A stretch of 64,000 nucleotides of DNA from Oscillospiraceae bacterium (GTDB taxonomy: Bacteria; Bacillota; Clostridia; Oscillospirales; Ruminococcaceae), in contig JAIHAL010000001.1 of assembly GCA_020054675.1 (NCBI GenBank), forward strand, positions 186,001 through 250,000, read 5' to 3'. Made by a program: the position numbers and the translations under genes. Below the pieces are notes generated by a model that worked only from the letters and a program-made list of their open reading frames with translations, was not told where the DNA came from and searched no databases. Positions 1 through 64,000 of the stretch are shown here, one piece after another. The number at the start of each line of letters is the position of its first letter. Positions within the stretch are counted from its first letter, which is position 1.

Positions 1-1035
1 TTTTTCTTTTATTTTTAAAGTATCTTTTGGGGATGTCAATATTGTTGAGATTACGGCAACAGTTTTAGCGTTTTCCGGTATTTTACCTTTAAGGTTCATA
101 CGCGGGAGATATGTGGCCTCCTGTTTTAGAGAGCAAAAATAATCTATAAAAGGCTTTGTTATTTCCCAAAAAGGAAGGAAAATAAGAAAGGGAAGCCACC
201 ATGTTTTAAGCGGGATAGAAATAAAAACAGAAAAAATTAAAGGGAAGAATAAAAGCAAAAAAACATAGATTCTTTCTGAAACGGATTTTTTAAGTTTTGA
301 GTATTCTTTAAAAATATAAAATCCAACATGAGCTTCACGTTCCGGCATCTTGCTATTATAAGCTTTTTTTGAAAGGTTTAAAAATTTTTCGCCAAGCTTT
401 AATTCATCTGCTTTGGATTTTTTTGCTATATATGCAGTCCTTTCACGGTACATTCTGCGCGTTGCGTCATCCATTTGCGGATAAATTCCAAGTGGCTCCT
501 TGCGGTATAAGATTTCAAGGGTGTTTTTGCATGCCGTTATTTCTTCGGTGTCTATCATGTCAGTTTTTGTAAGGATTGAGATAAGATTTAAGGCCCTTGT
601 GTTTTCGGTTTCGTTTTTAAGATAAATTTGTGCAAATTCGTATACTGCGGTATATGAAAATGCCCATTCGATGTTTTCAAATTCATCGTTGGAAATATAT
701 CTTGATGTTTGCATACACCCGATTATTTCGCAGATTTCATCGGTGTCAGGCAAGGAATTCCCTTTGCAGCCTTTTAAAATGGCATCTCCTATTTGCGGGA
801 CATAACCGTTTGCGCAAAAAAGAGCTGCTGCGGAGCAGTTTTTGGAAAGCGTTTTTATTTTGCCGTCAATTATATAATAGTTGTCAAAAATGACTTGCTG
901 GATGTAATTTTTATTTTCCGCTTGAATTGCTTCTTTGTATTTTTTCCGAAGGAATGCTTGGATTTTTTTAAGTATTTTTATATAATTTGAAATGTTCACA
1001 TAAGAATTCACATTAAAAGGATGGATGTTAAACAT
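1..1035 (-). CDS. Cyclic beta-1,2-glucan synthase-like protein (NdvB/ChvB family), N-terminal part, runs off left edge
   Basis: An open frame of 345 codons runs from ATG at 1035 to the window edge without a stop, so the 3' end is missing. Residues about 160-200 carry the run DDATRRMYRERTAYIAKK followed by EREAHVGFYIF. This matches the 'ATRxxYR ... HVGYYL' region that precedes the membrane part of NdvB/ChvB cyclic glucan synthases. Two hydrophobic segments follow (about residues 253-270 and 275-295), and then a PRMNLKGKIPENAKT stretch that resembles the start of the GT84 glycosyltransferase domain. Family knowledge: these very large membrane enzymes make cyclic beta-1,2-glucans from UDP-glucose, with a C-terminal GH94-like phosphorylase part. 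Here only the N-terminal regulatory and first membrane region is visible. The ribosome site GGAAGGTG sits 5-6 bases before the ATG, inside a hairpin. The gene follows a family 2 glycosyltransferase on the same strand. Family assignment is by motif reading only. Confidence 0.7.
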   Translation of the reverse strand, partial: MFNIHPFNVNSYVNISNYIKILKKIQAFLRKKYKEAIQAENKNYIQQVIFDNYYIIDGKIKTLSKNCSAAALFCANGYVPQIGDAILKGCKGNSLPDTDEICEIIGCMQTSRYISNDEFENIEWAFSYTAVYEFAQIYLKNETENTRALNLISILTKTDMIDTEEITACKNTLEILYRKEPLGIYPQMDDATRRMYRERTAYIAKKSKADELKLGEKFLNLSKKAYNSKMPEREAHVGFYIFKEYSKLKKSVSERIYVFLLLFFPLIFSVFISIPLKTWWLPFLIFLPFWEITKPFIDYFCSLKQEATYLPRMNLKGKIPENAKTVAVISTILTSPKDTLKIKEK

Positions 1036-1038
1036 TTT

Positions 1039-1087
1039 GGCACCTTCCGCAAACAATTTTTTAAGGCTATTATTTGCGGAAAGTGCC
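1039..1087 (-). promoter_or_regulatory. Hairpin that encloses the ribosome site of the glucan-synthase-like gene
   Basis: On the minus strand 1087-1073 pairs with 1053-1039 over 15 base pairs, with a single G-U pair, leaving a 19-base loop. The 3' arm contains GGAAGGTG, the only ribosome site for the ATG at 1035. No T tract follows, so it looks less like an intrinsic terminator than like a structure that hides the ribosome site. Function is inferred. Confidence 0.5.
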
Positions 1088-1101
1088 GAATAATTCAATA
1101 T

Positions 1102-1947
1102 TTACTTTAAGTATGATTTTAAATAAGCAAGCCACATTTTAAGATAAACTCCCACATAAACCATAGCGGTGACTAAAATTCCGTATTTTTTTTTAAAATG
1201 CTTGTTGTAAAAAATAAGCATGGATTTGTGAAAATGCTTTATTACAAACCTGTTTTTTGAATTAAGTCCGCTTTGCCCTTTTAAATGGGTAATTTCAGCA
1301 AAGGGGAGATACATTAACTTGTATCCGGCCTGTGAAATTCTAAGACAGAGGTCAACATCTTCGCAGTACATGAAAAAACTTTCATCAAAGCCGCCGATTT
1401 CTTTGATTACTGATGCTTTTATAAGCATAAAAGCTCCGGAGAGAACTTCAACTTCGTTTATTTCATTTTCGTCAAGGTATGTTGCATGGTATCTTGCATA
1501 TTTTGGACTTTTAGGATATTTTTTATCAAGACCAAGCAAATAATACAGACTTGCTTCCGGAGTAGGAAGGCCTCTTTTGCAGTTGTGGTCAAGCGTTCCG
1601 TCTGAAAGCAGAGTCTTGCAGCCGACTGCGCCAACATCTTCATGGAAATTTATATATTCGACGCAACGGTCAATTGCTTTATCATGGACTATTGTGTCTG
1701 AATTAAGCAAGAGAAAAAGCTCACCCGATGCGTTTTTCATACCAATGTTGCAAGCATGACCAAATCCTTTGTTTTCAGCGTTTATGACCTTTATAAAGGG
1801 CAGTTCTGAGAAAAATTTTTCGCTTAAATTTGAGGAATTATCAACAACGATTATTTCAAAATCGCAGCTTGTTGATTTTATAATGGACCCTATGCATTGC
1901 TCGGTTAATTTTTTAGTATTAAAATTTATTATAATAATTGAAACCAT
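1102..1947 (-). CDS. Family 2 glycosyltransferase (rhamnosyltransferase-like)
   Basis: A 281-residue GT-A fold protein of family 2. It starts with the nucleotide-binding strand SIIIINFNTKKL and continues with IIVVDNSS. The metal-binding region is LLLNSDT (about residues 78-84), and the acceptor-side motif FMYCEDVDLCLR lies at about 190-201, typical of WbbL/RfbF-like rhamnosyl- or galactofuranosyltransferases. The last ~30 residues are basic and hydrophobic and may associate with the membrane. Family role: it transfers a sugar from a nucleotide sugar to a cell-surface glycan; donor and acceptor cannot be read from the sequence. ATG at 1947 has a weak AAGGG ribosome site. The gene has its own promoter just downstream of the opp terminator and is followed 66 bases later by the glucan-synthase-like gene, suggesting a two-gene surface glycan unit. 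Confidence 0.85.
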   Translation of the reverse strand: MVSIIIINFNTKKLTEQCIGSIIKSTSCDFEIIVVDNSSNLSEKFFSELPFIKVINAENKGFGHACNIGMKNASGELFLLLNSDTIVHDKAIDRCVEYINFHEDVGAVGCKTLLSDGTLDHNCKRGLPTPEASLYYLLGLDKKYPKSPKYARYHATYLDENEINEVEVLSGAFMLIKASVIKEIGGFDESFFMYCEDVDLCLRISQAGYKLMYLPFAEITHLKGQSGLNSKNRFVIKHFHKSMLIFYNKHFKKKYGILVTAMVYVGVYLKMWLAYLKSYLK

Positions 1948-1981
1948 AAAAAACCCTTGCTATTTATTAAAATATAATCTA

Positions 1982-2009
1982 ATTATAGCTTTTTATTAAA
2001 AAAAGTCAA
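1982..2009 (-). promoter_or_regulatory. Sigma-A promoter for the glycosyltransferase
   Basis: On the minus strand TTGACT (2009-2004), a 16-base spacer and TATAAT (1987-1982) lie about 35 bases before the glycosyltransferase start and immediately after the opp operon terminator. Confidence 0.7.
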
Positions 2010-2011
2010 TA

Positions 2012-2053
2012 AAATCTGCCGGAGCATTTTAAAAATAGCTGTCCGGCAGATTT
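2012..2053 (-). terminator. Terminator of the oligopeptide transporter operon
   Basis: A perfect 12-base-pair stem (AAATCTGCCGGA with its complement at 2042-2053) with an 18-base loop, followed on the minus strand by T-rich sequence. It separates the opp operon from the glycosyltransferase promoter. Confidence 0.75.
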
Positions 2054-2069
2054 ATTTGAAAAATAAAAT

Positions 2070-2327
2070 TTATGCAAACCAAACTTTTGAGCAAAAAAGC
2101 AGAAAAAGGAAAAAAACAAGAAAATACACGGAAAATATAAGCAAAATCGCTTTTAAGACACCAAACATAAAAGCACGGCGTTGTGATGGAGTAAGTTGTT
2201 CCTTAACATTTGAAGGAAAATTTTCATCTGACTGCTTGCCGTGATTTAAATACCATGGCATACCATCGACATTCATGGGAGCAATAATTCTGCCGTCATC
2301 TTCGGCATCAAATTTATTTTTTGCCAT
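2070..2327 (-). CDS. Small single-span membrane protein at the end of the opp operon
   Basis: An 85-residue protein. I chose the ATG at 2327 because a GAGGAG ribosome site lies six bases upstream; a longer frame reaching 2438 lies wholly inside oppF. The start overlaps the oppF stop (2314) by 14 bases, so translation is probably coupled. The first ~55 residues are polar (MAKNKFDAEDDGRIIAPMNV, later an FPSNVKEQLTPSQRRAF stretch), and residues about 60-80 form one long hydrophobic helix rich in Phe and Leu. I do not recognise the family. Position implies a role tied to the transporter, for example assembly or stability, but nothing in the sequence proves it. Confidence 0.7.
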   Translation of the reverse strand: MAKNKFDAEDDGRIIAPMNVDGMPWYLNHGKQSDENFPSNVKEQLTPSQRRAFMFGVLKAILLIFSVYFLVFFLFLLFCSKVWFA

Positions 2328-3390
2328 TCTTTTTCTCCTCGGCTTTTGCATGAGCCATAGTTTCTTCTGCTTTTGCCTGCCTTTGTTCATCGTTGTACAA
2401 ATGGCATGCGCAATAATGTCCCGGAGCAATCTCTGCATATTCAGGCGGGGTATATGAGCAAATTTCCATGCAGAATTCGCATCTAGTGTGGAATTTGCAG
2501 CCCTTTGGAGGATTTGCGGGTGAGGGGAGGCTGCCGTTTAAAATAATCCTGTTCATTTTTACATCAGGGTCAGGAATCGGTATTGCCGAAAACAGCGCTT
2601 TTGTGTACGGGTGCAGGGGATTTGAGTACAATTCGGCGGTTTCGGCATATTCAACCATTGTGCCAAGATACATAACTCCAACTGTATCAGAAATATGCTC
2701 GACAACGGACAAGTCATGTGAAATAAATAAGTATGTCAGCCCAAAATCCCTTTGAAGCTGTTTTAAGAGGTTGATAATCTGTGCTTGAATTGAAACGTCA
2801 AGTGCGGAAACGGGCTCATCGCAAACTATAAAATCAGGGTTTAAGGCAAGAGCCCTTGCAATGCAGATTCGCTGCCTTTGACCGCCTGAAAATTCGTGAG
2901 GATAACGGCTTTTGTGATATTCCTGCAAACCGCATGCGCGCATGATTCTGGAAACATAATCATCATATTCAGCAGGAGGAACAATGTTGTGTTCTCTTAC
3001 CGCTTCACCTATAATTTCCCCAACGGGAATTCTCGGCGACAAACTTGAATATGGGTCTTGAAAAACAATTTGCACCTTTGGGCGGAGCTTTCGGAGTTCC
3101 TTTTTTGAAAGTGAAAAAATATTTTGCCCGTTAAATAAAACCTCGCCGCTTGTTTTTTCAAGCAAACGCAAAATGGTTCTGCCTACAGTGGATTTTCCGC
3201 AACCGGATTCACCTACAATGCTCATTGTTTGTCCGCGCTTAATTTTAAAGGAAACATTGTCAACAGCCCTTACATTTCCTATTGTTCTTCTGAAAAAGCT
3301 TGATTTTATAGGAAAATATTTAACAAGATTTTTTACTTCCAGAAGGTATTCCTGCTTATTTTGTTGTTCCAATATATTATTATCGTTCAT
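2314..3390 (-). CDS. oppF: Oligopeptide ABC transporter ATPase OppF
   Basis: A 358-residue ABC ATPase of the peptide/nickel import group. Walker A GESGCGKST is at about residues 60-68, the signature SGGQRQR at about 168-174, and Walker B IVCDEPVSALDVS follows. The C-terminal oligopeptide/dipeptide extension contains CKFHTRCEFCMEIC, the Cys pattern common in this subfamily. The last ~30 residues are Lys/Glu/Ala-rich. It would pair with OppD to power peptide uptake from the cytoplasmic face of OppB-OppC. Its start lies one base after the oppD stop, and the small membrane protein starts inside its 3' end. Confidence 0.95.
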   Translation of the reverse strand: MNDNNILEQQNKQEYLLEVKNLVKYFPIKSSFFRRTIGNVRAVDNVSFKIKRGQTMSIVGESGCGKSTVGRTILRLLEKTSGEVLFNGQNIFSLSKKELRKLRPKVQIVFQDPYSSLSPRIPVGEIIGEAVREHNIVPPAEYDDYVSRIMRACGLQEYHKSRYPHEFSGGQRQRICIARALALNPDFIVCDEPVSALDVSIQAQIINLLKQLQRDFGLTYLFISHDLSVVEHISDTVGVMYLGTMVEYAETAELYSNPLHPYTKALFSAIPIPDPDVKMNRIILNGSLPSPANPPKGCKFHTRCEFCMEICSYTPPEYAEIAPGHYCACHLYNDEQRQAKAEETMAHAKAEEKKNGKK

Positions 3391-3391
3391 A

Positions 3392-4582
3392 TTACAGGTC
3401 CTCCAGATTTACGGATTTGGGGTAATCAAGGATTTGCCCCTCTTGTTCAAAGCGCCAGCAGGATACAATGTGCGTTTCGCTGAGTTTTATTTCCGGCGGA
3501 TATTTTCCATTGCATTTTTCAACGCACATTTCGCATCTGTCGCGGAAATAGCAGTAATCAGGCATATTGACCGGATTTGGCACACTGCCCGGAATGTTGT
3601 AAAGTTCAGTTACTTTTTTGCCCACAACCGGTTTTGACCTCATAAGACCTATTGTATACGGATGGCTTGGATTGTGAAAAATATCCTCGGCAGTTCCTTT
3701 TTCAATCACCCTTCCGGCATACATAACAACGACATAATCGGCCATATTTGCAATGACGCCCAAATCGTGGGTGATAAGCATAATTGAAGTGTTAACCTTT
3801 TCTTTTAAATCTTTGAGCAATTCAAGTATTTGTGCCTGAATTGTAACATCAAGAGCAGTTGTCGGCTCGTCTGCTATGATAAGCTCCGGCGTACAGGCAA
3901 GGGCCATAGCAATCATAACCCTTTGACGCATTCCGCCCGAAAGCTCATGGGGATACATCATGTAAACACCGCTGCTGTTGGCTATTCCGACAAGGTTAAG
4001 CATTTCAATAGTCCGTGCCTTGACTTCTTCCTTTGACATTTTCGGATTATGCAGGCTGATTATTTCATCAATTTGGTCGCCGCATCTGAAAACCGGGTTA
4101 AGGCTTGTCATAGGCTCTTGGAAAATCATCGACATTTTGTTGCCACGGATTTTCATCATTTCACTGTTTGGGGTATTTACTATGTTAAAAGCCTTGCCGT
4201 CGCCTAAATTAAAACGTATTTCGCCGCCCACGGTCTGTCCTTGCGGCCGCTGCAAGAGCTGCATTAAAGAAAGGCTTGTAACGCTTTTTCCGCATCCTGA
4301 TTCGCCTACAATACCTACCGTAGAGCGTTTCGGAACATTGAAAGAAACTCCGTCAACCGCTTTTACAACTCCAACATCGCTGAAAAACCATGTGCATACA
4401 TTGTCAAATTCAACAACATTGTTTGAATCATGCATTGTTGTTGTATAGGAAGCCGGATTGGAGGATGCCGCGGCACGTTTTTTTTCAAGCTTTCGCGTTA
4501 AACGGCGGTTTAAAGCTGATATGCGTCGGGATTCCTTTGTTGTTATATATGATGAATTGTTTTTTTGCTTTTTAAATATCAT
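3392..4582 (-). CDS. oppD: Oligopeptide ABC transporter ATPase OppD
   Basis: A 396-residue ABC ATPase, longer than OppF because of a basic ~50-residue N-terminal extension before the ABC fold. Walker A GESGCGKS, signature LSGGMRQR and Walker B IIADEPTTALDV are present in order. The oligopeptide-transporter C-terminal region has CYFRDRCEMCVEKC, which resembles the metal-binding Cys pattern seen in some peptide ABC ATPases. It is the partner of OppF. The gene lies 11 bases after oppC and 1 base before oppF, so one transcript is expected. Confidence 0.95.
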   Translation of the reverse strand: MIFKKQKNNSSYITTKESRRISALNRRLTRKLEKKRAAASSNPASYTTTMHDSNNVVEFDNVCTWFFSDVGVVKAVDGVSFNVPKRSTVGIVGESGCGKSVTSLSLMQLLQRPQGQTVGGEIRFNLGDGKAFNIVNTPNSEMMKIRGNKMSMIFQEPMTSLNPVFRCGDQIDEIISLHNPKMSKEEVKARTIEMLNLVGIANSSGVYMMYPHELSGGMRQRVMIAMALACTPELIIADEPTTALDVTIQAQILELLKDLKEKVNTSIMLITHDLGVIANMADYVVVMYAGRVIEKGTAEDIFHNPSHPYTIGLMRSKPVVGKKVTELYNIPGSVPNPVNMPDYCYFRDRCEMCVEKCNGKYPPEIKLSETHIVSCWRFEQEGQILDYPKSVNLEDL

Positions 4583-4593
4583 GATAATTCTCC

Positions 4594-6663
4594 TTACTGC
4601 TTCATCTTTGGGTCGAAAGCATCCCTAAGACCGTCGCCGACAAAGTTGAAAGCGATAACGGTAAGGCATATGAGCAATCCGACTGGAATCCAAATATAAG
4701 CGTATTTTATCATGTTTTCAGAGGAGCTTGCCACAGAGTTAATCATAGTTCCCCATGTTGCAAGAGGATGCTTGACTCCAAGCCCCAAGAAGGAGAGGGT
4801 AGATTCCAAAATAATTACCGAACCGAGCCCCATGGTGGCATTTACGATAAGCTGCGGCATAATATTTGGCACTAAATGGCGGAAAATTCGCCTGCTTGCC
4901 TTTATACCCGTTGCTTCTTGCGCAATCATGAATTCCTGTTCGCGAAGCGAGAGAATCTGTCCGCGCACAAGACGCGCAACACCTGCCCAGCCGAGGATTC
5001 CTAAAATAACCATAAGCCATGCAAGACGTTCATAAGGGTTCATTTTAATGGCATCGAAGAAAGCGCCCATAATAATTAAAATAGGCAAGCTTGGGATACA
5101 GTAAAAAATATCTACAAGTCTCATAATTACCGTATCGACCCATCCGCTGAAATAGCCTGCAATTCCTCCTAAAATAACGCCGATAAGCACTTCAAGAAAA
5201 ACTACAATAAAACCAACTATGAGCGAAATGCGTCCGCCGTACATCATACGTGCCAAAATATCCATTCCGTCGCCGTCTGTTCCGAAAATATGCTTTGAAG
5301 AAGGCCTTCCGAAAATGTCAATCAGGTAAGTTACCTGTTCGCAGGTAAGTACATATTGATTGTTCTTTTTGGTAACGGTAATTTCGGCGTCTGCGTAAGT
5401 GGTATTGCCTTTTTCATCCAAAACATAATTGCCTTGCAAATCCATTTGCGGCAGGCTGTATATAAACTTTGAGGAGGTTTGATTATTTTGAAGCATATCA
5501 TAAATCGTCTGCTGCGCTTTTTCTTTAAAATCAAACGAAAGCGTATCTTGTCCGGAATAGCGCTTGATTACAAAATTCCCGAGCGAAGCTATTTCATTAT
5601 TTGCTTCGTCGTAAATTTCATATCTGCCGTCTTTTTTGGTTACGGAATAAGTTTTTCCGTTGTAAGAAAATTTTCCTGAATCATAAATAGAGAGAAGAAT
5701 TCCGGCTTTAACTTGGTCAGAAAAGTTTTCTGCTTTGTCATATACGTTAAATACAAAGCTGGAAAGCACTGAAACCATAGTTTTTCCGCCGATTGCACTT
5801 ACAGATACGGAAGAATCATCGTTTGCTTTTGCACGGTAATCTGCACCGTTAAAAGTAAATTTTGTTCCGTCGGAATGTTTCATTGCAAGAGCTATGAAAT
5901 CATCACCTAAATTTTCACCGGACCATTTAATTTCCGGCGTGTTGCGGATAATGTTATACATATTTTTGGATTCGCTTTTAATTGAGTAAGAAATTCCATT
6001 GTATTCAAAATCTGATGATTTTGAAGAAACAGCATTTTCAATGGCTTTTTGCAAGCCATCGTCAGCGGTTATGCCGGAATTCCAAGATATTTTTTTTGAA
6101 AACCTGTTGTATTTTGCAATAGAAGTGTTTTGTGAAATTTTTGCTGTTTCAGTAAGCTGGTCAGCAGAAAGGGAATATATCTTTTCACCGAGTTTTTGTA
6201 TTGAGTATTGTGTTCCGTCGTCATCAGTTATAACAGCTTCGGTTTTACCGTCTTTCTCCATTGATTTTATATATGAATTAAGACTGTTTTTAACTTTTGA
6301 ACTTATTTGGGCGGAATCACTTAAAGCATAAGCAACTGCATCTGTGCGTTCTGCGGCATTAGCATAATCTATTGTTAAATAGTCATATTTATAAAATATA
6401 TCTGTTTGCGAATACGGATAAAAAAGCGGCCCTATAAAGGAAAAAATGAACATCAAGATAAGTATTGCAAGGCCGAATATTGCCAGCTTGTTTTTAAAAA
6501 ATCGCTTTGCCACAAGCCTTCCGGGCGAGAGGACCTTTACACGCTGGGTATCATCCAAAGCCAAGGGCTTGTTTTGTGAATTGTTTTGCTCTGCTTTTGC
6601 TTTTTGTTCAAGAGCTTCACGCTGCTTTAAAATTTCGTTAAGATTTTTGTTGTTCACAGGCAA
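4594..6663 (-). CDS. oppC: Oligopeptide ABC transporter permease OppC with a large extracytoplasmic insertion
   Basis: 689 residues, over twice the usual ~300 for OppC. The N-terminus is cytoplasmic, the first membrane helix is at about residues 60-80, and the ordinary permease domain begins at about 458 with HIFGTDGDGMDILARMMYGG. The permease domain has the remaining five helices and the EAA loop region near EQEFMIAQEATGIKASRRI. Between them lie ~355 residues in the usual short outside loop. This insertion contains at least four degenerate modules built around 'F.YNGxxYs(v/i)' (FEYNGISYSIK, FTFNGADYRAK, FSYNGKTYSVTKK). It probably forms an outside-facing domain at the pore or against the binding protein (inference). 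Starts 7 bases after oppB. Confidence 0.92.
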   Translation of the reverse strand: MPVNNKNLNEILKQREALEQKAKAEQNNSQNKPLALDDTQRVKVLSPGRLVAKRFFKNKLAIFGLAILILMFIFSFIGPLFYPYSQTDIFYKYDYLTIDYANAAERTDAVAYALSDSAQISSKVKNSLNSYIKSMEKDGKTEAVITDDDGTQYSIQKLGEKIYSLSADQLTETAKISQNTSIAKYNRFSKKISWNSGITADDGLQKAIENAVSSKSSDFEYNGISYSIKSESKNMYNIIRNTPEIKWSGENLGDDFIALAMKHSDGTKFTFNGADYRAKANDDSSVSVSAIGGKTMVSVLSSFVFNVYDKAENFSDQVKAGILLSIYDSGKFSYNGKTYSVTKKDGRYEIYDEANNEIASLGNFVIKRYSGQDTLSFDFKEKAQQTIYDMLQNNQTSSKFIYSLPQMDLQGNYVLDEKGNTTYADAEITVTKKNNQYVLTCEQVTYLIDIFGRPSSKHIFGTDGDGMDILARMMYGGRISLIVGFIVVFLEVLIGVILGGIAGYFSGWVDTVIMRLVDIFYCIPSLPILIIMGAFFDAIKMNPYERLAWLMVILGILGWAGVARLVRGQILSLREQEFMIAQEATGIKASRRIFRHLVPNIMPQLIVNATMGLGSVIILESTLSFLGLGVKHPLATWGTMINSVASSSENMIKYAYIWIPVGLLICLTVIAFNFVGDGLRDAFDPKMKQ

Positions 6664-6670
6664 GCCCTCC

Positions 6671-7603
6671 TTAATGAACTCTAACTCTTGGGTCTACAAC
6701 CGCATAAAGAATGTCGGAAATGAGATTGCCCAAAAGTGTAAGTATTGAAACAAACATCAAATAAAACATGGTAAAAGGTATATCGCCTGTAATCATTGAA
6801 TAGTATGAGGCATATCCTATACCTCTAAAACTAAATAAGGTTTCAGTTATAAGAGAACCTGAAAAAAGTCCCGGCAAAGAGCCGCCTAAAATTGTTATAA
6901 GCGGAATTAAAGTATTTCTGAAAGCATGGTGATTGATTACGCGGTTTTCGGATAATCCCTTTGCCCTTGCAGTACGGATGTAATCCGAATTAAGCACTTC
7001 AAGCATATTTGTACGCGTAAAGCGCATAAGCGAGCCAATGCTTACCAAAGTTAAAGTTAAAGCGGGAAGCACATAGTGCGATGCCAAATCCCAAAACTTG
7101 CCCCAATCACTAAGTGTTATATAATTTCTGCTTTGCATTCCGCCAATATCAAACCATCCCAATTTAACAGAAAAAATCAATTTTAAAAGGGTTGCGGTAA
7201 AAAATGTCGGCAAAGAAATTCCTATCAGGGAAACTACTGTTATCGTATAATCAGTCAGGCTGTATTGTTTGCGTGCGGCGATAATTCCGGCAGGAATTGC
7301 TATCGCCATTTCAAGTATAAAAGCAATAAATGACAAAATAAAGCTGTACCATATAGTTTTATTGAATTCTTCTACAACGGGAACGCTCCAATTCCAGCTG
7401 TCCCCAAAGTCGCCTGCCAGTGCAGTCTTAATCCATTGAAGATATCCGCCGATGATTCCTCTGTCGAAGCCGTATTGAGCATTAAGTTCTGCAAGCCACT
7501 GGGCAGCGCTTTTAGTGCTGCCGGGCTTTGTTGCAAGCTCCCTTGCCATTGATTCCACATAGCTTGTGGGAAGGGAATACATAAGTGCATACACTATGAA
7601 CAT
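6671..7603 (-). CDS. oppB: Oligopeptide ABC transporter permease OppB, frame broken near the 5' end
   Basis: The readable frame from ATG 7603 gives 310 residues with a standard OppB permease: SLPTSYVESMAR outside region, five membrane helices and the EAA loop (DYIRTARAKGLSENRVI). The first membrane helix is missing, and no ribosome site precedes this ATG. The missing helix is encoded immediately upstream in another frame (7604-7659). Restoring one T in a six-T run would join the two into a normal OppB of about 329 residues. As read, the protein would lack its first helix and probably be non-functional. Next gene oppC follows after 7 bases. Confidence 0.85.
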   Translation of the reverse strand: MFIVYALMYSLPTSYVESMARELATKPGSTKSAAQWLAELNAQYGFDRGIIGGYLQWIKTALAGDFGDSWNWSVPVVEEFNKTIWYSFILSFIAFILEMAIAIPAGIIAARKQYSLTDYTITVVSLIGISLPTFFTATLLKLIFSVKLGWFDIGGMQSRNYITLSDWGKFWDLASHYVLPALTLTLVSIGSLMRFTRTNMLEVLNSDYIRTARAKGLSENRVINHHAFRNTLIPLITILGGSLPGLFSGSLITETLFSFRGIGYASYYSMITGDIPFTMFYLMFVSILTLLGNLISDILYAVVDPRVRVH

Positions 7604-7659
7604 TACGAAAAAAGAATGAATATGCTTAAAAAAAGGCGCTTGAGAATAAATTCGCCCAT
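7604..7659 (-). other. oppB: Detached N-terminus of OppB in a shifted frame
   Basis: ATG at 7659, preceded by a GGTGG ribosome site, encodes MGEFILKRLFLSIFILFS and then meets a stop. This is the classic start of OppB: a short basic end followed by membrane helix 1. It is out of frame with the downstream 310 residues. The A run 7608-7613 (T6 on the coding strand) needs one more base to fuse the frames and give ...IFILFFVMFIVYALMY. True mutation, slippage site or homopolymer error cannot be separated by reading. Confidence 0.75.
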
Positions 7660-7692
7660 AAATTTTACACCCACCAAAATTTTTTATTGTTT

Positions 7693-7737
7693 AATATTTG
7701 CTGAATAAACGGCGGCACCGTTCATTCAGCAAATATT
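7693..7737 (-). terminator. Long hairpin between the binding-protein gene and oppB
   Basis: A 20-base-pair stem with one mismatch (7693-7712 with 7718-7737) and a five-base loop. It lies upstream of the oppB ribosome site. The core TGCTGAATAAACG recurs in the terminator at 22030-22070. It probably reduces read-through from the binding-protein gene into the permease genes. Confidence 0.55.
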
Positions 7738-7754
7738 ATTTTAAAACTTCAATG

Positions 7755-7783
7755 AGGCTATGGGCAAAATCCGCCCATAGCCT
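7755..7783 (-). terminator. Hairpin just after the binding-protein gene
   Basis: A perfect 11-base-pair stem AGGCTATGGGC/GCCCATAGCCT with a seven-base loop, 34 bases after the stop at 7818 on the minus strand, followed by TTTTAAAATAATATTT. It is a likely partial terminator or mRNA-stabilising hairpin, common after abundant binding-protein genes. Confidence 0.6.
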
Positions 7784-7817
7784 TGAATTGAAGACTCTGC
7801 ATAAATTGCTATGCTTG

Positions 7818-10091
7818 TTAATTTTTCTCTACTTTATCAATTTCGTTCAACCAGCTCCAGAAAGGAGTGATATCAGGAGTAATGGTATTTACATTTACGC
7901 GTTCAGTAGAGAATACAAATGCATTTTGGCGCTGATAAATCGGAACTTCAACAGCCCAGTCGAGGATTATATCCAAAGCTTGCTTGTAAGTTGCCTTGCG
8001 GAAGCTCTGGTCTGCGGAAGAACGTGCGTCCATAATCAATTTGTCAAGGGTATTGTCAGTGATGTAATAGTGGTTGGATTCAGTTCCTCCGGCGCCGTTG
8101 ATGTTGGAGCTGTGGTAAACCTGATACATATCCGGGTCAGGAGTTGCCTGCCATGCAGCGCACCACATTTCAGCCTGAATCGGCACAGCATCAAGCTTGT
8201 TCCACAAAACATTTGAATCAGACGGGTCGTTTATCTCAAGAGTAATGCCTATTTTATTAAGCGCATCCTTTACTGCGGTAAGAATTCCATAGGACGGGTG
8301 GTTTCCTTCGCCGCCGGCAGGAATTATAATTTCATAAGAAAGCTTCGCGCCATCGGGAGCTGCGGTAAATTTGCCTGAAGCTTCGTCAAAAGTATAGCCT
8401 GCTGCTTTGAAGTAGCCTATTGCTGCTTTAAGTGCGGCGTCATAGCGTTCTTGTTCGCTCATGCCATCCTTATAGATGGGATTTCCGTCAACGTCAACCG
8501 AGTAGGCAATCTGATATCCTTCATCAGCCGGACGCGGAGCAGCCCAAGAAGTGTTGGAAATAGGATACTGTATAACGCTTGCCGCATCAGCGTAGTAAGA
8601 CTTTACCACGGTATCACGGTAAACTGCAAAAAGTGTTGCAAAAGCTTTTCTGAGGTCTTTGGATTCTTTGCTGTCCCTTTGTGTTCCCACCTTGACATTT
8701 TCGGCAGTGATTCCAATGTATCCGTAGCCAAGGAAGTCGCTTGTGTTTGTAGTGATTACATTGCCTGTAATATTGCCGTTGCTGTTGTATTTTTTAATGG
8801 ATTCTGCAACTGATGCGGAGAATGCGGGATTAGCAACATCAAAGTCGCCTGACGCAACGCCCGCAAGCTTGTCGCCTTCTTGGCTTTCTTTGAAAAGAAC
8901 ATATTTGATTTTGGGTTTTCCATCGTAATAACCTTCGTTGGCCTCATAGGTAATAACGCCGTTTTCATATGAAACGAACTTGTAAGAGCCTGCTCCCATA
9001 GGCTTTGATGTTTTTGATTTTACAGTTGAAAGGTCACCTTTTTTGAAACCGAACTGGTTTTGGTCATAATTATAAAGGCTCTTGTCACCATAATAGTGAA
9101 GCGGAGCGACAGGGAGATTAAACTGGTAAATTGAAGTTGCGTCAAACTTTGTGCAGTGTATAGTTGCCGAATAATCGCCGGTCTTTTTAATGCCTTTGAT
9201 TGAAGGAATTGCTTCGCCGACGTTTACACCGGCACTGAAAGCATCTGCATCATTGCCGAGCTCTTTTGAAATAAGCTCTGATATGCTTGTTCCGGCAGTT
9301 TCATGATTGATTCCGTTGTCTGAAACATCATAGCCGTACTTTTTAACAATTTCATTCCAGTAATCGGCAGCGGTCGGGAATTTCCCGGCAGCCAAATCAA
9401 AGGTTGCACCGGATGGAGCGGTAAGCACACCCTTGTCATTTATTTCGCCAAAGCCCCATTCAGCCATTCCCATTGCAACGTCGTTGTTATAGTAATTTTT
9501 AGCATCTAAGCCGTTTGCCTTGCAATAATCTATAATTTCTTGTACAAACTTTTCTCCTGCGGCATTAAAAGCTGCCCAGTATTTATCCTGCTGCTCCTTT
9601 GTCCATTTGGAGAAATCCGTATTTTCCGGAGTTGCTTTAAGGATGAGGTCTGACAATGCAATCATGCTGCTGCGATATTCTTCCAAACCTTCAATAGGAA
9701 GCGTATAAAAAGACGAACTTCCGTCATATGTCGGGTCTGCAAGAACATACATGTTGAAAATAACATCGTCAATTGTCAGAGGCTCTCCGTCTGAAAACTT
9801 TATATCTTTTCGGAGAGTGATGTTATAATCAACTGTTCCGTCAGAATTTTGAACAACTTCAATATCGGAAATACCTTTGTAGGTATATTCTTTACCGTTG
9901 TAAGAACGTTTTTCACCCTCAATGCCTTTAAGTACAGGGTTGCCTTCGCGGTCGATATTCATTAAAACAGTCTGGGTCATTCCTTGGGCATCCATGTCCA
10001 TTGCTGTTTTTGCAAAAAACGGGCTAAATTTTTGGTTGAAAAAGTCATAAGCAACTCTGAAAACGTACTCAATTAGTAAATAATAAAACAT
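7818..10091 (-). CDS. Oligopeptide ABC transporter substrate-binding protein, 5' end apparently truncated
   Basis: A solute-binding protein family 5 type. After a short non-canonical start it reads VAYDFFNQKFSPFF, then the family core (KDIKFSDGEPLTIDDVIFNMYV, later the PDPDMYQVYHSSN stretch and the C-terminal 'YKQALDIILDWAVEVPIYQRQ'). About 757 residues follow the ATG at 10091; the same frame extends to a TTG at 10118. Members of this family are exported lipoproteins, yet no signal peptide or lipobox Cys exists here in any frame of the 140 bases upstream, and no ribosome site precedes the ATG or TTG. The residues before VAYDFF look like chance translation of promoter-like DNA. I infer that the signal-peptide portion was deleted or lost in assembly. 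It is the first gene of the opp operon. Confidence 0.8.
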   Translation of the reverse strand: MFYYLLIEYVFRVAYDFFNQKFSPFFAKTAMDMDAQGMTQTVLMNIDREGNPVLKGIEGEKRSYNGKEYTYKGISDIEVVQNSDGTVDYNITLRKDIKFSDGEPLTIDDVIFNMYVLADPTYDGSSSFYTLPIEGLEEYRSSMIALSDLILKATPENTDFSKWTKEQQDKYWAAFNAAGEKFVQEIIDYCKANGLDAKNYYNNDVAMGMAEWGFGEINDKGVLTAPSGATFDLAAGKFPTAADYWNEIVKKYGYDVSDNGINHETAGTSISELISKELGNDADAFSAGVNVGEAIPSIKGIKKTGDYSATIHCTKFDATSIYQFNLPVAPLHYYGDKSLYNYDQNQFGFKKGDLSTVKSKTSKPMGAGSYKFVSYENGVITYEANEGYYDGKPKIKYVLFKESQEGDKLAGVASGDFDVANPAFSASVAESIKKYNSNGNITGNVITTNTSDFLGYGYIGITAENVKVGTQRDSKESKDLRKAFATLFAVYRDTVVKSYYADAASVIQYPISNTSWAAPRPADEGYQIAYSVDVDGNPIYKDGMSEQERYDAALKAAIGYFKAAGYTFDEASGKFTAAPDGAKLSYEIIIPAGGEGNHPSYGILTAVKDALNKIGITLEINDPSDSNVLWNKLDAVPIQAEMWCAAWQATPDPDMYQVYHSSNINGAGGTESNHYYITDNTLDKLIMDARSSADQSFRKATYKQALDIILDWAVEVPIYQRQNAFVFSTERVNVNTITPDITPFWSWLNEIDKVEKN

Positions 10092-10118
10092 TATACATAA
10101 TATTATCGGATTGTGCAA
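10090..10118 (-). promoter_or_regulatory. Promoter-like sequence overlapping the first codons of the binding-protein frame
   Basis: TTGCAC, a 17-base spacer and a perfect TATAAT on the minus strand. It overlaps the candidate TTG and ATG starts, so a transcript from it could not use either of them. The -35 match is poor. Confidence 0.35.
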
Positions 10119-10190
10119 GTACCAACTTTACGAAATTATATTAAAATTGTATGATATTTTAAACATAAAATTTATGAATTTAAAAATTAC

Positions 10191-10225
10191 GGGCCCATGT
10201 CTTTCTTAATTTTTGCCACGAGCCC
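10191..10225 (-). terminator. Terminator after ung
   Basis: GGGCTCGTG pairs with CATGGGCCC (two wobble pairs) on the minus strand, followed by TAATTTTTAAATT. The other side also has a T run, so it may act in both directions. Confidence 0.65.
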
Positions 10226-10258
10226 TTTTTTATTGATATTATTTTAAATTTTGATTTT

Positions 10259-10924
10259 TTAGAGCCGCCAATCTATTTGATCAATTCCATTTTCTAATAG
10301 AAACTCATTTGTTTTTGAAAAATGCCTGCATCCGAAAAATCCGTTATATGCCGAAAGAGGGCTTGGATGCGCACTTTCAAGTATTTTATGTGCAGGGTTT
10401 GTTATAAGCTTTGTTTTTGAGCGTGCATTTGCTCCCCATAATATGAAAACCAAAGGTTTTTCACGTTGATTGAGCAGACTTATAACATTGTCAGTGAATA
10501 TTTCCCATCCTTTACCTTTGTGGCTGTTAGGTTCGCCTTCACGTACAGTTAGGACTGCATTCATAAGCAAAACTCCTTCATGAGCCCATTTTGTAAGTTC
10601 GCCATGTTCCGGCATAGGTATATTTAAATCCGAACTGAGCTCTTTAAAAATATTTACGAGCGAGGGTGGTGGAGCAACTCCTTTTTTTACAGAAAAACAA
10701 AGCCCATGTGCCTGTCCCGGCCCGTGATAAGGGTCCTGCCCAAGAATAACGGCTTTTACGTCGCTGTACGATGTATATTTAAGCGAATTAAAAATATCAT
10801 TCATATGTGGATAAATTGTTTGGGTTGCGTATTCTTTTTTTAGAAATTCACGAAGCTCTAAGTAATAGGGCTTTAAAAATTCATCTTTAAGCAAATTATC
10901 CCATTCATTGCCGAAATTAACCAT
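10259..10924 (-). CDS. ung: Uracil-DNA glycosylase
   Basis: 221 residues, the normal length of family 1 UDG. The catalytic water-activating motif [18 protein letters not shown] is at about residues 61-78, and the DNA-intercalation loop [17 protein letters not shown] is near 185-201. The enzyme removes uracil from DNA arising from cytosine deamination or dUMP incorporation, the first step of base excision repair in the cytoplasm. ATG at 10924 follows the lipoprotein stop by 11 bases with a GGAGG ribosome site, so it is probably cotranscribed with that gene. A terminator follows at 10191. Confidence 0.97.
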
Positions 10925-10935
10925 AATACCTCCAT

Positions 10936-11745
10936 TTATTGAAGCAAAACCGCGTAATTGAAGCCTTCACCGGATTCAATCGGCTGGCCTTTTACGTCAA
11001 GAGTGTAAATATTTTTAATTTCAATTCTGACAGGATTTCCGAAAACTCCGTCAAATTTTGATAAAAGCTTTAAAGAGCCGTCTGCTTCAAGCTTTTGCGG
11101 AGAATCAAGGACATTTGAAAAATCGCCTTCTGCGGTTTTTATTAAGAATGCTGCACCGTCTTGATAACCAAAAGAAAATACGCTAAGAGTATCGTTTTGA
11201 AAATTCATTTCTATCGTTATACCGTCAACGCCTTTGTAAACCACAGCATTTTCGGCATGAACTTTATTATTGGGATTTTCTTCTGTCATATTGTAAATTT
11301 TTCTGGAAAGAATTCCATTATATAGATATTTACATTTTCCGTTTTGTATTATTACATAATCAATGCAATCTTTTTCGGTTTGTGTGCCGTTTGAAGAATA
11401 AATTAATTTTGTAGAAAGCTTTGAGATTCCGTTTTCATATTCCTTTTCAACCTTGGTTTCAATTGATGAAACAGTTTTTTCCTTGTCCATTATTTCTTTG
11501 AATTCAGGATTTTTTTCGCTTATGTAATCTTTTTCGGTTATTATTTGCTTTGATTGGTCCGAAAAATAATTTTTATAAACATCTCCAAATCTTATTTTCC
11601 CTAAGTCAATATCGTCGTACATTTTTTCAATAAATTTTTTTGCATCTTCGGCCTTTTTTTCTTCGTTATCTTTTTCACTTTTTCCAGAACACGAAGGTAA
11701 AAAAGCAAGCATTAATATAAGTATCGCCACAGTTAATTTTTTCAA
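10936..11745 (-). CDS. Putative lipoprotein of unknown function
   Basis: 269 residues with a type II signal peptide: a basic start, hydrophobic core [12 protein letters not shown] and lipobox LPSC at about residues 16-19. It would be cut before Cys and anchored to the outer face of the membrane. The mature part begins with a Lys/Glu-rich linker. The rest is mixed alpha/beta without a motif I recognise, although the overall plan (charged linker, helix, then strands) resembles small secreted clostridial lipoproteins. The start is TTG at 11745, supported by a GGGGG ribosome site eight bases upstream. It is cotranscribed with ung, but no functional link is evident. Confidence 0.8.
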
Positions 11746-11781
11746 TTTTGTCGCCCCCGTAAACTTAAGTTATTTTAATTT

Positions 11782-11810
11782 ATTATAATATTTTATACAC
11801 AAAAAAACAA
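11782..11810 (-). promoter_or_regulatory. Promoter for the lipoprotein-ung pair
   Basis: TTGTTT, a 17-base spacer and a perfect TATAAT on the minus strand, about 35 bases before the TTG start at 11745. Confidence 0.5.
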
Positions 11811-11827
11811 GATGAAAAATAAAAATG

Positions 11828-11848
11828 CGGACAATTTTCAAATGTCCG
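11828..11848 (-). terminator. Terminator of the HD-GYP gene
   Basis: CGGACA/TGTCCG stem with a nine-base loop directly after the stop at 11850, followed on the minus strand by ATTTTTATTTTTC. Confidence 0.7.
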
Positions 11849-11849
11849 T

Positions 11850-12980
11850 TTACGTAAAATCATTTATTTCACATACATTATTCATCATTGACGAATTTGT
11901 GATTTCCTTGCCATAACCCATTCCGGTTATCGTTAAATTGTGATATCTTTTGTCGTGAAATAAATCTATATCGGAATGTTGTGACCCATCCTCGTTAAAC
12001 ACCCTTACCACGGGACGCATGGTGTTTTCTTCATTATTTCTTATGACAAGTGCAATTCGTCCGTCACTTAAACTTACAAGCATTCCTGCCGGGTATGCCG
12101 CAACCGATTTCAAAAATGCAGTTAAAATTTCCTGGTCAAAATGAACCTCTGTATTGCCCATCATGTATTCAATAACTTCGCCGGGAAAACTTCCTTTTCG
12201 ATATGGTCTGTCGGATGTAAGGGCATCATAAACATCTGCTACAGCAAGAATCCTCCCAAAAAATGGAATCTGATTGCCTTTAAGCTTTTTAGGGTAGCCT
12301 TTTCCATTAACTTTTTCATGATGGCTTTCAATTCCCATTAAAGTTACAACCGAACACATATTGCTTTTTTTTAATTTTAGAAATCCGTCTTCGGGATGCT
12401 TTTTAACCACTTCAAATTCTTCTGCTGTAAGTTTGGAAGGCTTGTTCAATATTTCTTTTGGAACCGAAACTTTTCCTATGTCATGCAAAAGCCCGCTCAA
12501 CGCAAGATTGTTAAGATTTTCTTCATTCAATCCAAGCTTTACGCCTATTGCAACTGCAAGTACCGCAACAGAAAGGGAATGCTGATAAGTATAGTCATCA
12601 TGTCCTTTAAGCTCAATTAAATTTATAAGAATTTTTTCTTTTGAAAGAATATCAGAAACAAGCTTTTCGGCTATATTTTTAATGGTTCCTACGGCTCCGA
12701 CCGTAAGCTTGTTTGAGCGGGAAAAATCATTGAAAATATTTTTTACTGAAACCAGAACATCTTTCTTAATTTTTTCGCTTAAAATCTGATTGATTTCTAT
12801 ATCGGCCGACATTTTGCTTTCAACATAGACACCTACTATGTTCATTGCTTGAAGTTTTTCTATGTAATTGGCTTTTAAGACCTGACCCTTGGTTAAAAGG
12901 GACATTCCGCCTATTTCAAAATTGACATCTTGTGCCAGAATCATTCCTTCCTTTAAAAAATCGACAGGAACAAATATCAT
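11850..12980 (-). CDS. HD-GYP domain protein (probable cyclic-di-nucleotide phosphodiesterase)
   Basis: 376 residues. The N-terminal ~100 residues resemble the small domain found ahead of many HD-GYP proteins (FVPVDFLKEGMILAQDV start). The HD-GYP domain spans about residues 125-290: HDIGKVSVPKEILNKP gives the HDxGK metal motif, HHEKVNGKGYP the GYP motif, and ILAVADVYDALTSDRPYR the distal motif. All catalytic motifs are present, so hydrolysis of c-di-GMP or a related dinucleotide is likely. The C-terminal ~80 residues form a further small domain. No receiver or membrane segment is visible. It is a single-gene unit with its own promoter and terminator. Confidence 0.93.
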   Translation of the reverse strand: MIFVPVDFLKEGMILAQDVNFEIGGMSLLTKGQVLKANYIEKLQAMNIVGVYVESKMSADIEINQILSEKIKKDVLVSVKNIFNDFSRSNKLTVGAVGTIKNIAEKLVSDILSKEKILINLIELKGHDDYTYQHSLSVAVLAVAIGVKLGLNEENLNNLALSGLLHDIGKVSVPKEILNKPSKLTAEEFEVVKKHPEDGFLKLKKSNMCSVVTLMGIESHHEKVNGKGYPKKLKGNQIPFFGRILAVADVYDALTSDRPYRKGSFPGEVIEYMMGNTEVHFDQEILTAFLKSVAAYPAGMLVSLSDGRIALVIRNNEENTMRPVVRVFNEDGSQHSDIDLFHDKRYHNLTITGMGYGKEITNSSMMNNVCEINDFT

Positions 12981-13028
12981 ATAATTAACCTCTTGTTTAT
13001 TATTTATAATTGCAAATTAACAGTAAGG

Positions 13029-13057
13029 ATTATACAACAAATGTATAAAAAAATCAA
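13029..13057 (-). promoter_or_regulatory. Sigma-A promoter for the HD-GYP gene
   Basis: TTGATT, a 17-base spacer and a perfect TATAAT on the minus strand, about 50 bases before the ATG at 12980. The remaining bases to 13125 hold only an AT-rich imperfect dyad at 13088-13115. Confidence 0.7.
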
Positions 13058-13125
13058 TATTTTTTTAATAAAAATAAAAAACGTGAATATTTTTTACATA
13101 TTGTAAACATTATGTAAATTAAAAT

Positions 13126-15165
13126 CTATTTTGCATTTCGCTTTAAATATAATACAGCAAATAAAATAAATGCAATGTTTATTAAAAGCAAGAGAGTGTT
13201 TTCATTTCCATCTGCTTTTTCCTGAAAAATTATTTTTACAGGAATGTTTGAAGTTTCAAGCTGATGCTGATTTTGTGTATCTTTATTATTTTGGATTTTT
13301 TGACTCTCCACATTTAAAAATGAAACCGCGTTGTCTTTTGCGTTGCTTTCACTTAAAACAATAGAATTTTCGGTATTTAAATTTATTTGCTTATCTGATA
13401 TAAAATAATCCGAACAATGTGAGATTTCAAAGCAAAGCAATCCATTGTCATCTAAAAATGCTTTGCCACAGTCTTCAAAATCTCCTGTTTGGGAATTGTA
13501 GTAATAAAGAAAATATTCCCCTTGCGGATAAACTTTATTTCCAATAGAAACTGAAATTTTAACTGGAAATGCAAAATCTTTATGGAATGAAAAATTTACC
13601 GGCAAAATATTTGCTTCAAGTCCAAGGAAAGCTTTTTCGGCGGCAGTTTTGGCTTTTTTGGATGTTTTTGTGAAATTTATGCTCAATACGGCCTTTAAAA
13701 TGCTTTTAAATTCTTCTTCGGCTGCATCTTTTGGAATGTTTGAAACATAAGCTTCATCCGCTTCTATTTTAATGTTAAATCCGTTGGAAGTTTGGGTTTC
13801 GTATAAGATGCTGCCGTTTTGCCATAGATTTTCGCTGATTTTTTCAGAAATGCTTTGGGTTGTCGTTTGGATTTCGGTTTTTGAAACACTTTTTGACGTT
13901 GATGTTTTTTCTGTGTCATTTGCATTTAATTTTATTTTTAAATATGTGATTTTTTCCTTTAAAATTATGATTGTCTTTAGTATTTTTTTGCCGTCATAAT
14001 AAACTGAAACATTATATTCCCCTTCAGGTGCATAGAATATTTTGCTGCCGTTCTTATCGCTTTCTCCGTAAAAAGAATAATCATCATTTTCAAGCTTAAG
14101 AGCGGCATTGCTTATGCCGTTACCGTAGGAATCATATAAATAAATGCTTGCATATCCATATGGGATATTGAAAATCACTTCAATCGGAGAAGGTGAAATG
14201 CCTAAATTTTTTGTATCATAAATATCTGAATCGCCAAGTCTTGGCATAAAAAAATATGAACCGTTGCGTGAGGAATCATAATTTCCTCCGCTTAAATTCC
14301 ATGATACTATGGGAACGGTTCCTTCACCCCAATTTACACTTATGCTTTTGTAAATGGAAATCAGTGTATTTTCGGCATCTTCAAGGCTTTTCCAACCGGA
14401 TGGGTAAATTTCAGTAAGTGTTATTTTTTCAAAGCTTGCAAAATTTGTTATTTTCTTTTTTTCATTGATTATTATCAAATTGATTTTAAGCATACATTTT
14501 GAAATATCATATTTTTCCGATTCCGAAAAAACAGCGGAAAATTCATAGCTGCCGGCTTTTGATGCCGAATATTCGCCGCCGGTAAATTTCCAATCAGAAA
14601 TTTTCAAAAAATCTTGGGAGTTTTTGATTTTTACTTTATCATATTTTTTAAGGATGGATTTTTCCGCTTCTTCTTTTGTTTTGAAGTCTGCTGTATCCAA
14701 ATTCGATATTTTTATATCCGCCAATTGTTCAAGTTCAAAAGAGGAAATTTTTTCGGGCTCTGACAGAATTATTTTTATTGCAGGAGGGTTTTCAATGCTG
14801 TAGACATCATATTTTTCCGAGCTTATAAATGCAAAAAAAGAATATTCACCGGGAATTTTATTGTTGTATTTTTCAGCCAAGCTTTTATTTGCAAGCATCC
14901 ATCCGTCGACGGATACGGTATCGTCAGTATTGTTGACCTTTATTGAAGGATATTTTTTATAAAGGCTTTCAAAAGCCTCAGAAACGTTTGAAAAATCATC
15001 CATGGCATTGGTTTTAAGGTTTATGTCGGGGAGGCTTTCGAAACAAGTTATTGGAAGCTTTTCGGCAAGCGCAAAAATATTAAGGCTGCCGCAAAATGCA
15101 AACAAAGCGGCAACACTAATCAATAATGTACAAGTTATTTTTATGATACTTTTAAAATATTTCAC
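13126..15165 (-). CDS. Membrane-anchored surface protein with three repeated domains
   Basis: 679 residues. An N-terminal signal peptide (about 1-35) is followed by three related ~90-residue repeats, at about residues 45-140, 140-235 and 240-335. Each has 'A..SL.KKY..IKVNN...V...W.L(S)GG.Y....G.Y.F.A..S.S..YD' in register. A short prealbumin/Cna-B-like stretch (YLYDSYGNGISNAALKLEN) follows, then a Ser/Thr-rich linker, a further beta domain (PQGEYFLYYYNSQTG ... ISHCSDYFIS), and a C-terminal membrane helix ending in KRNAK. It is therefore held at the cell surface by its C-terminus, without an LPXTG motif. Function is unknown; the repeats suggest binding or a structural stalk. The start is GTG at 15165 behind a GGGGTG ribosome site. 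Confidence 0.82.
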   Translation of the reverse strand: MKYFKSIIKITCTLLISVAALFAFCGSLNIFALAEKLPITCFESLPDINLKTNAMDDFSNVSEAFESLYKKYPSIKVNNTDDTVSVDGWMLANKSLAEKYNNKIPGEYSFFAFISSEKYDVYSIENPPAIKIILSEPEKISSFELEQLADIKISNLDTADFKTKEEAEKSILKKYDKVKIKNSQDFLKISDWKFTGGEYSASKAGSYEFSAVFSESEKYDISKCMLKINLIIINEKKKITNFASFEKITLTEIYPSGWKSLEDAENTLISIYKSISVNWGEGTVPIVSWNLSGGNYDSSRNGSYFFMPRLGDSDIYDTKNLGISPSPIEVIFNIPYGYASIYLYDSYGNGISNAALKLENDDYSFYGESDKNGSKIFYAPEGEYNVSVYYDGKKILKTIIILKEKITYLKIKLNANDTEKTSTSKSVSKTEIQTTTQSISEKISENLWQNGSILYETQTSNGFNIKIEADEAYVSNIPKDAAEEEFKSILKAVLSINFTKTSKKAKTAAEKAFLGLEANILPVNFSFHKDFAFPVKISVSIGNKVYPQGEYFLYYYNSQTGDFEDCGKAFLDDNGLLCFEISHCSDYFISDKQINLNTENSIVLSESNAKDNAVSFLNVESQKIQNNKDTQNQHQLETSNIPVKIIFQEKADGNENTLLLLINIAFILFAVLYLKRNAK

Positions 15166-15197
15166 AACAACGCACCCCGTGTCGGTTACTGTAAAAT

Positions 15198-15225
15198 ATT
15201 ATACTATAAATATTAAAATTGTCAA
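15198..15225 (-). promoter_or_regulatory. Sigma-A promoter for the repeat surface protein
   Basis: Consensus TTGACA, a 16-base spacer and consensus TATAAT on the minus strand, 33 bases before the GTG start. Confidence 0.8.
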
Positions 15226-15312
15226 TAATTTGCACTTTATTTTTACAGGCTTGTAAAGTGTTTCCGCAAAGCTTTTCATCATATATATAAATGGAAAGGT
15301 GGCGGATTTTTT

Positions 15313-16026
15313 ATGTTTTCCGAACTTATAAACATGGCTTTAAGTAATTTGCTTTATTTTGCGCTGCACATAGAGGGCAATGGTGTTTTTCCTAAACCGC
15401 TCAGCGCAAAGGAAGAGGAAAAATGCTTTATTGAAATGGCAAATGGCAATGTTGAGGCAAGAAATAAGCTTATAGAACATAATTTAAGACTTGTAGCGCA
15501 CATAATAAAAAAGTATTATGCCAATGCCAAGGACCAGGATGATTTAATTTCAATAGGCACAATAGGTCTTATAAAAGCTGTTTCAACATTTAACTATTCA
15601 AAGAACATAAGGTTTGCCACATATGCTTCAAAATGCATAGAAAACGAAATTTTAATGAATTTCAGAAAAACTAAAAAAGATGCGGGGAATTTTTATATGG
15701 AAGACCCTGTCGAAACAGATAAGGACGGCAATCAGCTTACCCTTATGGACATAGTTGCAGACACAAGCTGTATGGTTGATGAAATTGATTTGATTATAAA
15801 ATCCCAGCAGCTGTATAATTTTATAAATGAATGCCTTGATGAGCGCGAACTGGCAATAATATCATACAGATACGGGCTTTTCGGACATCGCCCGATGACT
15901 CAGCGTGAAGTTGCCAAAAAGCTTAACATATCGCGTTCGTATGTGTCAAGAATAGAAAAGAAAGCGCTTATGACGTTAAAAAAGAAATATGAAAAAACTC
16001 CTTTGTTTTGCAAACCAAACAAATAA
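15313..16026 (+). CDS. sigK: RNA polymerase sporulation sigma factor, pro-sigma-K
   Basis: 237 residues, close to Bacillus SigK. A hydrophobic pro-sequence of about 20 residues (SNLLYFALHIEGNGVFPKPLS) precedes the sigma core, as in pro-sigma-K that is held at a membrane until cleaved. Region 2 shows LIEHNLRLVAHIIKKYY and IGLIKAVSTFN; the -10 recognition helix is near TYASKCIENEIL. Region 4 ends with MTQREVAKKLNISRSYVSRIEKKAL. It would direct late mother-cell transcription. The frame is uninterrupted, so there is no skin-type excision element here. The ribosome site GGAAAGGTGG precedes ATG 15313. A CATATATA block at 15280-15287 could be the -10 of a sigma-E/K promoter, but no clear -35 is seen. 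Confidence 0.95.
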   Translation: MFSELINMALSNLLYFALHIEGNGVFPKPLSAKEEEKCFIEMANGNVEARNKLIEHNLRLVAHIIKKYYANAKDQDDLISIGTIGLIKAVSTFNYSKNIRFATYASKCIENEILMNFRKTKKDAGNFYMEDPVETDKDGNQLTLMDIVADTSCMVDEIDLIIKSQQLYNFINECLDERELAIISYRYGLFGHRPMTQREVAKKLNISRSYVSRIEKKALMTLKKKYEKTPLFCKPNK

Positions 16027-16051
16027 AATTATTTTTGCCGATACTATGTTT

Positions 16052-16085
16052 AAATTGCCCGAAAGACTTTGCTTTTGGGCAATTT
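16052..16085 (+). terminator. Terminator after sigK
   Basis: A 14-base-pair stem (AAATTGCCCGAAAG with CTTTTGGGCAATTT, one G-T pair) with a six-base loop, followed by a moderately T-rich stretch, 25 bases after the sigK stop. Confidence 0.7.
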
Positions 16086-16099
16086 GAACATTTATTTTG

Positions 16100-16128
16100 T
16101 TGACACGGACGAAAATGTATGATACAAT
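16100..16128 (+). promoter_or_regulatory. Strong sigma-A promoter for manA-glcK-ilvD
   Basis: Consensus TTGACA (16100-16105), 17-base spacer, TACAAT (16123-16128), 37 bases before the manA start. Confidence 0.85.
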
Positions 16129-16165
16129 TTAAATTATAAATTTTGTGCAAAAGGTGGAATAAAAA

Positions 16166-17122
16166 TTGTATCCTTTAAAGCTTTTGCCGGCATTTAAGGA
16201 CTATATTTGGGGCGGAACGAAACTTAAGACAGATTTTAATAAATTTTCAAATTTGGATAAGGTAGCCGAAAGCTGGGAGCTTTCTTGCCATAAGGATGGC
16301 GAAAGCATAATTTCTAATGGCGATTTTAAAGGAATGAGCCTTTCAAAATATATAGAGCAAAACGGAAGGGAAATACTTGGCGAAAACTGCAAAAAATTTG
16401 ATGATTTTCCTATTTTAATAAAGCTTATAGATGCAAAGGACAACCTTTCGGTGCAGGTCCATCCGGATAATGAGTATGCCTTGAAGGTTGAGGGCGAATA
16501 CGGGAAAACCGAGATGTGGTATATTGTCGATTGTGAAGAGGACGCAAGCCTTATTTATGGATTTAAAGAGAAAATTTCAAAGGAAGAATTTCTTGAAAGA
16601 ATAAAAAACAATACCCTTTTGGACGTTGTGAACAGCGTTCCCGTTAAAAAAGGGGACGTTTTCTTTATTGAGGCAGGCACGCTCCATGCGATAGGCAAGG
16701 GGATACTTATTGCCGAAATACAACAGAATTCAAATACGACATACAGAGTTTACGATTACGGCAGGCTTGGCAACGACGGCAAACCGAGGGCTCTTCATGT
16801 TGAAAAGGCCGCCGAGGTTACCAATCTTTTTCCGGCAAATCCTCATCCGGCAGGGGAAAAAATTGATTGCGGCGGGCATGAGGAAAGCCTGCTTGCTTCG
16901 TGTGATTATTTTACCGTAAAATCGATTGAAGTAAAGACAATCGCTAAATTTGATGCGGACAAAAAATCTTTTCATAGTATTTTGGTGCTTGACGGGTATG
17001 TTAAGCTGAATTATGACGGCAAGGAAATGAAGATTTCAAAGGGTGACAGCATTTTTATCCCCGCAGGCATGGGAGAATATTCAATTGTCGGGGCTTGCAA
17101 GTTTATTTTGACTACTGTTTAA
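16166..17122 (+). CDS. manA: Mannose-6-phosphate isomerase, type I
   Basis: 318 residues, the short Firmicutes form. It interconverts mannose 6-phosphate and fructose 6-phosphate in the cytoplasm. Zinc-site motifs are visible: SVQVHPDNEYA (about 92-102) and FFIEAGTLHAIG (about 168-179); WGGTKLKTDFN near the N-terminus is typical. The start is TTG at 16166, decided by AGGTGG eight bases upstream and by the conserved MYPLKLLPAFKDYIWGG opening. It is followed by glcK after 35 bases, so a sugar-phosphate entry unit is likely. Confidence 0.93.
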   Translation: MYPLKLLPAFKDYIWGGTKLKTDFNKFSNLDKVAESWELSCHKDGESIISNGDFKGMSLSKYIEQNGREILGENCKKFDDFPILIKLIDAKDNLSVQVHPDNEYALKVEGEYGKTEMWYIVDCEEDASLIYGFKEKISKEEFLERIKNNTLLDVVNSVPVKKGDVFFIEAGTLHAIGKGILIAEIQQNSNTTYRVYDYGRLGNDGKPRALHVEKAAEVTNLFPANPHPAGEKIDCGGHEESLLASCDYFTVKSIEVKTIAKFDADKKSFHSILVLDGYVKLNYDGKEMKISKGDSIFIPAGMGEYSIVGACKFILTTV

Positions 17123-17157
17123 ATTTATATAAAAACATCAGGAAAGGGCTGTTTTGA

Positions 17158-18114
17158 ATGAAATATTATGTTGGAATTGACCTTGGCGGAACCAATATTG
17201 TTGCGGGAGTTGTCGATGAAGAATATAAAATTCTTTCAAAGGCTTCAGTAAAGACAAATTGTCCGCGTCCGGCAGAGGAAATAATGGATGATATGGCAAA
17301 AGTCGTTTTTGAAGCGGTTGAGAAATCAGGACTTTTGCTTAACGATATCGAATGGGTGGGAGTCGGGGCTCCTGGAACGGCAAATGTTGAAACCGGAATA
17401 ATTGAATATGCAAATAATCTTGGCTTTGAAAATGTTCATATGGTTGAATATCTTCAAAAGAAAATAAATAAGCCCGTGCATATTGAAAACGATGCAAATG
17501 CCGCGGCATACGGTGAATTTCTTGCGGGAGCCGCAAAGGGCACAAAGCATGCGGTATGCATAACTTTGGGCACTGGTGTAGGCGGAGGAATAATAATTGA
17601 TGGAAAAATTTATTCCGGATTTAATTTTGCCGGAGCCGAGCTTGGGCATACGGTGATTGAAGTTGACGGCGTTCCATGCACATGCGGAAGAAAAGGCTGC
17701 TTTGAGGCTTATTCCTCTGCAACAGGCCTTATAAGGATGACCAAAGAGGCAATGGAAGCGGACAAGTCATCTAAAATGTGGGAAATGTCAAAAGAGGAAG
17801 ATGGAAAAGTTACCGCAAGACTTGCTTTTGATGCAATGAGGGCAGGGGATAAATCTGCAAAGGAAGTTGTGGACAAGTATATAAAGTATCTTGCCATTGG
17901 AATTGCAAACACAATTAATATTTTCCAGCCGGAAATTCTTTGCATAGGCGGAGGAGTTTGCAATGAGGGCGATGCCCTTTTAATTCCGCTCAAAGAACTT
18001 GTTAAAAAGGAAGTATATTCAAGGAATTCCGGCAAAAATACAGAGATTGTAATAGCAAAGCTTGGAAATGATGCTGGAATAATAGGGGCAGCATTCTTGG
18101 GTCAATCAAGATAG
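17158..18114 (+). CDS. glcK: ROK-family glucokinase
   Basis: 318 residues. The N-terminal phosphate loop is YYVGIDLGGTNIVAGVVD. The ROK signature spans the ITLGTGVGGGIIIDG stretch and the zinc-binding CTCGRKGCFEAYSS motif at about residues 175-188, with the preceding HTVIE histidine. ROK glucokinases phosphorylate glucose with ATP at the entry of glycolysis. Substrate glucose is inferred from overall similarity to Firmicutes GlcK; other ROK sugar kinases are possible. It sits between manA and ilvD in the same direction with short gaps. Confidence 0.88.
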   Translation: MKYYVGIDLGGTNIVAGVVDEEYKILSKASVKTNCPRPAEEIMDDMAKVVFEAVEKSGLLLNDIEWVGVGAPGTANVETGIIEYANNLGFENVHMVEYLQKKINKPVHIENDANAAAYGEFLAGAAKGTKHAVCITLGTGVGGGIIIDGKIYSGFNFAGAELGHTVIEVDGVPCTCGRKGCFEAYSSATGLIRMTKEAMEADKSSKMWEMSKEEDGKVTARLAFDAMRAGDKSAKEVVDKYIKYLAIGIANTINIFQPEILCIGGGVCNEGDALLIPLKELVKKEVYSRNSGKNTEIVIAKLGNDAGIIGAAFLGQSR

Positions 18115-18137
18115 ATTTATAAAAGAGGTAATTTAAA

Positions 18138-19793
18138 ATGAGAAGTGATTTGATAAAAAAAGGCCATGAAAGAGCGCCGCACCGCTCTCTTTTAAAGGCG
18201 CTTGGCGTTACGGACAGTGAAATGAACCGTCCGTTTATTGCGGTCGTTTCGGCGGCAAGCGACTATGTACCTGGGCATATGCATTTGAAGCAAATTTCAA
18301 AAGCGGTTCAGGATGGCATAAGAAATGCCGGAGGAGTCCCTTTTGAATTTTGTACTATAGGCGTATGCGACGGCATAGCCATGAATCACCTTGGAATGAA
18401 ATATTCACTTTGTTCAAGGGAACTTATTGCCGACAGCATAGAGGTTATGCTTACAGCGCATCCGCTTGACGGAATAGTGTTTATACCAAACTGTGATAAG
18501 ATAATTCCCGGAATGATTATGGCTGCGGCAAGACTTAATATTCCTGCAATTTTTGTAAGCGGCGGACCTATGAATGCCGGAAGAGTTGACGGAAAAAGAA
18601 TAGGCCTCAGCGAAGTCTTTGAAGCGGTTGGAGCCGTTTCAAGCGGAAAAATTCCTGAATGCAAGCTTATGGATTATGAAAACAATGCCTGCCCGACTTG
18701 CGGCTCATGTTCAGGAATGTATACTGCAAATTCAATGAACTGCCTTACCGAAACAATAGGTCTTGCACTTCCAAAGGCGGGGACTGCTCTTGCAGTTTCT
18801 TCCGAAAGACTCAGGCTTGCCAAAATGACAGGCGAGAGGATACTTGAACTTGTAAAGCAGGATATAAAGCCGCGTGATATAATGACCAAAAAGGCTTTTG
18901 AAAATGCTTTAAGGGCGGATATGGCGCTTGGATGCTCTTCCAATACGGTGCTTCATCTTACCGCAATTGCCCATGAAGCAAAGGTTGATGTTGACCTTGA
19001 TTTCATAGATTCCATATCGAAGGATACACCGCAGATATGCAAGCTAAATCCGGCTTCGGAAATTTTTATTGAGGATTTGGACAGGGCTGGAGGAATACAA
19101 TCCGTTCTGAAAGAACTTTCCAAGACAGGAAAAATCCATACTGACATAATTACTGTAAGCGGAACAGTTGCCGAAAGGTTCACAAATGCTCCCGAAGCGG
19201 ACGGAACAGTTATCCATACGGTTGAAAATCCTATACGCAAGGACGGCGGCATAGCCGTTTTAAGAGGAAATCTTGCTGCTGAGGGCTCTGTTGTAAAACA
19301 GGGTGCAGTTGCGCCTGAAATGATGGTGCATAAGGGCCCCGCAAAGGTATTCAATAGCGAAGAAGAAGCATCTGAGGCAATTCTTGGCGGTAAAATTTCT
19401 GCTGGGGATGTTGTCGTAATAAGGTACGAAGGGCCAAAAGGCGGCCCCGGCATGAGGGAAATGCTTGCTCCGACCGCTTCACTTGCGGGAATGGGGCTTG
19501 ATAAGAGTGTTGCGCTTATTACGGACGGACGTTTTTCCGGAGCGACAAGAGGCGCTTCAATCGGGCATGTATGCCCTGAAGCGGCTGCGGGAGGACTTAT
19601 CGGCCTTGTAAAAGACGGCGATATGATTAGCATTGACATCCCGAATAAAAAACTTGAGCTTCTTGTGGATAATGCTGAAATTGAAAAAAGAAAGGCCGAA
19701 TTTGTTCCGCTTAAAAAGGAACTTAAAGGCTATATCAAGCGCTATGCCCAGCTTGTAACATCAAGCGCCAAGGGTGCTGTTTTTGAGGATTAG
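18138..19793 (+). CDS. ilvD: Dihydroxy-acid dehydratase
   Basis: 551 residues, the normal length. It converts 2,3-dihydroxy-isovalerate or -methylvalerate to the 2-oxo acid in valine, isoleucine and leucine synthesis. IlvD/Edd signatures are visible: [12 protein letters not shown] with a cluster Cys, [18 protein letters not shown] with further cluster cysteines, and the C-terminal [14 protein letters not shown]. The gene follows glcK by 23 bases with an AAGAGG ribosome site and ends at a terminator. No other branched-chain amino-acid gene lies nearby. Confidence 0.97.
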
Positions 19794-19803
19794 TTGCTAA
19801 AAT

Positions 19804-19838
19804 AACGGTCAGGCCTGAATAAAGCTTGACCGTTTTGT
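19804..19838 (+). terminator. Terminator after ilvD
   Basis: An 11-base-pair stem AACGGTCAGGC/GCTTGACCGTT with a nine-base loop, followed by TTGTTTATG. Confidence 0.75.
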
Positions 19839-19871
19839 TTATGATAGTGTTTGAATATTTTCAAAGACATA

Positions 19872-19900
19872 TTGACAAAACTTGATTTGAGGCATATAAT
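19872..19900 (+). promoter_or_regulatory. Consensus promoter of the ars-like operon, with possible ArsR operator
   Basis: Perfect TTGACA, 17-base spacer and perfect TATAAT. Directly downstream, 19901-19926 holds an AT-rich imperfect dyad (ATATAT ... AAATAT) between promoter and arsR start, the usual position of an ArsR/SmtB operator. Such a strong promoter fits a repressor-controlled operon; the operator itself is only suggestive. Confidence 0.8.
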
Positions 19901-19936
19901 AAATATATCGAAAAATTTAAATATGAGGATGATAAA

Positions 19937-20224
19937 ATGCTTCCCGGATATGAAGAACAAGCAAAGGTTTTTAAAGCTTTTTGCGATGAAAAAAGATTGC
20001 AGGTGCTTAAATTGCTCAGAGGAGGAGAAAAATGCGCCTGCGTTTTGGTTGAAAGTTTAGGAATTCCGCAGTCATCACTTTCTTATCATATGAAAATTTT
20101 GTGCGATTCCGGCATTGTAGAAAGCAGAGAAGAGGGCAAGTGGACGCATTACAGCATAAGCAAAAAAGGCGGGGCATATGCTTTGGAACTTCTTAAAGAA
20201 ATAGTTGATGCAAAAGAAGAATAG
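19937..20224 (+). CDS. arsR: ArsR/SmtB-family metalloregulator
   Basis: 95-residue winged-helix repressor. The sensor helix contains GGEKCACVLVESL (about residues 30-42): the CxC pair matches the arsenite-sensing ELCVCDL site of ArsR proteins. The recognition helix is IPQSSLSYHMKILCDSGIV. With bound As(III), Sb(III) or a similar thiophilic metal, such repressors leave their operator. The ribosome site GAGGATG precedes ATG 19937. It is the first gene of the four-gene unit, separated from the permease by a hairpin that may reduce read-through. Metal identity is inferred from the CxC site and the neighbours. Confidence 0.9.
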   Translation: MLPGYEEQAKVFKAFCDEKRLQVLKLLRGGEKCACVLVESLGIPQSSLSYHMKILCDSGIVESREEGKWTHYSISKKGGAYALELLKEIVDAKEE

Positions 20225-20248
20225 CCATCTTAAATGGTGGCTTTTTTT
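20223..20248 (+). terminator. Attenuating terminator between arsR and the permease gene
   Basis: AGCCATC/GGTGGCT stem (one wobble) with a six-base loop, then seven T. It lies 54 bases before the permease start and has no alternative promoter after it, so it probably acts partially. Confidence 0.75.
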
Positions 20249-20301
20249 GGAAGAAACAAATCGATTTTTTTGGATTTATTATTTTTTGAAAGGGTGTTTT
20301 T

Positions 20302-21315
20302 ATGCAAATTGTTAGGGGCGTTTGGGATTTCTTTCAAAATCAAATTCTTGCCATGAAATGGCTTAATGTTCTTATTGGAAACTTACTTTCGGCCTTTGGA
20401 CTTGATTTGTCAAACAGATGGGTTGGAAGCTTGCAGTTTTTCCTTTATGATGTAATTAAGATTACAATTTTATTGTGCTTTTTGATATTTATTATAAGCT
20501 ACATTCAAAGCTATTTTCCGCCGGAGAGAAGCAAAAAAATTCTTGGAAGGTTTCATGGAATATGGGCAAACTGCATTGCTGCTTTACTTGGAACGGTGAC
20601 TCCTTTTTGCTCGTGTTCGTCAATTCCCTTGTTTATAGGCTTTACTTCTGCAGGCCTTCCGCTTGGGGTAACTTTTTCGTTCCTTATTTCGTCGCCGATG
20701 GTTGACCTTGGCTCACTTCTCTTGTTGATGAGCATTTTTGGTGCAAAAGTTGCGATTGTATATGTTCTTATAGGTCTTGTGATTGCCGTAATCGGCGGAA
20801 GCATTATTGAAAGACTGCATATGGAAAAACACGTGGAGAGTTTTATTTTATCTTCAAGCAGCATAGATATAGAATCTCCCGAACTTACCAAAAAGGACCG
20901 GTTGGTTTATGCAAAAGACCAAATGCTTTCAACATTTAAAAAAGTTTTCCCATATATCTTGATTGGAGTTGGAATTGGAGCAATAATTCACAACTGGATT
21001 CCGGAGGAATGGGTATCAAATGTTTTGGGCAGCAATAATCCTTTCGGAGTGGTTTTGGCGACATTGATTGGAGTACCGATGTATGCTGATATTTTTGGAA
21101 CCATACCGATTGCAGAGGCTCTTTTTTACAAGGGCGCCCAGCTTGGCACAATACTTTCATTTATGATGGCGGTGACAACTTTATCGCTTCCGTCGATGAT
21201 AATGCTGCGCAAGGCTGTAAAGCCAAAGCTTTTAGCTTTGTTCATTGCAATTTGTACGATAGGGATTATGATTGTAGGTTATTTGTTTAATATTTTTCAA
21301 GCTTTTATTGTATAA
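20302..21315 (+). CDS. ArsP/YraQ-family permease (DUF318), likely organoarsenical or metalloid exporter
   Basis: 337 residues with about eight membrane helices. The hallmark TPFCSCSSIPLFIGF lies at about residues 92-106, and the second half repeats the fold with VPMYADIFGTIPIAEALF. Family knowledge: ArsP members export trivalent methylated or aromatic arsenicals, using conserved cysteines near this motif; other YraQ proteins have unknown substrates. The cytoplasmic loop between the halves is charged (about residues 170-210). The gene sits after an ArsR repressor and before two Cys-rich small proteins, which supports a metalloid detoxification role. Confidence 0.85.
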   Translation: MQIVRGVWDFFQNQILAMKWLNVLIGNLLSAFGLDLSNRWVGSLQFFLYDVIKITILLCFLIFIISYIQSYFPPERSKKILGRFHGIWANCIAALLGTVTPFCSCSSIPLFIGFTSAGLPLGVTFSFLISSPMVDLGSLLLLMSIFGAKVAIVYVLIGLVIAVIGGSIIERLHMEKHVESFILSSSSIDIESPELTKKDRLVYAKDQMLSTFKKVFPYILIGVGIGAIIHNWIPEEWVSNVLGSNNPFGVVLATLIGVPMYADIFGTIPIAEALFYKGAQLGTILSFMMAVTTLSLPSMIMLRKAVKPKLLALFIAICTIGIMIVGYLFNIFQAFIV

Positions 21316-21339
21316 GAATTATATTAGGAGGAAAAATGT

Positions 21340-21621
21340 ATGGCAAAAAGATGGTATCCGGTTGTTGATTATTCAATCTGTATTGAATGCGGGACTTGTG
21401 TTGAAAAATGTCCGCACGGAGTTTATGACAGAACAAAATCTCCTTCTCCGGTTGTAAGCAATCCTGAAGGTTGCGTTGACCATTGCCATGGCTGCGGCAA
21501 TAGATGTCCGGTTGGAGCTATTACTTATGTAGGCGATGATACCGGTTGGGTTCCGCCGAAAGGAAAGAAAAACGTTGAAAAAAGTGAAGGGGGCTGTTCG
21601 TGCGGAGGCGGTTGCTGTTGA
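21340..21621 (+). CDS. Ferredoxin-like 4Fe-4S protein with Cys-rich tail
   Basis: 93 residues. The first cluster motif CIECGTCVEKCPHG is at about residues 14-27, and the second set CVDHCHGCGNRCPVGA at about 46-61, an atypical spacing with extra His. The C-terminus ends CSCGGGCC, a soft-metal-binding-like tail. It may carry electrons or hold a thiophilic metal for the neighbouring permease or redox protein. I do not know an assigned function. The start is the second of two overlapping ATGs, chosen because it opens the frame; AGGAGG lies upstream. Confidence 0.8.
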   Translation: MAKRWYPVVDYSICIECGTCVEKCPHGVYDRTKSPSPVVSNPEGCVDHCHGCGNRCPVGAITYVGDDTGWVPPKGKKNVEKSEGGCSCGGGCC

Positions 21622-21675
21622 TGTTTTTGACAGTTTATTCATTAAATTTTATATATTTTAAAGGGAGTTGTTTAT

Positions 21676-22017
21676 ATGGCACTTTTTAAGAAAAAAGAAG
21701 AAAGCTCTTGCTGCTGCGGAGGAAATTGTGCTTCTGGAAGTGTGCAGGAAAAGGGAATCTCAAAAAGCTTAGATGGAATTAAAAGCGTGAAAATATTGGG
21801 CAGCGGCTGCGCAAAATGCAATCAACTGGAAGCGGCGGCAAAAGAAGCATTAAAGCAGCTGGGCATCAACCTGCAAATTGAGCATGTAACTGATTTTGGC
21901 AAAATTGCGGCCTATGGCGTAATGAGCACTCCAGCGCTTGTTGTCAACGAAAGAGTGGTTTCTTACGGAAAAGTTTTAAAAGTTGAAGAAGTTGTAAAAA
22001 TTTTGCAGAAAATTTAA
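21676..22017 (+). CDS. Thioredoxin-like small redox protein with N-terminal Cys cluster
   Basis: 113 residues. The C-terminal ~75 residues are the thioredoxin-fold family (TM0996/MtTrx-like) often beside ArsP: VKILGSGCAKCNQLEAAAKEAL gives the CAKC redox pair, and GVMSTPALVVNERVVSYG contains the cis-Pro region. An N-terminal extension contains CCCGGNC (about residues 12-18), likely a metal-binding site, echoing the Cys tail of the preceding ferredoxin. It may reduce or deliver a thiol-reactive arsenical to the permease (inference). Last gene of the unit, followed by a strong terminator. Confidence 0.85.
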   Translation: MALFKKKEESSCCCGGNCASGSVQEKGISKSLDGIKSVKILGSGCAKCNQLEAAAKEALKQLGINLQIEHVTDFGKIAAYGVMSTPALVVNERVVSYGKVLKVEEVVKILQKI

Positions 22018-22029
22018 GTTTTATAATAA

Positions 22030-22073
22030 AAATGCCTGCTGAATAAACGTTATTTATTCAGCAGGCATTTTTT
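22030..22073. terminator. Strong bidirectional terminator between the metalloid operon and the 477-aa gene
   Basis: Perfect 18-base-pair stem (AAATGCCTGCTGAATAAA and its complement) with a five-base loop, T-rich on both sides. The stop of the convergent gene (22072) lies in its T tract. Its TGCTGAATAAACG core is shared with the hairpin at 7693-7737. Confidence 0.9.
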
Positions 22074-23505
22074 AAGCACGGACATTAAGTATATTATTAG
22101 CAAATGCAAAATTATTGCCATTAATTCCTTCAATAAACCAATTCCAATTTTTTGCTAATTTTTGCAAGGAAGAATTTGAATTATAACTATTTAATGAATC
22201 AAATGGCTTAAATAAATTTTTTATAAAACTTGAGGGTTCTGAATATGAAAAATCCATATAGTTTAATGTACTTTCAGCTTTTTGATAAAACCGATTAGAT
22301 AATTCTGCGGCACTTTTTAACATTGTTTCGGTTATATCACCTTTTTGTTTCCAAATACTGCGGACATATTCAAACATTTCCTGCATATCTTTTCGATTAA
22401 TTTGAAATTTTTTATTGGTATGCATAAAACTATTTATATATTTTTCGTATACAGACATTTCTTTTTCAAACTTATCTTCTAAAATCATTTGCATTTTTTG
22501 AGCTAATTCACCATATATTTTATAATTATCAATAATCATATCTACTTTTGCAGAGGCAATTCCCATAGCAAAACCATATTCTTCTGCACTATGACCTGTT
22601 GTTTCGGATGCAAAATCTTTCATACGCATAAAATCCGAAGCTGCGCGAAGTTCGTTTTCTGAATATAAATTATTTCGAGATATATTAGCTGTTGAAGATG
22701 ATTTTCCATAGCTTTGCCCATCGCAATTTTTTCGAAGAAAAGTTGCCATTAAGTCTACATCATTTATCAAATCTTCATTTTCAGTACCTTTAAGACCGGA
22801 ATAATTTGAATTTTCATTGATATATTGACTGTAACTTTGAGTTCTTTGCCAAAAAACATCAATAGTACTGTTGCGAAACTTGCTTCCGTCGCCAAATGTT
22901 TCACCCAAAACTTTTTCAGCTTTATCTCCTAATTTAGAAATGATATTGCTGAAAGTGTTGTTTAAATTTAAAAATTGTGTTGCTAATTTCTCACCGGAAA
23001 ATATTTTTTCAAGATTATCTTTAAGGACAGAATATTTAGAAGCAAGGTCGTTTATAGCATCTCCAAGATTTGAATAAGAGTTATCTGTTTGTTTATAAGC
23101 TGTAATAATAGCATGCACTTGCCATAAATCTTCAGTATTTTGTGTTTCGATTGAATTCCAATAAAAATTAGAACCTATTTCAGGTACAGCTAATCTAAAT
23201 CCGGTATCTTGATAAAATTGTTCAAGAAATTTGGGATTAGTTATAGCTTTATATATTTTTGCATGTTGTCGTGCCGTTTCAATTGTATATTCATCAGGAC
23301 CAGTTGTAAAAGCTGGTCTTTCGTATTTTGCGTTAGGGTCATATCCTGGATAAGTGGTTTTATCATTTAAATCAACTGGTTTTGTTTGAATTAAATTATT
23401 TTTTAAAGACACCATTTCAGATTCTGTAAGAATTTTTCTATTTTTAGTTTTAGTCATATTACTTATGGTTTGTGGTGTTATTTGATTAACATCATTAATA
23501 ACCAT
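22072..23505 (-). CDS. Unrecognised 477-residue protein, last gene of a peptide/ABC operon
   Basis: No signal peptide, membrane helix or catalytic motif that I recognise. It begins MVINDVNQITPQTISNMTK, and the N-terminal ~60 residues look unstructured (Pro, Tyr, Lys). The rest is predicted mainly helical, with Ser/Asn-rich loops and a long charged helix around residues 315-375 (KIYGELAQKMQMILEDKFEK). The C-terminus is NGNNFAFANNILNVRA. The opening and helical style faintly recall exported hook- or tail-associated proteins, but I cannot support that. It follows the ABC ATPase by 20 bases with a GGAGGG ribosome site, so it belongs to the operon starting at 25997. It could be the cargo, a sensor or an effector of that transporter. 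It has AT-rich, Asn/Ser-rich composition compared with its neighbours. Confidence 0.7.
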   Translation of the reverse strand: MVINDVNQITPQTISNMTKTKNRKILTESEMVSLKNNLIQTKPVDLNDKTTYPGYDPNAKYERPAFTTGPDEYTIETARQHAKIYKAITNPKFLEQFYQDTGFRLAVPEIGSNFYWNSIETQNTEDLWQVHAIITAYKQTDNSYSNLGDAINDLASKYSVLKDNLEKIFSGEKLATQFLNLNNTFSNIISKLGDKAEKVLGETFGDGSKFRNSTIDVFWQRTQSYSQYINENSNYSGLKGTENEDLINDVDLMATFLRKNCDGQSYGKSSSTANISRNNLYSENELRAASDFMRMKDFASETTGHSAEEYGFAMGIASAKVDMIIDNYKIYGELAQKMQMILEDKFEKEMSVYEKYINSFMHTNKKFQINRKDMQEMFEYVRSIWKQKGDITETMLKSAAELSNRFYQKAESTLNYMDFSYSEPSSFIKNLFKPFDSLNSYNSNSSLQKLAKNWNWFIEGINGNNFAFANNILNVRA

Positions 23506-23525
23506 ATCAATCCCTCCTATATTAA

Positions 23526-24239
23526 TTATGTTAAAGGACTATATTTGATGTTAGCTGTTGAATATTTTCCATATGCATAATAATAATTTAAATTATTTAT
23601 ACAATCAATAACTTTTTTTGAGTTTAAATCATGTGTAACAGTAATAATAGTAGTGTTAAATTCTTGATTCATTTTAAAGAGTAAAGTTATAATTCTTTCT
23701 TTGTTGTCGCCATCCAAAGATGCTGTGGGTTCATCACATAAAATTAGCTGAGGTTTCATAATTATCGCTCTTGCAAAAACAACGCGAGATTTTTCTCCAC
23801 CAGAGCATTCAAGCGGCTTCTTTTTTAATATTGACTCAATTTCAATTATATTAATGATACTTTCAAAATCATCTAATTTATTATTTTCACCAGCTTTTGC
23901 GTATAGTAAAGGTAATTTAATATTTTCCTCAATAGTCAAAGAATTAATTAACGCTGACTCTTGAAGAACAAAACCAATCTTTTGATTTCGCCATTCTGCT
24001 AATTGGCTTAAATTCAAATCATTGGTTTTTGAACCAAAAAGTGTATAATAACCATTATAATTCCTATCCAGCAATCCAAGAATATTTAGCAAAGTAGTTT
24101 TTCCTACTCCGGATTTTCCTACAATAGCAATTTTTTCACCACTATTTACTTCAAGTTTGAAATCATTTAAAATTGAAAGGCGTGACTTTCTACTTTTGTA
24201 CACTTTTTCTTGAATATTTAAATCAATAATTTTTGTCAT
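23526..24239 (-). CDS. ABC transporter ATPase (LolD/MacB-type)
   Basis: 237 residues. Walker A GKSGVGKTT is at about residues 40-48, Q-loop FVLQESALINSLTIEENIKLP at about 89-109, and the signature ECSGGEKSRVVFARA at about 140-154, with SGGEKSR instead of the usual SGGQQQR. Walker B is LILCDEPTASLDG and the H-loop ITVTHDL. This subtype drives mechanotransmission or peptide and bacteriocin-immunity exporters rather than uptake. Its ATG overlaps the stop of the permease gene by four bases, which implies coupled translation and a complex with that permease. Confidence 0.9.
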   Translation of the reverse strand: MTKIIDLNIQEKVYKSRKSRLSILNDFKLEVNSGEKIAIVGKSGVGKTTLLNILGLLDRNYNGYYTLFGSKTNDLNLSQLAEWRNQKIGFVLQESALINSLTIEENIKLPLLYAKAGENNKLDDFESIINIIEIESILKKKPLECSGGEKSRVVFARAIIMKPQLILCDEPTASLDGDNKERIITLLFKMNQEFNTTIITVTHDLNSKKVIDCINNLNYYYAYGKYSTANIKYSPLT

Positions 24240-25432
24240 TGCAACACCCCCAAAGAAATTGGAACTTTTTTAATTCTCCACAACATGATTTCGACAATAA
24301 TTATTCCAATAATAATGTCAAAAAATAGTACTGCCAATAAAGCCAACCAATCCATTCCTATTACACCAAATAAGCCAAATGTAGAAAAAGAAGCATCTTT
24401 TCTTATCCAAGTCCCATATCTTGAATAAGCAGTTATAATAAAGAGAACTATTAAATTGATAAAAAACAGTACTCCATAATAATCATAAAAGATTTTTCGT
24501 AATTTCAAATAGCTTAATCCGACAAATAAATTAATTGTAAAGTCTTTAATCATCAAACGTATACTGGCCAATGAACTCCAGATAGTAATACAAGTTAAAA
24601 TTAATGTTAAAATTACAGTTATTACAGTTATAATTTTTAATGAACTAAAATAATATTTATTAAAATACTCGAAATTTTCTTCTTGGGTATAAAAGTTAAA
24701 TTTTAAACCTAATTTGTCTTGGATAACTTTATGTAACCCTTCAATTTTATTTTTCGATGTTTGAAGAAGTATTATGTCAAAGAGTCCTTGAAGTTGAAGC
24801 CCCACACTTGAATTATTAAGGAAAGCTTCATTAACAGGTATAACAACAGAAAAATTATAGTACTGTTTTGAACTGAGTGAATATAAATTTGAATGATATA
24901 CATTTGGTTTTAAAATTCCTTGGACTTTTAAAGTTATTTGTTTCTGAAGCATAGGGTCTTCAACTTTTATCGTAGAACCTAATGGATATGTTTTACTTAA
25001 TCCTTTTCCAATCAGAACAGGGATTTCTATGTCATTATTGTCAAAACAGTAATCAAAATACAAGTCTTTTCCTTGTGAAATTTCAAATTGCTTATTTAAC
25101 TTATAGTATTCTTCATTTAAATAAGCAAATGAAACTTCCATATCATAAGCATTAGGCAATGATACAATAAATCCGTCTGTGAATAAAGCATATCTAATAT
25201 TATTGTTCTTTAAATAATCATATACATTTTGCGTATCATTTTTGTCGATTTTACCCATATTCATGTCGCTATCCGGGTCTAAGTTAGCTATATAATTACC
25301 TGCTTGATTTAAATGTTTCATTTCATTGTATCCTTGAAAAGTGGAAACAGTAGATTGAGCTGCAATGAAAACGAGATAATTGCTCAAAAAAAGCAATAAA
25401 AGTACACTAAATACAATCATAGTCTTTCTCAA
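24236..25432 (-). CDS. FtsX/MacB-like ABC permease, resembling bacteriocin-associated membrane proteins
   Basis: 398 residues: an N-terminal membrane helix (about 5-25), a ~240-residue outside domain, then three C-terminal helices at about 268-292, 315-340 and 362-385, with basic loops. This is the MacB/FtsX permease plan (one plus three helices). The helix-1 style and the outside domain are reminiscent of the 'bacteriocin-associated integral membrane protein' group (DUF1430), an analogy only. Together with the ATPase it would form an energy-driven complex that acts on something outside the membrane. The gene follows the 148-residue membrane protein by 23 bases. Confidence 0.78.
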   Translation of the reverse strand: MRKTMIVFSVLLLLFLSNYLVFIAAQSTVSTFQGYNEMKHLNQAGNYIANLDPDSDMNMGKIDKNDTQNVYDYLKNNNIRYALFTDGFIVSLPNAYDMEVSFAYLNEEYYKLNKQFEISQGKDLYFDYCFDNNDIEIPVLIGKGLSKTYPLGSTIKVEDPMLQKQITLKVQGILKPNVYHSNLYSLSSKQYYNFSVVIPVNEAFLNNSSVGLQLQGLFDIILLQTSKNKIEGLHKVIQDKLGLKFNFYTQEENFEYFNKYYFSSLKIITVITVILTLILTCITIWSSLASIRLMIKDFTINLFVGLSYLKLRKIFYDYYGVLFFINLIVLFIITAYSRYGTWIRKDASFSTFGLFGVIGMDWLALLAVLFFDIIIGIIIVEIMLWRIKKVPISLGVLQ

Positions 25433-25455
25433 AAAAAATTTTTGTTATAAAAAAT

Positions 25456-25902
25456 TTAAAAATTTTCAAACTTAATCACCATCCTTGAACTAATTAATAT
25501 ATAGACTACAAAAATACAAGATAAATAAATGTTATCAACTAAGCTTATGCCTAATATAACAGTAATTATCATTGATATAACAAAAGCAATCCCTAATATA
25601 ACCAAACATTCAAAAATATAACGAATAATAATGAATCGTATTGTATCGCCTACAAGAATCTTACAATATACTTCTACTTTTTTTCTGTTCAACATTTGAT
25701 AATGAAAAATTATAACAATAAATGTTAATAAAAAAATAATTACAGCTTGATAGTCATAAAACTGTTTTAAAAAAGTTTGCAAAAGATAAGAGTCTATACT
25801 TAAACTTTTAACATAATCAAACATTATATTAAAGCCAAAACAAAGTACATAACAAATCAACAATTCAAATCTATCAATAAGTCTAAATAAAGATTTCTTC
25901 AT
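25456..25902 (-). CDS. Small four-helix membrane protein
   Basis: 148 residues with about four hydrophobic segments (roughly 14-30, 50-68, 88-118 and 120-142). No family recognised. It may be a second permease subunit of the ABC complex. It starts 8 bases after the 28-residue peptide stop, and its AGGAGGT ribosome site overlaps that stop codon, so the two are probably translationally coupled. Confidence 0.7.
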   Translation of the reverse strand: MKKSLFRLIDRFELLICYVLCFGFNIMFDYVKSLSIDSYLLQTFLKQFYDYQAVIIFLLTFIVIIFHYQMLNRKKVEVYCKILVGDTIRFIIIRYIFECLVILGIAFVISMIITVILGISLVDNIYLSCIFVVYILISSRMVIKFENF

Positions 25903-25910
25903 CTGACCTC

Positions 25911-25997
25911 CTAAAATATCTTTTCAAGTCCTGCTGTAAGAGTAAGTGCAAGGAGTAGTGCAGTAATTTTTTTACTGGGCTTTGATTTGATTTTCAT
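25911..25997 (-). CDS. 28-residue signal-peptide-like small protein heading the ABC operon
   Basis: Too short for usual gene finders. ATG at 25997 is preceded by AGGAGGAAAT, one of the strongest ribosome sites in the window. The peptide is MKIKSKPSKKITALLLALTL followed by TAGLEKIF: a basic start, a hydrophobic core and a small-residue site (LTA) before a six-residue tail. This is the shape of a signal peptide with a very short mature end, as in exported signalling peptides, or of a leader peptide or short membrane peptide. Its stop lies within the ribosome site of the next gene. The operon promoter is 40 bases upstream. The LEKIF tail also occurs inside the 477-residue protein of the same operon. 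Function is unknown. Confidence 0.65.
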   Translation of the reverse strand: MKIKSKPSKKITALLLALTLTAGLEKIF

Positions 25998-26036
25998 ATT
26001 ATTTCCTCCTTATTTGCAGTTATAATTTCCAGCCTT

Positions 26037-26065
26037 AATATACCACAATTCCCAAAATTTTTCAA
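26037..26065 (-). promoter_or_regulatory. Promoter of the peptide/ABC/477-aa operon
   Basis: TTGAAA (26065-26060), 17-base spacer, TATATT (26042-26037) on the minus strand, about 40 bases before the peptide start. The 26066-26184 stretch upstream shows nothing else. Confidence 0.75.
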
Positions 26066-26184
26066 GACGTGAAAGGCATTATCTGTGAAAAAAAGACCAA
26101 CACCCACATATGTTTTTGTGAATATTTACCAAAACAGAGCAGCTCGTCATGCGCATAAGCGAAGTATTTACTTGAATGACAAAA

Positions 26185-26565
26185 CTACGCTCCTATTGCC
26201 ATGCACAGTGTTTTTTTGTAAAATCTTCTAACTTCGTCACGCCAGATTTCAACAAATTCTCTTAATTCCGTAGTTTCTATTTCGCACCAATCCCCTTTAG
26301 CATCTTCAGCCAATTTGTCATATATTATACTTTTATCTTTATAAACTTTCACCAAGCAAACATTGCCGCTAAATTCTGCATACTCACGTTTACCACAAAG
26401 CACTTCGTCTATTGCTTCGAATACATAATTAGGGTTAGGATCATTTTGAATATCAGACATGAGAAAAACTGACACTAATTGTATTTTATCTTCAACAATA
26501 ATAACCCTGTACTTCCTCCCACTTATTTTCATAGTCATTTCATCAAATGTATATTTATATTTCAT
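26185..26565 (-). CDS. Immunity-like protein beside a toxin remnant
   Basis: 126 residues, acidic, mixed beta then helix, without signal or membrane segment. It reads like the small immunity proteins of polymorphic toxin systems (compact, acidic, KISGRKYRVIIVEDKIQLV strand pair at the start, C-terminal helix LREFVEIWRDEVRRFYKK). I cannot name the family. An AAGGAGG ribosome site lies before ATG 26565. The stop of the upstream toxin-remnant frame (TGA) overlaps this ATG, the usual toxin-immunity junction. Its frame is intact although the toxin partner is broken, so it may be an orphan immunity gene. Confidence 0.65.
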   Translation of the reverse strand: MKYKYTFDEMTMKISGRKYRVIIVEDKIQLVSVFLMSDIQNDPNPNYVFEAIDEVLCGKREYAEFSGNVCLVKVYKDKSIIYDKLAEDAKGDWCEIETTELREFVEIWRDEVRRFYKKTLCMAIGA

Positions 26566-26898
26566 ATAATCCTCCTTAATTTTGTGGCAATGGATATGCG
26601 GAAATTATTTTGCCTGTACACTACATCTGCGCCTTTTATAAGTAATTTAGCTCCGGTTGTGGCATTTCCGGCTAAAGGAATGCATGCAGCACCTGATAAT
26701 GCGGCATTTACTTTGTACAGCTTGACTTGCTGTAAAAATCACGCTTTTGGCTACATGGGAAACTGCGCTGGCAACCGCCCCGCTAACTGTTGTTGCAGTC
26801 TTTGATACAGTATTGATCGTCGATTTGACCGTATTTGCAACGGATTTCGCCGCATCAGTCAAACTACTGAAAATAGAACTTGAAGAGCTTTTAAGATA
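26562..26898 (-). pseudogene. Remnant of a polymorphic toxin C-terminal region, frameshifted
   Basis: One frame (from about 26898) reads SSSSIFSSLTDAAKSVANTV and continues as an Ala/Ser/Thr/Val-rich helix to AVQSK, with no start codon of its own. In the next frame the sequence continues as NAALSGAACIPLAGNATTGA then KLLIKGADVVYR and ends at a TGA overlapping the immunity-like ATG. The low-complexity helix followed by 'IPxxGNxxxGAK' is typical of pre-toxin regions of Rhs/WapA-like proteins. Both a frameshift (near AGTAAATGCC) and loss of the 5' part are evident, and almost no toxin domain remains. Confidence 0.6.
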
Positions 26899-27041
26899 AT
26901 TTCACTTTAATATTTAACCATATTTTACATATTACATCATTATTCATTATTTGTCAATCAAATTCTTTAAAATCATTTACTAAATTGACTCCTTAAAATG
27001 AAAAATTGTGAATTTTTTAAATAAGCTAATAATAAAAATTT

Positions 27042-27078
27042 CCCCTATAATTTTTGCTTAAAGCAAAAATTATAGGGG
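27042..27078. repeat. Perfect inverted repeat in a gene-free stretch
   Basis: CCCCTATAATTTTTGC at 27042-27057 pairs perfectly with 27063-27078 across a five-base loop. No gene lies between 26899 and 27202. It could be a terminator read from either side or a mobile-element scar; the rest of 26899-27041 is AT-rich without visible features. Confidence 0.6.
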
Positions 27079-27114
27079 GGAGTAAAAAATAAGAAATTTT
27101 CAGATTTAAGATAA

Positions 27115-27151
27115 ATCAGCTTATTTCAGATTCTGAATGAAATAAGCTGAT
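27115..27151 (-). terminator. Terminator after gerQ
   Basis: Perfect 14-base-pair stem ATCAGCTTATTTCA/TGAAATAAGCTGAT with a nine-base loop, 52 bases after the gerQ stop on the minus strand, followed by TTATCTTAAATC. Confidence 0.65.
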
Positions 27152-27202
27152 GACCAATCGGTTCTTTATAATAACTGCATTTTGTCCTGTTTGCAAACTA
27201 TG

Positions 27203-27616
27203 TCAATAATAAATCTTAACAAATTTTATGTTGTAAAAATCACAAGCAACTATATCATCGCTGTTTGTTTCCTGCAAGAGCACGTAGTTTGTTCCAACAG
27301 CAAGCAAAGTTCCCGATTTATCTGTAAAAGTATTTGTGCCTATAAGAAATTCTATTGTAACCTGTCTGCCTATTTGTGTTGAAAGAAATTGATTCAAATA
27401 CTGCACGTCATATGTCGTTGCAGGAGGCTGTGCTCCCGGAGGCCATGTACCTGTTTGCGGCATTGATGCTGCAGGTCCCGGTATGCATCCTATTTCACTT
27501 GGCATGCATGAAAATTTAGGTGCTTGCTGAGAAGAAGTTCCGGATTGCTTTTTATAAAAATCAGATATAGGACTTTGCGGAGCTGCATTTGGCTGCTGAG
27601 CAGAAAAATCAACCAT
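27203..27616 (-). CDS. gerQ: Spore coat protein GerQ-like
   Basis: 137 residues, shorter than Bacillus GerQ (~180). The N-terminal half is Pro/Gln/Ala-rich and likely unstructured. The C-terminal ~65 residues form the conserved GerQ domain: YLNQFLSTQIGRQVTIEFLI, then 'SGTLLAVGTNYVLLQETNSD' and a closing FYNIKFVKIYY. In Bacillus, GerQ is a coat protein needed to place the cortex hydrolase CwlJ. The adjacent upstream gene here is cwlJ, which strongly supports the call. Expected expression in the mother cell late in sporulation, after sigma-E/K. Confidence 0.85.
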   Translation of the reverse strand: MVDFSAQQPNAAPQSPISDFYKKQSGTSSQQAPKFSCMPSEIGCIPGPAASMPQTGTWPPGAQPPATTYDVQYLNQFLSTQIGRQVTIEFLIGTNTFTDKSGTLLAVGTNYVLLQETNSDDIVACDFYNIKFVKIYY

Positions 27617-27688
27617 TAAAAATACCTCTTTCTCCGGCTTTTGGTCTTCCCGCTATGCAAGCCGGCAATCAAAGCGGGATTTTAAAAA

Positions 27689-28135
27689 TCAACTGTTTTT
27701 ATATACTTCTGTCGGAATGTAAAAACAATGCTGATTTACTCTGTTGTGTATAACCCCAGCCTTGTTAGGCGGGAAATAAGGCGCGCATTCGGGGCTGTAA
27801 GGATTATAAAAAAAAATTGAATTGTCAATGCCGTTTAAAATATGTCCTGCCAATGCCCAGTCGGCAATTGCATAATGGATTTCCTGCGGGTTCATGTTCC
27901 AAACCGTCTGCGGATTATATTTTCCGCCTAATGTATCCTTTAAGCAATTAAATTGACCTTCCTGGGTAATTATGTTGCGCACATTTCCGCCTTGGCTCAC
28001 CCTTGCAAATTCACCGTAAGGAATCCGCGCCCTGTTCATAATGACCGAAGCCACGGCTCTCATTCCGTCCTCTCCTTCGCCGCCGGCTTCGCATTGAATT
28101 AATCTTGCAAATAACTCCCTTGTAGTATAAGGCAT
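27689..28135 (-). CDS. cwlJ: Spore cortex-lytic cell wall hydrolase CwlJ
   Basis: 148 residues, the normal CwlJ length and one hydrolase_2 (SleB-like) domain without signal peptide. Characteristic parts are LIQCEAGGEGEDGMRAVASV with the catalytic Glu, VIMNRARIP, QEGQFNCL and 'IDNSIFFYNP'. The enzyme degrades spore cortex peptidoglycan during germination and is placed in the coat with GerQ, whose gene follows after 72 bases. A CATATAATA block about 40 bases upstream resembles a sigma-E/K -10 element, but I see no clear -35. Confidence 0.93.
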   Translation of the reverse strand: MPYTTRELFARLIQCEAGGEGEDGMRAVASVIMNRARIPYGEFARVSQGGNVRNIITQEGQFNCLKDTLGGKYNPQTVWNMNPQEIHYAIADWALAGHILNGIDNSIFFYNPYSPECAPYFPPNKAGVIHNRVNQHCFYIPTEVYKNS

Positions 28136-28287
28136 CTAACCACCTTCCGTCAGCGTTTGTTATGCTACAATTTTATTATATGCCTTTTTAAGTCTTGTGC
28201 TACAAACAGCAAAAAAGCTTTTTATAAACATATCTGGAAAACTAAAAACAATATATTAATTTATTTTGTTTTTTTAGCAAAAAATAC

Positions 28288-28316
28288 TTGACATATAACA
28301 AAAAATGATATAATAT
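28288..28316 (+). promoter_or_regulatory. Promoter of the broken secreted-protein gene
   Basis: Consensus TTGACA (28288-28293), then TATAAT at 15 or TAATAT at 17 bases spacing, about 100 bases before ATG 28410. The rest of 28136-28409 shows only cwlJ upstream DNA and AT-rich sequence. Confidence 0.6.
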
Positions 28317-28409
28317 AATAAACGAAATGGAAGTGTATGGAATGCAATGTTTAATATACTTTAAATGCAAAATACAATTTATATTTTTTATAATTGGGAG
28401 GAATTGATA

Positions 28410-29419
28410 ATGAAAAAATTATTTTTTAAAGAAATTTTAATACCTGTTTTTTTGTATTTTTTATATTAAATTCTAATTTTAATATTTTTGCTATTGAACC
28501 TATAGGCAATTTAACTTTTCAAGATATTAAAAATGCAGAAAATAAAATTGACAATAATGAATATATAAATAGTAAATTAAAAATAAATTTAAAAGTAAAT
28601 GCAAAAGATATATTTGTGCCTAAAATTATTAAAAATTCATTAAAAGGAATGTATGACGTACCATTTGATTATTTTTTATATTCTGATATATTAACTTCTA
28701 CAGAACCTACAGATTATTATTTTTTACTTTAACTTCGCCTAAACAATTATACAGCAGGATGATTACTGATAATTCAAATTATGTACTAACTATACTAAAG
28801 TTAGATAATACAGATAATCTATATAAACTTAAATATGATTATGGTATGCTTTCCGGTGGTTTATGGAATGTATCGTTGGAAATTGGAGAATATGCTTTAT
28901 TAGTAATGCCTGTTGACAATAACGAGTCTTTAGGAAGTACATATACTTTACAAGCAAATTGGTCATCGCCAATCGGTCAAAATCAACTTTTATCTCCTGA
29001 TTTGACAAATGTAAATACATCTATAAAATATATTACTACATTAAATAGCAATACCGGAGATATATATTTAAATAATAAATATATTATTTAATAAATCTGG
29101 TGATGCTTCTTTATATTATCATTCTGAAGCACAAATTGGTTATTGGACTAAAATTAGTCATATCTATCGTGCAAAAATAAAATCTGTAAGTACACCAATT
29201 ATTTATTCTTCAGACGCAGGATCTTCAAATAATGCGCTTATTATTACAGTAAATCCATGTGCTTTTGCTTTAACTGAATTTTATTATACTGGAACACCTG
29301 GTAGTGAATATAATATTACACATCCAGATGTAGAAATTACAAACGATGTGATTTTTATTTATGATTTAGAAGTGGCTAATCGTCATGAAAAGATAATTCA
29401 TCTTGAACGGAGGATGTGA
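28410..29419 (+). pseudogene. Secreted protein gene broken by three frameshifts
   Basis: A GGGAGG ribosome site precedes ATG 28410. Restoring frame gives one ~335-residue secreted protein: signal peptide MKKLFFKEILIPVFFVFFIL ending NIFA, then IEPIGNLTFQDIKNAENKID and a beta-rich body including GLWNVSLEIGEYALLVMPVD and VNPCAFALTEFYYTGTP. Breaks are one missing base near the T7 28447-28453 or T6 28457-28462, one missing T in 28720-28725, and one extra base near 29077-29079. Family unknown. The end overlaps the ribosome site of the next small gene. As read, only an 18-residue peptide would be made. All three sites lie in A/T-rich runs, so sequencing error is a real alternative. Confidence 0.7.
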
Positions 29420-29423
29420 AAAA

Positions 29424-29588
29424 ATGGGATTTATTGTAATGATGTTATCGGCGATTATAGGAATATTTTTAATTGCTTTAGGATTTTCTCGTATTAAAAA
29501 CATAAAAAATAGGTTTTGGAATATAGTTGCTATTTCAATTGGAATAGTATTAGTTATTTTTGCGATTTGGTTAGGATTTCCTAAATAA
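29424..29588 (+). CDS. Two-helix small membrane protein
   Basis: 54 residues. I chose ATG 29424 because GGAGGA lies 10 bases upstream; the TTG at 29403 lies before that site. Two hydrophobic helices (about 2-21 and 33-51) are separated by the basic loop SRIKNIKNRFWN, a hairpin topology with both ends outside. No family recognised. It follows the broken secreted-protein gene and may be its membrane partner. Confidence 0.6.
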   Translation: MGFIVMMLSAIIGIFLIALGFSRIKNIKNRFWNIVAISIGIVLVIFAIWLGFPK

Positions 29589-29766
29589 AATCTGATTTCT
29601 GCATAATACACCTGGAATGAACCAAGCAGATTAAAAGAGAATCCCTAAAATTTTGTGTAAATCTGAAATAAACTGATTTATCCGAATAGTACATAATATT
29701 TATTGATTTGTGTAAATTGAATATTATTTTGAGATTTTAGGAAAATAAATTTTATGTAAAAGGGTG

Positions 29767-29795
29767 TTGATATTTAAGCGCAAATAGGTTAAAAT
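29767..29795 (+). promoter_or_regulatory. Promoter of the purine operon
   Basis: TTGATA, 17-base spacer, TAAAAT; a second perfect TATAAT lies at 29795-29800 without a good -35. Transcription from here would give a leader of about 220 bases before purE. The preceding stretch 29589-29766 is AT-rich and shows no gene. Confidence 0.6.
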
Positions 29796-29884
29796 ATAAT
29801 TGGTATTTTTATTGAATGTGCTATAAAGCTTTGAAAGGCATGGGTATAATTGTTATGATTCGGTCTTTTATATATGTTTTAAAA

Positions 29885-30008
29885 GGCATCATATCCTGTT
29901 TATGCTTTAATGCCATAGCTGCAAGCAAAGGACATTTTGCGCTTAAAATTAAGAATAATTGTAAGTTGTTAGCTGTAACTTGGGAAAGTTGCAGCTAAAT
30001 TTATTTTT
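29885..30008 (+). promoter_or_regulatory. Purine operon leader with terminator and competing antiterminator arm
   Basis: A 13-base-pair hairpin (TTAGCTGTAACTT 29969-29981 with AAGTTGCAGCTAA 29986-29998) followed by ATTTATTTTT ends 14 bases before purE. Upstream, TAGCTGCAA (29916-29924) is perfectly complementary to TTGCAGCTA (29989-29997) inside the terminator's 3' arm, so the two structures exclude each other. A GGCAT/ATGCC helix (29885-29889 with 29910-29914) sits just before the antiterminator arm. This is the layout of a riboswitch or attenuator. I do not recognise a known class. Confidence 0.65.
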
Positions 30009-30021
30009 AGGGGGGATTTTA

Positions 30022-30528
30022 ATGAAAAAAGTTGCTATCGTAACGGAAGGCGGCAGTGATTTTTCAACAGTAAAAGAAACGGCAGCAGAGCTTGAAAAAT
30101 TTGGTATACCTTATGAGGTGCATGTTATGTCCGCACACAGAACTCCCGGACTTGCTGCTGAATTTTCTAAAAATGCTGCTGAAAATGGATTTGGGGTTAT
30201 TATTTCCGCATCTGAAAAAATAGCATTCCTTGCATGCGAAATTGCCTCAAATACGATTTTGCCTGTGATAGGAATTCCTGTGAAATCTTTAGCGCTTGAC
30301 GGGCTTGATGCTTTGCTTTCAACAGTGCAAATGCCAAGAGGAGTGCCTGTTGCATCTGTTGCTATAAACGGTGGAGTTAATGCTGCCATACTTGCTGCTC
30401 AAATTCTTGCTTTAAGTGATAAGGAACTGGATAAAAAGCTTTGCGAAATGAAAGAAGAAATGGCTGCCGGAGTAATTAAAAAGGACGAAAAACTTCAAGA
30501 AGAAGTAAAAAATATATTTAAAAATTAA
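30022..30528 (+). CDS. purE: PurE-like 5-(carboxyamino)imidazole ribonucleotide mutase, divergent
   Basis: 168 residues. ATG 30022 is chosen for the AGGGGGGA site upstream. It follows PurE along its length: [13 protein letters not shown] in place of the usual GSxSD loop, [51 protein letters not shown]. The highly conserved class I stretch AGAGGAAHLPG is replaced by [11 protein letters not shown], losing its His. The normal enzyme moves the carboxylate of N5-CAIR to C4 to form CAIR. Leading the purine operon supports that role, but altered chemistry or substrate is possible. No purK is present in the window. Confidence 0.85.
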
Positions 30529-30544
30529 ACTGGAGGCTTTTAAA

Positions 30545-31255
30545 ATGCAAAAATTGGAACAGATTTATGAGGGGAAAGCAAAAAAAGTTTTTAAAACATC
30601 TGACCCGGAACTTGTAATAGTTGATTACAAGGATGACGCAACAGCTTTTAACGGTGAAAAGAAAGGCACAATCCACAATAAGGGCATCATTAACAACCGC
30701 GTTACTAATCATTTGATGAAGATGCTTGAAAAAGAAGGCGTACCTACACATTTCGTAAAGGAAATATCCGATAGGGAAACCATTGTTAAAAAAGTTTCCA
30801 TTATTCCTCTTGAAGTTATCGTGAGAAACGTTGCTGCGGGCTCACTTGCAAAAAGGCTTGGCCTTGCCGAGGGTACAAAGCTTGGAAGGACTGTGATAGA
30901 ATATTGCTACAAAGACGATTCCCTTGGAGATCCTATGGTTAATGAATATCATATCCTTGCAATGGGATGGGCAACGGAAGATGAACTTAAACTTATAGCA
31001 AAATATTCGCTTATGGTTAATAATTTCCTTACAAGATATCTTAAAGATGTAAATATAGAACTTATTGATTTCAAACTTGAATTTGGAAAAACACCTGACG
31101 GAAAAATTGTACTTGCAGATGAAATTTCTCCCGATACATGCCGTTTCTGGGATGCAACAACCCATGAAAAGCTTGATAAGGACCGTTTCCGTCGTGACCT
31201 TGGCGGGGAAGAGGATGCTTATAAGGAGATTTTAAAACGCCTTTTGGGCGAATAA
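30545..31255 (+). CDS. purC: SAICAR synthetase
   Basis: 236 residues, the standard bacterial length. It joins CAIR and aspartate with ATP to form SAICAR. Characteristic segments: [12 protein letters not shown] with the nucleotide-binding Lys, [16 protein letters not shown] (the 'EvivRN.aaGS' signature), and [14 protein letters not shown] near the C-terminus. It starts 16 bases after purE with a GGAGG ribosome site. Confidence 0.97.
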
Positions 31256-31278
31256 GCCTTTTGAAATTTGGTGATAAA

Positions 31279-32697
31279 ATGTTTGATAATTTGCATGAAG
31301 AATGTGGCGTTTTCGGGATATATTCCAAGGAAACGGCCGATGTCGCAAGAGAAACTTATATATCGCTTTATGCCCTTCAACACAGGGGACAGGAAAGCTG
31401 CGGGATAGTCGTAAACGACTGCGGTGTTTTTACTTATCATAAGGATTTGGGACTTGTGCATGAGGTTTTTTCCAAGGAGGTTATGGAAAAACTCGGCAAA
31501 GGCAATATTGCCGTAGGACATGTAAGATATTCCACCACGGGCAGTGCAAACCGCTCAAATGCGCAGCCTCTTGTGGTGCGGCATATAAAAGGCCCAATGT
31601 CAATTGCACATAACGGAAATCTTACCAATGCAAGGGAACTGCGTGAGGAATATGAGCTTAAAGGGGCAATATTCCATAACACAAACGATACGGAAGTTAT
31701 TTCGTATGCCATTACGGAGCAGAGGCTTACCGCAAATTCCATTGAAGAAGCCATTGAAAAGGCAATGTACAAGCTTAAAGGAGCTTATTCAATTGTAGTT
31801 ATGTCGCCCAAAAAGCTTATTGCCGCAAGGGACCCTGTGGGATTCAGGCCTCTTTCGCTTGGAATTACAAAGTATGGCGCATATGTGGTTGCATCCGAAA
31901 CTTGTGCTTTTGACAGCATCGACGCAAAATTCGTAAGGGATATAAAGCCCGGAGAAATTGTTGTCATAGATGAAAACGGAGTGCGTTCAATAACTACCCA
32001 TTGCGGTTCAAAAGGACATTTATGCGTATTTGAGTATGTTTATTTTGCCCGTCCGGATTCCGTTATTGAAGGCGCGAGCGTTCATAGAGCAAGGCTCAGG
32101 GCAGGTGAATTTTTGTGGAAAGAACACCCGGTTGAAGCGGATGTTGTAATAGGAGTTCCAGACAGCGGGCTTGATGCCGCGCTTGGACTTTCAAGAGCAA
32201 GCGGCATTCCGTATGGAGTGGGATTTATCAAAAACAGATATGTCGGCAGAACGTTCATACAGCCTTCACAGGGACAGCGAGAAAATTCAGTGCGGATAAA
32301 ATTAAATGCCATATCTGATACTGTAAGAGGCAAGAGGGTTATTCTTGTGGATGACAGCATAGTAAGGGGAACGACAAGCGGCAGAATAGTAAACCTTATA
32401 CGCGAGGCCGGCGCAAAGGAAATCCATATGAGAATATCAAGCCCTCCGTTTGTAAATCCTTGCTATTTCGGGACAGATATAGACAGCAGGGACAAGCTTA
32501 TTGCATGCCAAATGTCTATTGAAGAAATTGCAAAGCATATCGGAGTTGACAGCCTTGGGTATTTAAGCGTTGAGGGAGTAAGGAATCTTGCCAAAGAAGC
32601 GGAATGCAGCTTCTGCGACGGCTGTTTTACCGGGAATTATCCTTCAGAAGTTCCAAAATCTTTTGCAAAAGATAAATTTGAGTCAAAAATAAAATGA
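31279..32697 (+). CDS. purF: Amidophosphoribosyltransferase
   Basis: About 472 residues from ATG 31279 (a TTG at 31261 is in frame but lacks a ribosome site). The N-terminal MFDNLHEECGVFGIY has a short propeptide whose removal exposes the catalytic Cys of the Ntn glutaminase. The phosphoribosyltransferase motif is RVILVDDSIVRGTTS. Cys residues at CVFEYVYFARPDS, NPCYFGTD and ECSFCDGC match the 4Fe-4S ligands of the Bacillus-type, oxygen-sensitive enzyme. It makes phosphoribosylamine from PRPP and glutamine, the first committed step of purine synthesis. It starts 23 bases after purC. Confidence 0.97.
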   Translation: MFDNLHEECGVFGIYSKETADVARETYISLYALQHRGQESCGIVVNDCGVFTYHKDLGLVHEVFSKEVMEKLGKGNIAVGHVRYSTTGSANRSNAQPLVVRHIKGPMSIAHNGNLTNARELREEYELKGAIFHNTNDTEVISYAITEQRLTANSIEEAIEKAMYKLKGAYSIVVMSPKKLIAARDPVGFRPLSLGITKYGAYVVASETCAFDSIDAKFVRDIKPGEIVVIDENGVRSITTHCGSKGHLCVFEYVYFARPDSVIEGASVHRARLRAGEFLWKEHPVEADVVIGVPDSGLDAALGLSRASGIPYGVGFIKNRYVGRTFIQPSQGQRENSVRIKLNAISDTVRGKRVILVDDSIVRGTTSGRIVNLIREAGAKEIHMRISSPPFVNPCYFGTDIDSRDKLIACQMSIEEIAKHIGVDSLGYLSVEGVRNLAKEAECSFCDGCFTGNYPSEVPKSFAKDKFESKIK

Positions 32698-32707
32698 TTT
32701 TTTCATA

Positions 32708-32726
32708 TGCCGCCTTTTTGGCGGCA
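32708..32726 (+). other. Short hairpin between purF and purM
   Basis: GCCGCC/GGCGGC stem (plus one T-A pair) with a T5 loop but no T tract after it. More likely an mRNA processing or stability element than a terminator. Confidence 0.5.
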
Positions 32727-32773
32727 ATGTAATTGTGTTTGGTGCCTTTTAAAATGCTGAAAGGGTGGATTGG

Positions 32774-33808
32774 ATGAAAAGTTTTTCTGAAAGCTATAAG
32801 GAAGCAGGGGTTGACGTAACTGCGGGTTATAAGGCAGTTGAGCTTATGAAAGCTCATGTGGCAAAAACGATGACAAGCGGGGTTCTTTCCGGAATAGGAG
32901 GATTTGGCGGGCTTTTCGAATTGGATTTGACGGGAATTTCAAAGCCTGTTCTTGTTTCGGGAACGGATGGTGTAGGCACAAAGCTTAAAATAGCTTTTTT
33001 AATGGATAAGCATGATACTGTTGGCATAGACTGCGTTGCCATGTGCGTGAATGATGTTATCTGTTGCGGCGCAAAGCCTTTGTTTTTTCTTGATTACGTT
33101 GCGATTGGGAAAAATGTTCCTGAGAAAGTGGCAAATATAGTTTCCGGCGTTGCCGAGGGCTGTGTTCAGGCCGGCTGTGCGCTTGTAGGCGGAGAGACCG
33201 CCGAAATGCCGGGATTTTATCCTCCGGATGAATATGACCTTGCCGGATTTGCCGTTGGGGTTGTTGATAAGGATAAAATTTTAAAGCCTGAAACTCAAAA
33301 AGCCGGGGATATTGTCATTGCCATAAAATCAAGCGGAGTGCATTCAAACGGATTTTCACTTGTAAGAAAGGTGTTTTCGGTAAACGAATCGACTCTTTCA
33401 ACCCGTTTTGACGATTTAGGTGCAACGCTTGGCGAAGTTTTGCTCACGCCGACAAAAATTTATGTAAAGGCAATTCTCAATCTTCTTTCAAAAGTCAATG
33501 TAAAGAGCATTTCTCATATTACCGGAGGGGGATTTTATGAAAATATTCCAAGGTCCTTGCCGGATGGACTTTCCGCATGCATAGAAAGGAAATCCGTACA
33601 GGTGCTTCCGATATTTGATTTGATAATGAGAACCGGACATATACCTGAAAGGGATATGTTCAATACATTCAATATGGGTGTCGGAATGTGCGTTGTGGTT
33701 GACAAAAATGATGCTGATAAGGCGCTTGAAGCAATAAAATCCGCCGACGAAGAAGCTTATGTAATGGGAGAGCTTGTTGCCGGCGACGAGGGCGTAATCA
33801 TTAAGTAA
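32774..33808 (+). CDS. purM: Phosphoribosylformylglycinamidine cyclo-ligase (AIR synthase)
   Basis: 344 residues from ATG 32774, chosen for AAGGGTGG upstream. Family features: [20 protein letters not shown] start, [32 protein letters not shown] (the conserved Asp-rich ATP region), [26 protein letters not shown] and [10 protein letters not shown]. Converts FGAM to AIR with ATP. In operon between purF and purN. Confidence 0.97.
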
Positions 33809-33824
33809 ACGGCCGGAGGTTTGG

Positions 33825-34463
33825 ATGAAAAATATAGTAGTTTTGGTATCCGGCGGAGGGACTAATTTGCAGGCGCTTATTGATACGCAAAACCGCGGAG
33901 AAATAAAAAACGGCAGGATAACCTGCGTAATTTCTTCAAAGCCTGACGCTTATGCGCTTAAAAGAGCTGAAAATAACGGGATTCCGACAAGAATTATACC
34001 AAGGAAAGAATATCCGGATGCGCTTTCTTACAGCAAAAAGCTGCTTGAAGCCTTAAATGAGGAAAAGGCGGATTTGATTGTGCTTGCCGGATTTATGACG
34101 ATACTTGATGAAATAGTTACGAAGGCATATCAGTATAGGATTATAAATGTCCATCCTTCTTTAATTCCCGCATTTTGCGGAAAGGGTTATTATGGACTTA
34201 AAGTGCATGAGGCAGTGCTGGAATACGGCGTAAAGCTTACAGGCGCAACGGTGCATTTTGTGAATGAGGAGGCTGATGCCGGAGCAATTATACTTCAAGG
34301 GGCTGTTCCCGTGGAAAACGAAGATACTCCAGAAATCCTGCAAAAGCGCGTTATGGAACAGGTTGAATGGAAACTGCTGCCCAAGGCGGTTGCGCTTTTC
34401 TGCGAAAATAAAATTGAAATAAGAAATAATAAAGCATATGTGAAAACGGAGGAAAAACAATGA
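33825..34463 (+). CDS. purN: Phosphoribosylglycinamide formyltransferase
   Basis: 212 residues. N-terminal phosphate loop VLVSGGGTNLQALID. The active-site region is IINVHPSLIPAFCGKGYYG with catalytic Asn-His, and TGATVHFVNEEADAGAIILQ holds the catalytic Asp. Transfers a formyl group from 10-formyl-THF to GAR. Its end overlaps the next gene by four bases (ATGA). Confidence 0.96.
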   Translation: MKNIVVLVSGGGTNLQALIDTQNRGEIKNGRITCVISSKPDAYALKRAENNGIPTRIIPRKEYPDALSYSKKLLEALNEEKADLIVLAGFMTILDEIVTKAYQYRIINVHPSLIPAFCGKGYYGLKVHEAVLEYGVKLTGATVHFVNEEADAGAIILQGAVPVENEDTPEILQKRVMEQVEWKLLPKAVALFCENKIEIRNNKAYVKTEEKQ

Positions 34464-35173
34464 GTCCAGTTTCAATTTCCGAGGCTTTAAAAAGCAATTC
34501 ATATCCCGGCAGAGGGATTATAATCGGCAAATCCGGCGATGGGAAATATGCCGTATCCGCTTATTTTATAATGGGCAGAAGTGAAAACAGCCGCAACCGC
34601 GTTTTTGTTGAAGACGGAAGAGGAATAAGGACAGAGGCTTTTGACCCGTCAAAGCTTGTTGACCCAAGCCTTATCATTTATGCTCCGGTAAGGGTTTTTG
34701 AAAATAAAACAATAGTTACAAACGGCGACCAAACCGATACCGTTTACGATTTCTTAAATGCAGGAAAGAGCTTTGAGGATGCTTTGCGCGCAAGGGAATT
34801 TGAGCCTGATGCACCTAATTTCACCCCAAGAATTTCAGGGATGATTGAGCTTAAAAACGGCGGATTTTCTTATAAGCTTTCAATACTCAAAAGTGCAAAT
34901 GGAAATAATTCATCATGCGAAAGATTTTTTTATGAATATGAAAACCCAATCTGCGGTGAAGGAAGACTTATTCATACTTACAAGCATGATGGGAATCCTA
35001 TTCCATCCTTTGAGGGGGAACCAAGAGCGGTAAAGCTTGATAAGGATATTGATGCTTTTGCAAAAGAGCTTTGGGAAAGCCTTGATTCGGAAAATAAGGT
35101 TTCGCTTTTTGTAAGGTATATTTGCCTTGAAACAAACAAGGAAGAAACAAGAATAATAAATAAGAATGTGTGA
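34460..35173 (+). CDS. IMP cyclohydrolase, PurO-like (stand-alone)
   Basis: 237 residues, a member of the archaeal-type IMP cyclohydrolase family by its opening SNSYPGRGIIIGKSGDGKYA and the YFIMGRSENSRNRVF segment. Family role: closes the ring of FAICAR to IMP, the last step of IMP synthesis. Its position directly before a stand-alone AICAR formyltransferase shows how this organism replaces bifunctional PurH. It overlaps purN by four bases and precedes the formyltransferase by nine bases. The name purO is used in archaea; I leave the symbol open. Confidence 0.88.
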   Translation: MSPVSISEALKSNSYPGRGIIIGKSGDGKYAVSAYFIMGRSENSRNRVFVEDGRGIRTEAFDPSKLVDPSLIIYAPVRVFENKTIVTNGDQTDTVYDFLNAGKSFEDALRAREFEPDAPNFTPRISGMIELKNGGFSYKLSILKSANGNNSSCERFFYEYENPICGEGRLIHTYKHDGNPIPSFEGEPRAVKLDKDIDAFAKELWESLDSENKVSLFVRYICLETNKEETRIINKNV

Positions 35174-35182
35174 GGAGTTAAT

Positions 35183-36358
35183 ATGTCAAAGGAATTTGCT
35201 TTAAAGTACGGCTGCAATCCTAATCAGATGCCTGCAAGGATTTATTTGGAAAATAGGGAGCTCCCCATAGAGATACTCAACGGCAAGCCGGGATATATAA
35301 ATTTTATGGATGCTTTGAACGGCTGGCAACTTGTAAAGGAATTAAAGGAGGCAACCGGACTTCCGGCGGCGGCTTCTTTTAAGCATGTTTCTCCTGCCGG
35401 AGCAGCAGTTGGAGTGCCTCTTGACGAAACTTTGAAAAAGGTTTATTTTGTTGACGATTTGGAACTCTCACCGCTTGCCTGCGCTTATGCAAGGGCAAGA
35501 GGCGCAGACAGGATGTCCTCATATGGCGATTTTATTTCACTTTCCGATATATGCGACAAGCAGACTGCCATTATGATTTCAAGGGAGGTTTCAGATGGAA
35601 TAATAGCTCCGGGCTATACGGATGAAGCGCTTGAAATCTTAAAGAAAAAACGCAAGGGAAATTACAATATAATAAAAATTGATGAAAACTATGTTCCGGA
35701 GCCGATAGAGAGAAGACAAATTTTTGGAATTACCTTTGAACAGGGCAGAAACAATATAAAATTTGACGATTCAGCTTTTGAAAATATTGTAACCGAAAAT
35801 AAAAATCTTCCCGACAGTGCAAAAAGGGATTTGCTTATTTCGCTTATAACACTTAAATATACTCAATCCAACAGTGTTTGCTATGCCAAGGATGGACAGG
35901 CAATAGGCATAGGTGCAGGACAGCAGTCAAGGATACACTGTACAAGGCTTGCCGGAAACAAAGCGGATATTTGGTGGCTCAGACAGCATGAAAAGGTTTT
36001 GAATTTGCAGTTTGTCGACAATATAGGCCGCCCGGACAGGGACAATGCAATAGATATATACTTGTCTGATGATTATATGGATGTTCTTGCAGACGGGGAA
36101 TGGCAAAGGATATTTAAAGTGAAGCCTGAAATTTTTACAAAGGAAGAAAAAACGGAATGGCTTAAAAAGCTTACCGGAGTATCTCTCGGTTCGGATGCAT
36201 TCTTCCCGTTTGGCGACAACATAGAACGTGCACATAAGTCCGGAGTATGCTATATTGCTGAGCCGGGCGGTTCAATCCGTGATGACCATGTAATTGAAAC
36301 CTGCAACAAATACAATATGGTAATGGTGTTTAACGGAATAAGGCTTTTCCACCATTGA
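35183..36358 (+). CDS. AICAR formyltransferase, stand-alone (PurH C-terminal domain type)
   Basis: 391 residues that correspond only to the transformylase part of PurH: KYGCNPNQMPA start, AAASFKHVSPAGAAVG (the KHxxPAG motif with catalytic Lys-His), TLKYTQSNSVCYAKDGQAIGIGAGQQSRIHC and DAFFPFGDNI near the end. No IMP cyclohydrolase domain precedes it; that activity is supplied by the previous gene. It forms FAICAR from AICAR and 10-formyl-THF. Confidence 0.93.
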   Translation: MSKEFALKYGCNPNQMPARIYLENRELPIEILNGKPGYINFMDALNGWQLVKELKEATGLPAAASFKHVSPAGAAVGVPLDETLKKVYFVDDLELSPLACAYARARGADRMSSYGDFISLSDICDKQTAIMISREVSDGIIAPGYTDEALEILKKKRKGNYNIIKIDENYVPEPIERRQIFGITFEQGRNNIKFDDSAFENIVTENKNLPDSAKRDLLISLITLKYTQSNSVCYAKDGQAIGIGAGQQSRIHCTRLAGNKADIWWLRQHEKVLNLQFVDNIGRPDRDNAIDIYLSDDYMDVLADGEWQRIFKVKPEIFTKEEKTEWLKKLTGVSLGSDAFFPFGDNIERAHKSGVCYIAEPGGSIRDDHVIETCNKYNMVMVFNGIRLFHH

Positions 36359-36376
36359 TTTTAAGGAGGATTTTTA

Positions 36377-37657
36377 ATGGATGTTCTTGTTGTGGGCGGC
36401 GGAGGACGCGAACATGCGATAATCATGAAGCTTTCACAAAGCCCGAAGATAGGAAAGCTTTATTGCACTCCGGGCAACGGCGGGATTTCACGTTTTGCCG
36501 AATGTTTTGACATAAAGGCAACGGATATTGACGGAGTAGTTGAACTTGCCAAAAAACTTTCCGTTGATATGGTGGTTGTTGCCCCAGACGACCCTCTTGT
36601 TTTGGGAATGGTGGATGTTCTTAATGCAAATGGAATTAAAACTTTCGGTCCAAATAAGGCGGCCGCTGAAATTGAGGGCAGCAAGGTTTTTTCAAAACAA
36701 CTTATGAAAAAATACAAAATTCCTACTGCCGAATATGAAGTTTTTTCCGATGCAAAGGAAGCAATAGAGTATATAAAAAGGAAAAATTCCTATCCTGCGG
36801 TGATAAAGGCGGATGGACTTGCGCTTGGAAAAGGCGTTGTCATTGCAAAGGATTTTGATGAAGCTCAAAGTGCGGTAAATTCAATTATGGAAGACAAAAT
36901 TTTCGGAGCAAGCGGAAACAGGATTGTAATTGAGGAATTCTTGACCGGGCCGGAAGTTTCTGTACTTTCTTTCTGCGATGGAAAAACTGTTGTGCCCATG
37001 GTTTCATCAATGGACCACAAAAGGGCTCTTGATAATGATGAAGGGCTTAATACCGGCGGAATGGGAACCATTGCGCCAAATCCGTATTATACGGAAGAAA
37101 TTGCCAAAGAATGTATGGAAAAGATTTTTCTTCCCACAGTTGCAGCAATGAATTCTGATGGCAGGCCGTTTAAGGGATGCTTATATTTTGGTCTTATGAT
37201 TACTCCAAACGGGCCTAAGGTAATAGAGTACAATTGCCGTTTTGGCGACCCGGAAACACAGGTCGTGCTCCCTCTGCTTAAAACGGATTTGCTTGAAATT
37301 TTTGAAGCGGTTTATGAAGAACGCCTTTCGGAAATAAAAATTGAGTGGAAAGATGAAAGTGCCGCCTGTGTTGTTATGGCAAGCGGGGGATATCCTCAAA
37401 AATATTCCACGGGATTTGAAATATCCGGACTTGATGAAAAAGGGCAGGTGGATGGTGCCTTTGTTTACCATGCCGGAACTAAATTTTCACAAGGAAAGTT
37501 CCTTACATCCGGAGGAAGAGTTTTAGGTGTAACTTCAACAGGCAAATCCCTTGAAAAAGCACTTGAAAGCGCTTATAAAGCTCTTGGCGCAATTGCTTTT
37601 GAAGGGATGCATTATCGTAAGGATATAGGGCAAAGAGCATTAAAAGAATGTAAATAA
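36377..37657 (+). CDS. purD: Phosphoribosylamine-glycine ligase
   Basis: 426 residues, ATP-grasp fold. Motifs: MDVLVVGGGGREHAIIMKL start, VIKADGLALGKGVVIA, GMGTIAPNPYY and EYNCRFGDPETQVVLPLL with the metal-binding residues. It makes GAR from phosphoribosylamine, glycine and ATP. Last gene of the operon, followed by an inverted repeat. purB, purL/Q/S and purK are not in this window. Confidence 0.97.
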   Translation: MDVLVVGGGGREHAIIMKLSQSPKIGKLYCTPGNGGISRFAECFDIKATDIDGVVELAKKLSVDMVVVAPDDPLVLGMVDVLNANGIKTFGPNKAAAEIEGSKVFSKQLMKKYKIPTAEYEVFSDAKEAIEYIKRKNSYPAVIKADGLALGKGVVIAKDFDEAQSAVNSIMEDKIFGASGNRIVIEEFLTGPEVSVLSFCDGKTVVPMVSSMDHKRALDNDEGLNTGGMGTIAPNPYYTEEIAKECMEKIFLPTVAAMNSDGRPFKGCLYFGLMITPNGPKVIEYNCRFGDPETQVVLPLLKTDLLEIFEAVYEERLSEIKIEWKDESAACVVMASGGYPQKYSTGFEISGLDEKGQVDGAFVYHAGTKFSQGKFLTSGGRVLGVTSTGKSLEKALESAYKALGAIAFEGMHYRKDIGQRALKECK

Positions 37658-37667
37658 TAAAAAAGAT

Positions 37668-37723
37668 ATAATCCCCTTAGAGTAAACACTCGAAAAAATT
37701 CGAGGATACAATAAGGGGATTAT
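37668..37723 (+). terminator. Nested inverted repeat after purD
   Basis: Outer stem ATAATCCCCTTA/TAAGGGGATTAT (12 pairs) encloses an inner stem CTCGAA/TTCGAG at 37689-37704. It is followed by a weak T-rich stretch (TATATTAGG). It is a probable terminator of the purine operon. Confidence 0.6.
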
Positions 37724-37778
37724 TATATTAGGAAATTTATTAAAACTTCATTCCATTAGATGACTTTTAAGAGTCGGT

Positions 37779-38870
37779 TTATATTTTTTTAAAATTGCTT
37801 CTTTTTTGCAAAAGGAGCATAATTGTCATGATTATCAAGAAAATTGATGGAATTGGCGAAATGCTTCTTAAAGAAATATGCGGCATTCCTGAAACCGGAA
37901 TAACTCCTTCTCCAAAAGCTTTTAATAAAATATGGCATACTATGGGGGAAATAAAAGCGGAAATTATTCTTGTGAGAATAAATTTTCCAAGATGTATTTT
38001 GCCTTTAGTTATAGCTGCAATTTGCAGAATTATACATACCCCGCCAAAAGAAAAAATTCCTGCTATTAAAGGCATATAATTAAAGCAATTTGCGGGAAGA
38101 GATGAAATATTGCTTATTTCCAGCATGGATTTTACGATAATATCAGCATTTTTTACTCCGGTAAATTCAAGTAGGATATTTGATATAAAGCTGATTGTTC
38201 CCAAATTTTCAAAAATTACAATGATTATAGAGAAAAAAACTATCATGAAACATACTTGAAAAAGTGCTTTTGCTCCGCTTTCTATGGAATTTATAAGTAT
38301 TTCCGCGCTTAGTTTGATTTCGGTTTTGCTTTTTATTTTTTGCGGTTTTTCACGCAAAGGTGCGGAAAAAATGGCTATTGCCAAATTTGTTAAAATAACC
38401 GAAAAATAAATTAAAAGCCCTGCTTTAAGACTTGAAAACAGCTTTATTCCTGCAAGTCCGGCAATAAATGTGGGGCTTCCCGCATAGCAAAAGCATAGCA
38501 TTGTTTCAGCTTCTTTTTGAGTAATTTTATTTTCCTCCAAAAGTTCATATAAAAGCTTTGCCCCGACCGGATATCCCGCAAAAAGGCTTATTAAAAAAAC
38601 AGAAAAAAGCTCAGGTTTTATTCTAAAAATATAACGTGAGGCAAAAGAAAAAGGAGCACTTAAATAAATATAAAAATTTGTCCTTATTAAAAATCCTGAA
38701 AGCGCCATAAAACCGTAAAGTGATGGGATTATTACTGTAAGGCAGTTAAGTATTGCAGAGGCCATTCTCAGACAAATTTCACGGGTATAAAAAATCATGG
38801 CAATACCTAAAAAAAATGACAGCAGCAGGACGATGCAAAACCTTGCTGCATTTTTTACTTTTTCAGACAT
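37779..38870 (-). CDS. ylbJ: YlbJ-like sporulation integral membrane protein
   Basis: 363 residues with eight to nine hydrophobic segments and the 'Gate'/nucleoside-recognition pattern: LISLFAGYPVGAKLLYELLEENKI near residues 90-112, CFCYAGSPTFIAG after it, and a second half NYMPLIAGIFSFGGVCII. YlbJ of Bacillus has this pattern and is needed for spore cortex formation in the mother cell. An ATG at 38870 follows GGGAGAG. It is divergent from yqfC-yqfD, also sporulation genes, across 90 bases. A general transporter with the same domain is the alternative. Confidence 0.75.
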   Translation of the reverse strand: MSEKVKNAARFCIVLLLSFFLGIAMIFYTREICLRMASAILNCLTVIIPSLYGFMALSGFLIRTNFYIYLSAPFSFASRYIFRIKPELFSVFLISLFAGYPVGAKLLYELLEENKITQKEAETMLCFCYAGSPTFIAGLAGIKLFSSLKAGLLIYFSVILTNLAIAIFSAPLREKPQKIKSKTEIKLSAEILINSIESGAKALFQVCFMIVFFSIIIVIFENLGTISFISNILLEFTGVKNADIIVKSMLEISNISSLPANCFNYMPLIAGIFSFGGVCIILQIAAITKGKIHLGKFILTRIISAFISPIVCHILLKAFGEGVIPVSGMPHISLRSISPIPSIFLIIMTIMLLLQKRSNFKKI

Positions 38871-38964
38871 TTTATCTCTCCCAAATTATAGTGGTTATAA
38901 AAGTATATGCCGGAAAATTTTATAATATAATTATTATGAAATAAAGCCTTGGGAGTGATGGATT

Positions 38965-39243
38965 CTGAAACAGGCTGAAAATATTGCGGATTTTGCAAGA
39001 AAAAAGCTATATATAAACACAAACCTGCTTATAAGCGACAATAATTTGATTGAAATTGAAAACTGCAAAAAAATACTTGAATACAACGATATTTATTTAA
39101 AAATCATGACAAGCAACCTCATTGTTGAAATATGGGGAAAAGATTTGAAAATAAATAATTACGGAACAGACGGGATAGTAGTTTCCGGCCGGATAGATTC
39201 AATTGAATTTACCAAAAGAAGCGGGTGGCGCAAAAATGTTTGA
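38965..39243 (+). CDS. yqfC: YqfC-like sporulation protein (YabP/YqfC family), non-canonical start
   Basis: About 92 residues. The C-terminal part is the YabP/YqfC pattern: 'IEIENCKKILEYNDIYLKI' then EIWGKDLKINNYG and IVVSGRIDSIEF. The frame opens after a stop at 38956-38958 and has no ATG, GTG or TTG before a TTG at 39046 that would remove conserved sequence. With GGGAG at 38951-38955, a start at ATT 38962 or CTG 38965 fits; the nearby ATG (38958) is in another frame and stops after six codons. Family members act with YqfD in the sporulating mother cell. The gene overlaps yqfD by eight bases. Confidence 0.75.
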   Translation: MKQAENIADFARKKLYINTNLLISDNNLIEIENCKKILEYNDIYLKIMTSNLIVEIWGKDLKINNYGTDGIVVSGRIDSIEFTKRSGWRKNV

Positions 39244-40399
39244 CAATCTGCGAGGGGTACTTTTTTTAAAATTTATTTCAGCAAGTCCGGAAGATTTTTT
39301 TAACGCCTTAAACGAAAATAGAATTCCTTATTTTGATGCAAGCTTTTCAGATGGCGGATTTGTGCTGCGGGTTTACAGAAAAGATTTTGCTGCAATAAAA
39401 AAAATTGCCAAAAAACAAAATGTTGATTTGGAAATAGTAAAAAAGAAAGGACTTATATTTAAGGCAATAAAATATAAAAAAAGATTTGGCATGATTACGG
39501 GAGTTATATTTGCAGTTGCTCTTGTAATTTATATGTCAAATATTGCTTTGAAAATTGAAATAAGCGGGAACAAAACTATTTCTGAAAAAAAAATTATGGA
39601 TGTGCTTAATGAAAATGGAATATATTATGGAGCTTTTATACCGAATATGGATTTTAAACGTACCGAAAAAGATATTATTACTGCTTTTGATAAAATAGCA
39701 TGGGTTGGAATCAGGAGAAACGGCGGAAGAGTAATTGTGGAAATAGATGAACTGACCGAGCATGTTCAAGTAATTCCCTTCAATGTACCATGCAACATAG
39801 TTTCGGACAAGGATGCACAAATTATAGGCGCAAAAGTTTATAAGGGAAGTTTGGTTCCAAAAGTAGGCGAGGGAGTAAAAAAGGGAGATATTTTAATAAG
39901 CGGGATTTCTGTTGACAGGCGTGGAAAAACAACAATCCTTCATGCACAAGGGACTGTAATCGGGAGATATAAAGAGAAAATGGTATTTGAGCAAAAATTC
40001 CAAGAAGAAAAAAGCATACCCACAGGTGATGAAATATATAAAAGGAGTTTATTTTTTTTCGGCTTAAAAATCCCTTTATACTTAAATTCCAATGTTAATG
40101 AAGATTATGAATACGATGAAAGCGAAAACAATCTTTCCTTCTTCAATATTACCCTGCCGATAGGAATCAGGCATGAGGAATACAGGCCTTTAAAGACCGA
40201 GATTATAAATTATACTCCTGATGAAGCAAAAGCTGCAATTGAAAAAAAAATATCCGATTACGAAGAAAATTTTCTTAAAGATGAAAAAATAATTTCAAAA
40301 GAAACCCAATTTAATCTTACCGGTGAAGAAATGAAAATGGTCATACTCTATACTCTTGAAGGAGAAATAGGGGTTGAAAATAAGATTTTTGGAGAATAA
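39236..40399 (+). CDS. yqfD: Sporulation protein YqfD
   Basis: 387 residues from ATG 39236 with GGGTGG upstream. Soluble N-terminal ~95 residues, one membrane helix at about 88-108 (MITGVIFAVALVIYMSN), and a large outside part beginning IALKIEISGNKTIS with the 'WVGIRRNGGRVIVEIDE' POTRA-like strand and GDILISGISVDRRGKTTILH. This is the YqfD/sporulation stage IV plan. Paired with yqfC as in Bacillus, where the pair precedes phoH; here an XRE gene has been placed between. Confidence 0.92.
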   Translation: MFDNLRGVLFLKFISASPEDFFNALNENRIPYFDASFSDGGFVLRVYRKDFAAIKKIAKKQNVDLEIVKKKGLIFKAIKYKKRFGMITGVIFAVALVIYMSNIALKIEISGNKTISEKKIMDVLNENGIYYGAFIPNMDFKRTEKDIITAFDKIAWVGIRRNGGRVIVEIDELTEHVQVIPFNVPCNIVSDKDAQIIGAKVYKGSLVPKVGEGVKKGDILISGISVDRRGKTTILHAQGTVIGRYKEKMVFEQKFQEEKSIPTGDEIYKRSLFFFGLKIPLYLNSNVNEDYEYDESENNLSFFNITLPIGIRHEEYRPLKTEIINYTPDEAKAAIEKKISDYEENFLKDEKIISKETQFNLTGEEMKMVILYTLEGEIGVENKIFGE

Positions 40400-40522
40400 A
40401 ACTAAATTTCTGAAATATTGCCGTCTTTGACAAGGATATGCCGATTATTTAATGGTAGATTGATAAATTTGTATGTCAATTGTAATTTTAGTTGATTTTT
40501 AATAAATTCTCTGTTTGTGGTA

Positions 40523-40551
40523 AAGACAAGATAAGTTTGCAGATGTATAAT
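40523..40551 (+). promoter_or_regulatory. Promoter of the membrane-anchored XRE regulator
   Basis: AAGACA, 17-base spacer, perfect TATAAT, 27 bases before ATG 40579. Confidence 0.6.
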
Positions 40552-40578
40552 AAATGTAAAAAGAAAAGGAGTTTTATT

Positions 40579-41079
40579 ATGAATCAGATAAAAATAGGAA
40601 AATTTATTGCACAACTTCGTCATGAACAAAATTGGACACAAGAAGAACTTGGAGATAAAATAGGAGTAACAAATAAAACTATTTCACGTTGGGAAAACGG
40701 AGTTTATCTTCCTGATATTGAAATGATTCAATTGCTTAGTAAAATATTTAATGTTAGTATAAATGAAATAATTGCCGGAGAACGAATACCGGAAAAATCA
40801 TTTAAAGAGATAGCTGATGAAAATCTTATTTCAGCAATAAAAAATAGCAGTTTTACACTGAAAGAAAAAATATATTATTTTAAGAAAAAATGCCTGAAAG
40901 AAAACATTGCATTATTAGCAGCAAATTTTATTTTGCTTTTAATTATTTTTGTATATAGTTTATTAAAATCCATTACTTGGTTAATTGGCACAAATCCTAT
41001 TTTGTGGTTAATTTGTTATATTTGGCTAAGAAATCGGATGATGATTTATGTTGAGCGCAATGCATTTAAAAATTTGTAA
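40579..41079 (+). CDS. XRE-family helix-turn-helix regulator with C-terminal membrane helices
   Basis: 166 residues from ATG 40579, chosen for AAAAGGAG upstream. The N-terminal HTH is IGKFIAQLRHEQNWTQEELG, DKIGVTNKTISRWENGVYLP (about residues 6-47). After a charged linker, two hydrophobic segments (about residues 110-130 and 132-150) lie near the C-terminus. A DNA-binding protein attached to the membrane suggests it senses a membrane-linked signal. Target and ligand unknown. The gene interrupts the otherwise conserved yqfD-phoH order and has its own promoter and terminator, so it looks like a recent insertion. Confidence 0.85.
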   Translation: MNQIKIGKFIAQLRHEQNWTQEELGDKIGVTNKTISRWENGVYLPDIEMIQLLSKIFNVSINEIIAGERIPEKSFKEIADENLISAIKNSSFTLKEKIYYFKKKCLKENIALLAANFILLLIIFVYSLLKSITWLIGTNPILWLICYIWLRNRMMIYVERNAFKNL

Positions 41080-41116
41080 ATAAATTATCAGTCAATTTCC
41101 ACTAAAACCCATTAAG

Positions 41117-41148
41117 AAACAAGCTTTCTTTCGGTTAGCTTGTTTTTT
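41117..41148 (+). terminator. Terminator after the XRE gene
   Basis: AAACAAGCT/AGCTTGTTT stem with an 11-base loop running into a T6 tract. Confidence 0.85.
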
Positions 41149-41168
41149 ATTTTTGGCAATAAAAATAC

Positions 41169-41197
41169 TGTTCAAATTTTAAATAATATGGTATAAT
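41169..41197 (+). promoter_or_regulatory. Extended -10 promoter for the phoH gene cluster
   Basis: TGGTATAAT (41189-41197) is a perfect extended -10; the -35 region (TGTTCA) is weak. It lies about 37 bases before the phoH start. Confidence 0.6.
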
Positions 41198-41233
41198 AAA
41201 ACTATTGTATAATTTTATGAAATGGGTGTTTCA

Positions 41234-42211
41234 ATGGCTGAAAAAGTAGTAAGTGTTAATACGATAGAGCAGGTTCAAGCACTTTTTGGCAAGTACGATG
41301 AAAATGTAAATATGCTGCAAAAGCAGTATGGCGTGTCAATATTGGGCAGAGGCGGGGATATAAAAATAACCGGCGCTGATGAAAATGTGGAAAATGCTAA
41401 AAAGGCAATTGAAACTCTTTTAACTCTTACCGGGAAAGGAGAAGCTCTTACCCAGCAAAATATCAGCTATGTAATATCAATGGTTGAAGAAGGAACCCAT
41501 ACTCAAATTGAAGAACTTGCAGGGGATTCTATTTGCATTACCGCAAGCGGGAAAACAATTAAGCCTAAAACTATAAATCAAAAAAAATATGTTGAGGCTA
41601 TTTCAAAAAATACAATTGTAATGGGAATTGGGCCTGCCGGAACAGGAAAAACTTATCTTGCGGTTGCAATGGCTGTCAAAGCTTTTAAAGCTCATGATGT
41701 AAATAAAATAATACTTACGCGTCCGGCAGTTGAAGCAGGGGAAAAACTTGGATTTCTTCCGGGGGATATGCAGGATAAGGTAGACCCTTATTTGAGACCG
41801 CTTTATGATGCGCTATTTGATATGTTTGGAGCGGAAACTTTTCAAAAACATATGGAGAAAGGAAGCATTGAAGTTGCCCCGCTTGCTTATATGCGCGGAA
41901 GAACTCTTGATGATGCTTTTATTATCTTGGATGAAGCACAGAACACTACTTGCGAACAAATAAAAATGTTTCTTACCCGTCTTGGATTTAACAGCAAAAT
42001 TGTTGTTACCGGAGATATAACTCAAATAGATTTGCCTGACAAAAACCGTTCCGGATTAATCGAGGCAATGAAAGTATTAAGAGGCATAGATGACATAAGT
42101 ATTGTAAAATTCAGTGAAAAAGATGTTGTAAGGCATAAACTTGTGCAGGAAATTATAAAGGCATACGAAAAATTTAACGAGGAAGGAAAGAAGAAGACGG
42201 TTCATGGCTAA
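41234..42211 (+). CDS. phoH: PhoH family ATPase
   Basis: 325 residues from ATG 41234; the ATG at 41222 is in frame, but GGGTG lies between and fits the second. Walker A GPAGTGKTYLAV is at about residues 138-149, Walker B FIILDEAQNT at about 235-244, and a KH-like N-terminal domain precedes (ILGRGGDIKITGADENVENA). PhoH proteins are RNA-associated P-loop ATPases, often linked with the rRNA maturation endonuclease YbeY, whose gene overlaps by eight bases. Confidence 0.93.
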   Translation: MAEKVVSVNTIEQVQALFGKYDENVNMLQKQYGVSILGRGGDIKITGADENVENAKKAIETLLTLTGKGEALTQQNISYVISMVEEGTHTQIEELAGDSICITASGKTIKPKTINQKKYVEAISKNTIVMGIGPAGTGKTYLAVAMAVKAFKAHDVNKIILTRPAVEAGEKLGFLPGDMQDKVDPYLRPLYDALFDMFGAETFQKHMEKGSIEVAPLAYMRGRTLDDAFIILDEAQNTTCEQIKMFLTRLGFNSKIVVTGDITQIDLPDKNRSGLIEAMKVLRGIDDISIVKFSEKDVVRHKLVQEIIKAYEKFNEEGKKKTVHG

Positions 42212-42710
42212 AATAAAAGTGTATATTAAGAACAATCAAAATGAAGTAAAGATACCTGTAGGGATACGACTGCTTATAAGACGCTGCTGCAATGCGGTTC
42301 TGGTGAGTGAAAATTTTAACGGAAATGCCGAAGTGAGTGTTTCGTTCGTTGACAATAAAGAAATTAAAAACCTTAATAAGCTTTACAGGGATAAGGACCA
42401 GCCTACGGATGTTTTGTCTTTCCCTTTGGGCGAAAATGGAGAATACGATGTCAACAACGAAACCGGCGCATTTTTGCTTGGAGATATAGTAATTTCACTT
42501 GAAACTGCAGTAAAGCAAGCGGCAATGTTTGGACATTCTCTTGAACGTGAAATAGGATTTCTTACCGTACATTCAATGCTTCATCTTTTAGGGTATGACC
42601 ATGAAAAATCAGCCTTGGATGCAGCAATTATGCGTGAGAGGGAAGAGGCTATACTTGAAAAACTTGGACTTTCAAGGGCAAGCAGCTTCATACAGGAAAA
42701 TGAAGATTAA
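42204..42710 (+). CDS. ybeY: Endoribonuclease YbeY
   Basis: 168 residues. The zinc-binding signature HSMLHLLGYDHE is at about residues 124-135, preceded by DVLSFPLGE and GDIVISLETA. YbeY is a metal-dependent RNase in 16S rRNA 3' maturation and ribosome quality control. It overlaps phoH at its start and dgkA at its end. Confidence 0.96.
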   Translation: MAKIKVYIKNNQNEVKIPVGIRLLIRRCCNAVLVSENFNGNAEVSVSFVDNKEIKNLNKLYRDKDQPTDVLSFPLGENGEYDVNNETGAFLLGDIVISLETAVKQAAMFGHSLEREIGFLTVHSMLHLLGYDHEKSALDAAIMREREEAILEKLGLSRASSFIQENED

Positions 42711-43203
42711 AAAAGAATTAAAAGGTCTTTCAAAGAGCTTTAATTTTGCTTTTAGAGGAATAAAAAAATGCATTATAAGCGAAAGAAATATGAGAATTCA
42801 TATAGTTATTTCCATTTTTGTGCTGTTTTTTTCCTCTTTTTATGATTTTTCAAAAACTGATTATGTTTTGCTTTTCTTGGCAATATCTTCGGTGATTTCC
42901 TGTGAAATGATGAATACGGCGCTTGAAAGCATTGTGGACTTAACTTCTCCGTCGTTTAATAAACTTGCTCAAATTGCAAAAGATATTGCTGCGGGAGCTG
43001 TTTTTGTTTCTGCTTTTTTTGCCGCGGTAATAGGTTTTATTTTATTTTTTGATATAAATAAATTTATTGAAATTTTTTCTTTTTTTACCGAAAATATTCC
43101 GCTTTTGCTTTTGTTTGCCGTATGTGTGGTTTTTAGTTTGATTTTTATTTTTAAAGGCATTTATACCGGAAATGCAGGCAAATTTAAAAACAAGAAATCT
43201 TAA
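42700..43203 (+). CDS. dgkA: Diacylglycerol/undecaprenol kinase family protein
   Basis: 167 residues from ATG 42700 with CAGGAAA upstream, overlapping ybeY by 11 bases. The family core is NFAFRGIKKCIISERNMRIH and ISCEMMNTALESIVDL (catalytic Glu and Asn). Beyond the normal three helices (core ends near residue 118) there is an extra C-terminal hydrophobic pair that makes it longer than the ~125 residues usual in Firmicutes. In Gram-positives it phosphorylates undecaprenol for cell-wall carrier recycling. Confidence 0.9.
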   Translation: MKIKKELKGLSKSFNFAFRGIKKCIISERNMRIHIVISIFVLFFSSFYDFSKTDYVLLFLAISSVISCEMMNTALESIVDLTSPSFNKLAQIAKDIAAGAVFVSAFFAAVIGFILFFDINKFIEIFSFFTENIPLLLLFAVCVVFSLIFIFKGIYTGNAGKFKNKKS

Positions 43204-43217
43204 AGGTGTGTAGAATA

Positions 43218-44126
43218 ATGGATTCCAAAACTGTCTTTGTGTCAATAGTTGGCCGTCCTAATGCCGGAAAATCATCGCTTTTAAATGCAATGGTTGGCGA
43301 AAAGGTTGCAATAGTCAGCGACAAGCCTCAGACCACAAGAACGAAAATTACTGGCATACTTACAAAAGACGGAACTCAATATGTTTTTATTGATACCCCC
43401 GGCATCCATAAGGCAAAAACAAAGCTTGGGGAACATATGATGAAGGCGGTAAAGGATTCTGTAAGCGAAATTGATGTAATTGTTTTTGTCGCCGACGCAA
43501 CTAAAAAATTTGGAGAAAACGAAGCAGAATTTTTAGAATCCTTTAAAAAATCCAAAATTCCAGTTATTCTTGTTTTAAATAAAATAGATTTAATTGAAGA
43601 AAAGGAAAATTTGCTAAAAATAATTGATGAAGCATCAAGGCTTTATGAATTTGAAGCTATTATTCCTGTAAGTGTTCTTGAAAACGACGGCATTGAGCTT
43701 GTGCTTAATGAAATTTCAAAATTAGCCGTTGAAAGTCCTCATTTTTTCCCGGACGATATGCTTACGGACCAGCCGGAACGCGTTATTGCAGCGGAAATTG
43801 TAAGGGAAAAATTTTTGCATCTTTTAAGTGAAGAAATTCCGCACGGCATTGCGGTGACGGTTGAGGAAATGAAAGAACGCAAGGACAAAAACGGGAATGA
43901 TATATTGGATATTTCGGCAAATATTTTTTGCGAAAAAGATTCCCACAAAGGCATAATCATAGGCAAAAACGGAGATATGCTCAAAAAAGCGGGAAGCCTT
44001 TCAAGGCAGGATATGGAGGATTTCTTCGGCATAAAAATAAATCTTCAGCTTTGGGTAAAGGTTAAGCCGGATTGGCGGAATAAAGAGGGAATGATTAAAA
44101 ATTTTGGATTGGCAAATTCCAAATAA
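43218..44126 (+). CDS. era: GTPase Era
   Basis: 302 residues from ATG 43218 (AAGGTGTG upstream). G1 GRPNAGKSSLLNA, switch I KPQTTRTKI, G3 DTPGIHKAK, G4 LNKIDL, then a C-terminal KH domain with IIGKNGDMLKKAG. Era binds the 3' end of 16S rRNA and acts in 30S assembly. Followed by yqzL and recO as in Bacillus. Confidence 0.97.
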   Translation: MDSKTVFVSIVGRPNAGKSSLLNAMVGEKVAIVSDKPQTTRTKITGILTKDGTQYVFIDTPGIHKAKTKLGEHMMKAVKDSVSEIDVIVFVADATKKFGENEAEFLESFKKSKIPVILVLNKIDLIEEKENLLKIIDEASRLYEFEAIIPVSVLENDGIELVLNEISKLAVESPHFFPDDMLTDQPERVIAAEIVREKFLHLLSEEIPHGIAVTVEEMKERKDKNGNDILDISANIFCEKDSHKGIIIGKNGDMLKKAGSLSRQDMEDFFGIKINLQLWVKVKPDWRNKEGMIKNFGLANSK

Positions 44127-44230
44127 AACTTTTTTTCGGCATAAATATAACATTAAATAAAGGCAATAATTATTTTGCAAGATGTTTTGATTCTTTTGTT
44201 TAAACTTTTTATATGATGGAGGAATCAATT

Positions 44231-44389
44231 ATGCCGAATTCAAAATGGGATGTATTTGAAAAGACAGGAAAAATCAGTGACTATTTGTGTTATAAAGGGA
44301 TTGATATAAACCATTATAGAGAAAATTTCCATACGTTTGAAGGGGAACAAAACAATGCTGATAACAACCCGGGGGATAGTGCTTCGTGA
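44231..44389 (+). CDS. yqzL: YqzL-family small protein
   Basis: 52 residues, below normal gene-finder limits. ATG 44231 has ATGGAGG 12 bases upstream. The start KWDVFEKTGKISDYLCYKGI matches the YqzL pattern (W.vF..TG.id.YL.yK). In Bacillus yqzL sits between era and recO, exactly as here. The last 12 codons overlap recO in another frame. Function is unknown; it may reflect translational coupling to recO. Confidence 0.75.
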   Translation: MPNSKWDVFEKTGKISDYLCYKGIDINHYRENFHTFEGEQNNADNNPGDSAS

Positions 44390-45113
44390 AAAGCAGGTTG
44401 GTGAAAACGATAAATTCATTGACGTCCTTACAAACGATTTGGGAGTAATAGAGATTTCGGCAAAAGGCGCAAGAAAAATAAATGCTAAAAACTCTCCGGC
44501 CTCGCAGCTTTTTGCTTATTCAAAGTTTTGCGTTCAAAAGCGCGGCGAGAGGTATTATTTAAACAGTTCAGATCCAATCCATATATTTTATGATTTAAGA
44601 CTCGATATGGAAAAGCTTGCGCTTGCGTCTTATTTTGCAGAAATAATTCTTTTTTCGGCAACTTCGGAAGAGCCTTCGCAGGAAATATTAAGGCTTATGC
44701 TCAACAGTCTTGAATTTCTTTCAAGCGGCAAAAGGAGTAAAGAATTTTTAAAAAGCGTTTTTGAACTAAGATTGCTTTCCGAAATAGGTTTAATGCCAGA
44801 TATTGTCGGCTGCGCTGAATGCGGAGCTTATTTATCGGATAAGATGTATTTTATTTTTGAAAACGGAATAATTTTATGTCCAACATGCTACGATTTAAAT
44901 TTGCATGCAGAGGCAGCGCAGCTTTCGCTGCCGCTTTTGCATGCAATAAGGTATATTGTGCTTACTGAATTTGAAAAACTTTGGAATTTTAAAATTTCGG
45001 ATGAAGTGCAAAAAAAATTAAATTACATAGCTGAAAAATATTTGGTTTTGCATCTTGACAAACATTTTAAAACACTTGAATTTTATAAATCCATATGCTC
45101 AAAGGAATTTTAA
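44355..45113 (+). CDS. recO: DNA repair protein RecO
   Basis: 252 residues from ATG 44355, with AAGGGG upstream inside yqzL. N-terminal OB domain (TTRGIVLREKQVGENDKFID), helical domain and a zinc motif CAECGAYLSDKMYF ... LCPTC at about residues 152-182. RecO mediates RecA loading with RecF and RecR and anneals single strands. It follows era-yqzL and precedes mutS2 by three bases. Confidence 0.93.
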   Translation: MLITTRGIVLREKQVGENDKFIDVLTNDLGVIEISAKGARKINAKNSPASQLFAYSKFCVQKRGERYYLNSSDPIHIFYDLRLDMEKLALASYFAEIILFSATSEEPSQEILRLMLNSLEFLSSGKRSKEFLKSVFELRLLSEIGLMPDIVGCAECGAYLSDKMYFIFENGIILCPTCYDLNLHAEAAQLSLPLLHAIRYIVLTEFEKLWNFKISDEVQKKLNYIAEKYLVLHLDKHFKTLEFYKSICSKEF

Positions 45114-45116
45114 ATT

Positions 45117-47498
45117 ATGAACAGTTATTATAAAACCTTGGAATTACATAAAATCTTAGAAATGCTTGCAAACGAAACTTCAAACGCAAAAACAAGGGAA
45201 ATGGCATTGAATATCGCTCCATCAACGGATTTGGATGAAGTTTGCCTTGAAGTTAAAAAAACAAGCGATGCATTGGAGCTTTCTTCAAGATATGGAACGC
45301 CTAATTTTTTAAATATTAAGGATGTTTCCGCCAGTCTTAAAAAGGCCGGAAACGGTGCTTCCCTCTCTTTGAGAGAATTGCTTGATGTTGCGCAAGTGCT
45401 TGTTCAGGTAAGATATTTAACTGATTGGCGTAAGCAGTGCGAAAACATTGAAACTTCAATTGGATATTTGTTTTCCGAACTCAGCCCTAATAAATACCTT
45501 GAAGAAAAAATACTTTCATCAATAATTTCAGAAGAGGAAATTGCCGATGATGCAAGTCTGGAACTTGCATCAATAAGGAGGAAAATTGCTCAGGCAGGCG
45601 CAAAAATACGCGAAACCATGGAGAAAATGCTTCGTTCGTCTTCTGTTCAGAAATGCCTGCAAGATGCAGTTATTACAATAAGGGATGGAAGATATGTTCT
45701 TCCGGTAAAAGCGGAGAATAAAAATTCCGTTCCCGGACTTGTGCATGATACTTCTTCAAGCGGAGCAACGCTTTTTATAGAGCCCATTTCAGTAGTTGAA
45801 GCAAACAATGAAATAAGGGTTTTAAAAGGCAGAGAGCAGGAGGAAATAGAAAGGATTATAGCGGAACTTTCATCTGAATGTGCTCAGTTTGCGGAATCAA
45901 TAAACAAAGGATTTTCCGTTAGCGTTGAATTAAACCTTTATTTTGCAAAGGCAAACCTTGCCGCAAGGATGAGGGCAACTGCTCCGGTAATATCAAACGA
46001 CGGAAAAATAAATCTTAAAAACGCAAGGCACCCTCTAATTGATAAGGATAAAGTAGTGCCGATAAATATAAATCTCGGATATGATTATCAGGTCCTTGTA
46101 ATTACCGGACCAAATACAGGAGGCAAAACTGTTGCATTAAAAACAGCCGGTCTGCTTTGTTCAATGGTTATGTGCGGGCTGCTTATTCCCGTATCGGATG
46201 GCAGCAAAGTTTCAGTATTTAAAAATATCCTTGTTGATATAGGCGATGAGCAAAGCATAGAGCAAAGTCTTTCAACTTTTTCATCACACATGAATAAAGT
46301 CATAAGGATTCTTAAGGAAGCAGATGAAAATTCACTCGTTTTGCTTGATGAACTTGGTTCCGGAACAGACCCTGTTGAAGGCGCCGCTCTTGCCGTTGCC
46401 GTTATTGAAAAGCTTAAAAGCAAAGGCAGCAAAATGCTTGTAACAACGCATTATCAGGAACTTAAATTATATGCCATTGAAACTTCGGGAGTACAGAATG
46501 CTTCCTGCGAATTTGATGTCGCCACTTTGCAGCCAACTTACAGGCTTATCGTTGGGTCGCCAGGGAAATCAAATGCGTTTGCAATATCGGCAAGGCTTGG
46601 AATTCCCTCAGATATAATCGAATATGCAAAAAATCTTGTCAGCAACGAAAATAAGCGCTTTGAGGAAGTAGTTGAAAAGCTTGAAAAAGCAAGACAGGAA
46701 CTTGAAAAGCAAAATGAAGAGATAAAACGTCTGAAAAATGAGCACGAAGAAAAACTTCAAAAGCTGCATGAGGAAATTGAACGTTTTGATAAAAGCAAAG
46801 ATGCTGAGTTTGAAAAAGCAAGAATTCAAGCAATGAGGATCATTGAAAATGTAAGGATGCAATCCGAAAAGCTTATAGATGAGCTTGATGCTTTAAGAAA
46901 AGAAAAGGAAAAAGAAAATTTTGCCTCGCTTGCTTTAAATGCAAAATCAAGCGCAAAATCATTGCTTGATAAAATGTACAATGAAGCAAATCCCGTACGC
47001 GAAAAATCAAACGATGATTATGTTCTTCCAAGGCCGCTTAAAAGAGGCGACCATGTGCTTATATTTGACATAAACAAAAAAGGCATTTTGGCAAGCGACC
47101 CGGATGAAAACGGTTTTGTTTTTGTCCAGTCCGGAATAATGAAAACAAAGGTAAACATAAGCAAATTAAGACTTATGGAGCCCGAAAGAACTGCCCCTCA
47201 AACCCAAAGCAAAAAAATATCTACTAAAAACGTAAAAAGCAAGCTTGAAAGAAAAGTCCAGATGGAACTTGATATAAGGGGCAAAAATTCTGATGATGGA
47301 ATTTATGAATTGGGAATGTTCCTTGACAATGCCGTACTTTCCGGTGTTGGCCTTGTAACTGTAATTCACGGAAAAGGTACTGGAATACTCAGGAGCGCTG
47401 TTCACAAATACCTCAAAGGGCATCCATCAGTTAAAAGCTTCAGGCTTGGAGTTTATGGCGAAGGAGAAGACGGCGTAACAATCGTTGAGCTGAAATGA
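45117..47498 (+). CDS. mutS2: Endonuclease MutS2
   Basis: 793 residues. The MutS core ATPase has VITGPNTGGKTVALKTAGLL (Walker A, about residues 329-348), LVLLDELGSGTDPVEG (Walker B) and VTTHYQELK. A long coiled-coil follows (about 510-620), then the C-terminal Smr domain with MELDIRGK and VTVIHGKGTGILR, the nuclease signature. It lacks the mismatch-recognition domain of MutS1. In Firmicutes, MutS2 is linked to recombination control and rescue of collided ribosomes. The hinge between ATPase and Smr domains is Lys-rich. Confidence 0.96.
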   Translation: MNSYYKTLELHKILEMLANETSNAKTREMALNIAPSTDLDEVCLEVKKTSDALELSSRYGTPNFLNIKDVSASLKKAGNGASLSLRELLDVAQVLVQVRYLTDWRKQCENIETSIGYLFSELSPNKYLEEKILSSIISEEEIADDASLELASIRRKIAQAGAKIRETMEKMLRSSSVQKCLQDAVITIRDGRYVLPVKAENKNSVPGLVHDTSSSGATLFIEPISVVEANNEIRVLKGREQEEIERIIAELSSECAQFAESINKGFSVSVELNLYFAKANLAARMRATAPVISNDGKINLKNARHPLIDKDKVVPININLGYDYQVLVITGPNTGGKTVALKTAGLLCSMVMCGLLIPVSDGSKVSVFKNILVDIGDEQSIEQSLSTFSSHMNKVIRILKEADENSLVLLDELGSGTDPVEGAALAVAVIEKLKSKGSKMLVTTHYQELKLYAIETSGVQNASCEFDVATLQPTYRLIVGSPGKSNAFAISARLGIPSDIIEYAKNLVSNENKRFEEVVEKLEKARQELEKQNEEIKRLKNEHEEKLQKLHEEIERFDKSKDAEFEKARIQAMRIIENVRMQSEKLIDELDALRKEKEKENFASLALNAKSSAKSLLDKMYNEANPVREKSNDDYVLPRPLKRGDHVLIFDINKKGILASDPDENGFVFVQSGIMKTKVNISKLRLMEPERTAPQTQSKKISTKNVKSKLERKVQMELDIRGKNSDDGIYELGMFLDNAVLSGVGLVTVIHGKGTGILRSAVHKYLKGHPSVKSFRLGVYGEGEDGVTIVELK

Positions 47499-47499
47499 T

Positions 47500-47528
47500 T
47501 GACTTTTTGCTTTTTATATGGTATTATA
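47500..47528 (+). promoter_or_regulatory. Promoter of the tyrS transcript
   Basis: TTGACT, 17-base spacer, TATTAT, starting at the last base after the mutS2 stop. Confidence 0.75.
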
Positions 47529-47534
47529 TTTAAT

Positions 47535-47787
47535 ATTTTAAAAGCTGAGATGGGAACAAGTAACAAGTATTTTAAAATCTTCAGAGAACCTTTGGCTGGT
47601 GTGAAAAGGTGATTTTGTGCTTGCGAATACATCCCGGAGCTTGCGGCTTGAAATTTTTTCAGTAGAGCCGTACGGTTGCGCCCGTTAAAGCGTTCAATGA
47701 GGTCCGAAAAAGAAAATTTTTCGGATAAATTGAGGTGGTACCACGGAATTATTTTCGTCCTCTGGCATTTTTGCCGGAGGATTTTTT
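47535..47787 (+). ncRNA. T-box riboswitch with Tyr specifier
   Basis: Complete T-box leader. Stem I carries the typical AGAGAACCTTTGGCTGG and GTGAAAAGG segments, with the specifier codon TAC (Tyr) at 47628-47630 in GCGAATACATCC. The T-box core AATTGAGGTGGTACCACGG lies at 47728-47746. The terminator is TCCTCTGGC/GCCGGAGGA (47758-47781) with a T6 tract. Uncharged tRNA-Tyr would pair with the specifier and T-box, favouring the antiterminator and so tyrS expression. Confidence 0.93.
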
Positions 47788-47816
47788 ATTGGGAAAATTG
47801 AAAGGGGAATTTCTTT

Positions 47817-49046
47817 ATGACTGTTTTTGAAGAATTTAAAAGGCGCGGGCTTATTGCGCAAATGACACACGAAAAAGAAATAGAGGAACTATTAAACGGA
47901 AAAGGCGTTACTTTTTATATTGGCTTTGATGCGACGGCAGATAGTCTGCACGTTGGACATTTCCTGCAGCTTGTGGTGATGTCGCGTTTGCAGAAAGCAG
48001 GCCATAGACCCATTGCGCTTCTTGGAACAGGAACCACAATGATTGGCGACCCGACAGGCAAAACAGACATGAGAAAAATGCTTACCGTGGAAGAAATAAA
48101 CCATAATGCCGAATGCTTTAAAAGGCAAATGGAAAAATTTATTGATTTCAGCGATGGTAAAGCCTTGATGGTTAAAAATGGCGATTGGCTCTTAAAAATG
48201 AATTACATTGAGTTTTTAAGGGATGTTGGGGTACATTTTTCAGTAAATAAAATGCTTGCTGCCGAATGCTTTAAAACAAGGCTTGAAAGAGGCCTTTCTT
48301 TCCTTGAATTCAATTACATGCTTATGCAAAGCTATGACTTTTTGCATTTAAATAAGGAATATGGCTGCAAACTTGAACTTGGCGGAAATGACCAATGGTC
48401 AAATATCCTTGGAGGCGTTGATTTAGTAAGGCGCGTAAGGGGAGAGGATGTTTACGGCATGACCTTTACGCTTCTTACCACAAAAGAGGGTAAAAAAATG
48501 GGCAAAACCGAAAAAGGCGCATTGTGGCTTGATCCGGCAAAATGCCCTCCGTATGACTTCTTCCAGTATTGGAGAAATGTCAGCGATGATGACGTAATAA
48601 ACTGCCTTAAACTTATAACCTTTATTCCTATTGAAGAAATTGAAGAAATGGAACGCACAATGCAGGGAAGCGATTTAAATAAGGCAAAAGAGCTTCTTGC
48701 ATTTGAAGTTACCAAAATGGTTCATTCCGAAGAAGAAGCAATAAAAGCAAGAGATGCCGCAAGAGCAGTCTTTGGAGGAAGCGGAAACAGCGAAGATATG
48801 CCATCAACCGATATATTCGATTCAGATTTCAATAACGGGGAAATAGGAATTTTAGACTTAATGGTAAAAACAAAGCTTGCGCCCTCAAAATCTGAAGCAA
48901 GGCGTCTTGTAGAAGGGAAGGGTGTTTGCATAGACGATGTTCTTGTCGAAAAAACAACTGCAACTGTTAAGCTTCAAGATTTTGAAAAGGGATACATTAT
49001 TATTAAAAAAGGTAAAAAGGTTTTTCATAAGGTAAATAAAAAATAA
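47817..49046 (+). CDS. tyrS: Tyrosyl-tRNA synthetase
   Basis: 409 residues. Class I: HVGHFLQL corresponds to the HIGH motif (about residues 42-49), and [12 protein letters not shown] to KMSKS (about 222-233). [11 protein letters not shown] and [11 protein letters not shown] are the tyrosine-binding parts. A C-terminal S4 domain ([17 protein letters not shown]) follows. It is the 'TyrZ/short-linker' style with KMGKT. Controlled by the Tyr T-box just upstream. Confidence 0.96.
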
Positions 49047-49050
49047 TATA

Positions 49051-49080
49051 AAATAAGCCGGTCAATCTGCCGGCTTATTT
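49051..49080. terminator. Bidirectional terminator between tyrS and the recombinase gene
   Basis: Perfect 11-base-pair stem AAATAAGCCGG/CCGGCTTATTT with an eight-base loop between two convergent genes. Confidence 0.85.
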
Positions 49081-50061
49081 TCATCTCTTTGTTATTTTTT
49101 TAACATTCGCAAGAGGGGAGTTTTCCGCAGCTTTTTTAAGCTTTTCGTCTGATAGATGGGTATAAATTTCAGTGGTAGCAATGCTTTTGTGGCCAAGGAT
49201 TTCCTTTAATACCAAAGTATCGACATTTCCATGCTGATACATAAGCGTTGCGGCAGTATGCCTTAATTTATGCGTGGAAATTCCTTTTCCGTCAAGATTT
49301 GCATGCTTTAAACATTCTTCAACAATTTGCTGAACCCGGCGTTTATTTATCCGTGTACCGCGGCTGCTTAGAAACAAAGCATTTGGGTCCTTTACAGAAG
49401 ATTCTCTTGATTTAAGATAATTTTTTAAAGCATCAACACAGGCTTCGTTTATGTAAATAATTCTTTCTTTATTTCCTTTTCCAAGCAATCTCATAGTTTT
49501 TTCATTTAAATTTATATCTTTAATATTAAGGCCAACAAGCTCCGATAAGCGCATCCCACAGTTTAAAAATAAAGTTATAATGCAGTAATCTCTGACCGGA
49601 TTGCTGCTTTTTATGTTGTTTAACAGTTCCAAACTTTCTTCAAGCGTTAAAAACTTGGGCAGAGCTTTTTTAAGCGACGGCAATTCAAGGTCTTTAACGG
49701 GATTTTTATCAATCAGATTGGTGTTTTTAAACAAATAATTAAAAAAACTTTTAAGTGAAGAAGCTTTTCTGGCTCTGGTTGCCGCATGATTGTCGCGCTC
49801 GCTTGAAGTATAATACAGAAACTCAATTGCGTCATTTAAAGTAATTTGTTTAAGGATTTCAGCCGGCAAATCCTTAATAGAAATTGTTTCAATATCAGTG
49901 TCTGCTGGCAAATTATATTTTGTAAGCTTAATGTACCTTAAAAACAATCTTAAATCAATATAATAAGCTTCAATTGTGCGTTCCGAGCGTCCTTTAATAA
50001 CTTTCATATAAAAAATATACTCATTTAAATAGTATGGACATTCATCCTTGTTTATTTCCAT
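49081..50061 (-). CDS. xerC: Tyrosine recombinase, XerC/XerD type
   Basis: 326 residues. N-terminal SAM-like domain (LNEYIFYMKVIKGRSERTIE), then the catalytic domain with Arg in NCGMRLSELVGLNIKD, Lys in LLGKGNKERIIYI, HKLRHTAATLMYQHG and LGHKSIATTEIYTHLS with the nucleophilic Tyr. All catalytic residues are present. The likely role is resolving chromosome dimers at dif (Xer); an integrase role is less likely because no adjacent phage or integron gene is seen. Which Xer paralogue it is cannot be decided here. The start at 50061 follows GGGGAGG. Its 5' leader contains a perfect palindrome. Confidence 0.85.
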   Translation of the reverse strand: MEINKDECPYYLNEYIFYMKVIKGRSERTIEAYYIDLRLFLRYIKLTKYNLPADTDIETISIKDLPAEILKQITLNDAIEFLYYTSSERDNHAATRARKASSLKSFFNYLFKNTNLIDKNPVKDLELPSLKKALPKFLTLEESLELLNNIKSSNPVRDYCIITLFLNCGMRLSELVGLNIKDINLNEKTMRLLGKGNKERIIYINEACVDALKNYLKSRESSVKDPNALFLSSRGTRINKRRVQQIVEECLKHANLDGKGISTHKLRHTAATLMYQHGNVDTLVLKEILGHKSIATTEIYTHLSDEKLKKAAENSPLANVKKITKR

Positions 50062-50080
50062 TTTGAATTTTTCCTCCCCT

Positions 50081-50112
50081 TAATTTCGCTAAATTTTTAT
50101 TTAGCGAAATTA
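50081..50112 (-). promoter_or_regulatory. Perfect palindrome in the recombinase 5' leader
   Basis: A 14-base-pair inverted repeat (core ATTTCGCTAAAT) with a four-base loop lies just downstream of the promoter and about 4 bases upstream of the ribosome site of the recombinase gene. It could be a repressor operator, an RNA hairpin controlling translation, or a recombination site. Confidence 0.55.
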
Positions 50113-50125
50113 TTCTTATGAAATT

Positions 50126-50154
50126 ATAATACTATTTTATATTCGTTTTGTCAA
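50126..50154 (-). promoter_or_regulatory. Promoter of the recombinase gene
   Basis: Consensus TTGACA, 17-base spacer and TATTAT on the minus strand. Confidence 0.75.
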
Positions 50155-50193
50155 GGAGATTTTTTAAAATCCTTATAATATAATAAAAATTCC

Positions 50194-50226
50194 CCTGCCC
50201 GCTTTTAAAATTTAAAAGCGGGCAGG
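50194..50226 (-). terminator. Terminator after the Cys-rich protein gene
   Basis: A long GC-rich stem CCTGCCCGC/GCGGGCAGG extended by TTTTAAA/TTTAAAA, followed on the minus strand by GGGAATTTTTATT. Confidence 0.8.
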
Positions 50227-50250
50227 CAGAAAAATCTTTTGAGTTTTTAA

Positions 50251-51006
50251 TCAGCGTTTGTCAATGCAAGGGTCGTTTCCGATTTCAAGTGCCGGTGGGA
50301 AAAATTCTTCTGTCGGGAATTTAATTTTTTCAAAGAGTTCGCAAGGACTGTCGGTTGTGGTTGTGCATTCTTTATGCGGTATGCAGTAATCATAAACCGG
50401 AACAAGAAGCGCAACCGGCCTTGAAAGCTGTACTATTGTAAAAAGTCCTATTGTAATAACTACGCCTTTTACCTGTACGGGCGGCTGCTGGCAGCAATCA
50501 TTTGCATGTTCGCAGCAGCATCTTGTTACTATCCTGCTTTCAAGCACAATCGGTTCAACAACGTGAACAGCAACCCTTGGAAGGTTGACTGTTTCACAGC
50601 AGTTATTGGTTGTGCCCAAAGGTTCTGCGTTGCTGTAAAATGTTTTCGATCCGCCTTCGCTGCCAAAAAGAATAACTTTTTTGGTAAATACGGCGGTGCC
50701 TTTTACTGTTACAGGGTTGGTGCAAGCTTTTTCATAGGTATCCAATGTTACTTTAAATGTGTAAGTTATGTCTACAGAAAAAAAGCCTTTGTTAAAAGGA
50801 ACGGGTTCGCAATTTATGCATACGTCCGAAACCTGAACACATCTGCATTTAACAATTGTAACATTATCGCCTATCACATAACCGGGATCCAAAGTTACCG
50901 GCAAATCCTGCAAGCAGTCTTTTTCCGAACAAGAATCAAATATTCTTTGAGCTTCAACGCAGACTGCTTCCCTAAAGCCGTCGGGTCTGTTTGTGTGGTC
51001 GCTCAT
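50251..51006 (-). CDS. Conserved Cys-rich clostridial protein of unknown function (possible spore coat)
   Basis: 251 residues, no signal peptide, about 20 cysteines in pairs and triplets (CINCEPVPF, NCCETV, RCCCEHANDCCQQ). The middle is beta-rich (NKGFFSVDITYTFKVTL, AVFTKKVILFGSEGGSKTF). I recall similar proteins in many Oscillospirales clostridia beginning 'FREAVCVEAQRIFDSC', without assigned function. High Cys content and absence of an export signal are compatible with a spore coat or exosporium protein; that is inference. ATG 51006 follows TAGGAGGAT. Confidence 0.7.
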   Translation of the reverse strand: MSDHTNRPDGFREAVCVEAQRIFDSCSEKDCLQDLPVTLDPGYVIGDNVTIVKCRCVQVSDVCINCEPVPFNKGFFSVDITYTFKVTLDTYEKACTNPVTVKGTAVFTKKVILFGSEGGSKTFYSNAEPLGTTNNCCETVNLPRVAVHVVEPIVLESRIVTRCCCEHANDCCQQPPVQVKGVVITIGLFTIVQLSRPVALLVPVYDYCIPHKECTTTTDSPCELFEKIKFPTEEFFPPALEIGNDPCIDKR

Positions 51007-51094
51007 AATAATCCTCCTAAGTAAATATTAAAGTATTAAACTTCAATATATAGTATTCATAAGAGGATTTATAAGTGACATTTTTCTAAAAGTT

Positions 51095-51421
51095 TTAAGT
51101 ATTTTTATCAGTAACCCGAAAATTCTTCAAATTTCCTATTTTATGGCTTCTTTCTTCAAGAATCGCCTCGACATCACTGTAAGGCAACCCTTTTTCGGCA
51201 CAAAGCACTAAAATATGATAAAACAAATCAGCAATTTCATTTGCAAGTTCTTCGTTATTGTCGTTTTTTGCGGCAATAATGACTTCACTGCATTCTTCCC
51301 CACATTTTTTAAGTATTTTATCCTGCCCCTTGGAAAACAAATAACAGGTGTATGAACCCTCTTCAAAATTTGCTTTTCTGTTAAGGACTACTTTATATAA
51401 ATCTTCAAGAACGTTAGGCAT
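51095..51421 (-). CDS. hisE: Phosphoribosyl-ATP pyrophosphatase
   Basis: 108 residues, MazG-like all-helical fold: [20 protein letters not shown] and [13 protein letters not shown] carry the metal-binding Glu/Asp residues. Converts PR-ATP to PR-AMP, the second step of histidine synthesis. Separate from hisI here, overlapping it by eight bases. Last gene of the his operon; no clear terminator is seen in 51007-51094. Confidence 0.95.
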
Positions 51422-51767
51422 TGTTTTTATTCCCCTTTAAATCAATTTCATTGAAAAAGCAGCTGTAGCTTCCGGTATGGCAGGCTGGGCCAGTTTGTTC
51501 GACATTTACAAGCAAAGTATCATTATCACAATCCCCGAAAATGCTTATTACTTTTTGCAAATGCCCTGAAGTTGCTCCTTTGTTCCAAAGCTCTTTGCGT
51601 GAGCGGCTCCAAAACCAAGTATATCCGGTTTCTATTGTTTTTTTAAGGCTTTCTTTGTTCATATAAGCAAGCATAAGCACGGTTTTTGTATTTGCTTCAA
51701 AGATTATTGCCGGTATCAGCTCGCTTTTTTCAAAAAATTTACCAAGGTCGTTTGATTGAATTCCCAT
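51414..51767 (-). CDS. hisI: Phosphoribosyl-AMP cyclohydrolase
   Basis: 117 residues. Zinc and catalytic motifs: [57 protein letters not shown] and GSYSCFF. Opens the adenine ring of PR-AMP, step three. Unfused, preceding hisE. Confidence 0.96.
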
Positions 51768-51775
51768 AATTTCTC

Positions 51776-52534
51776 CTAAATCCTAACCGGTATATTTTTT
51801 TCTTTTAAATGCGCTTTTACTTGCGGAACTGTCAATTCCTTGTAATGAAAAAGTGATGCTGCAAGGGCAGCAGAAGCTTTTGTCTGCTCAAAAACTTCGG
51901 AAAAATGCTCCAAAGTGCCGCATCCCCCGCTTGCTATAACCGGAATCTTTACAACTCCGCAAACGGCATTTAGAAGTTCTATATCAAATCCTTTTTTAGT
52001 TCCGTCAGTGTCCATTGAAGTAAGCAGGATTTCCCCTGCACCAAGGCTTTCAGCTTTTTGAGCCCATTGAACGGCATCAATTCCCATATCTATTCTTCCG
52101 CCGTTTACAACAACGGTAAATCCTCCGTCAGGGCGCCTTTTTGCATCAATTGCCACGACCACGCATTGGCTGCCGAATATATCGGCAGCCTGTGAAATAA
52201 GCTCCGGATTTCTTACAGCGGATGAATTTACTGATACCTTATCAGCTCCCGCACGTAAGGTGTCCCTGAAATCATCTATGGTTTTTATTCCTCCTCCAAC
52301 CGTAAGAGGAACAAAGACTTTTTTTGCAGTATTGCGCACAACTTCAAGCATGGTCCCCCTGCCCTCATGCGTTGCTGTAATATCAAGGAAAACTATTTCA
52401 TCGGCACCTTGTTCATCATACATTGCTGCACATTCCACAGGATCGCCAACTTCTTTTATACCAACAAAGTTTATTCCTTTAACCACTTTTCCATCCCTTA
52501 CATCAAGACAAGGAATTATTCTTTTTGCAATCAT
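51776..52534 (-). CDS. hisF: Imidazole glycerol phosphate synthase, cyclase subunit
   Basis: 252 residues from ATG 52534; a longer frame reaches into hisA. GAGGGCGGTG ahead of this ATG supports it. TIM barrel: [57 protein letters not shown] with catalytic Asp, and [15 protein letters not shown]. Works with HisH. Confidence 0.97.
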
Positions 52535-52535
52535 T

Positions 52536-53258
52536 TTATTCACCGCCCTCAGCCAATGCAACTGCTTCTTTTAAATCCAACGTGCCTTTGTAAATGGATT
52601 TGCCGCATATAGCACCGTAAAGCTTATTATCTTTACATGCTTTTATATCATTTATGTCACGAATGCCTCCGCTGGCTATAATATTGCAGCAAACGGCTTC
52701 ATTAAGCGCTTTAAGCTGTTCCAGATTAGGCCCTTGCAGAGTTCCGTCGCGAGAAATATCTGTAAATATAATGTACTTTACACCTTGCAAAACCATTTCT
52801 TTTGCGAGGTCTATATAATTTACTTCACTTTTGTCAAGCCATCCTTCGGTTGCAACTATACCATCATAAGCATCAATTCCAACAGCAATTCTATCGCCGT
52901 ATTCTTTTACGGCATCTTTTACAAGCTGAGGATTTTTTACGGCTATTGAACCAAGAATTACTCTTGAAATCCCATTTGAAAGGTAATACTCAACCGTATC
53001 AAGGCTTCTTATCCCTCCGCCAAGCTCAACTTTAAGTTTTGTATTTTTGGCAACGTCAATAAAAATTTCGCTGTTTGAAGGTTTAGCTGATTTTGCTCCG
53101 TCAAGGTCAACCATATGAATCCAAGAAGCCCCGCTGTTTTGAAAATCCAGTGCGGTTTGCATATAATTTTCAGCAACCTTTTCGGCAGTATTGAAATCGC
53201 CTTTAAAAAGTCTTACGCAGTTGCCGTCTTTAATATCAATTGCCGGAAGTATTATCAT
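52536..53258 (-). CDS. hisA: ProFAR isomerase
   Basis: 240 residues, TIM barrel homologous to His[70 protein letters not shown] and [13 protein letters not shown]. Converts ProFAR to PRFAR. Start overlaps the hisH stop by four bases. Confidence 0.97.
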
Positions 53259-53854
53259 AGCATTTCTCCAAAGTTTTTAAGAATTTTGAGTCCGGTTTTC
53301 CCGCTTTTTTCGGGATGGAACTGTGCCCCGAAAATATTACCTTTAAAAACCAGAGCTGGAACCTTTTCACCATATTCGCAATAAGCGGATATATATTCAT
53401 CCCTGCAAACCGCTTTATAGGAATGTACAAAATAAACATATTCATTTTCCGAAAGACCGTTCGTTAAAGGACAGGGATTTAATATTTCAAGCTTATTCCA
53501 TCCTATATGAGGAATGCTTAAATCCTTTGGCTCCATTTTTTCAACTGTGCCTTCAATTAGAGAAAGTCCCTCGGTTTCTTCAAATTCAAAGCCCTTTTCA
53601 AAAATAAGCTGCATTCCAAGGCAAATCCCCAAAAAAGGTTTTTGATATGCCTGCTCCCTTATGGTTTTTATTAAGTCCTTTTCTTTCAGCATATTCATGG
53701 CGCTGGGGAATGCTCCAACCCCCGGAAGTATTATCCCGTCGGCATTTTCAATGTCGGATTTTTTATCGGTAAGAATATTTTCCAAGCCAATAAAATCAAG
53801 GGCATTTTTTACACTAAAAATATTTCCTGCCCCGTAATCAATAATTGCTATCAT
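53255..53854 (-). CDS. hisH: Imidazole glycerol phosphate synthase, glutaminase subunit
   Basis: 199 residues, class I glutamine amidotransferase: MIAIIDYGAGNIFSVKNAL, GVGAFPSAM, nucleophile Cys in PFLGICLGMQLIFE, and the catalytic His in GAQFHPEKSGKTG. Delivers ammonia to HisF. Adjacent to the hisB stop with no gap. Confidence 0.97.
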   Translation of the reverse strand: MIAIIDYGAGNIFSVKNALDFIGLENILTDKKSDIENADGIILPGVGAFPSAMNMLKEKDLIKTIREQAYQKPFLGICLGMQLIFEKGFEFEETEGLSLIEGTVEKMEPKDLSIPHIGWNKLEILNPCPLTNGLSENEYVYFVHSYKAVCRDEYISAYCEYGEKVPALVFKGNIFGAQFHPEKSGKTGLKILKNFGEML

Positions 53855-54433
53855 TTATAAAACCCCTTTTGTGGAAAGGACATCTCCGTTTCTTAATGTT
53901 GCTGCTTGTTTTAAAGCATGTGCAGCAGCTTTAAAAATAGCTTCGCATTTATGATGATCGTTTTTGCCGTATAAAAGATTTATATGCATTGTAATTCCAG
54001 CATTAAAAGCAAATGCCCTAAAAAATTCTTCGGCAAGACAGGTATCAAAATCCCCTATCCTATCGTCTGAAAATTCAGCATTAAAAACAAGGAAAGGACG
54101 TCCGCTTATGTCAACCGCACAAAATCCAAGTGCTTCGTCCATAGGAATATAGGCGCTTCCGTAACGGGCTATGCCTATTTTTTGCCCAACTGCTTCGGCA
54201 AAAGCTTTTCCGATTACAATTCCAGTATCCTCAACGGTGTGGTGGCTGTCCACAAACAAATCCCCAACTGCACTTAAAGAAAAATCCATTCCGCTGTGAA
54301 CCGCAAGAGCCATCAGCATATGGTCAAAAAAACCTATCCCTGTTTCAATTGAATTTTTTCCTGTCCCATCAAGATTAAGCGTCAAATTGATATCGGTCTC
54401 CCTCGTTTTTCTTGATACGGTTGCCGTTCTCAT
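53855..54433 (-). CDS. hisB: Imidazole glycerol phosphate dehydratase
   Basis: 192 residues, the monofunctional form without phosphatase domain. Metal-binding motifs: GIGFFDHMLMALAVHSG, DSHHTVEDTGIVIGKAF, DISGRPFLVF and GKNDHHKCEAIFKAAA. The histidinol-phosphate phosphatase must be encoded elsewhere. Confidence 0.97.
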   Translation of the reverse strand: MRTATVSRKTRETDINLTLNLDGTGKNSIETGIGFFDHMLMALAVHSGMDFSLSAVGDLFVDSHHTVEDTGIVIGKAFAEAVGQKIGIARYGSAYIPMDEALGFCAVDISGRPFLVFNAEFSDDRIGDFDTCLAEEFFRAFAFNAGITMHINLLYGKNDHHKCEAIFKAAAHALKQAATLRNGDVLSTKGVL

Positions 54434-54445
54434 AAAAATCAGCTC

Positions 54446-55504
54446 CTATAAATTTTTAAGGATTTGCTCAAATACCTTTAAAAATTCTGCATTTTCTTCT
54501 TTGCTCCCGGCTGTTATTCTTAAATATTCCCCTATTTTTCTTATGGAAATTGAATTTTTAAGCAGCTGCGAAAATATCTCCGCACTTTTGGATGTTTTTA
54601 AAAAAACAAAATTTGTTTTGGTTTCATAAACTTTTTCAATTATCTGATATTTTGATGAAAGCTTTAAAATACTTAAATAAAGTTCGTCACGATTTTTAAT
54701 TATTTCGGAAAATTGATTTTTTAAAAAATCCTTTTCGCCAAGCACGCATTTGCATATTGCCTGGGAAACTGCATCGGTATTATATGGTGATTTTGCAGCT
54801 TTCAATGCTTTTGAAATTGTTTCTCCTGCAACAGCAAAACCCATTCTTATTGAAGCAAGTCCGATTGCTTTTGAGCAGGTTTTTAAAATTATAAGGTTAT
54901 CAAATTCTCCTGCTTTGTCAAGAATACTTTCAGTCCAAAAATCCATATATGCCTCATCAAGTATGACAAGCGCCGAAACGTTTGAAAGCAACCTTAAAAC
55001 TTCTTCCCTTTTAATTCCAAGCGATGTGGGATTGCATGGATTTGAAAAAATAAGCGCCTTTATTTTATTATCTTGACAAAAATCTATTACCTTATCAACA
55101 TTTATTGACAAATCGTCTTCCTTCTGCATGGTTTCGACTTGCAATTCATACAATGCTCCATAAAAAGCATACATTGAAAAATCAGGCGAAAGAGTCAATA
55201 TTTTATCTCCGGTTTCAAGAAAACAACTTGTGATTATGCTTATAAGCTCATCGGAACCATTTCCTGCAGTAATATATTTGCTGTCAATGCCATAAAAATC
55301 TGCAAAGGCTTTTACAGCATCTGCCGCATAAGGGTCAGGATAGCGATTTAAATCAATTTTTGAGATTTCTCTGCTGATTTTTTCCGAAAAAACTTGATTT
55401 AAATTAAAAAAAGATTCGTTTGCATCAAGCCTGATTTTATATTCCCCCTCAATAGGGTCATACGGCTTTAATGAAGAAAGTTTTTTATTAAGCTTATAAG
55501 GCAT
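54446..55504 (-). CDS. hisC: Histidinol-phosphate aminotransferase
   Basis: 352 residues, PLP fold type I: IRLDANESFFNLNQVF, NRYPDPYA, TAGNGSDELI, IFSNPCNPTSLGI, LVILDEAYMDFW, and the PLP Lys in LKTCSKAIGLASIRMGF. Aminates imidazole acetol phosphate. In the his operon, one base after hisD. Confidence 0.95.
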   Translation of the reverse strand: MPYKLNKKLSSLKPYDPIEGEYKIRLDANESFFNLNQVFSEKISREISKIDLNRYPDPYAADAVKAFADFYGIDSKYITAGNGSDELISIITSCFLETGDKILTLSPDFSMYAFYGALYELQVETMQKEDDLSINVDKVIDFCQDNKIKALIFSNPCNPTSLGIKREEVLRLLSNVSALVILDEAYMDFWTESILDKAGEFDNLIILKTCSKAIGLASIRMGFAVAGETISKALKAAKSPYNTDAVSQAICKCVLGEKDFLKNQFSEIIKNRDELYLSILKLSSKYQIIEKVYETKTNFVFLKTSKSAEIFSQLLKNSISIRKIGEYLRITAGSKEENAEFLKVFEQILKNL

Positions 55505-55505
55505 T

Positions 55506-56795
55506 CTAAAACCTCACTTTAACGGCATTGGCATGAGCTGAAAGCCCCTCTTTTTCAGCGATGGCAATTATATCATCCTTTGCTTCGCACAAAGCCTCTT
55601 GTGTATAATAAATAAAACTTGAACGTTTGGTAAAACTGTTTACAGAAAGTGGCGAGAAAAACCTTGCAGTTCCGCTGGTCGGCAAAACGTGGTTTGGACC
55701 TGCAAAATAATCCCCCAAAGGTTCCGGAGAATACGAACCAAGGAAAATTGAACCTGCATTGTCAAGCCTGCCCAAATATTCCATTGGATTTTGAACCAAA
55801 ACTTCAAGATGCTCAGGAGCAATTTTGTTTGCAAGCTCAACAGCACAATCTATGCAATCACATACTATAATTGCTCCATAATCTTTAAGGGATTTTTCAA
55901 TTATATCTTTTCTTGAAAGATTTTTAAGCTGTCTTTGAAGTTCCGTTTCAGTTTCATTGGCAAGCTTTTCGCTTGTGGTTATTAAAATTGATGATGCAAG
56001 CACATCATGTTCCGCTTGGGACATAAGGTCTGCCGCAACGAACTTGGGATTGGCGGTTTTATCCGCAAGAACCAATATTTCACTTGGTCCGGCAATCATA
56101 TCTATATCTACAACGCCAAAAAGCAGTTTTTTTGCGGTTGCAACATAAATATTTCCGGGTCCGACTATTTTATCAACTTTTGGAATTTCTTGCGTTCCAA
56201 AAGCAAGCGCGGCAATAGCCTGTGCCCCGCCGGCTAAAAATACCCTGTCAACTCCGCAAATTGATGCCGCAACAAGGATATCCTTGTTTGGAGTGCCGTC
56301 TTTTTGCGGCGGAGTAACCATAATTATTTCTTTTACACCCGCTATTTTTGCAGGAATTGCATTCATAAGAACTGATGACGGATATGCTGCCGTTCCGCCG
56401 GGAACATAAAGGCCAACCTTTTCAAGTCCCCTAACCCTTTGCCCAAGGATTACACCGTTTGCTTTGGGATTTATAAAGCCCTGCTCCTTTTGTCTATGAT
56501 GAAAATCAGCTATGTTTTCCATTGCATCAAGCAAAGCATTTACAAAATCCTCATCGGCTTCGGTAAGGGCATCTTCTATAACTTCACGCGGAACTTCATA
56601 ATATTCCGGCAATTTTCCATCAAATTTCAATGTATATTCTTTTACGGCATCATCGCCTTTTTCTTTTACCGCATCTATTATTGCCGAAACGCTTTCTGAA
56701 ACTTTTTTATCAGTTTCAACGTTCCTTTTTTCTATTTCCTTTAAAAAAGCAATTTCACTTGTTCCGTCGGCAATAATTCTCTTAATTAATCCCAT
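55506..56795 (-). CDS. hisD: Histidinol dehydrogenase
   Basis: 429 residues: GLYVPGGTAAYPSSVLMNAIPA, VFLAGGAQAIAALAFGT, IVGPGNIYVATAKKLLFG, IDMIAGPSEILVLAD, MSQAEHDVLASSILIT, then AGPNHVLPTSGTARF. Zinc-dependent two-step oxidation of histidinol to histidine. Fourteen bases after hisG. Confidence 0.98.
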   Translation of the reverse strand: MGLIKRIIADGTSEIAFLKEIEKRNVETDKKVSESVSAIIDAVKEKGDDAVKEYTLKFDGKLPEYYEVPREVIEDALTEADEDFVNALLDAMENIADFHHRQKEQGFINPKANGVILGQRVRGLEKVGLYVPGGTAAYPSSVLMNAIPAKIAGVKEIIMVTPPQKDGTPNKDILVAASICGVDRVFLAGGAQAIAALAFGTQEIPKVDKIVGPGNIYVATAKKLLFGVVDIDMIAGPSEILVLADKTANPKFVAADLMSQAEHDVLASSILITTSEKLANETETELQRQLKNLSRKDIIEKSLKDYGAIIVCDCIDCAVELANKIAPEHLEVLVQNPMEYLGRLDNAGSIFLGSYSPEPLGDYFAGPNHVLPTSGTARFFSPLSVNSFTKRSSFIYYTQEALCEAKDDIIAIAEKEGLSAHANAVKVRF

Positions 56796-56809
56796 AATAA
56801 ATTCCTTTC

Positions 56810-57442
56810 TTACAAGTTAGCCTCAATAAGCCCTATCAGATTCTCAATTTCCTGCTTCCTTATTTTCATGCTGACCATATTTACAATAAGCCTTGCAGAA
56901 ACAGGCGCAATATCCTCATACACTTCAAGTCCATTTTCTCTAAGAGTTGAACCGGTTTCCACTATATCCACTATTGCATCGGAAAGTTCAAGCAGTGGCG
57001 CAAGTTCAACGCTGCCCTCAATTTTCACTATTTCCACATCCATGCCTTTTGCCTCAAAAAAGCTCCTTGCAACATTTGGATATTTTGTGGCAATTACCTT
57101 AACATCATACCCGGAATAAAAATCATGTCCTTTTTTGCCGGCAAGAGCAAATTTGCATTTGCCGAAGCCAAGGTCGGCAAGCTCGTAAAATTTGCCTTTC
57201 ATTTCCATTATCGTATCTTTGCCGACGACACCCATATCGCACACGCCATGTTCAACATAGGTAATTACATCTGCCGCTTTTGCAAGAACCACTTCAAGAT
57301 TTGCCTGGGGTATCGGCAGAATGAGCCTTCTGCCCTTTTCCCTTACGGCAGTGCAATCAAAGCCAATTTTTTCAAGCAGTTCAACTGTATCTTTTTCAAG
57401 CCGTCCTTTTGTTAAAGCTATTCTTAATGGTTTTTCAGACAT
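56810..57442 (-). CDS. hisG: ATP phosphoribosyltransferase, short form catalytic subunit
   Basis: 210 residues from ATG 57442, selected because GGAGG sits eight bases ahead. Short HisG without the C-terminal regulatory domain: RIALTKGRLEKDTVELL, 'DVITYVEHGVCDMGVVGKDT', the PRPP-binding DAIVDIVETGSTLRENGLE. The short form requires HisZ, encoded just upstream with an eight-base overlap. First committed step of histidine synthesis. Confidence 0.96.
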   Translation of the reverse strand: MSEKPLRIALTKGRLEKDTVELLEKIGFDCTAVREKGRRLILPIPQANLEVVLAKAADVITYVEHGVCDMGVVGKDTIMEMKGKFYELADLGFGKCKFALAGKKGHDFYSGYDVKVIATKYPNVARSFFEAKGMDVEIVKIEGSVELAPLLELSDAIVDIVETGSTLRENGLEVYEDIAPVSARLIVNMVSMKIRKQEIENLIGLIEANL

Positions 57443-58631
57443 TTCCATTTCCTCCGCTGCTTCCGTATACAACAATCACTTTGCTTATTCCTTTTTTCTG
57501 CGCATACCTTTGCGTTTCTTCCAAAGAATGAAAAACTGAATTTTCAACAACAAGCCCATTCTTTTTCATCTCACGGCAACGCATAAGCGCTTCCATTTCA
57601 AATCCTTTTTCAGCAAAAACTATTGCATCCGGAATTTTGCATTTGCAGTCTTCTTTTTTCTTTTTAAAATCCGCAACCGCATCAATATTTACAGCAAACC
57701 CTGTTGCGGGAACATCATACCCAAATTCCGACAGCAGCTTGTCATATCTTCCTCCGGAAAGCACTTCTTCGCCATAGCCCTGCAAATAGCCTTTCATAAC
57801 AATTCCGGTATAATAATCGGTCCGGTTTACTATGCCCAAGTCAACTGTAATTTTGCCGTTGCAGCCAAGCTTTGACAAATCATTGTAAACAGATTTAAGA
57901 TTGGAAAGTATTTTTTCTATTTTTTCATCGCAGAAAAGTTTTGATGCCTTTTCAAATACTTCCTCCCCGCCAAAAAGACGCGGAAGCTGTTTCAAAGCCC
58001 TTGTTGCACTGTTATCTCCAATGCTGTCAAGAAGGTCATTTAGCGCCGGATAATTTTTTACTTCTATCAATGTACGAATATTTTCAGCTGTAATTAAATC
58101 CACATCAAGCTGGCTTACCAGTTCTCTAAAAAATCCTATATCGCCTATTTCAAGCCTAAATTTTTCACTGTCGCAAAAAGAAAGCACTTCAACGGCGGTC
58201 GATAAAACCTCTAAATCGGCCTTTTTGGAATTTGAACCTATAAGCTCAATCCCCATCTGCACAATTTCATCGCTTTTTCCCGTCATGCTGCGGTTTGCAA
58301 GATAAACGCTTTGGCTGTAAAAAAGCCTTAAAGGCAAATCCGCTTCCCTAAGTCTTGTTGCGGCAATCCTTGCAATAGGCATTGTTGAATCAGGACGGAG
58401 AACAATAAGCCTGCCCTTGCTGTCGGTAAGCTTATAAAGAATTTCCTGCGGAAAATGTCGTGAATTCAAGTTAAAGACATCATAAAATTCAATGCCCGGA
58501 GTTACAACTTCACTGTACCCCATTCCGCTGAATATCATTCGCATATTGTCTTCCACTTGTCTTCTTATCAGGCAATCCTCAAAAAGAATGTCCTTTGTCC
58601 CCTCGGGAGTAATAAGGTCGTATCTTTTCAT
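57435..58631 (-). CDS. hisZ: ATP phosphoribosyltransferase regulatory subunit
   Basis: 398 residues, class II aaRS-like (HisRS paralogue): LITPEGTKDILFEDCLIRRQ, VLRPDSTMPIARIAATRL, YYTGIVMKGYLQGYGEEVLS and GGRYDKLLSEFG. It lacks an anticodon-binding domain of the synthetase type and leads the his operon before short hisG, so HisZ rather than histidyl-tRNA synthetase. AGGAGG precedes ATG 58631. Confidence 0.94.
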   Translation of the reverse strand: MKRYDLITPEGTKDILFEDCLIRRQVEDNMRMIFSGMGYSEVVTPGIEFYDVFNLNSRHFPQEILYKLTDSKGRLIVLRPDSTMPIARIAATRLREADLPLRLFYSQSVYLANRSMTGKSDEIVQMGIELIGSNSKKADLEVLSTAVEVLSFCDSEKFRLEIGDIGFFRELVSQLDVDLITAENIRTLIEVKNYPALNDLLDSIGDNSATRALKQLPRLFGGEEVFEKASKLFCDEKIEKILSNLKSVYNDLSKLGCNGKITVDLGIVNRTDYYTGIVMKGYLQGYGEEVLSGGRYDKLLSEFGYDVPATGFAVNIDAVADFKKKKEDCKCKIPDAIVFAEKGFEMEALMRCREMKKNGLVVENSVFHSLEETQRYAQKKGISKVIVVYGSSGGNGNV

Positions 58632-58658
58632 TTAAAAAATCCTCCGCAGTTTTTCGCT

Positions 58659-58678
58659 TTATCATGCTAATATGATAA
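58659..58678 (-). promoter_or_regulatory. Operator-like palindrome over the his promoter -10
   Basis: Perfect inverted repeat TTATCAT-N6-ATGATAA. It contains the -10 element of the his promoter, so a bound repressor would block transcription. No repressor gene is visible nearby. Confidence 0.65.
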
Positions 58679-58700
58679 CATGGTATCAAACAAAAGTCAA
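58672..58700 (-). promoter_or_regulatory. Promoter of the histidine operon
   Basis: TTGACT (58700-58695), 17-base spacer and TATCAT (58677-58672) on the minus strand, starting at the base after the polC stop, about 40 bases before hisZ. Confidence 0.75.
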
Positions 58701-61700
58701 TCAAAAAAAAGACATTTGGTTTGTTTTTGGCAAACTTGACAAAGCGCCTACGTTTTCAAGCATTTCTATTACCGTTTTTGACACACCGCTTCTTGTTTGT
58801 AATTCATCTATTGAAATAAACGGCCCTTCTTTTACGGCTTCATAAAGACTTTGGGCAGCGCTTTCGCCAACTCCTTTCAGCGAACAAAACGGAAGCCTTA
58901 TTTTCCCGTTTTCAATTTTATAAATTGATGCATGGGACTTATAAAGATCTATCGGCAAAAACTCAAATCCTCTTGCCATCATTTCGTTTATTATCATAAG
59001 TGTTTCGTAAACGCTGTTTTCTTTTGCAGAGCGGTCGTTGCCTTTTCTTTTAAGCTCATCCATTTTAAGCCTTACGGCATGGCGTCCGGAAATTGCCGCC
59101 TCGGCGTCAAAATCTTCTCCGCGCACCGTAAAAAGAGTAGCGTAAAATTCCAACGGAAAATAAACTTTAAACCATCCCAGTTTGATTGCCGCTGTAACAT
59201 ATGCCGCGGCATGCGCCTTAGGAAACATATATTTAATTTTCAAACAGCTGTCTATATACCATTGAGGTACATTGTTGTCAAGCATAGTCTGAATCATTTC
59301 AGGAGTAAGCTCTTTTGGAGCCTTGCCTTTTCTTGTAATTTCCATTATTTTAAATGCAAGTTTTGGTTCGACTCCTTTGTAAATCAAATAAGACATTATA
59401 CTGTCACGCGTTCCTATAACGTCACTTATCGTGCATACTTTGTTTTTAATAAGTTCTTGGGCATTTCCAAGCCATACGTCAGTTCCATGTGAAAGTCCGG
59501 AAATTTGCAAAAGGTCGCTGAATTTTTTAGGCTGCGCCTCTACAAGCATTTGACGCACGAAATTTGTGCCAAACTCCGGCAAAGCAAGAGTGCCCGTTTC
59601 ACTGTCAATATCCTCCGGTTTGACTCCTAAGGCCTCTGTTGATGTAAAAAGGCTTATAACTTTTTCATCGCTTGTAGGAACATCCTTTATTTTTACACCT
59701 GTCAAATCTTCAAGGTGCTTATATAATGTCGGAACATCATGCCCAAGCTCGTCCAGCTTTAAGATAGTATCATGCAGCGAATGGAAATCAAAATGCGTGG
59801 TTACCACATCAGAATTCGGGTCATCCGCCGGATGCTGAACCGGCGTAAAATCATAAACTTCGTAGTTTGATGGAATTACAACCATTCCTCCGGGATGCTG
59901 TCCGGTTGTGCGCTTAACTCCGGTGCAGCCTATGGAGAGCCTTAATTCCTCTGCTTTATTTAAAGAAAGTCCTTTCTCTTCTGCATAATGCTTTACATAT
60001 CCGTAAGCTGTTTTTTCGGCAACAGAGGCTATTGTTCCGGCCTTAAATACGTTGTCTGGACCAAAAAGCTCTTCCGTATATTTATGGGCACTTGCCTGGT
60101 ACTCACCAGAAAAATTAAGGTCTATATCCGGAGCCTTATCACCTTCAAAGCCAAGGAATGTTTCAAAAGGAATGTCATGCCCGTCCCTGTTCATTGAAGT
60201 GCCGCATTCCGGGCAATCTTTTGGCGGAAGGTCATACCCGGAAGCAACACTTCCGTCAGTTATAAATTCGCTGTACTTGCATTTAGGGCACACATAATGC
60301 GGAACAAGAGGGTTTACTTCCGATATTCCGGCCATTGAGGCAACAAAGGAAGAGCCTACCGAGCCTCTTGAACCAACAAGATATCCGTTTTCCACAGAAT
60401 TTGCAACAAGCTTTTGCGCAATCATGTAGAGTACCGAAAATCCATTTTCAATGATAGACTTAAGTTCCCTGTCAAGGCGCTTTGCCACAATTTCCGGAAC
60501 AGGGTCGCCGTAAATCTCCTTTGCCTTTTCCCAAGTAATTCTTGTTAAATCTTCATCAGCCCCCTCAATATTTGGCGTATAAGTTCCTTGGGGAATTGGT
60601 CTTACTTCCTCATCAACCATATCGGCAATTAAATTTGTATTTTTAACCACTACCTCATAAGCTTTTTCTTTGCCTAAATAACTGAATTCTTCAAGCATCT
60701 CCTCAGTCGTTCTAAAATAAAGCGGAGCTTGGTAATCGGCATCTTTAAATTTCATTCCTGTAAGCAAAATTTTTCTGAAAATGCCGTCATTTTTATCCAT
60801 AAAATGTACGTCACAGGTTGCAACAACAGGAATATTAAGTTCCTCACCAAGTTTTACTATTGTTTTATTGAATTCTTTTATCTCGTCACTGCTTTTAACC
60901 GAACCGTTTCTAAGCATAAATTCGTTGTTGCAGATTGGCTGGATTTCAAGGTAATCATAAAAAGATGCTATTGATTTTAAAGTTTCCCAAGGCCTGCCTT
61001 CGCAGACGGCAGAATAAAGTTCTCCTGCCTCGCAAGCGCTGCCTATTATCAATCCTTCCCTGTGCTTTATAAGCTCGGACATAGGCACAAGCGGTTTTTT
61101 GAAAAAATATTTTAAATGCGCAAAAGAAACAAGTTTGTAAAGATTTTTAAGACCAATCTTATTTTTAACAAGAATAATTTGATGATGATTTTTCAGCTTT
61201 TTAGGGTCAACCGCGCTTAAAGAAACATTTATGTCGCTTATTTTTAAATCTTCATTTTCAGCTTTAAGCCTTTCCATCAGCTTTATAAATATTTTTGCAA
61301 GCATTTCGGCATCATCGGATGCTCTATGATGGTTAAAATCTCCAAGTCCTAAATGCTCGGCAACGATATTAAGCTTATACTTTGAAAGTTCCGGCAACAT
61401 GCTTCTGCATATCGGAACCGTATCTATGGATGAAAAATTAAATTCAATTCCACTCCTTTCGGCACAGGCCTTAATGAAAGAAGTATCAAAGCTTGCGTTG
61501 TGGGCGACCAGTACTGGATTTTTACCGCAAAACTCCATAAATGCTCTTAAAGCTTCAGCTTCTTTAGGAGCATCCTTTACCATTTCGTCCGTTATTCCGG
61601 TTAGTTCTGATATTTTAAAAGGAATTGGCTTTTGAGGGTTTACCATCGTATTGAATTTATCAACCACTTGAAGCTTTTTAAGCTTTACAGCGCCTATTTC

Positions 61701-63005
61701 AGTTATTCTTTCATCATTTGCGTTAAGCCCGGTGGTTTCAATATCAAAAACAATTATTTCATCCTCTATGCTTCTTGAATCATCGCCTTGAACAGCTTTT
61801 ATGCAGTCATTTACCGAATATACCTCGCAACCGTAAATAACTTTAAATTTCCCTTTATTTTTTCTTATTTTTTCTACGGTATTCATAGCCTCAGGAAAAG
61901 CCTGCAAAACGCCGTGGTCGGTAATTGCAATTGCCTTATGGCCCCATTCATATGCTCGTTCAATAATCTTTTCGGCGGAAGTGACAGCATCCATTGCTGA
62001 CATATTTGTATGAACGTGCAGTTCAACCCTTTTTCCCTCGGCATTGTCCTTGATTTTTTCCTTTTTTACAAGCATTATATCGTTTGGGCGAAGGTTTATG
62101 TCATTATCAAATTTATCAAAGCTTACTTCGCCCCTTACAATAAGAGTACTTCCGTTTTTTATTTCCTTTAAGGGCTCAGCCTTTTCTTTTTTTTCAATAA
62201 TTTTTAATATGATTGAATTGGTATAATCAGTTAAATATATTGAAAGGATGACCTTTTCACCGTCACGACTTTCACGCTCGTCCACATTAAAAACATCACC
62301 CCATACGGTCACTTTTCCGCTTTCAGCATTTAAAGTTTCAATTGGAACCGGATTTTCCTTTATTTTGCTTCCCTTTAAAATTTGTGCACCCTCTGATAAA
62401 ATCGGCAATTCTGAAAAATTTACGGTAACTGTTTGTATTGGTTTATTTTCTTTTGTTTCCTGCTTTGGTTTTTCCTGAAAATCAATTTGAGGAATTGAAA
62501 CGGCTGCCGTTTCAAGCATTTTTTCATAATGTTCTTCAGGACAGCAAAGATTTCCGCAAAATTTTACGGAAATCTTTCTTGAAAATTCTTCAAAAACAAG
62601 CTTTGGCAAAACAAGGTCTATTTTTGCTTTTGTTAAGAGGTCGTATCCGCCGTTTTTAAGCTCAATAGTCAATATTTCATCCCTAAATTCAGCATTGGCA
62701 TTGTCAAGAAAACCGTTTACAACCGGAAATTTTCTTTTAAGCTTTAAAATAAGCTCCGAAAAATACTCAATCGAAAACATATCAGGCGTATATTTGCACA
62801 TAAGAGAAAAATTTTCAATGCCCAACCTTTCCCCCATGTTTTTTTCAAAAATATATACGTCTTCCGATTTTTGAAGAGTTTTAAAAGACGCATATATCGA
62901 AAAAGAGGTTAAATTTGCCGTATGTACGATTTTAATTATTTCACCATCATAAATAGGCACAGGAATTAAATCCAAATAATCATACAAATATTCCTTTATA
63001 TTCAA
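58701..63005 (-). CDS. polC: DNA polymerase III alpha subunit, PolC type
   Basis: 1434 residues, the Gram-positive replicative polymerase. Order: N-terminal domains, OB fold (about 230-315), PHP domain opening [20 protein letters not shown] (about 327), the 3'-5' proofreading exonuclease inserted in PHP with [16 protein letters not shown] (about 417-432), the rest of PHP, and the polymerase palm with [17 protein letters not shown] four-Cys zinc motif (CPKCKYSE ... CPECGTS) follows, then the catalytic [12 protein letters not shown], and a C-terminal helix-hairpin-helix region. The start is TTG 63005, supported by GGGAGG nine bases upstream; it lies 14 bases after ispG. Confidence 0.98.
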
Positions 63006-63019
63006 CTTAATTAACCTCC

Positions 63020-64000
63020 CTACATTGCGTCTATTTCTTTTAACAGCACGTCAAGTATTTTATCCTCGGGAATTTTGCCGATTATTTCCCCTTTTTTTAT
63101 TAAAACGGCACAGCCGTCACCGCCGGCAATGCCGATATCGGCTTCTTTTGCTTCACCGGGGCCGTTTACGGCGCATCCCATAACCGCAATCTTTATATTT
63201 TTATCAATATTTTTTACTGCATTTTCAATTTTGCAAGCAATCTTTTCAACATCAATCCTTGTCCTGCCACAAGTCGGACAAGAAATTACTTGAACGCCCT
63301 TAAATTTGCCTATGCTTTTTAAAATATCCTTTGCAGCATAAATTTCTTTAACAGGGTCGGCAGTAAGAGAAACCCTTATTGTTTCTCCAATTCCATCAAG
63401 GAGAAGCGAGCCTATGCCTATTGAGGATTTAATAAGCCCCATTCTTTCCGTTCCGGCTTCGGTTACTCCAAGATGGAGCGGGTATTCGCATTGTTGAGCC
63501 AAAAGACGGTATGCCTCAACAGTTGTCCTTACATCAGATGATTTTATAGAAATAACTATATCGTCAAATCCGACATCATTTAAAATATTCACATGCTTTA
63601 AAGCACTCTCCACAAGCGCCTGCGGCGTAGGAGAACCATATTTTTGAATGAGTTCTTTTTCAAGCGAGCCTGAATTTACTCCAATTCTTATGGGAAGTCT
63701 TCTCTCCTTGCAGGCATTGGCAACAAGCTTTACCTTTCCTTTATCTCCTATGTTGCCGGGATTTATTCTTATTTTGTCAATTCCCGCCGATACTGATTCA
63801 AGCGCCAGACGGTAATCAAAGTGTATATCAGCTACAAGCGGAATAGAAATATTTTCTTTTATAGCTTTTATAAGTTTTATTGAATCTTTATTTGGAATTG
63901 CTACGCGCAATATTTCACATCCGGCCTTTTCAAGCTCAATTGCTTGTTTTACATTCCCTTCGATATCATCTGAACGGCAATTAAGCATTGATTGAATGTA
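63020..64000 (-). CDS. ispG: 4-hydroxy-3-methylbut-2-enyl diphosphate synthase, 5' end beyond the window
   Basis: 327 codons to the right edge; the frame stays open past the internal ATG (63988) as [15 protein letters not shown], matching the conserved 'QSM.N..T.D' near the IspG N-terminus, so about 20-30 residues are missing. TIM barrel part: [39 protein letters not shown], and the C-terminal 4Fe-4S cluster cysteines in [13 protein letters not shown] and [16 protein letters not shown]. Converts MEcPP to HMBPP in the MEP isoprenoid pathway. It precedes polC in the same direction. Confidence 0.96.

Follow-up and report, generated by a model that had tools for sequence, protein, structure and literature searches.

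Pause-like motifs and leader reading frames ending at the terminator upstream of purE in Oscillospirales suggest an attenuator of the pyrBI type

The closest described system is the pyrBI (pyrL) attenuator of Escherichia coli, where a leader ORF overlaps an intrinsic terminator, polymerase pausing depends on the end product of the pathway and the proximity of the ribosome prevents termination (PMC3641672, PMC5021804, PMC4824070). The mgtM leader of Salmonella, upstream of mgtCBR, reads ATP through polymerase pausing at adenines within a short ORF that encodes an unconserved peptide (PMC3641672). In E. coli, pauses matching the consensus G-10 Y-1 R+1 are found within the translated his and leu leaders, upstream of their terminators (PMC9291695). 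For RNA polymerase in general, an extended elemental-pause consensus, G-11G-10T-3G-2Y-1G+1 (PMC6062546), and a short one, G-10 Y-1 G+1 (PMC12288461, PMC4496710, PMC9291695), have been reported. Control by a polymerase waiting for a nucleotide while a ribosome translates a leader ORF is known for pyrimidine genes and, as far as we found, appears to be new for purine genes: the open-access literature searched yielded pyrBI, mgtM and amino-acid leaders, but no purine operon under the joint control of pausing and a leader ORF.

The leader analyzed here precedes the pur operon in a stretch of 64,000 nucleotides (the window), from the 2.28-Mb draft genome (G000) of an Oscillospiraceae bacterium. On balance, it seems to be a transcription attenuator of the pyrBI type, reading the supply of purine nucleotides, most likely ATP. 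As at pyrBI, a leader ORF (uORF) runs into or through an intrinsic terminator located before a nucleotide-synthesis operon, and in a congener it reaches the start of purE; unlike pyrBI, a Gram-negative system in which UTP is sensed over a uridine-rich stretch, the operon is here a purine one, the candidate pauses are discrete consensus matches with A at +1 and, within the order, the uORF stop mostly falls at the 5' arm of the terminator. The unconserved uORF peptide and the proposed sensing of ATP through adenines are shared with mgtM; that system, however, features an A-stretch, does not serve purine synthesis and is turned on by high ATP via alternative stem-loops, whereas here elemental pauses with A+1 precede a purine-synthesis operon, which low ATP is proposed to activate. 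Consensus pause sequences within a leader ORF, upstream of a terminator, are also a feature of the his and leu leaders, which differ in that the +1 base is G, the pause is a synchronising one, charged tRNA is the signal and alternative hairpins decide the outcome. In other Clostridia the position before purE can be taken, within the same pathway, by ZMP/ZTP (RF01750) or purine (RF00167) riboswitches, which are folded aptamers.

All features of the locus lie on the forward strand. The promoter of the pur operon (29767..29795) consists of TTGATA at 29767, a 17-nt spacer and TAAAAT at 29790-29795, with 10 of 12 matches to the consensus, and both hexamers are unchanged in the congener L039 (genome G001, same genus). 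The range proposed in the earlier note, from 29767, takes in the promoter, and transcription probably starts near 29802; a leader of about 165 nt separates promoter and terminator. The operon, purE-purC-purF-purM-purN-(split purH)-purD, extends to 37657, its first gene purE (30022..30528) having its ATG at 30022; gene names were derived from translations and from PurE homology. The purH activities apparently reside on two separate genes, at 34460-35173 and 35183-36358 (34460-36358), judging from ORFs and operon context only, and a second PurE-like protein, 45% identical, is encoded elsewhere in the same genome (G000:C19:17413-17859).

Further sequence elements were noticed around the promoter. 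A perfect 12-bp inverted repeat, TTTAAGCGCAAA / TTTGCGCTTAAA, is found at 29773-29784 and 29936-29947, with a one-base difference in L039; its 5' arm lies within the promoter spacer and is hence probably absent from the RNA. A second promoter-like sequence is located within the leader at 29831-29859 (TTGAAA, 17 nt, TATGAT, with TG in front) and, if used, would give transcripts from near 29866, devoid of the uORF starts. Upstream of the promoter, the repeats TTTGTGTAAAT / AAATTTTRTGTAAA occur at 29652-29662, 29707-29717, 29648-29661 and 29747-29760; they are partly kept in L039 and are possible regulator sites.

Between the promoter and purE, the first biosynthetic gene, lies an intrinsic terminator (29969..30008), formed by a 13-bp stem (29969-29981 / 29986-29998) which includes one G-T pair, a GGGA loop and a T-rich tail; the stem is followed by ATTTATTTTT, just upstream of the purE ribosome site. 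The terminator search detected one such site in the leader, 0.3 being expected, and confirmed the 13-bp hairpin with T tract described in the earlier note. Stem and loop are identical in L039. DNA searches for homologues of the leader detected only this congener among 397 genomes of the family; short leader-like matches at other loci (e.g. GCAAAGGACATTTTGC) fall within unrelated genes and look like chance. The leader is 93% identical between the window and L039, while the fourfold-degenerate sites of purE are 47% identical, those of purC 68%, and the PurE proteins 76%. The difference between leader and purE fourfold sites indicates that selection acts on nearly the entire leader. The reading, in the earlier note, of a purine-operon leader with an intrinsic terminator is upheld, and this regulatory element is strongly constrained. 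Such conservation goes beyond what attenuation needs, which hints at extra structure, and suggests an added constraint, perhaps the hairpin described below.

A genus-specific structured RNA, i.e. a new riboswitch contained in 29802-29960, sensing a purine-related ligand and controlling the terminator, would account for this conservation. The leader with its terminator folds better than shuffled sequences (MFE z = -4.4), and the predicted structure includes a long hairpin (29837..29914), closed by the helix GGCAT 29837-29841 / ATGCC 29910-29914, already recognized in the earlier note and present in the MFE fold. The hairpin is located within the uORF, upstream of the first pause-like site, and the same fold is predicted in L039, the comparison being between two species only; its z value of -3.7 (29836-29915) is biased, since the region was picked from the fold. 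Against such an RNA, the transcript deprived of the terminator (29802-29965) has a predicted fold no stabler than that of shuffled sequences (z = -0.07), the single congener found contains the only relative of the leader, and the leaders of the family feature a linear motif and a uORF, without a conserved fold. A comparison with Rfam 15 gave no match at gathering score for the leader, and nothing sensible at E<=10; in particular, the three-way junction aptamer of the purine riboswitch RF00167 was found neither in the leader nor in the whole genome G000, no ZMP/ZTP riboswitch RF01750 or T-box RF00230 was detected in the leader, and PRPP/ppGpp riboswitches (ykkC subtypes) were not found in the window when all Rfam 15 families were searched, always at gathering score. 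The impression, gained earlier from the letters, that the leader belongs to none of the purine, ZTP and PRPP riboswitch classes is therefore sustained as far as Rfam is concerned. On these grounds a genus-specific riboswitch is considered unlikely. The sole Rfam match in the window is a T-box leader (RF00230, 152.9 bits), located at 47538-47765.

Since the window leader could not be aligned beyond the genus, the analysis was extended to the purE upstream regions of 168 genomes, of which almost all belong to Oscillospirales and most to the family of the window. An intrinsic terminator scoring 17 or more was found in 126 of the 168 leaders, and 99 non-redundant leaders, selected for having a terminator, were used as the reference set. 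A uORF was accepted when preceded by a Shine-Dalgarno match of at least 5 bases, starting at ATG or GTG, at least 9 codons long and ending between -25 and +14 nt of the 5' arm of the terminator. By this definition 57 of the 99 leaders contain a uORF ending at the 5' arm, against 3.5 in shuffled sequences (maximum 8); the majority of stops fall between -2 and +8 nt of the arm, and the ribosome-binding site is clear in most family members. The encoded peptides share no sequence: a C-terminal likeness, G(I/V)S(V/A)SK, proved to be one of the three possible translations of the nucleotide motif described below, and a conserved peptide was rejected.

An unbiased EM search identified two motifs shared by the leaders of the order. 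The strongest is the promoter, TAaAATA; the other, t.acGGgataaGTGyA.cca, corresponds to the elemental-pause consensus at G-11 G-10 T-3 G-2 Y-1, but has A instead of G at +1. When the pattern GG-N6-TGY-X was counted in the 99 leaders, 64 occurrences with A at X were found against 7.4 expected, 22 against 7.5 with G, 10 against 5.8 with C and 5 against 8.2 with T, the expectations deriving from shuffles which keep only dinucleotides; the spacing between GG and TGY peaks exactly at 6. The pattern was found and counted in the same leaders, a circularity answered by held-out data: each random half of the leaders was used to train a model, which scored the opposite half far above shuffled sequences (P = 5e-17 and 9e-8). 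In the 166 unselected leaders the A+1 motif was seen 117 times, 21.8 being expected. The leaders share ancestry, though most come from different genera and cannot be aligned. A point against the pause reading is that, in 20 related pairs, the core pause positions show no significant excess of conservation over the remaining ones (75% vs 69%, P = 0.21).

The motif is present in 1 to 4 copies per leader, at a density of 5.5 per kb vs 0.75 in the downstream coding sequence. Most of its +1 positions lie between -80 and +20 of the terminator, and 46 of 65 fall within the uORF, where the three frames are used 48, 28 and 25 times, i.e. independently of frame. Outside a footprint of about 17 nt, roughly -13 to +4 relative to the TGY/A junction, it carries no information. 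No local helix was found around it, and a hairpin between its GG and CC ends was discarded, no covariation being observed. A DNA operator is also unlikely, because the enrichment concerns the sense strand only (64 vs 7.3 expected, against 5 vs 3.6 for the antisense strand). Strand specificity, multiple copies, independence of frame and frequent proximity to the terminator would also suit a motif recognized on the RNA by a protein acting as antiterminator or attenuator, with the uORF playing a secondary role. Against this, the motif agrees with the pause consensus at every strong position and with the exact spacing, its flanks and structure are not conserved, and the protein would make a uORF ending at the terminator unnecessary; we regard this explanation as quite improbable.

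The presence of a translated leader and a terminator also recalls amino-acid attenuation of the trp/his type, in which the ribosome would stall at codons for Gly, Gln or Asp, the purine precursors, and an alternative pairing would decide on termination; in E. coli, pause sites synchronise systems of this kind. The uORFs of the order show a mild excess of Gly, Ser and Cys codons, partly because the motif encodes them, which is a point to be set against the pyrBI-type reading. For Gly, 212 codons were seen against 154 expected (1.4-fold), an excess due in part to the GG of the motif, and no enrichment was found for Gln and Asp. Complementarity between upstream sequences and the 5' arm of the terminator is at chance in the 99 leaders (mean z -0.02), so that no pairing of the kind needed is found family-wide. 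Amino-acid attenuation is accordingly given hardly any credence.

The features of these leaders are specific. Upstream of purA, purB, guaB, pyrB and hisD, in the same family, the motif is not enriched and Shine-Dalgarno-led uORFs ending at terminators number 0-1; there is thus no G+1 counterpart for guaB, nor a U+1 elemental-pause counterpart for pyrB. In a set of 66 purE leaders from other orders of the class, the A+1 motif was seen 6 times against 7.9 expected, and the uORF-terminator arrangement is absent too. Outside the order, 11 of 40 scanned purE loci carry a riboswitch, of the ZMP/ZTP type in L429, L432, L440, L441, L442, L444, L454, L456 and L458, and of the purine type in L431 and L484, whereas a Rfam scan of 40 purE loci of the order gave no match, ZTP included. 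Only 6 of 41 relatives proved to have a purine riboswitch, and none was detected anywhere in G000. In Oscillospirales riboswitch control thus looks to have been replaced by another device. Such a device would explain why the purE leaders of the order escape Rfam-style searches: neither fold nor peptide is conserved, and what they have in common is a short linear motif and the geometry of their parts.

The pyrBI-type attenuation favored here would proceed as follows. RNA polymerase would transcribe a short leader gene and then an intrinsic terminator, meeting in the leader at least one elemental-pause sequence, at which the next nucleotide is A, or sometimes G. With ample ATP the pause would be quickly left, the polymerase would stay ahead of the ribosome, the terminator would fold and the pur operon would be off. 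With scarce ATP pausing would be prolonged, and the ribosome translating the uORF would catch up; standing at a stop codon located at or inside the terminator, it would cover the stem and allow readthrough, turning purine synthesis on. It is established in E. coli that a terminator is repressed when a ribosome occupies a stop codon less than about 27 nt away (PMC4824070). ATP is named as the probable signal because, contrary to the general consensus, A is preferred to G at +1; since G+1 is reported to matter more for pausing than any other base (PMC9291695), pauses with A+1 may be weak. For the order, the anatomy, made up of a uORF, a stop at the terminator, the A+1 motif and the restriction of these features to purE leaders, is well supported at the level of sequence; pausing at the motif sites, the blocking of the terminator by the ribosome and the translation of the window's own uORF are postulated. 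Bacillus subtilis is reported to have uncoupled transcription and translation, so that coupling in Oscillospirales is a supposition. The pyrBI-like explanation is held with higher confidence for the family than for the window leader. For Oscillospirales as a whole, we see about even chances that purine riboswitches of pur operons were exchanged for an ATP sensor devoid of an aptamer, with pauses re-tuned from G+1 to A+1 and read by the ribosome on the leader ORF.

The window agrees in part with this anatomy. Its uORF (29816..29998) has 60 codons from ATG 29816, 52 from ATG 29840 and 47 from ATG 29855, and its stop, TAA 29996-29998, lies inside the 3' arm of the terminator; the longest open frame is significant against shuffles (P = 0.026), and no good Shine-Dalgarno sequence precedes it in either the window or L039. 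In L039 the uORF stays open (69 codons, L039 1295-1504) and, owing to a 1-nt change in length, continues beyond the terminator until it overlaps the ATG of purE as ATGA, which suggests translational coupling. The pyrBI leader ORF of E. coli comparably comes close to overlapping the downstream start codon.

Two full pause-like sites are found in the window (P = 0.02), along with two partial ones with A+1, and all four are kept in L039. The first partial site, GCCATAGCTGC followed by A (29912..29923), has G-11, T-3, G-2 and C-1, with the incoming A+1 at 29923, and lacks G-10; its motif score of 13.9 compares with shuffled leaders reaching 12 in <1% of cases, and it is identical in L039. Also identical there is the full consensus site GGACATTTTGC followed by G (29930..29941), with G-11 G-10 T-3 G-2 C-1 and incoming G+1. 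At the other partial site, AGAATAATTGT followed by A (29952..29963), the -1 base is T in the window and C in L039, so that a pyrimidine is kept. The second full site, GGGAAAGTTGC followed by A (29982-29993), spans the terminator loop and 3' arm; the only full A+1 site of the window thus lies in the terminator, the best upstream sites having G+1 or being devoid of G-10.

The first partial site includes most of the nonamer TAGCTGCAA (29916-29924), which, as the earlier note had stated, is the exact complement of 29989-29997, TTGCAGCTA, in the 3' arm of the terminator. The nonamer was taken there as an antiterminator competing with the 5' arm for the 3' arm, and as part of a mutually exclusive terminator-antiterminator mechanism. 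The perfect 9-bp complementarity, the duplex energy of the nonamer with the 3' arm (z = -2.7 vs shuffled upstream sequence) and the persistence of the pairing in L039 speak for it. However, it is the 3' arm that the nonamer pairs with, not the 5' arm, and a distant strand would have to outcompete a hairpin with a 4-nt loop; moreover, complementarity to the 3' arm is near chance over the 99 leaders (mean z -0.23), the window being one of few outliers, so that conservation of the pairing holds in the congener and fails family-wide. The nonamer coincides with the pause motif, whose self-complementary TGCA core may be the source of its match to the 3' arm. As a mechanism, then, the antiterminator is very unlikely. 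The further suggestion of a degenerate ligand-sensing leader fits poorly with relatives showing a pause footprint and a terminator uORF, although a protein or a genus-specific aptamer may have a role in the window itself.

If the ATP-reading attenuation is correct, a substrate of the polymerase itself would control purine synthesis in a dominant order of gut and rumen bacteria, in place of any riboswitch or repressor, as a purine counterpart of pyrBI; the elemental-pause consensus would be re-tunable at a single base, +1, to choose the nucleotide sensed; and such leaders would make it testable whether ribosomes of Firmicutes keep up with the polymerase. As a separate observation, at two loci upstream of pyrB, L278 in G103 and L279 in G019, a uORF rich in pyrimidines extends into an intrinsic terminator, an arrangement that looks pyrBI-like.
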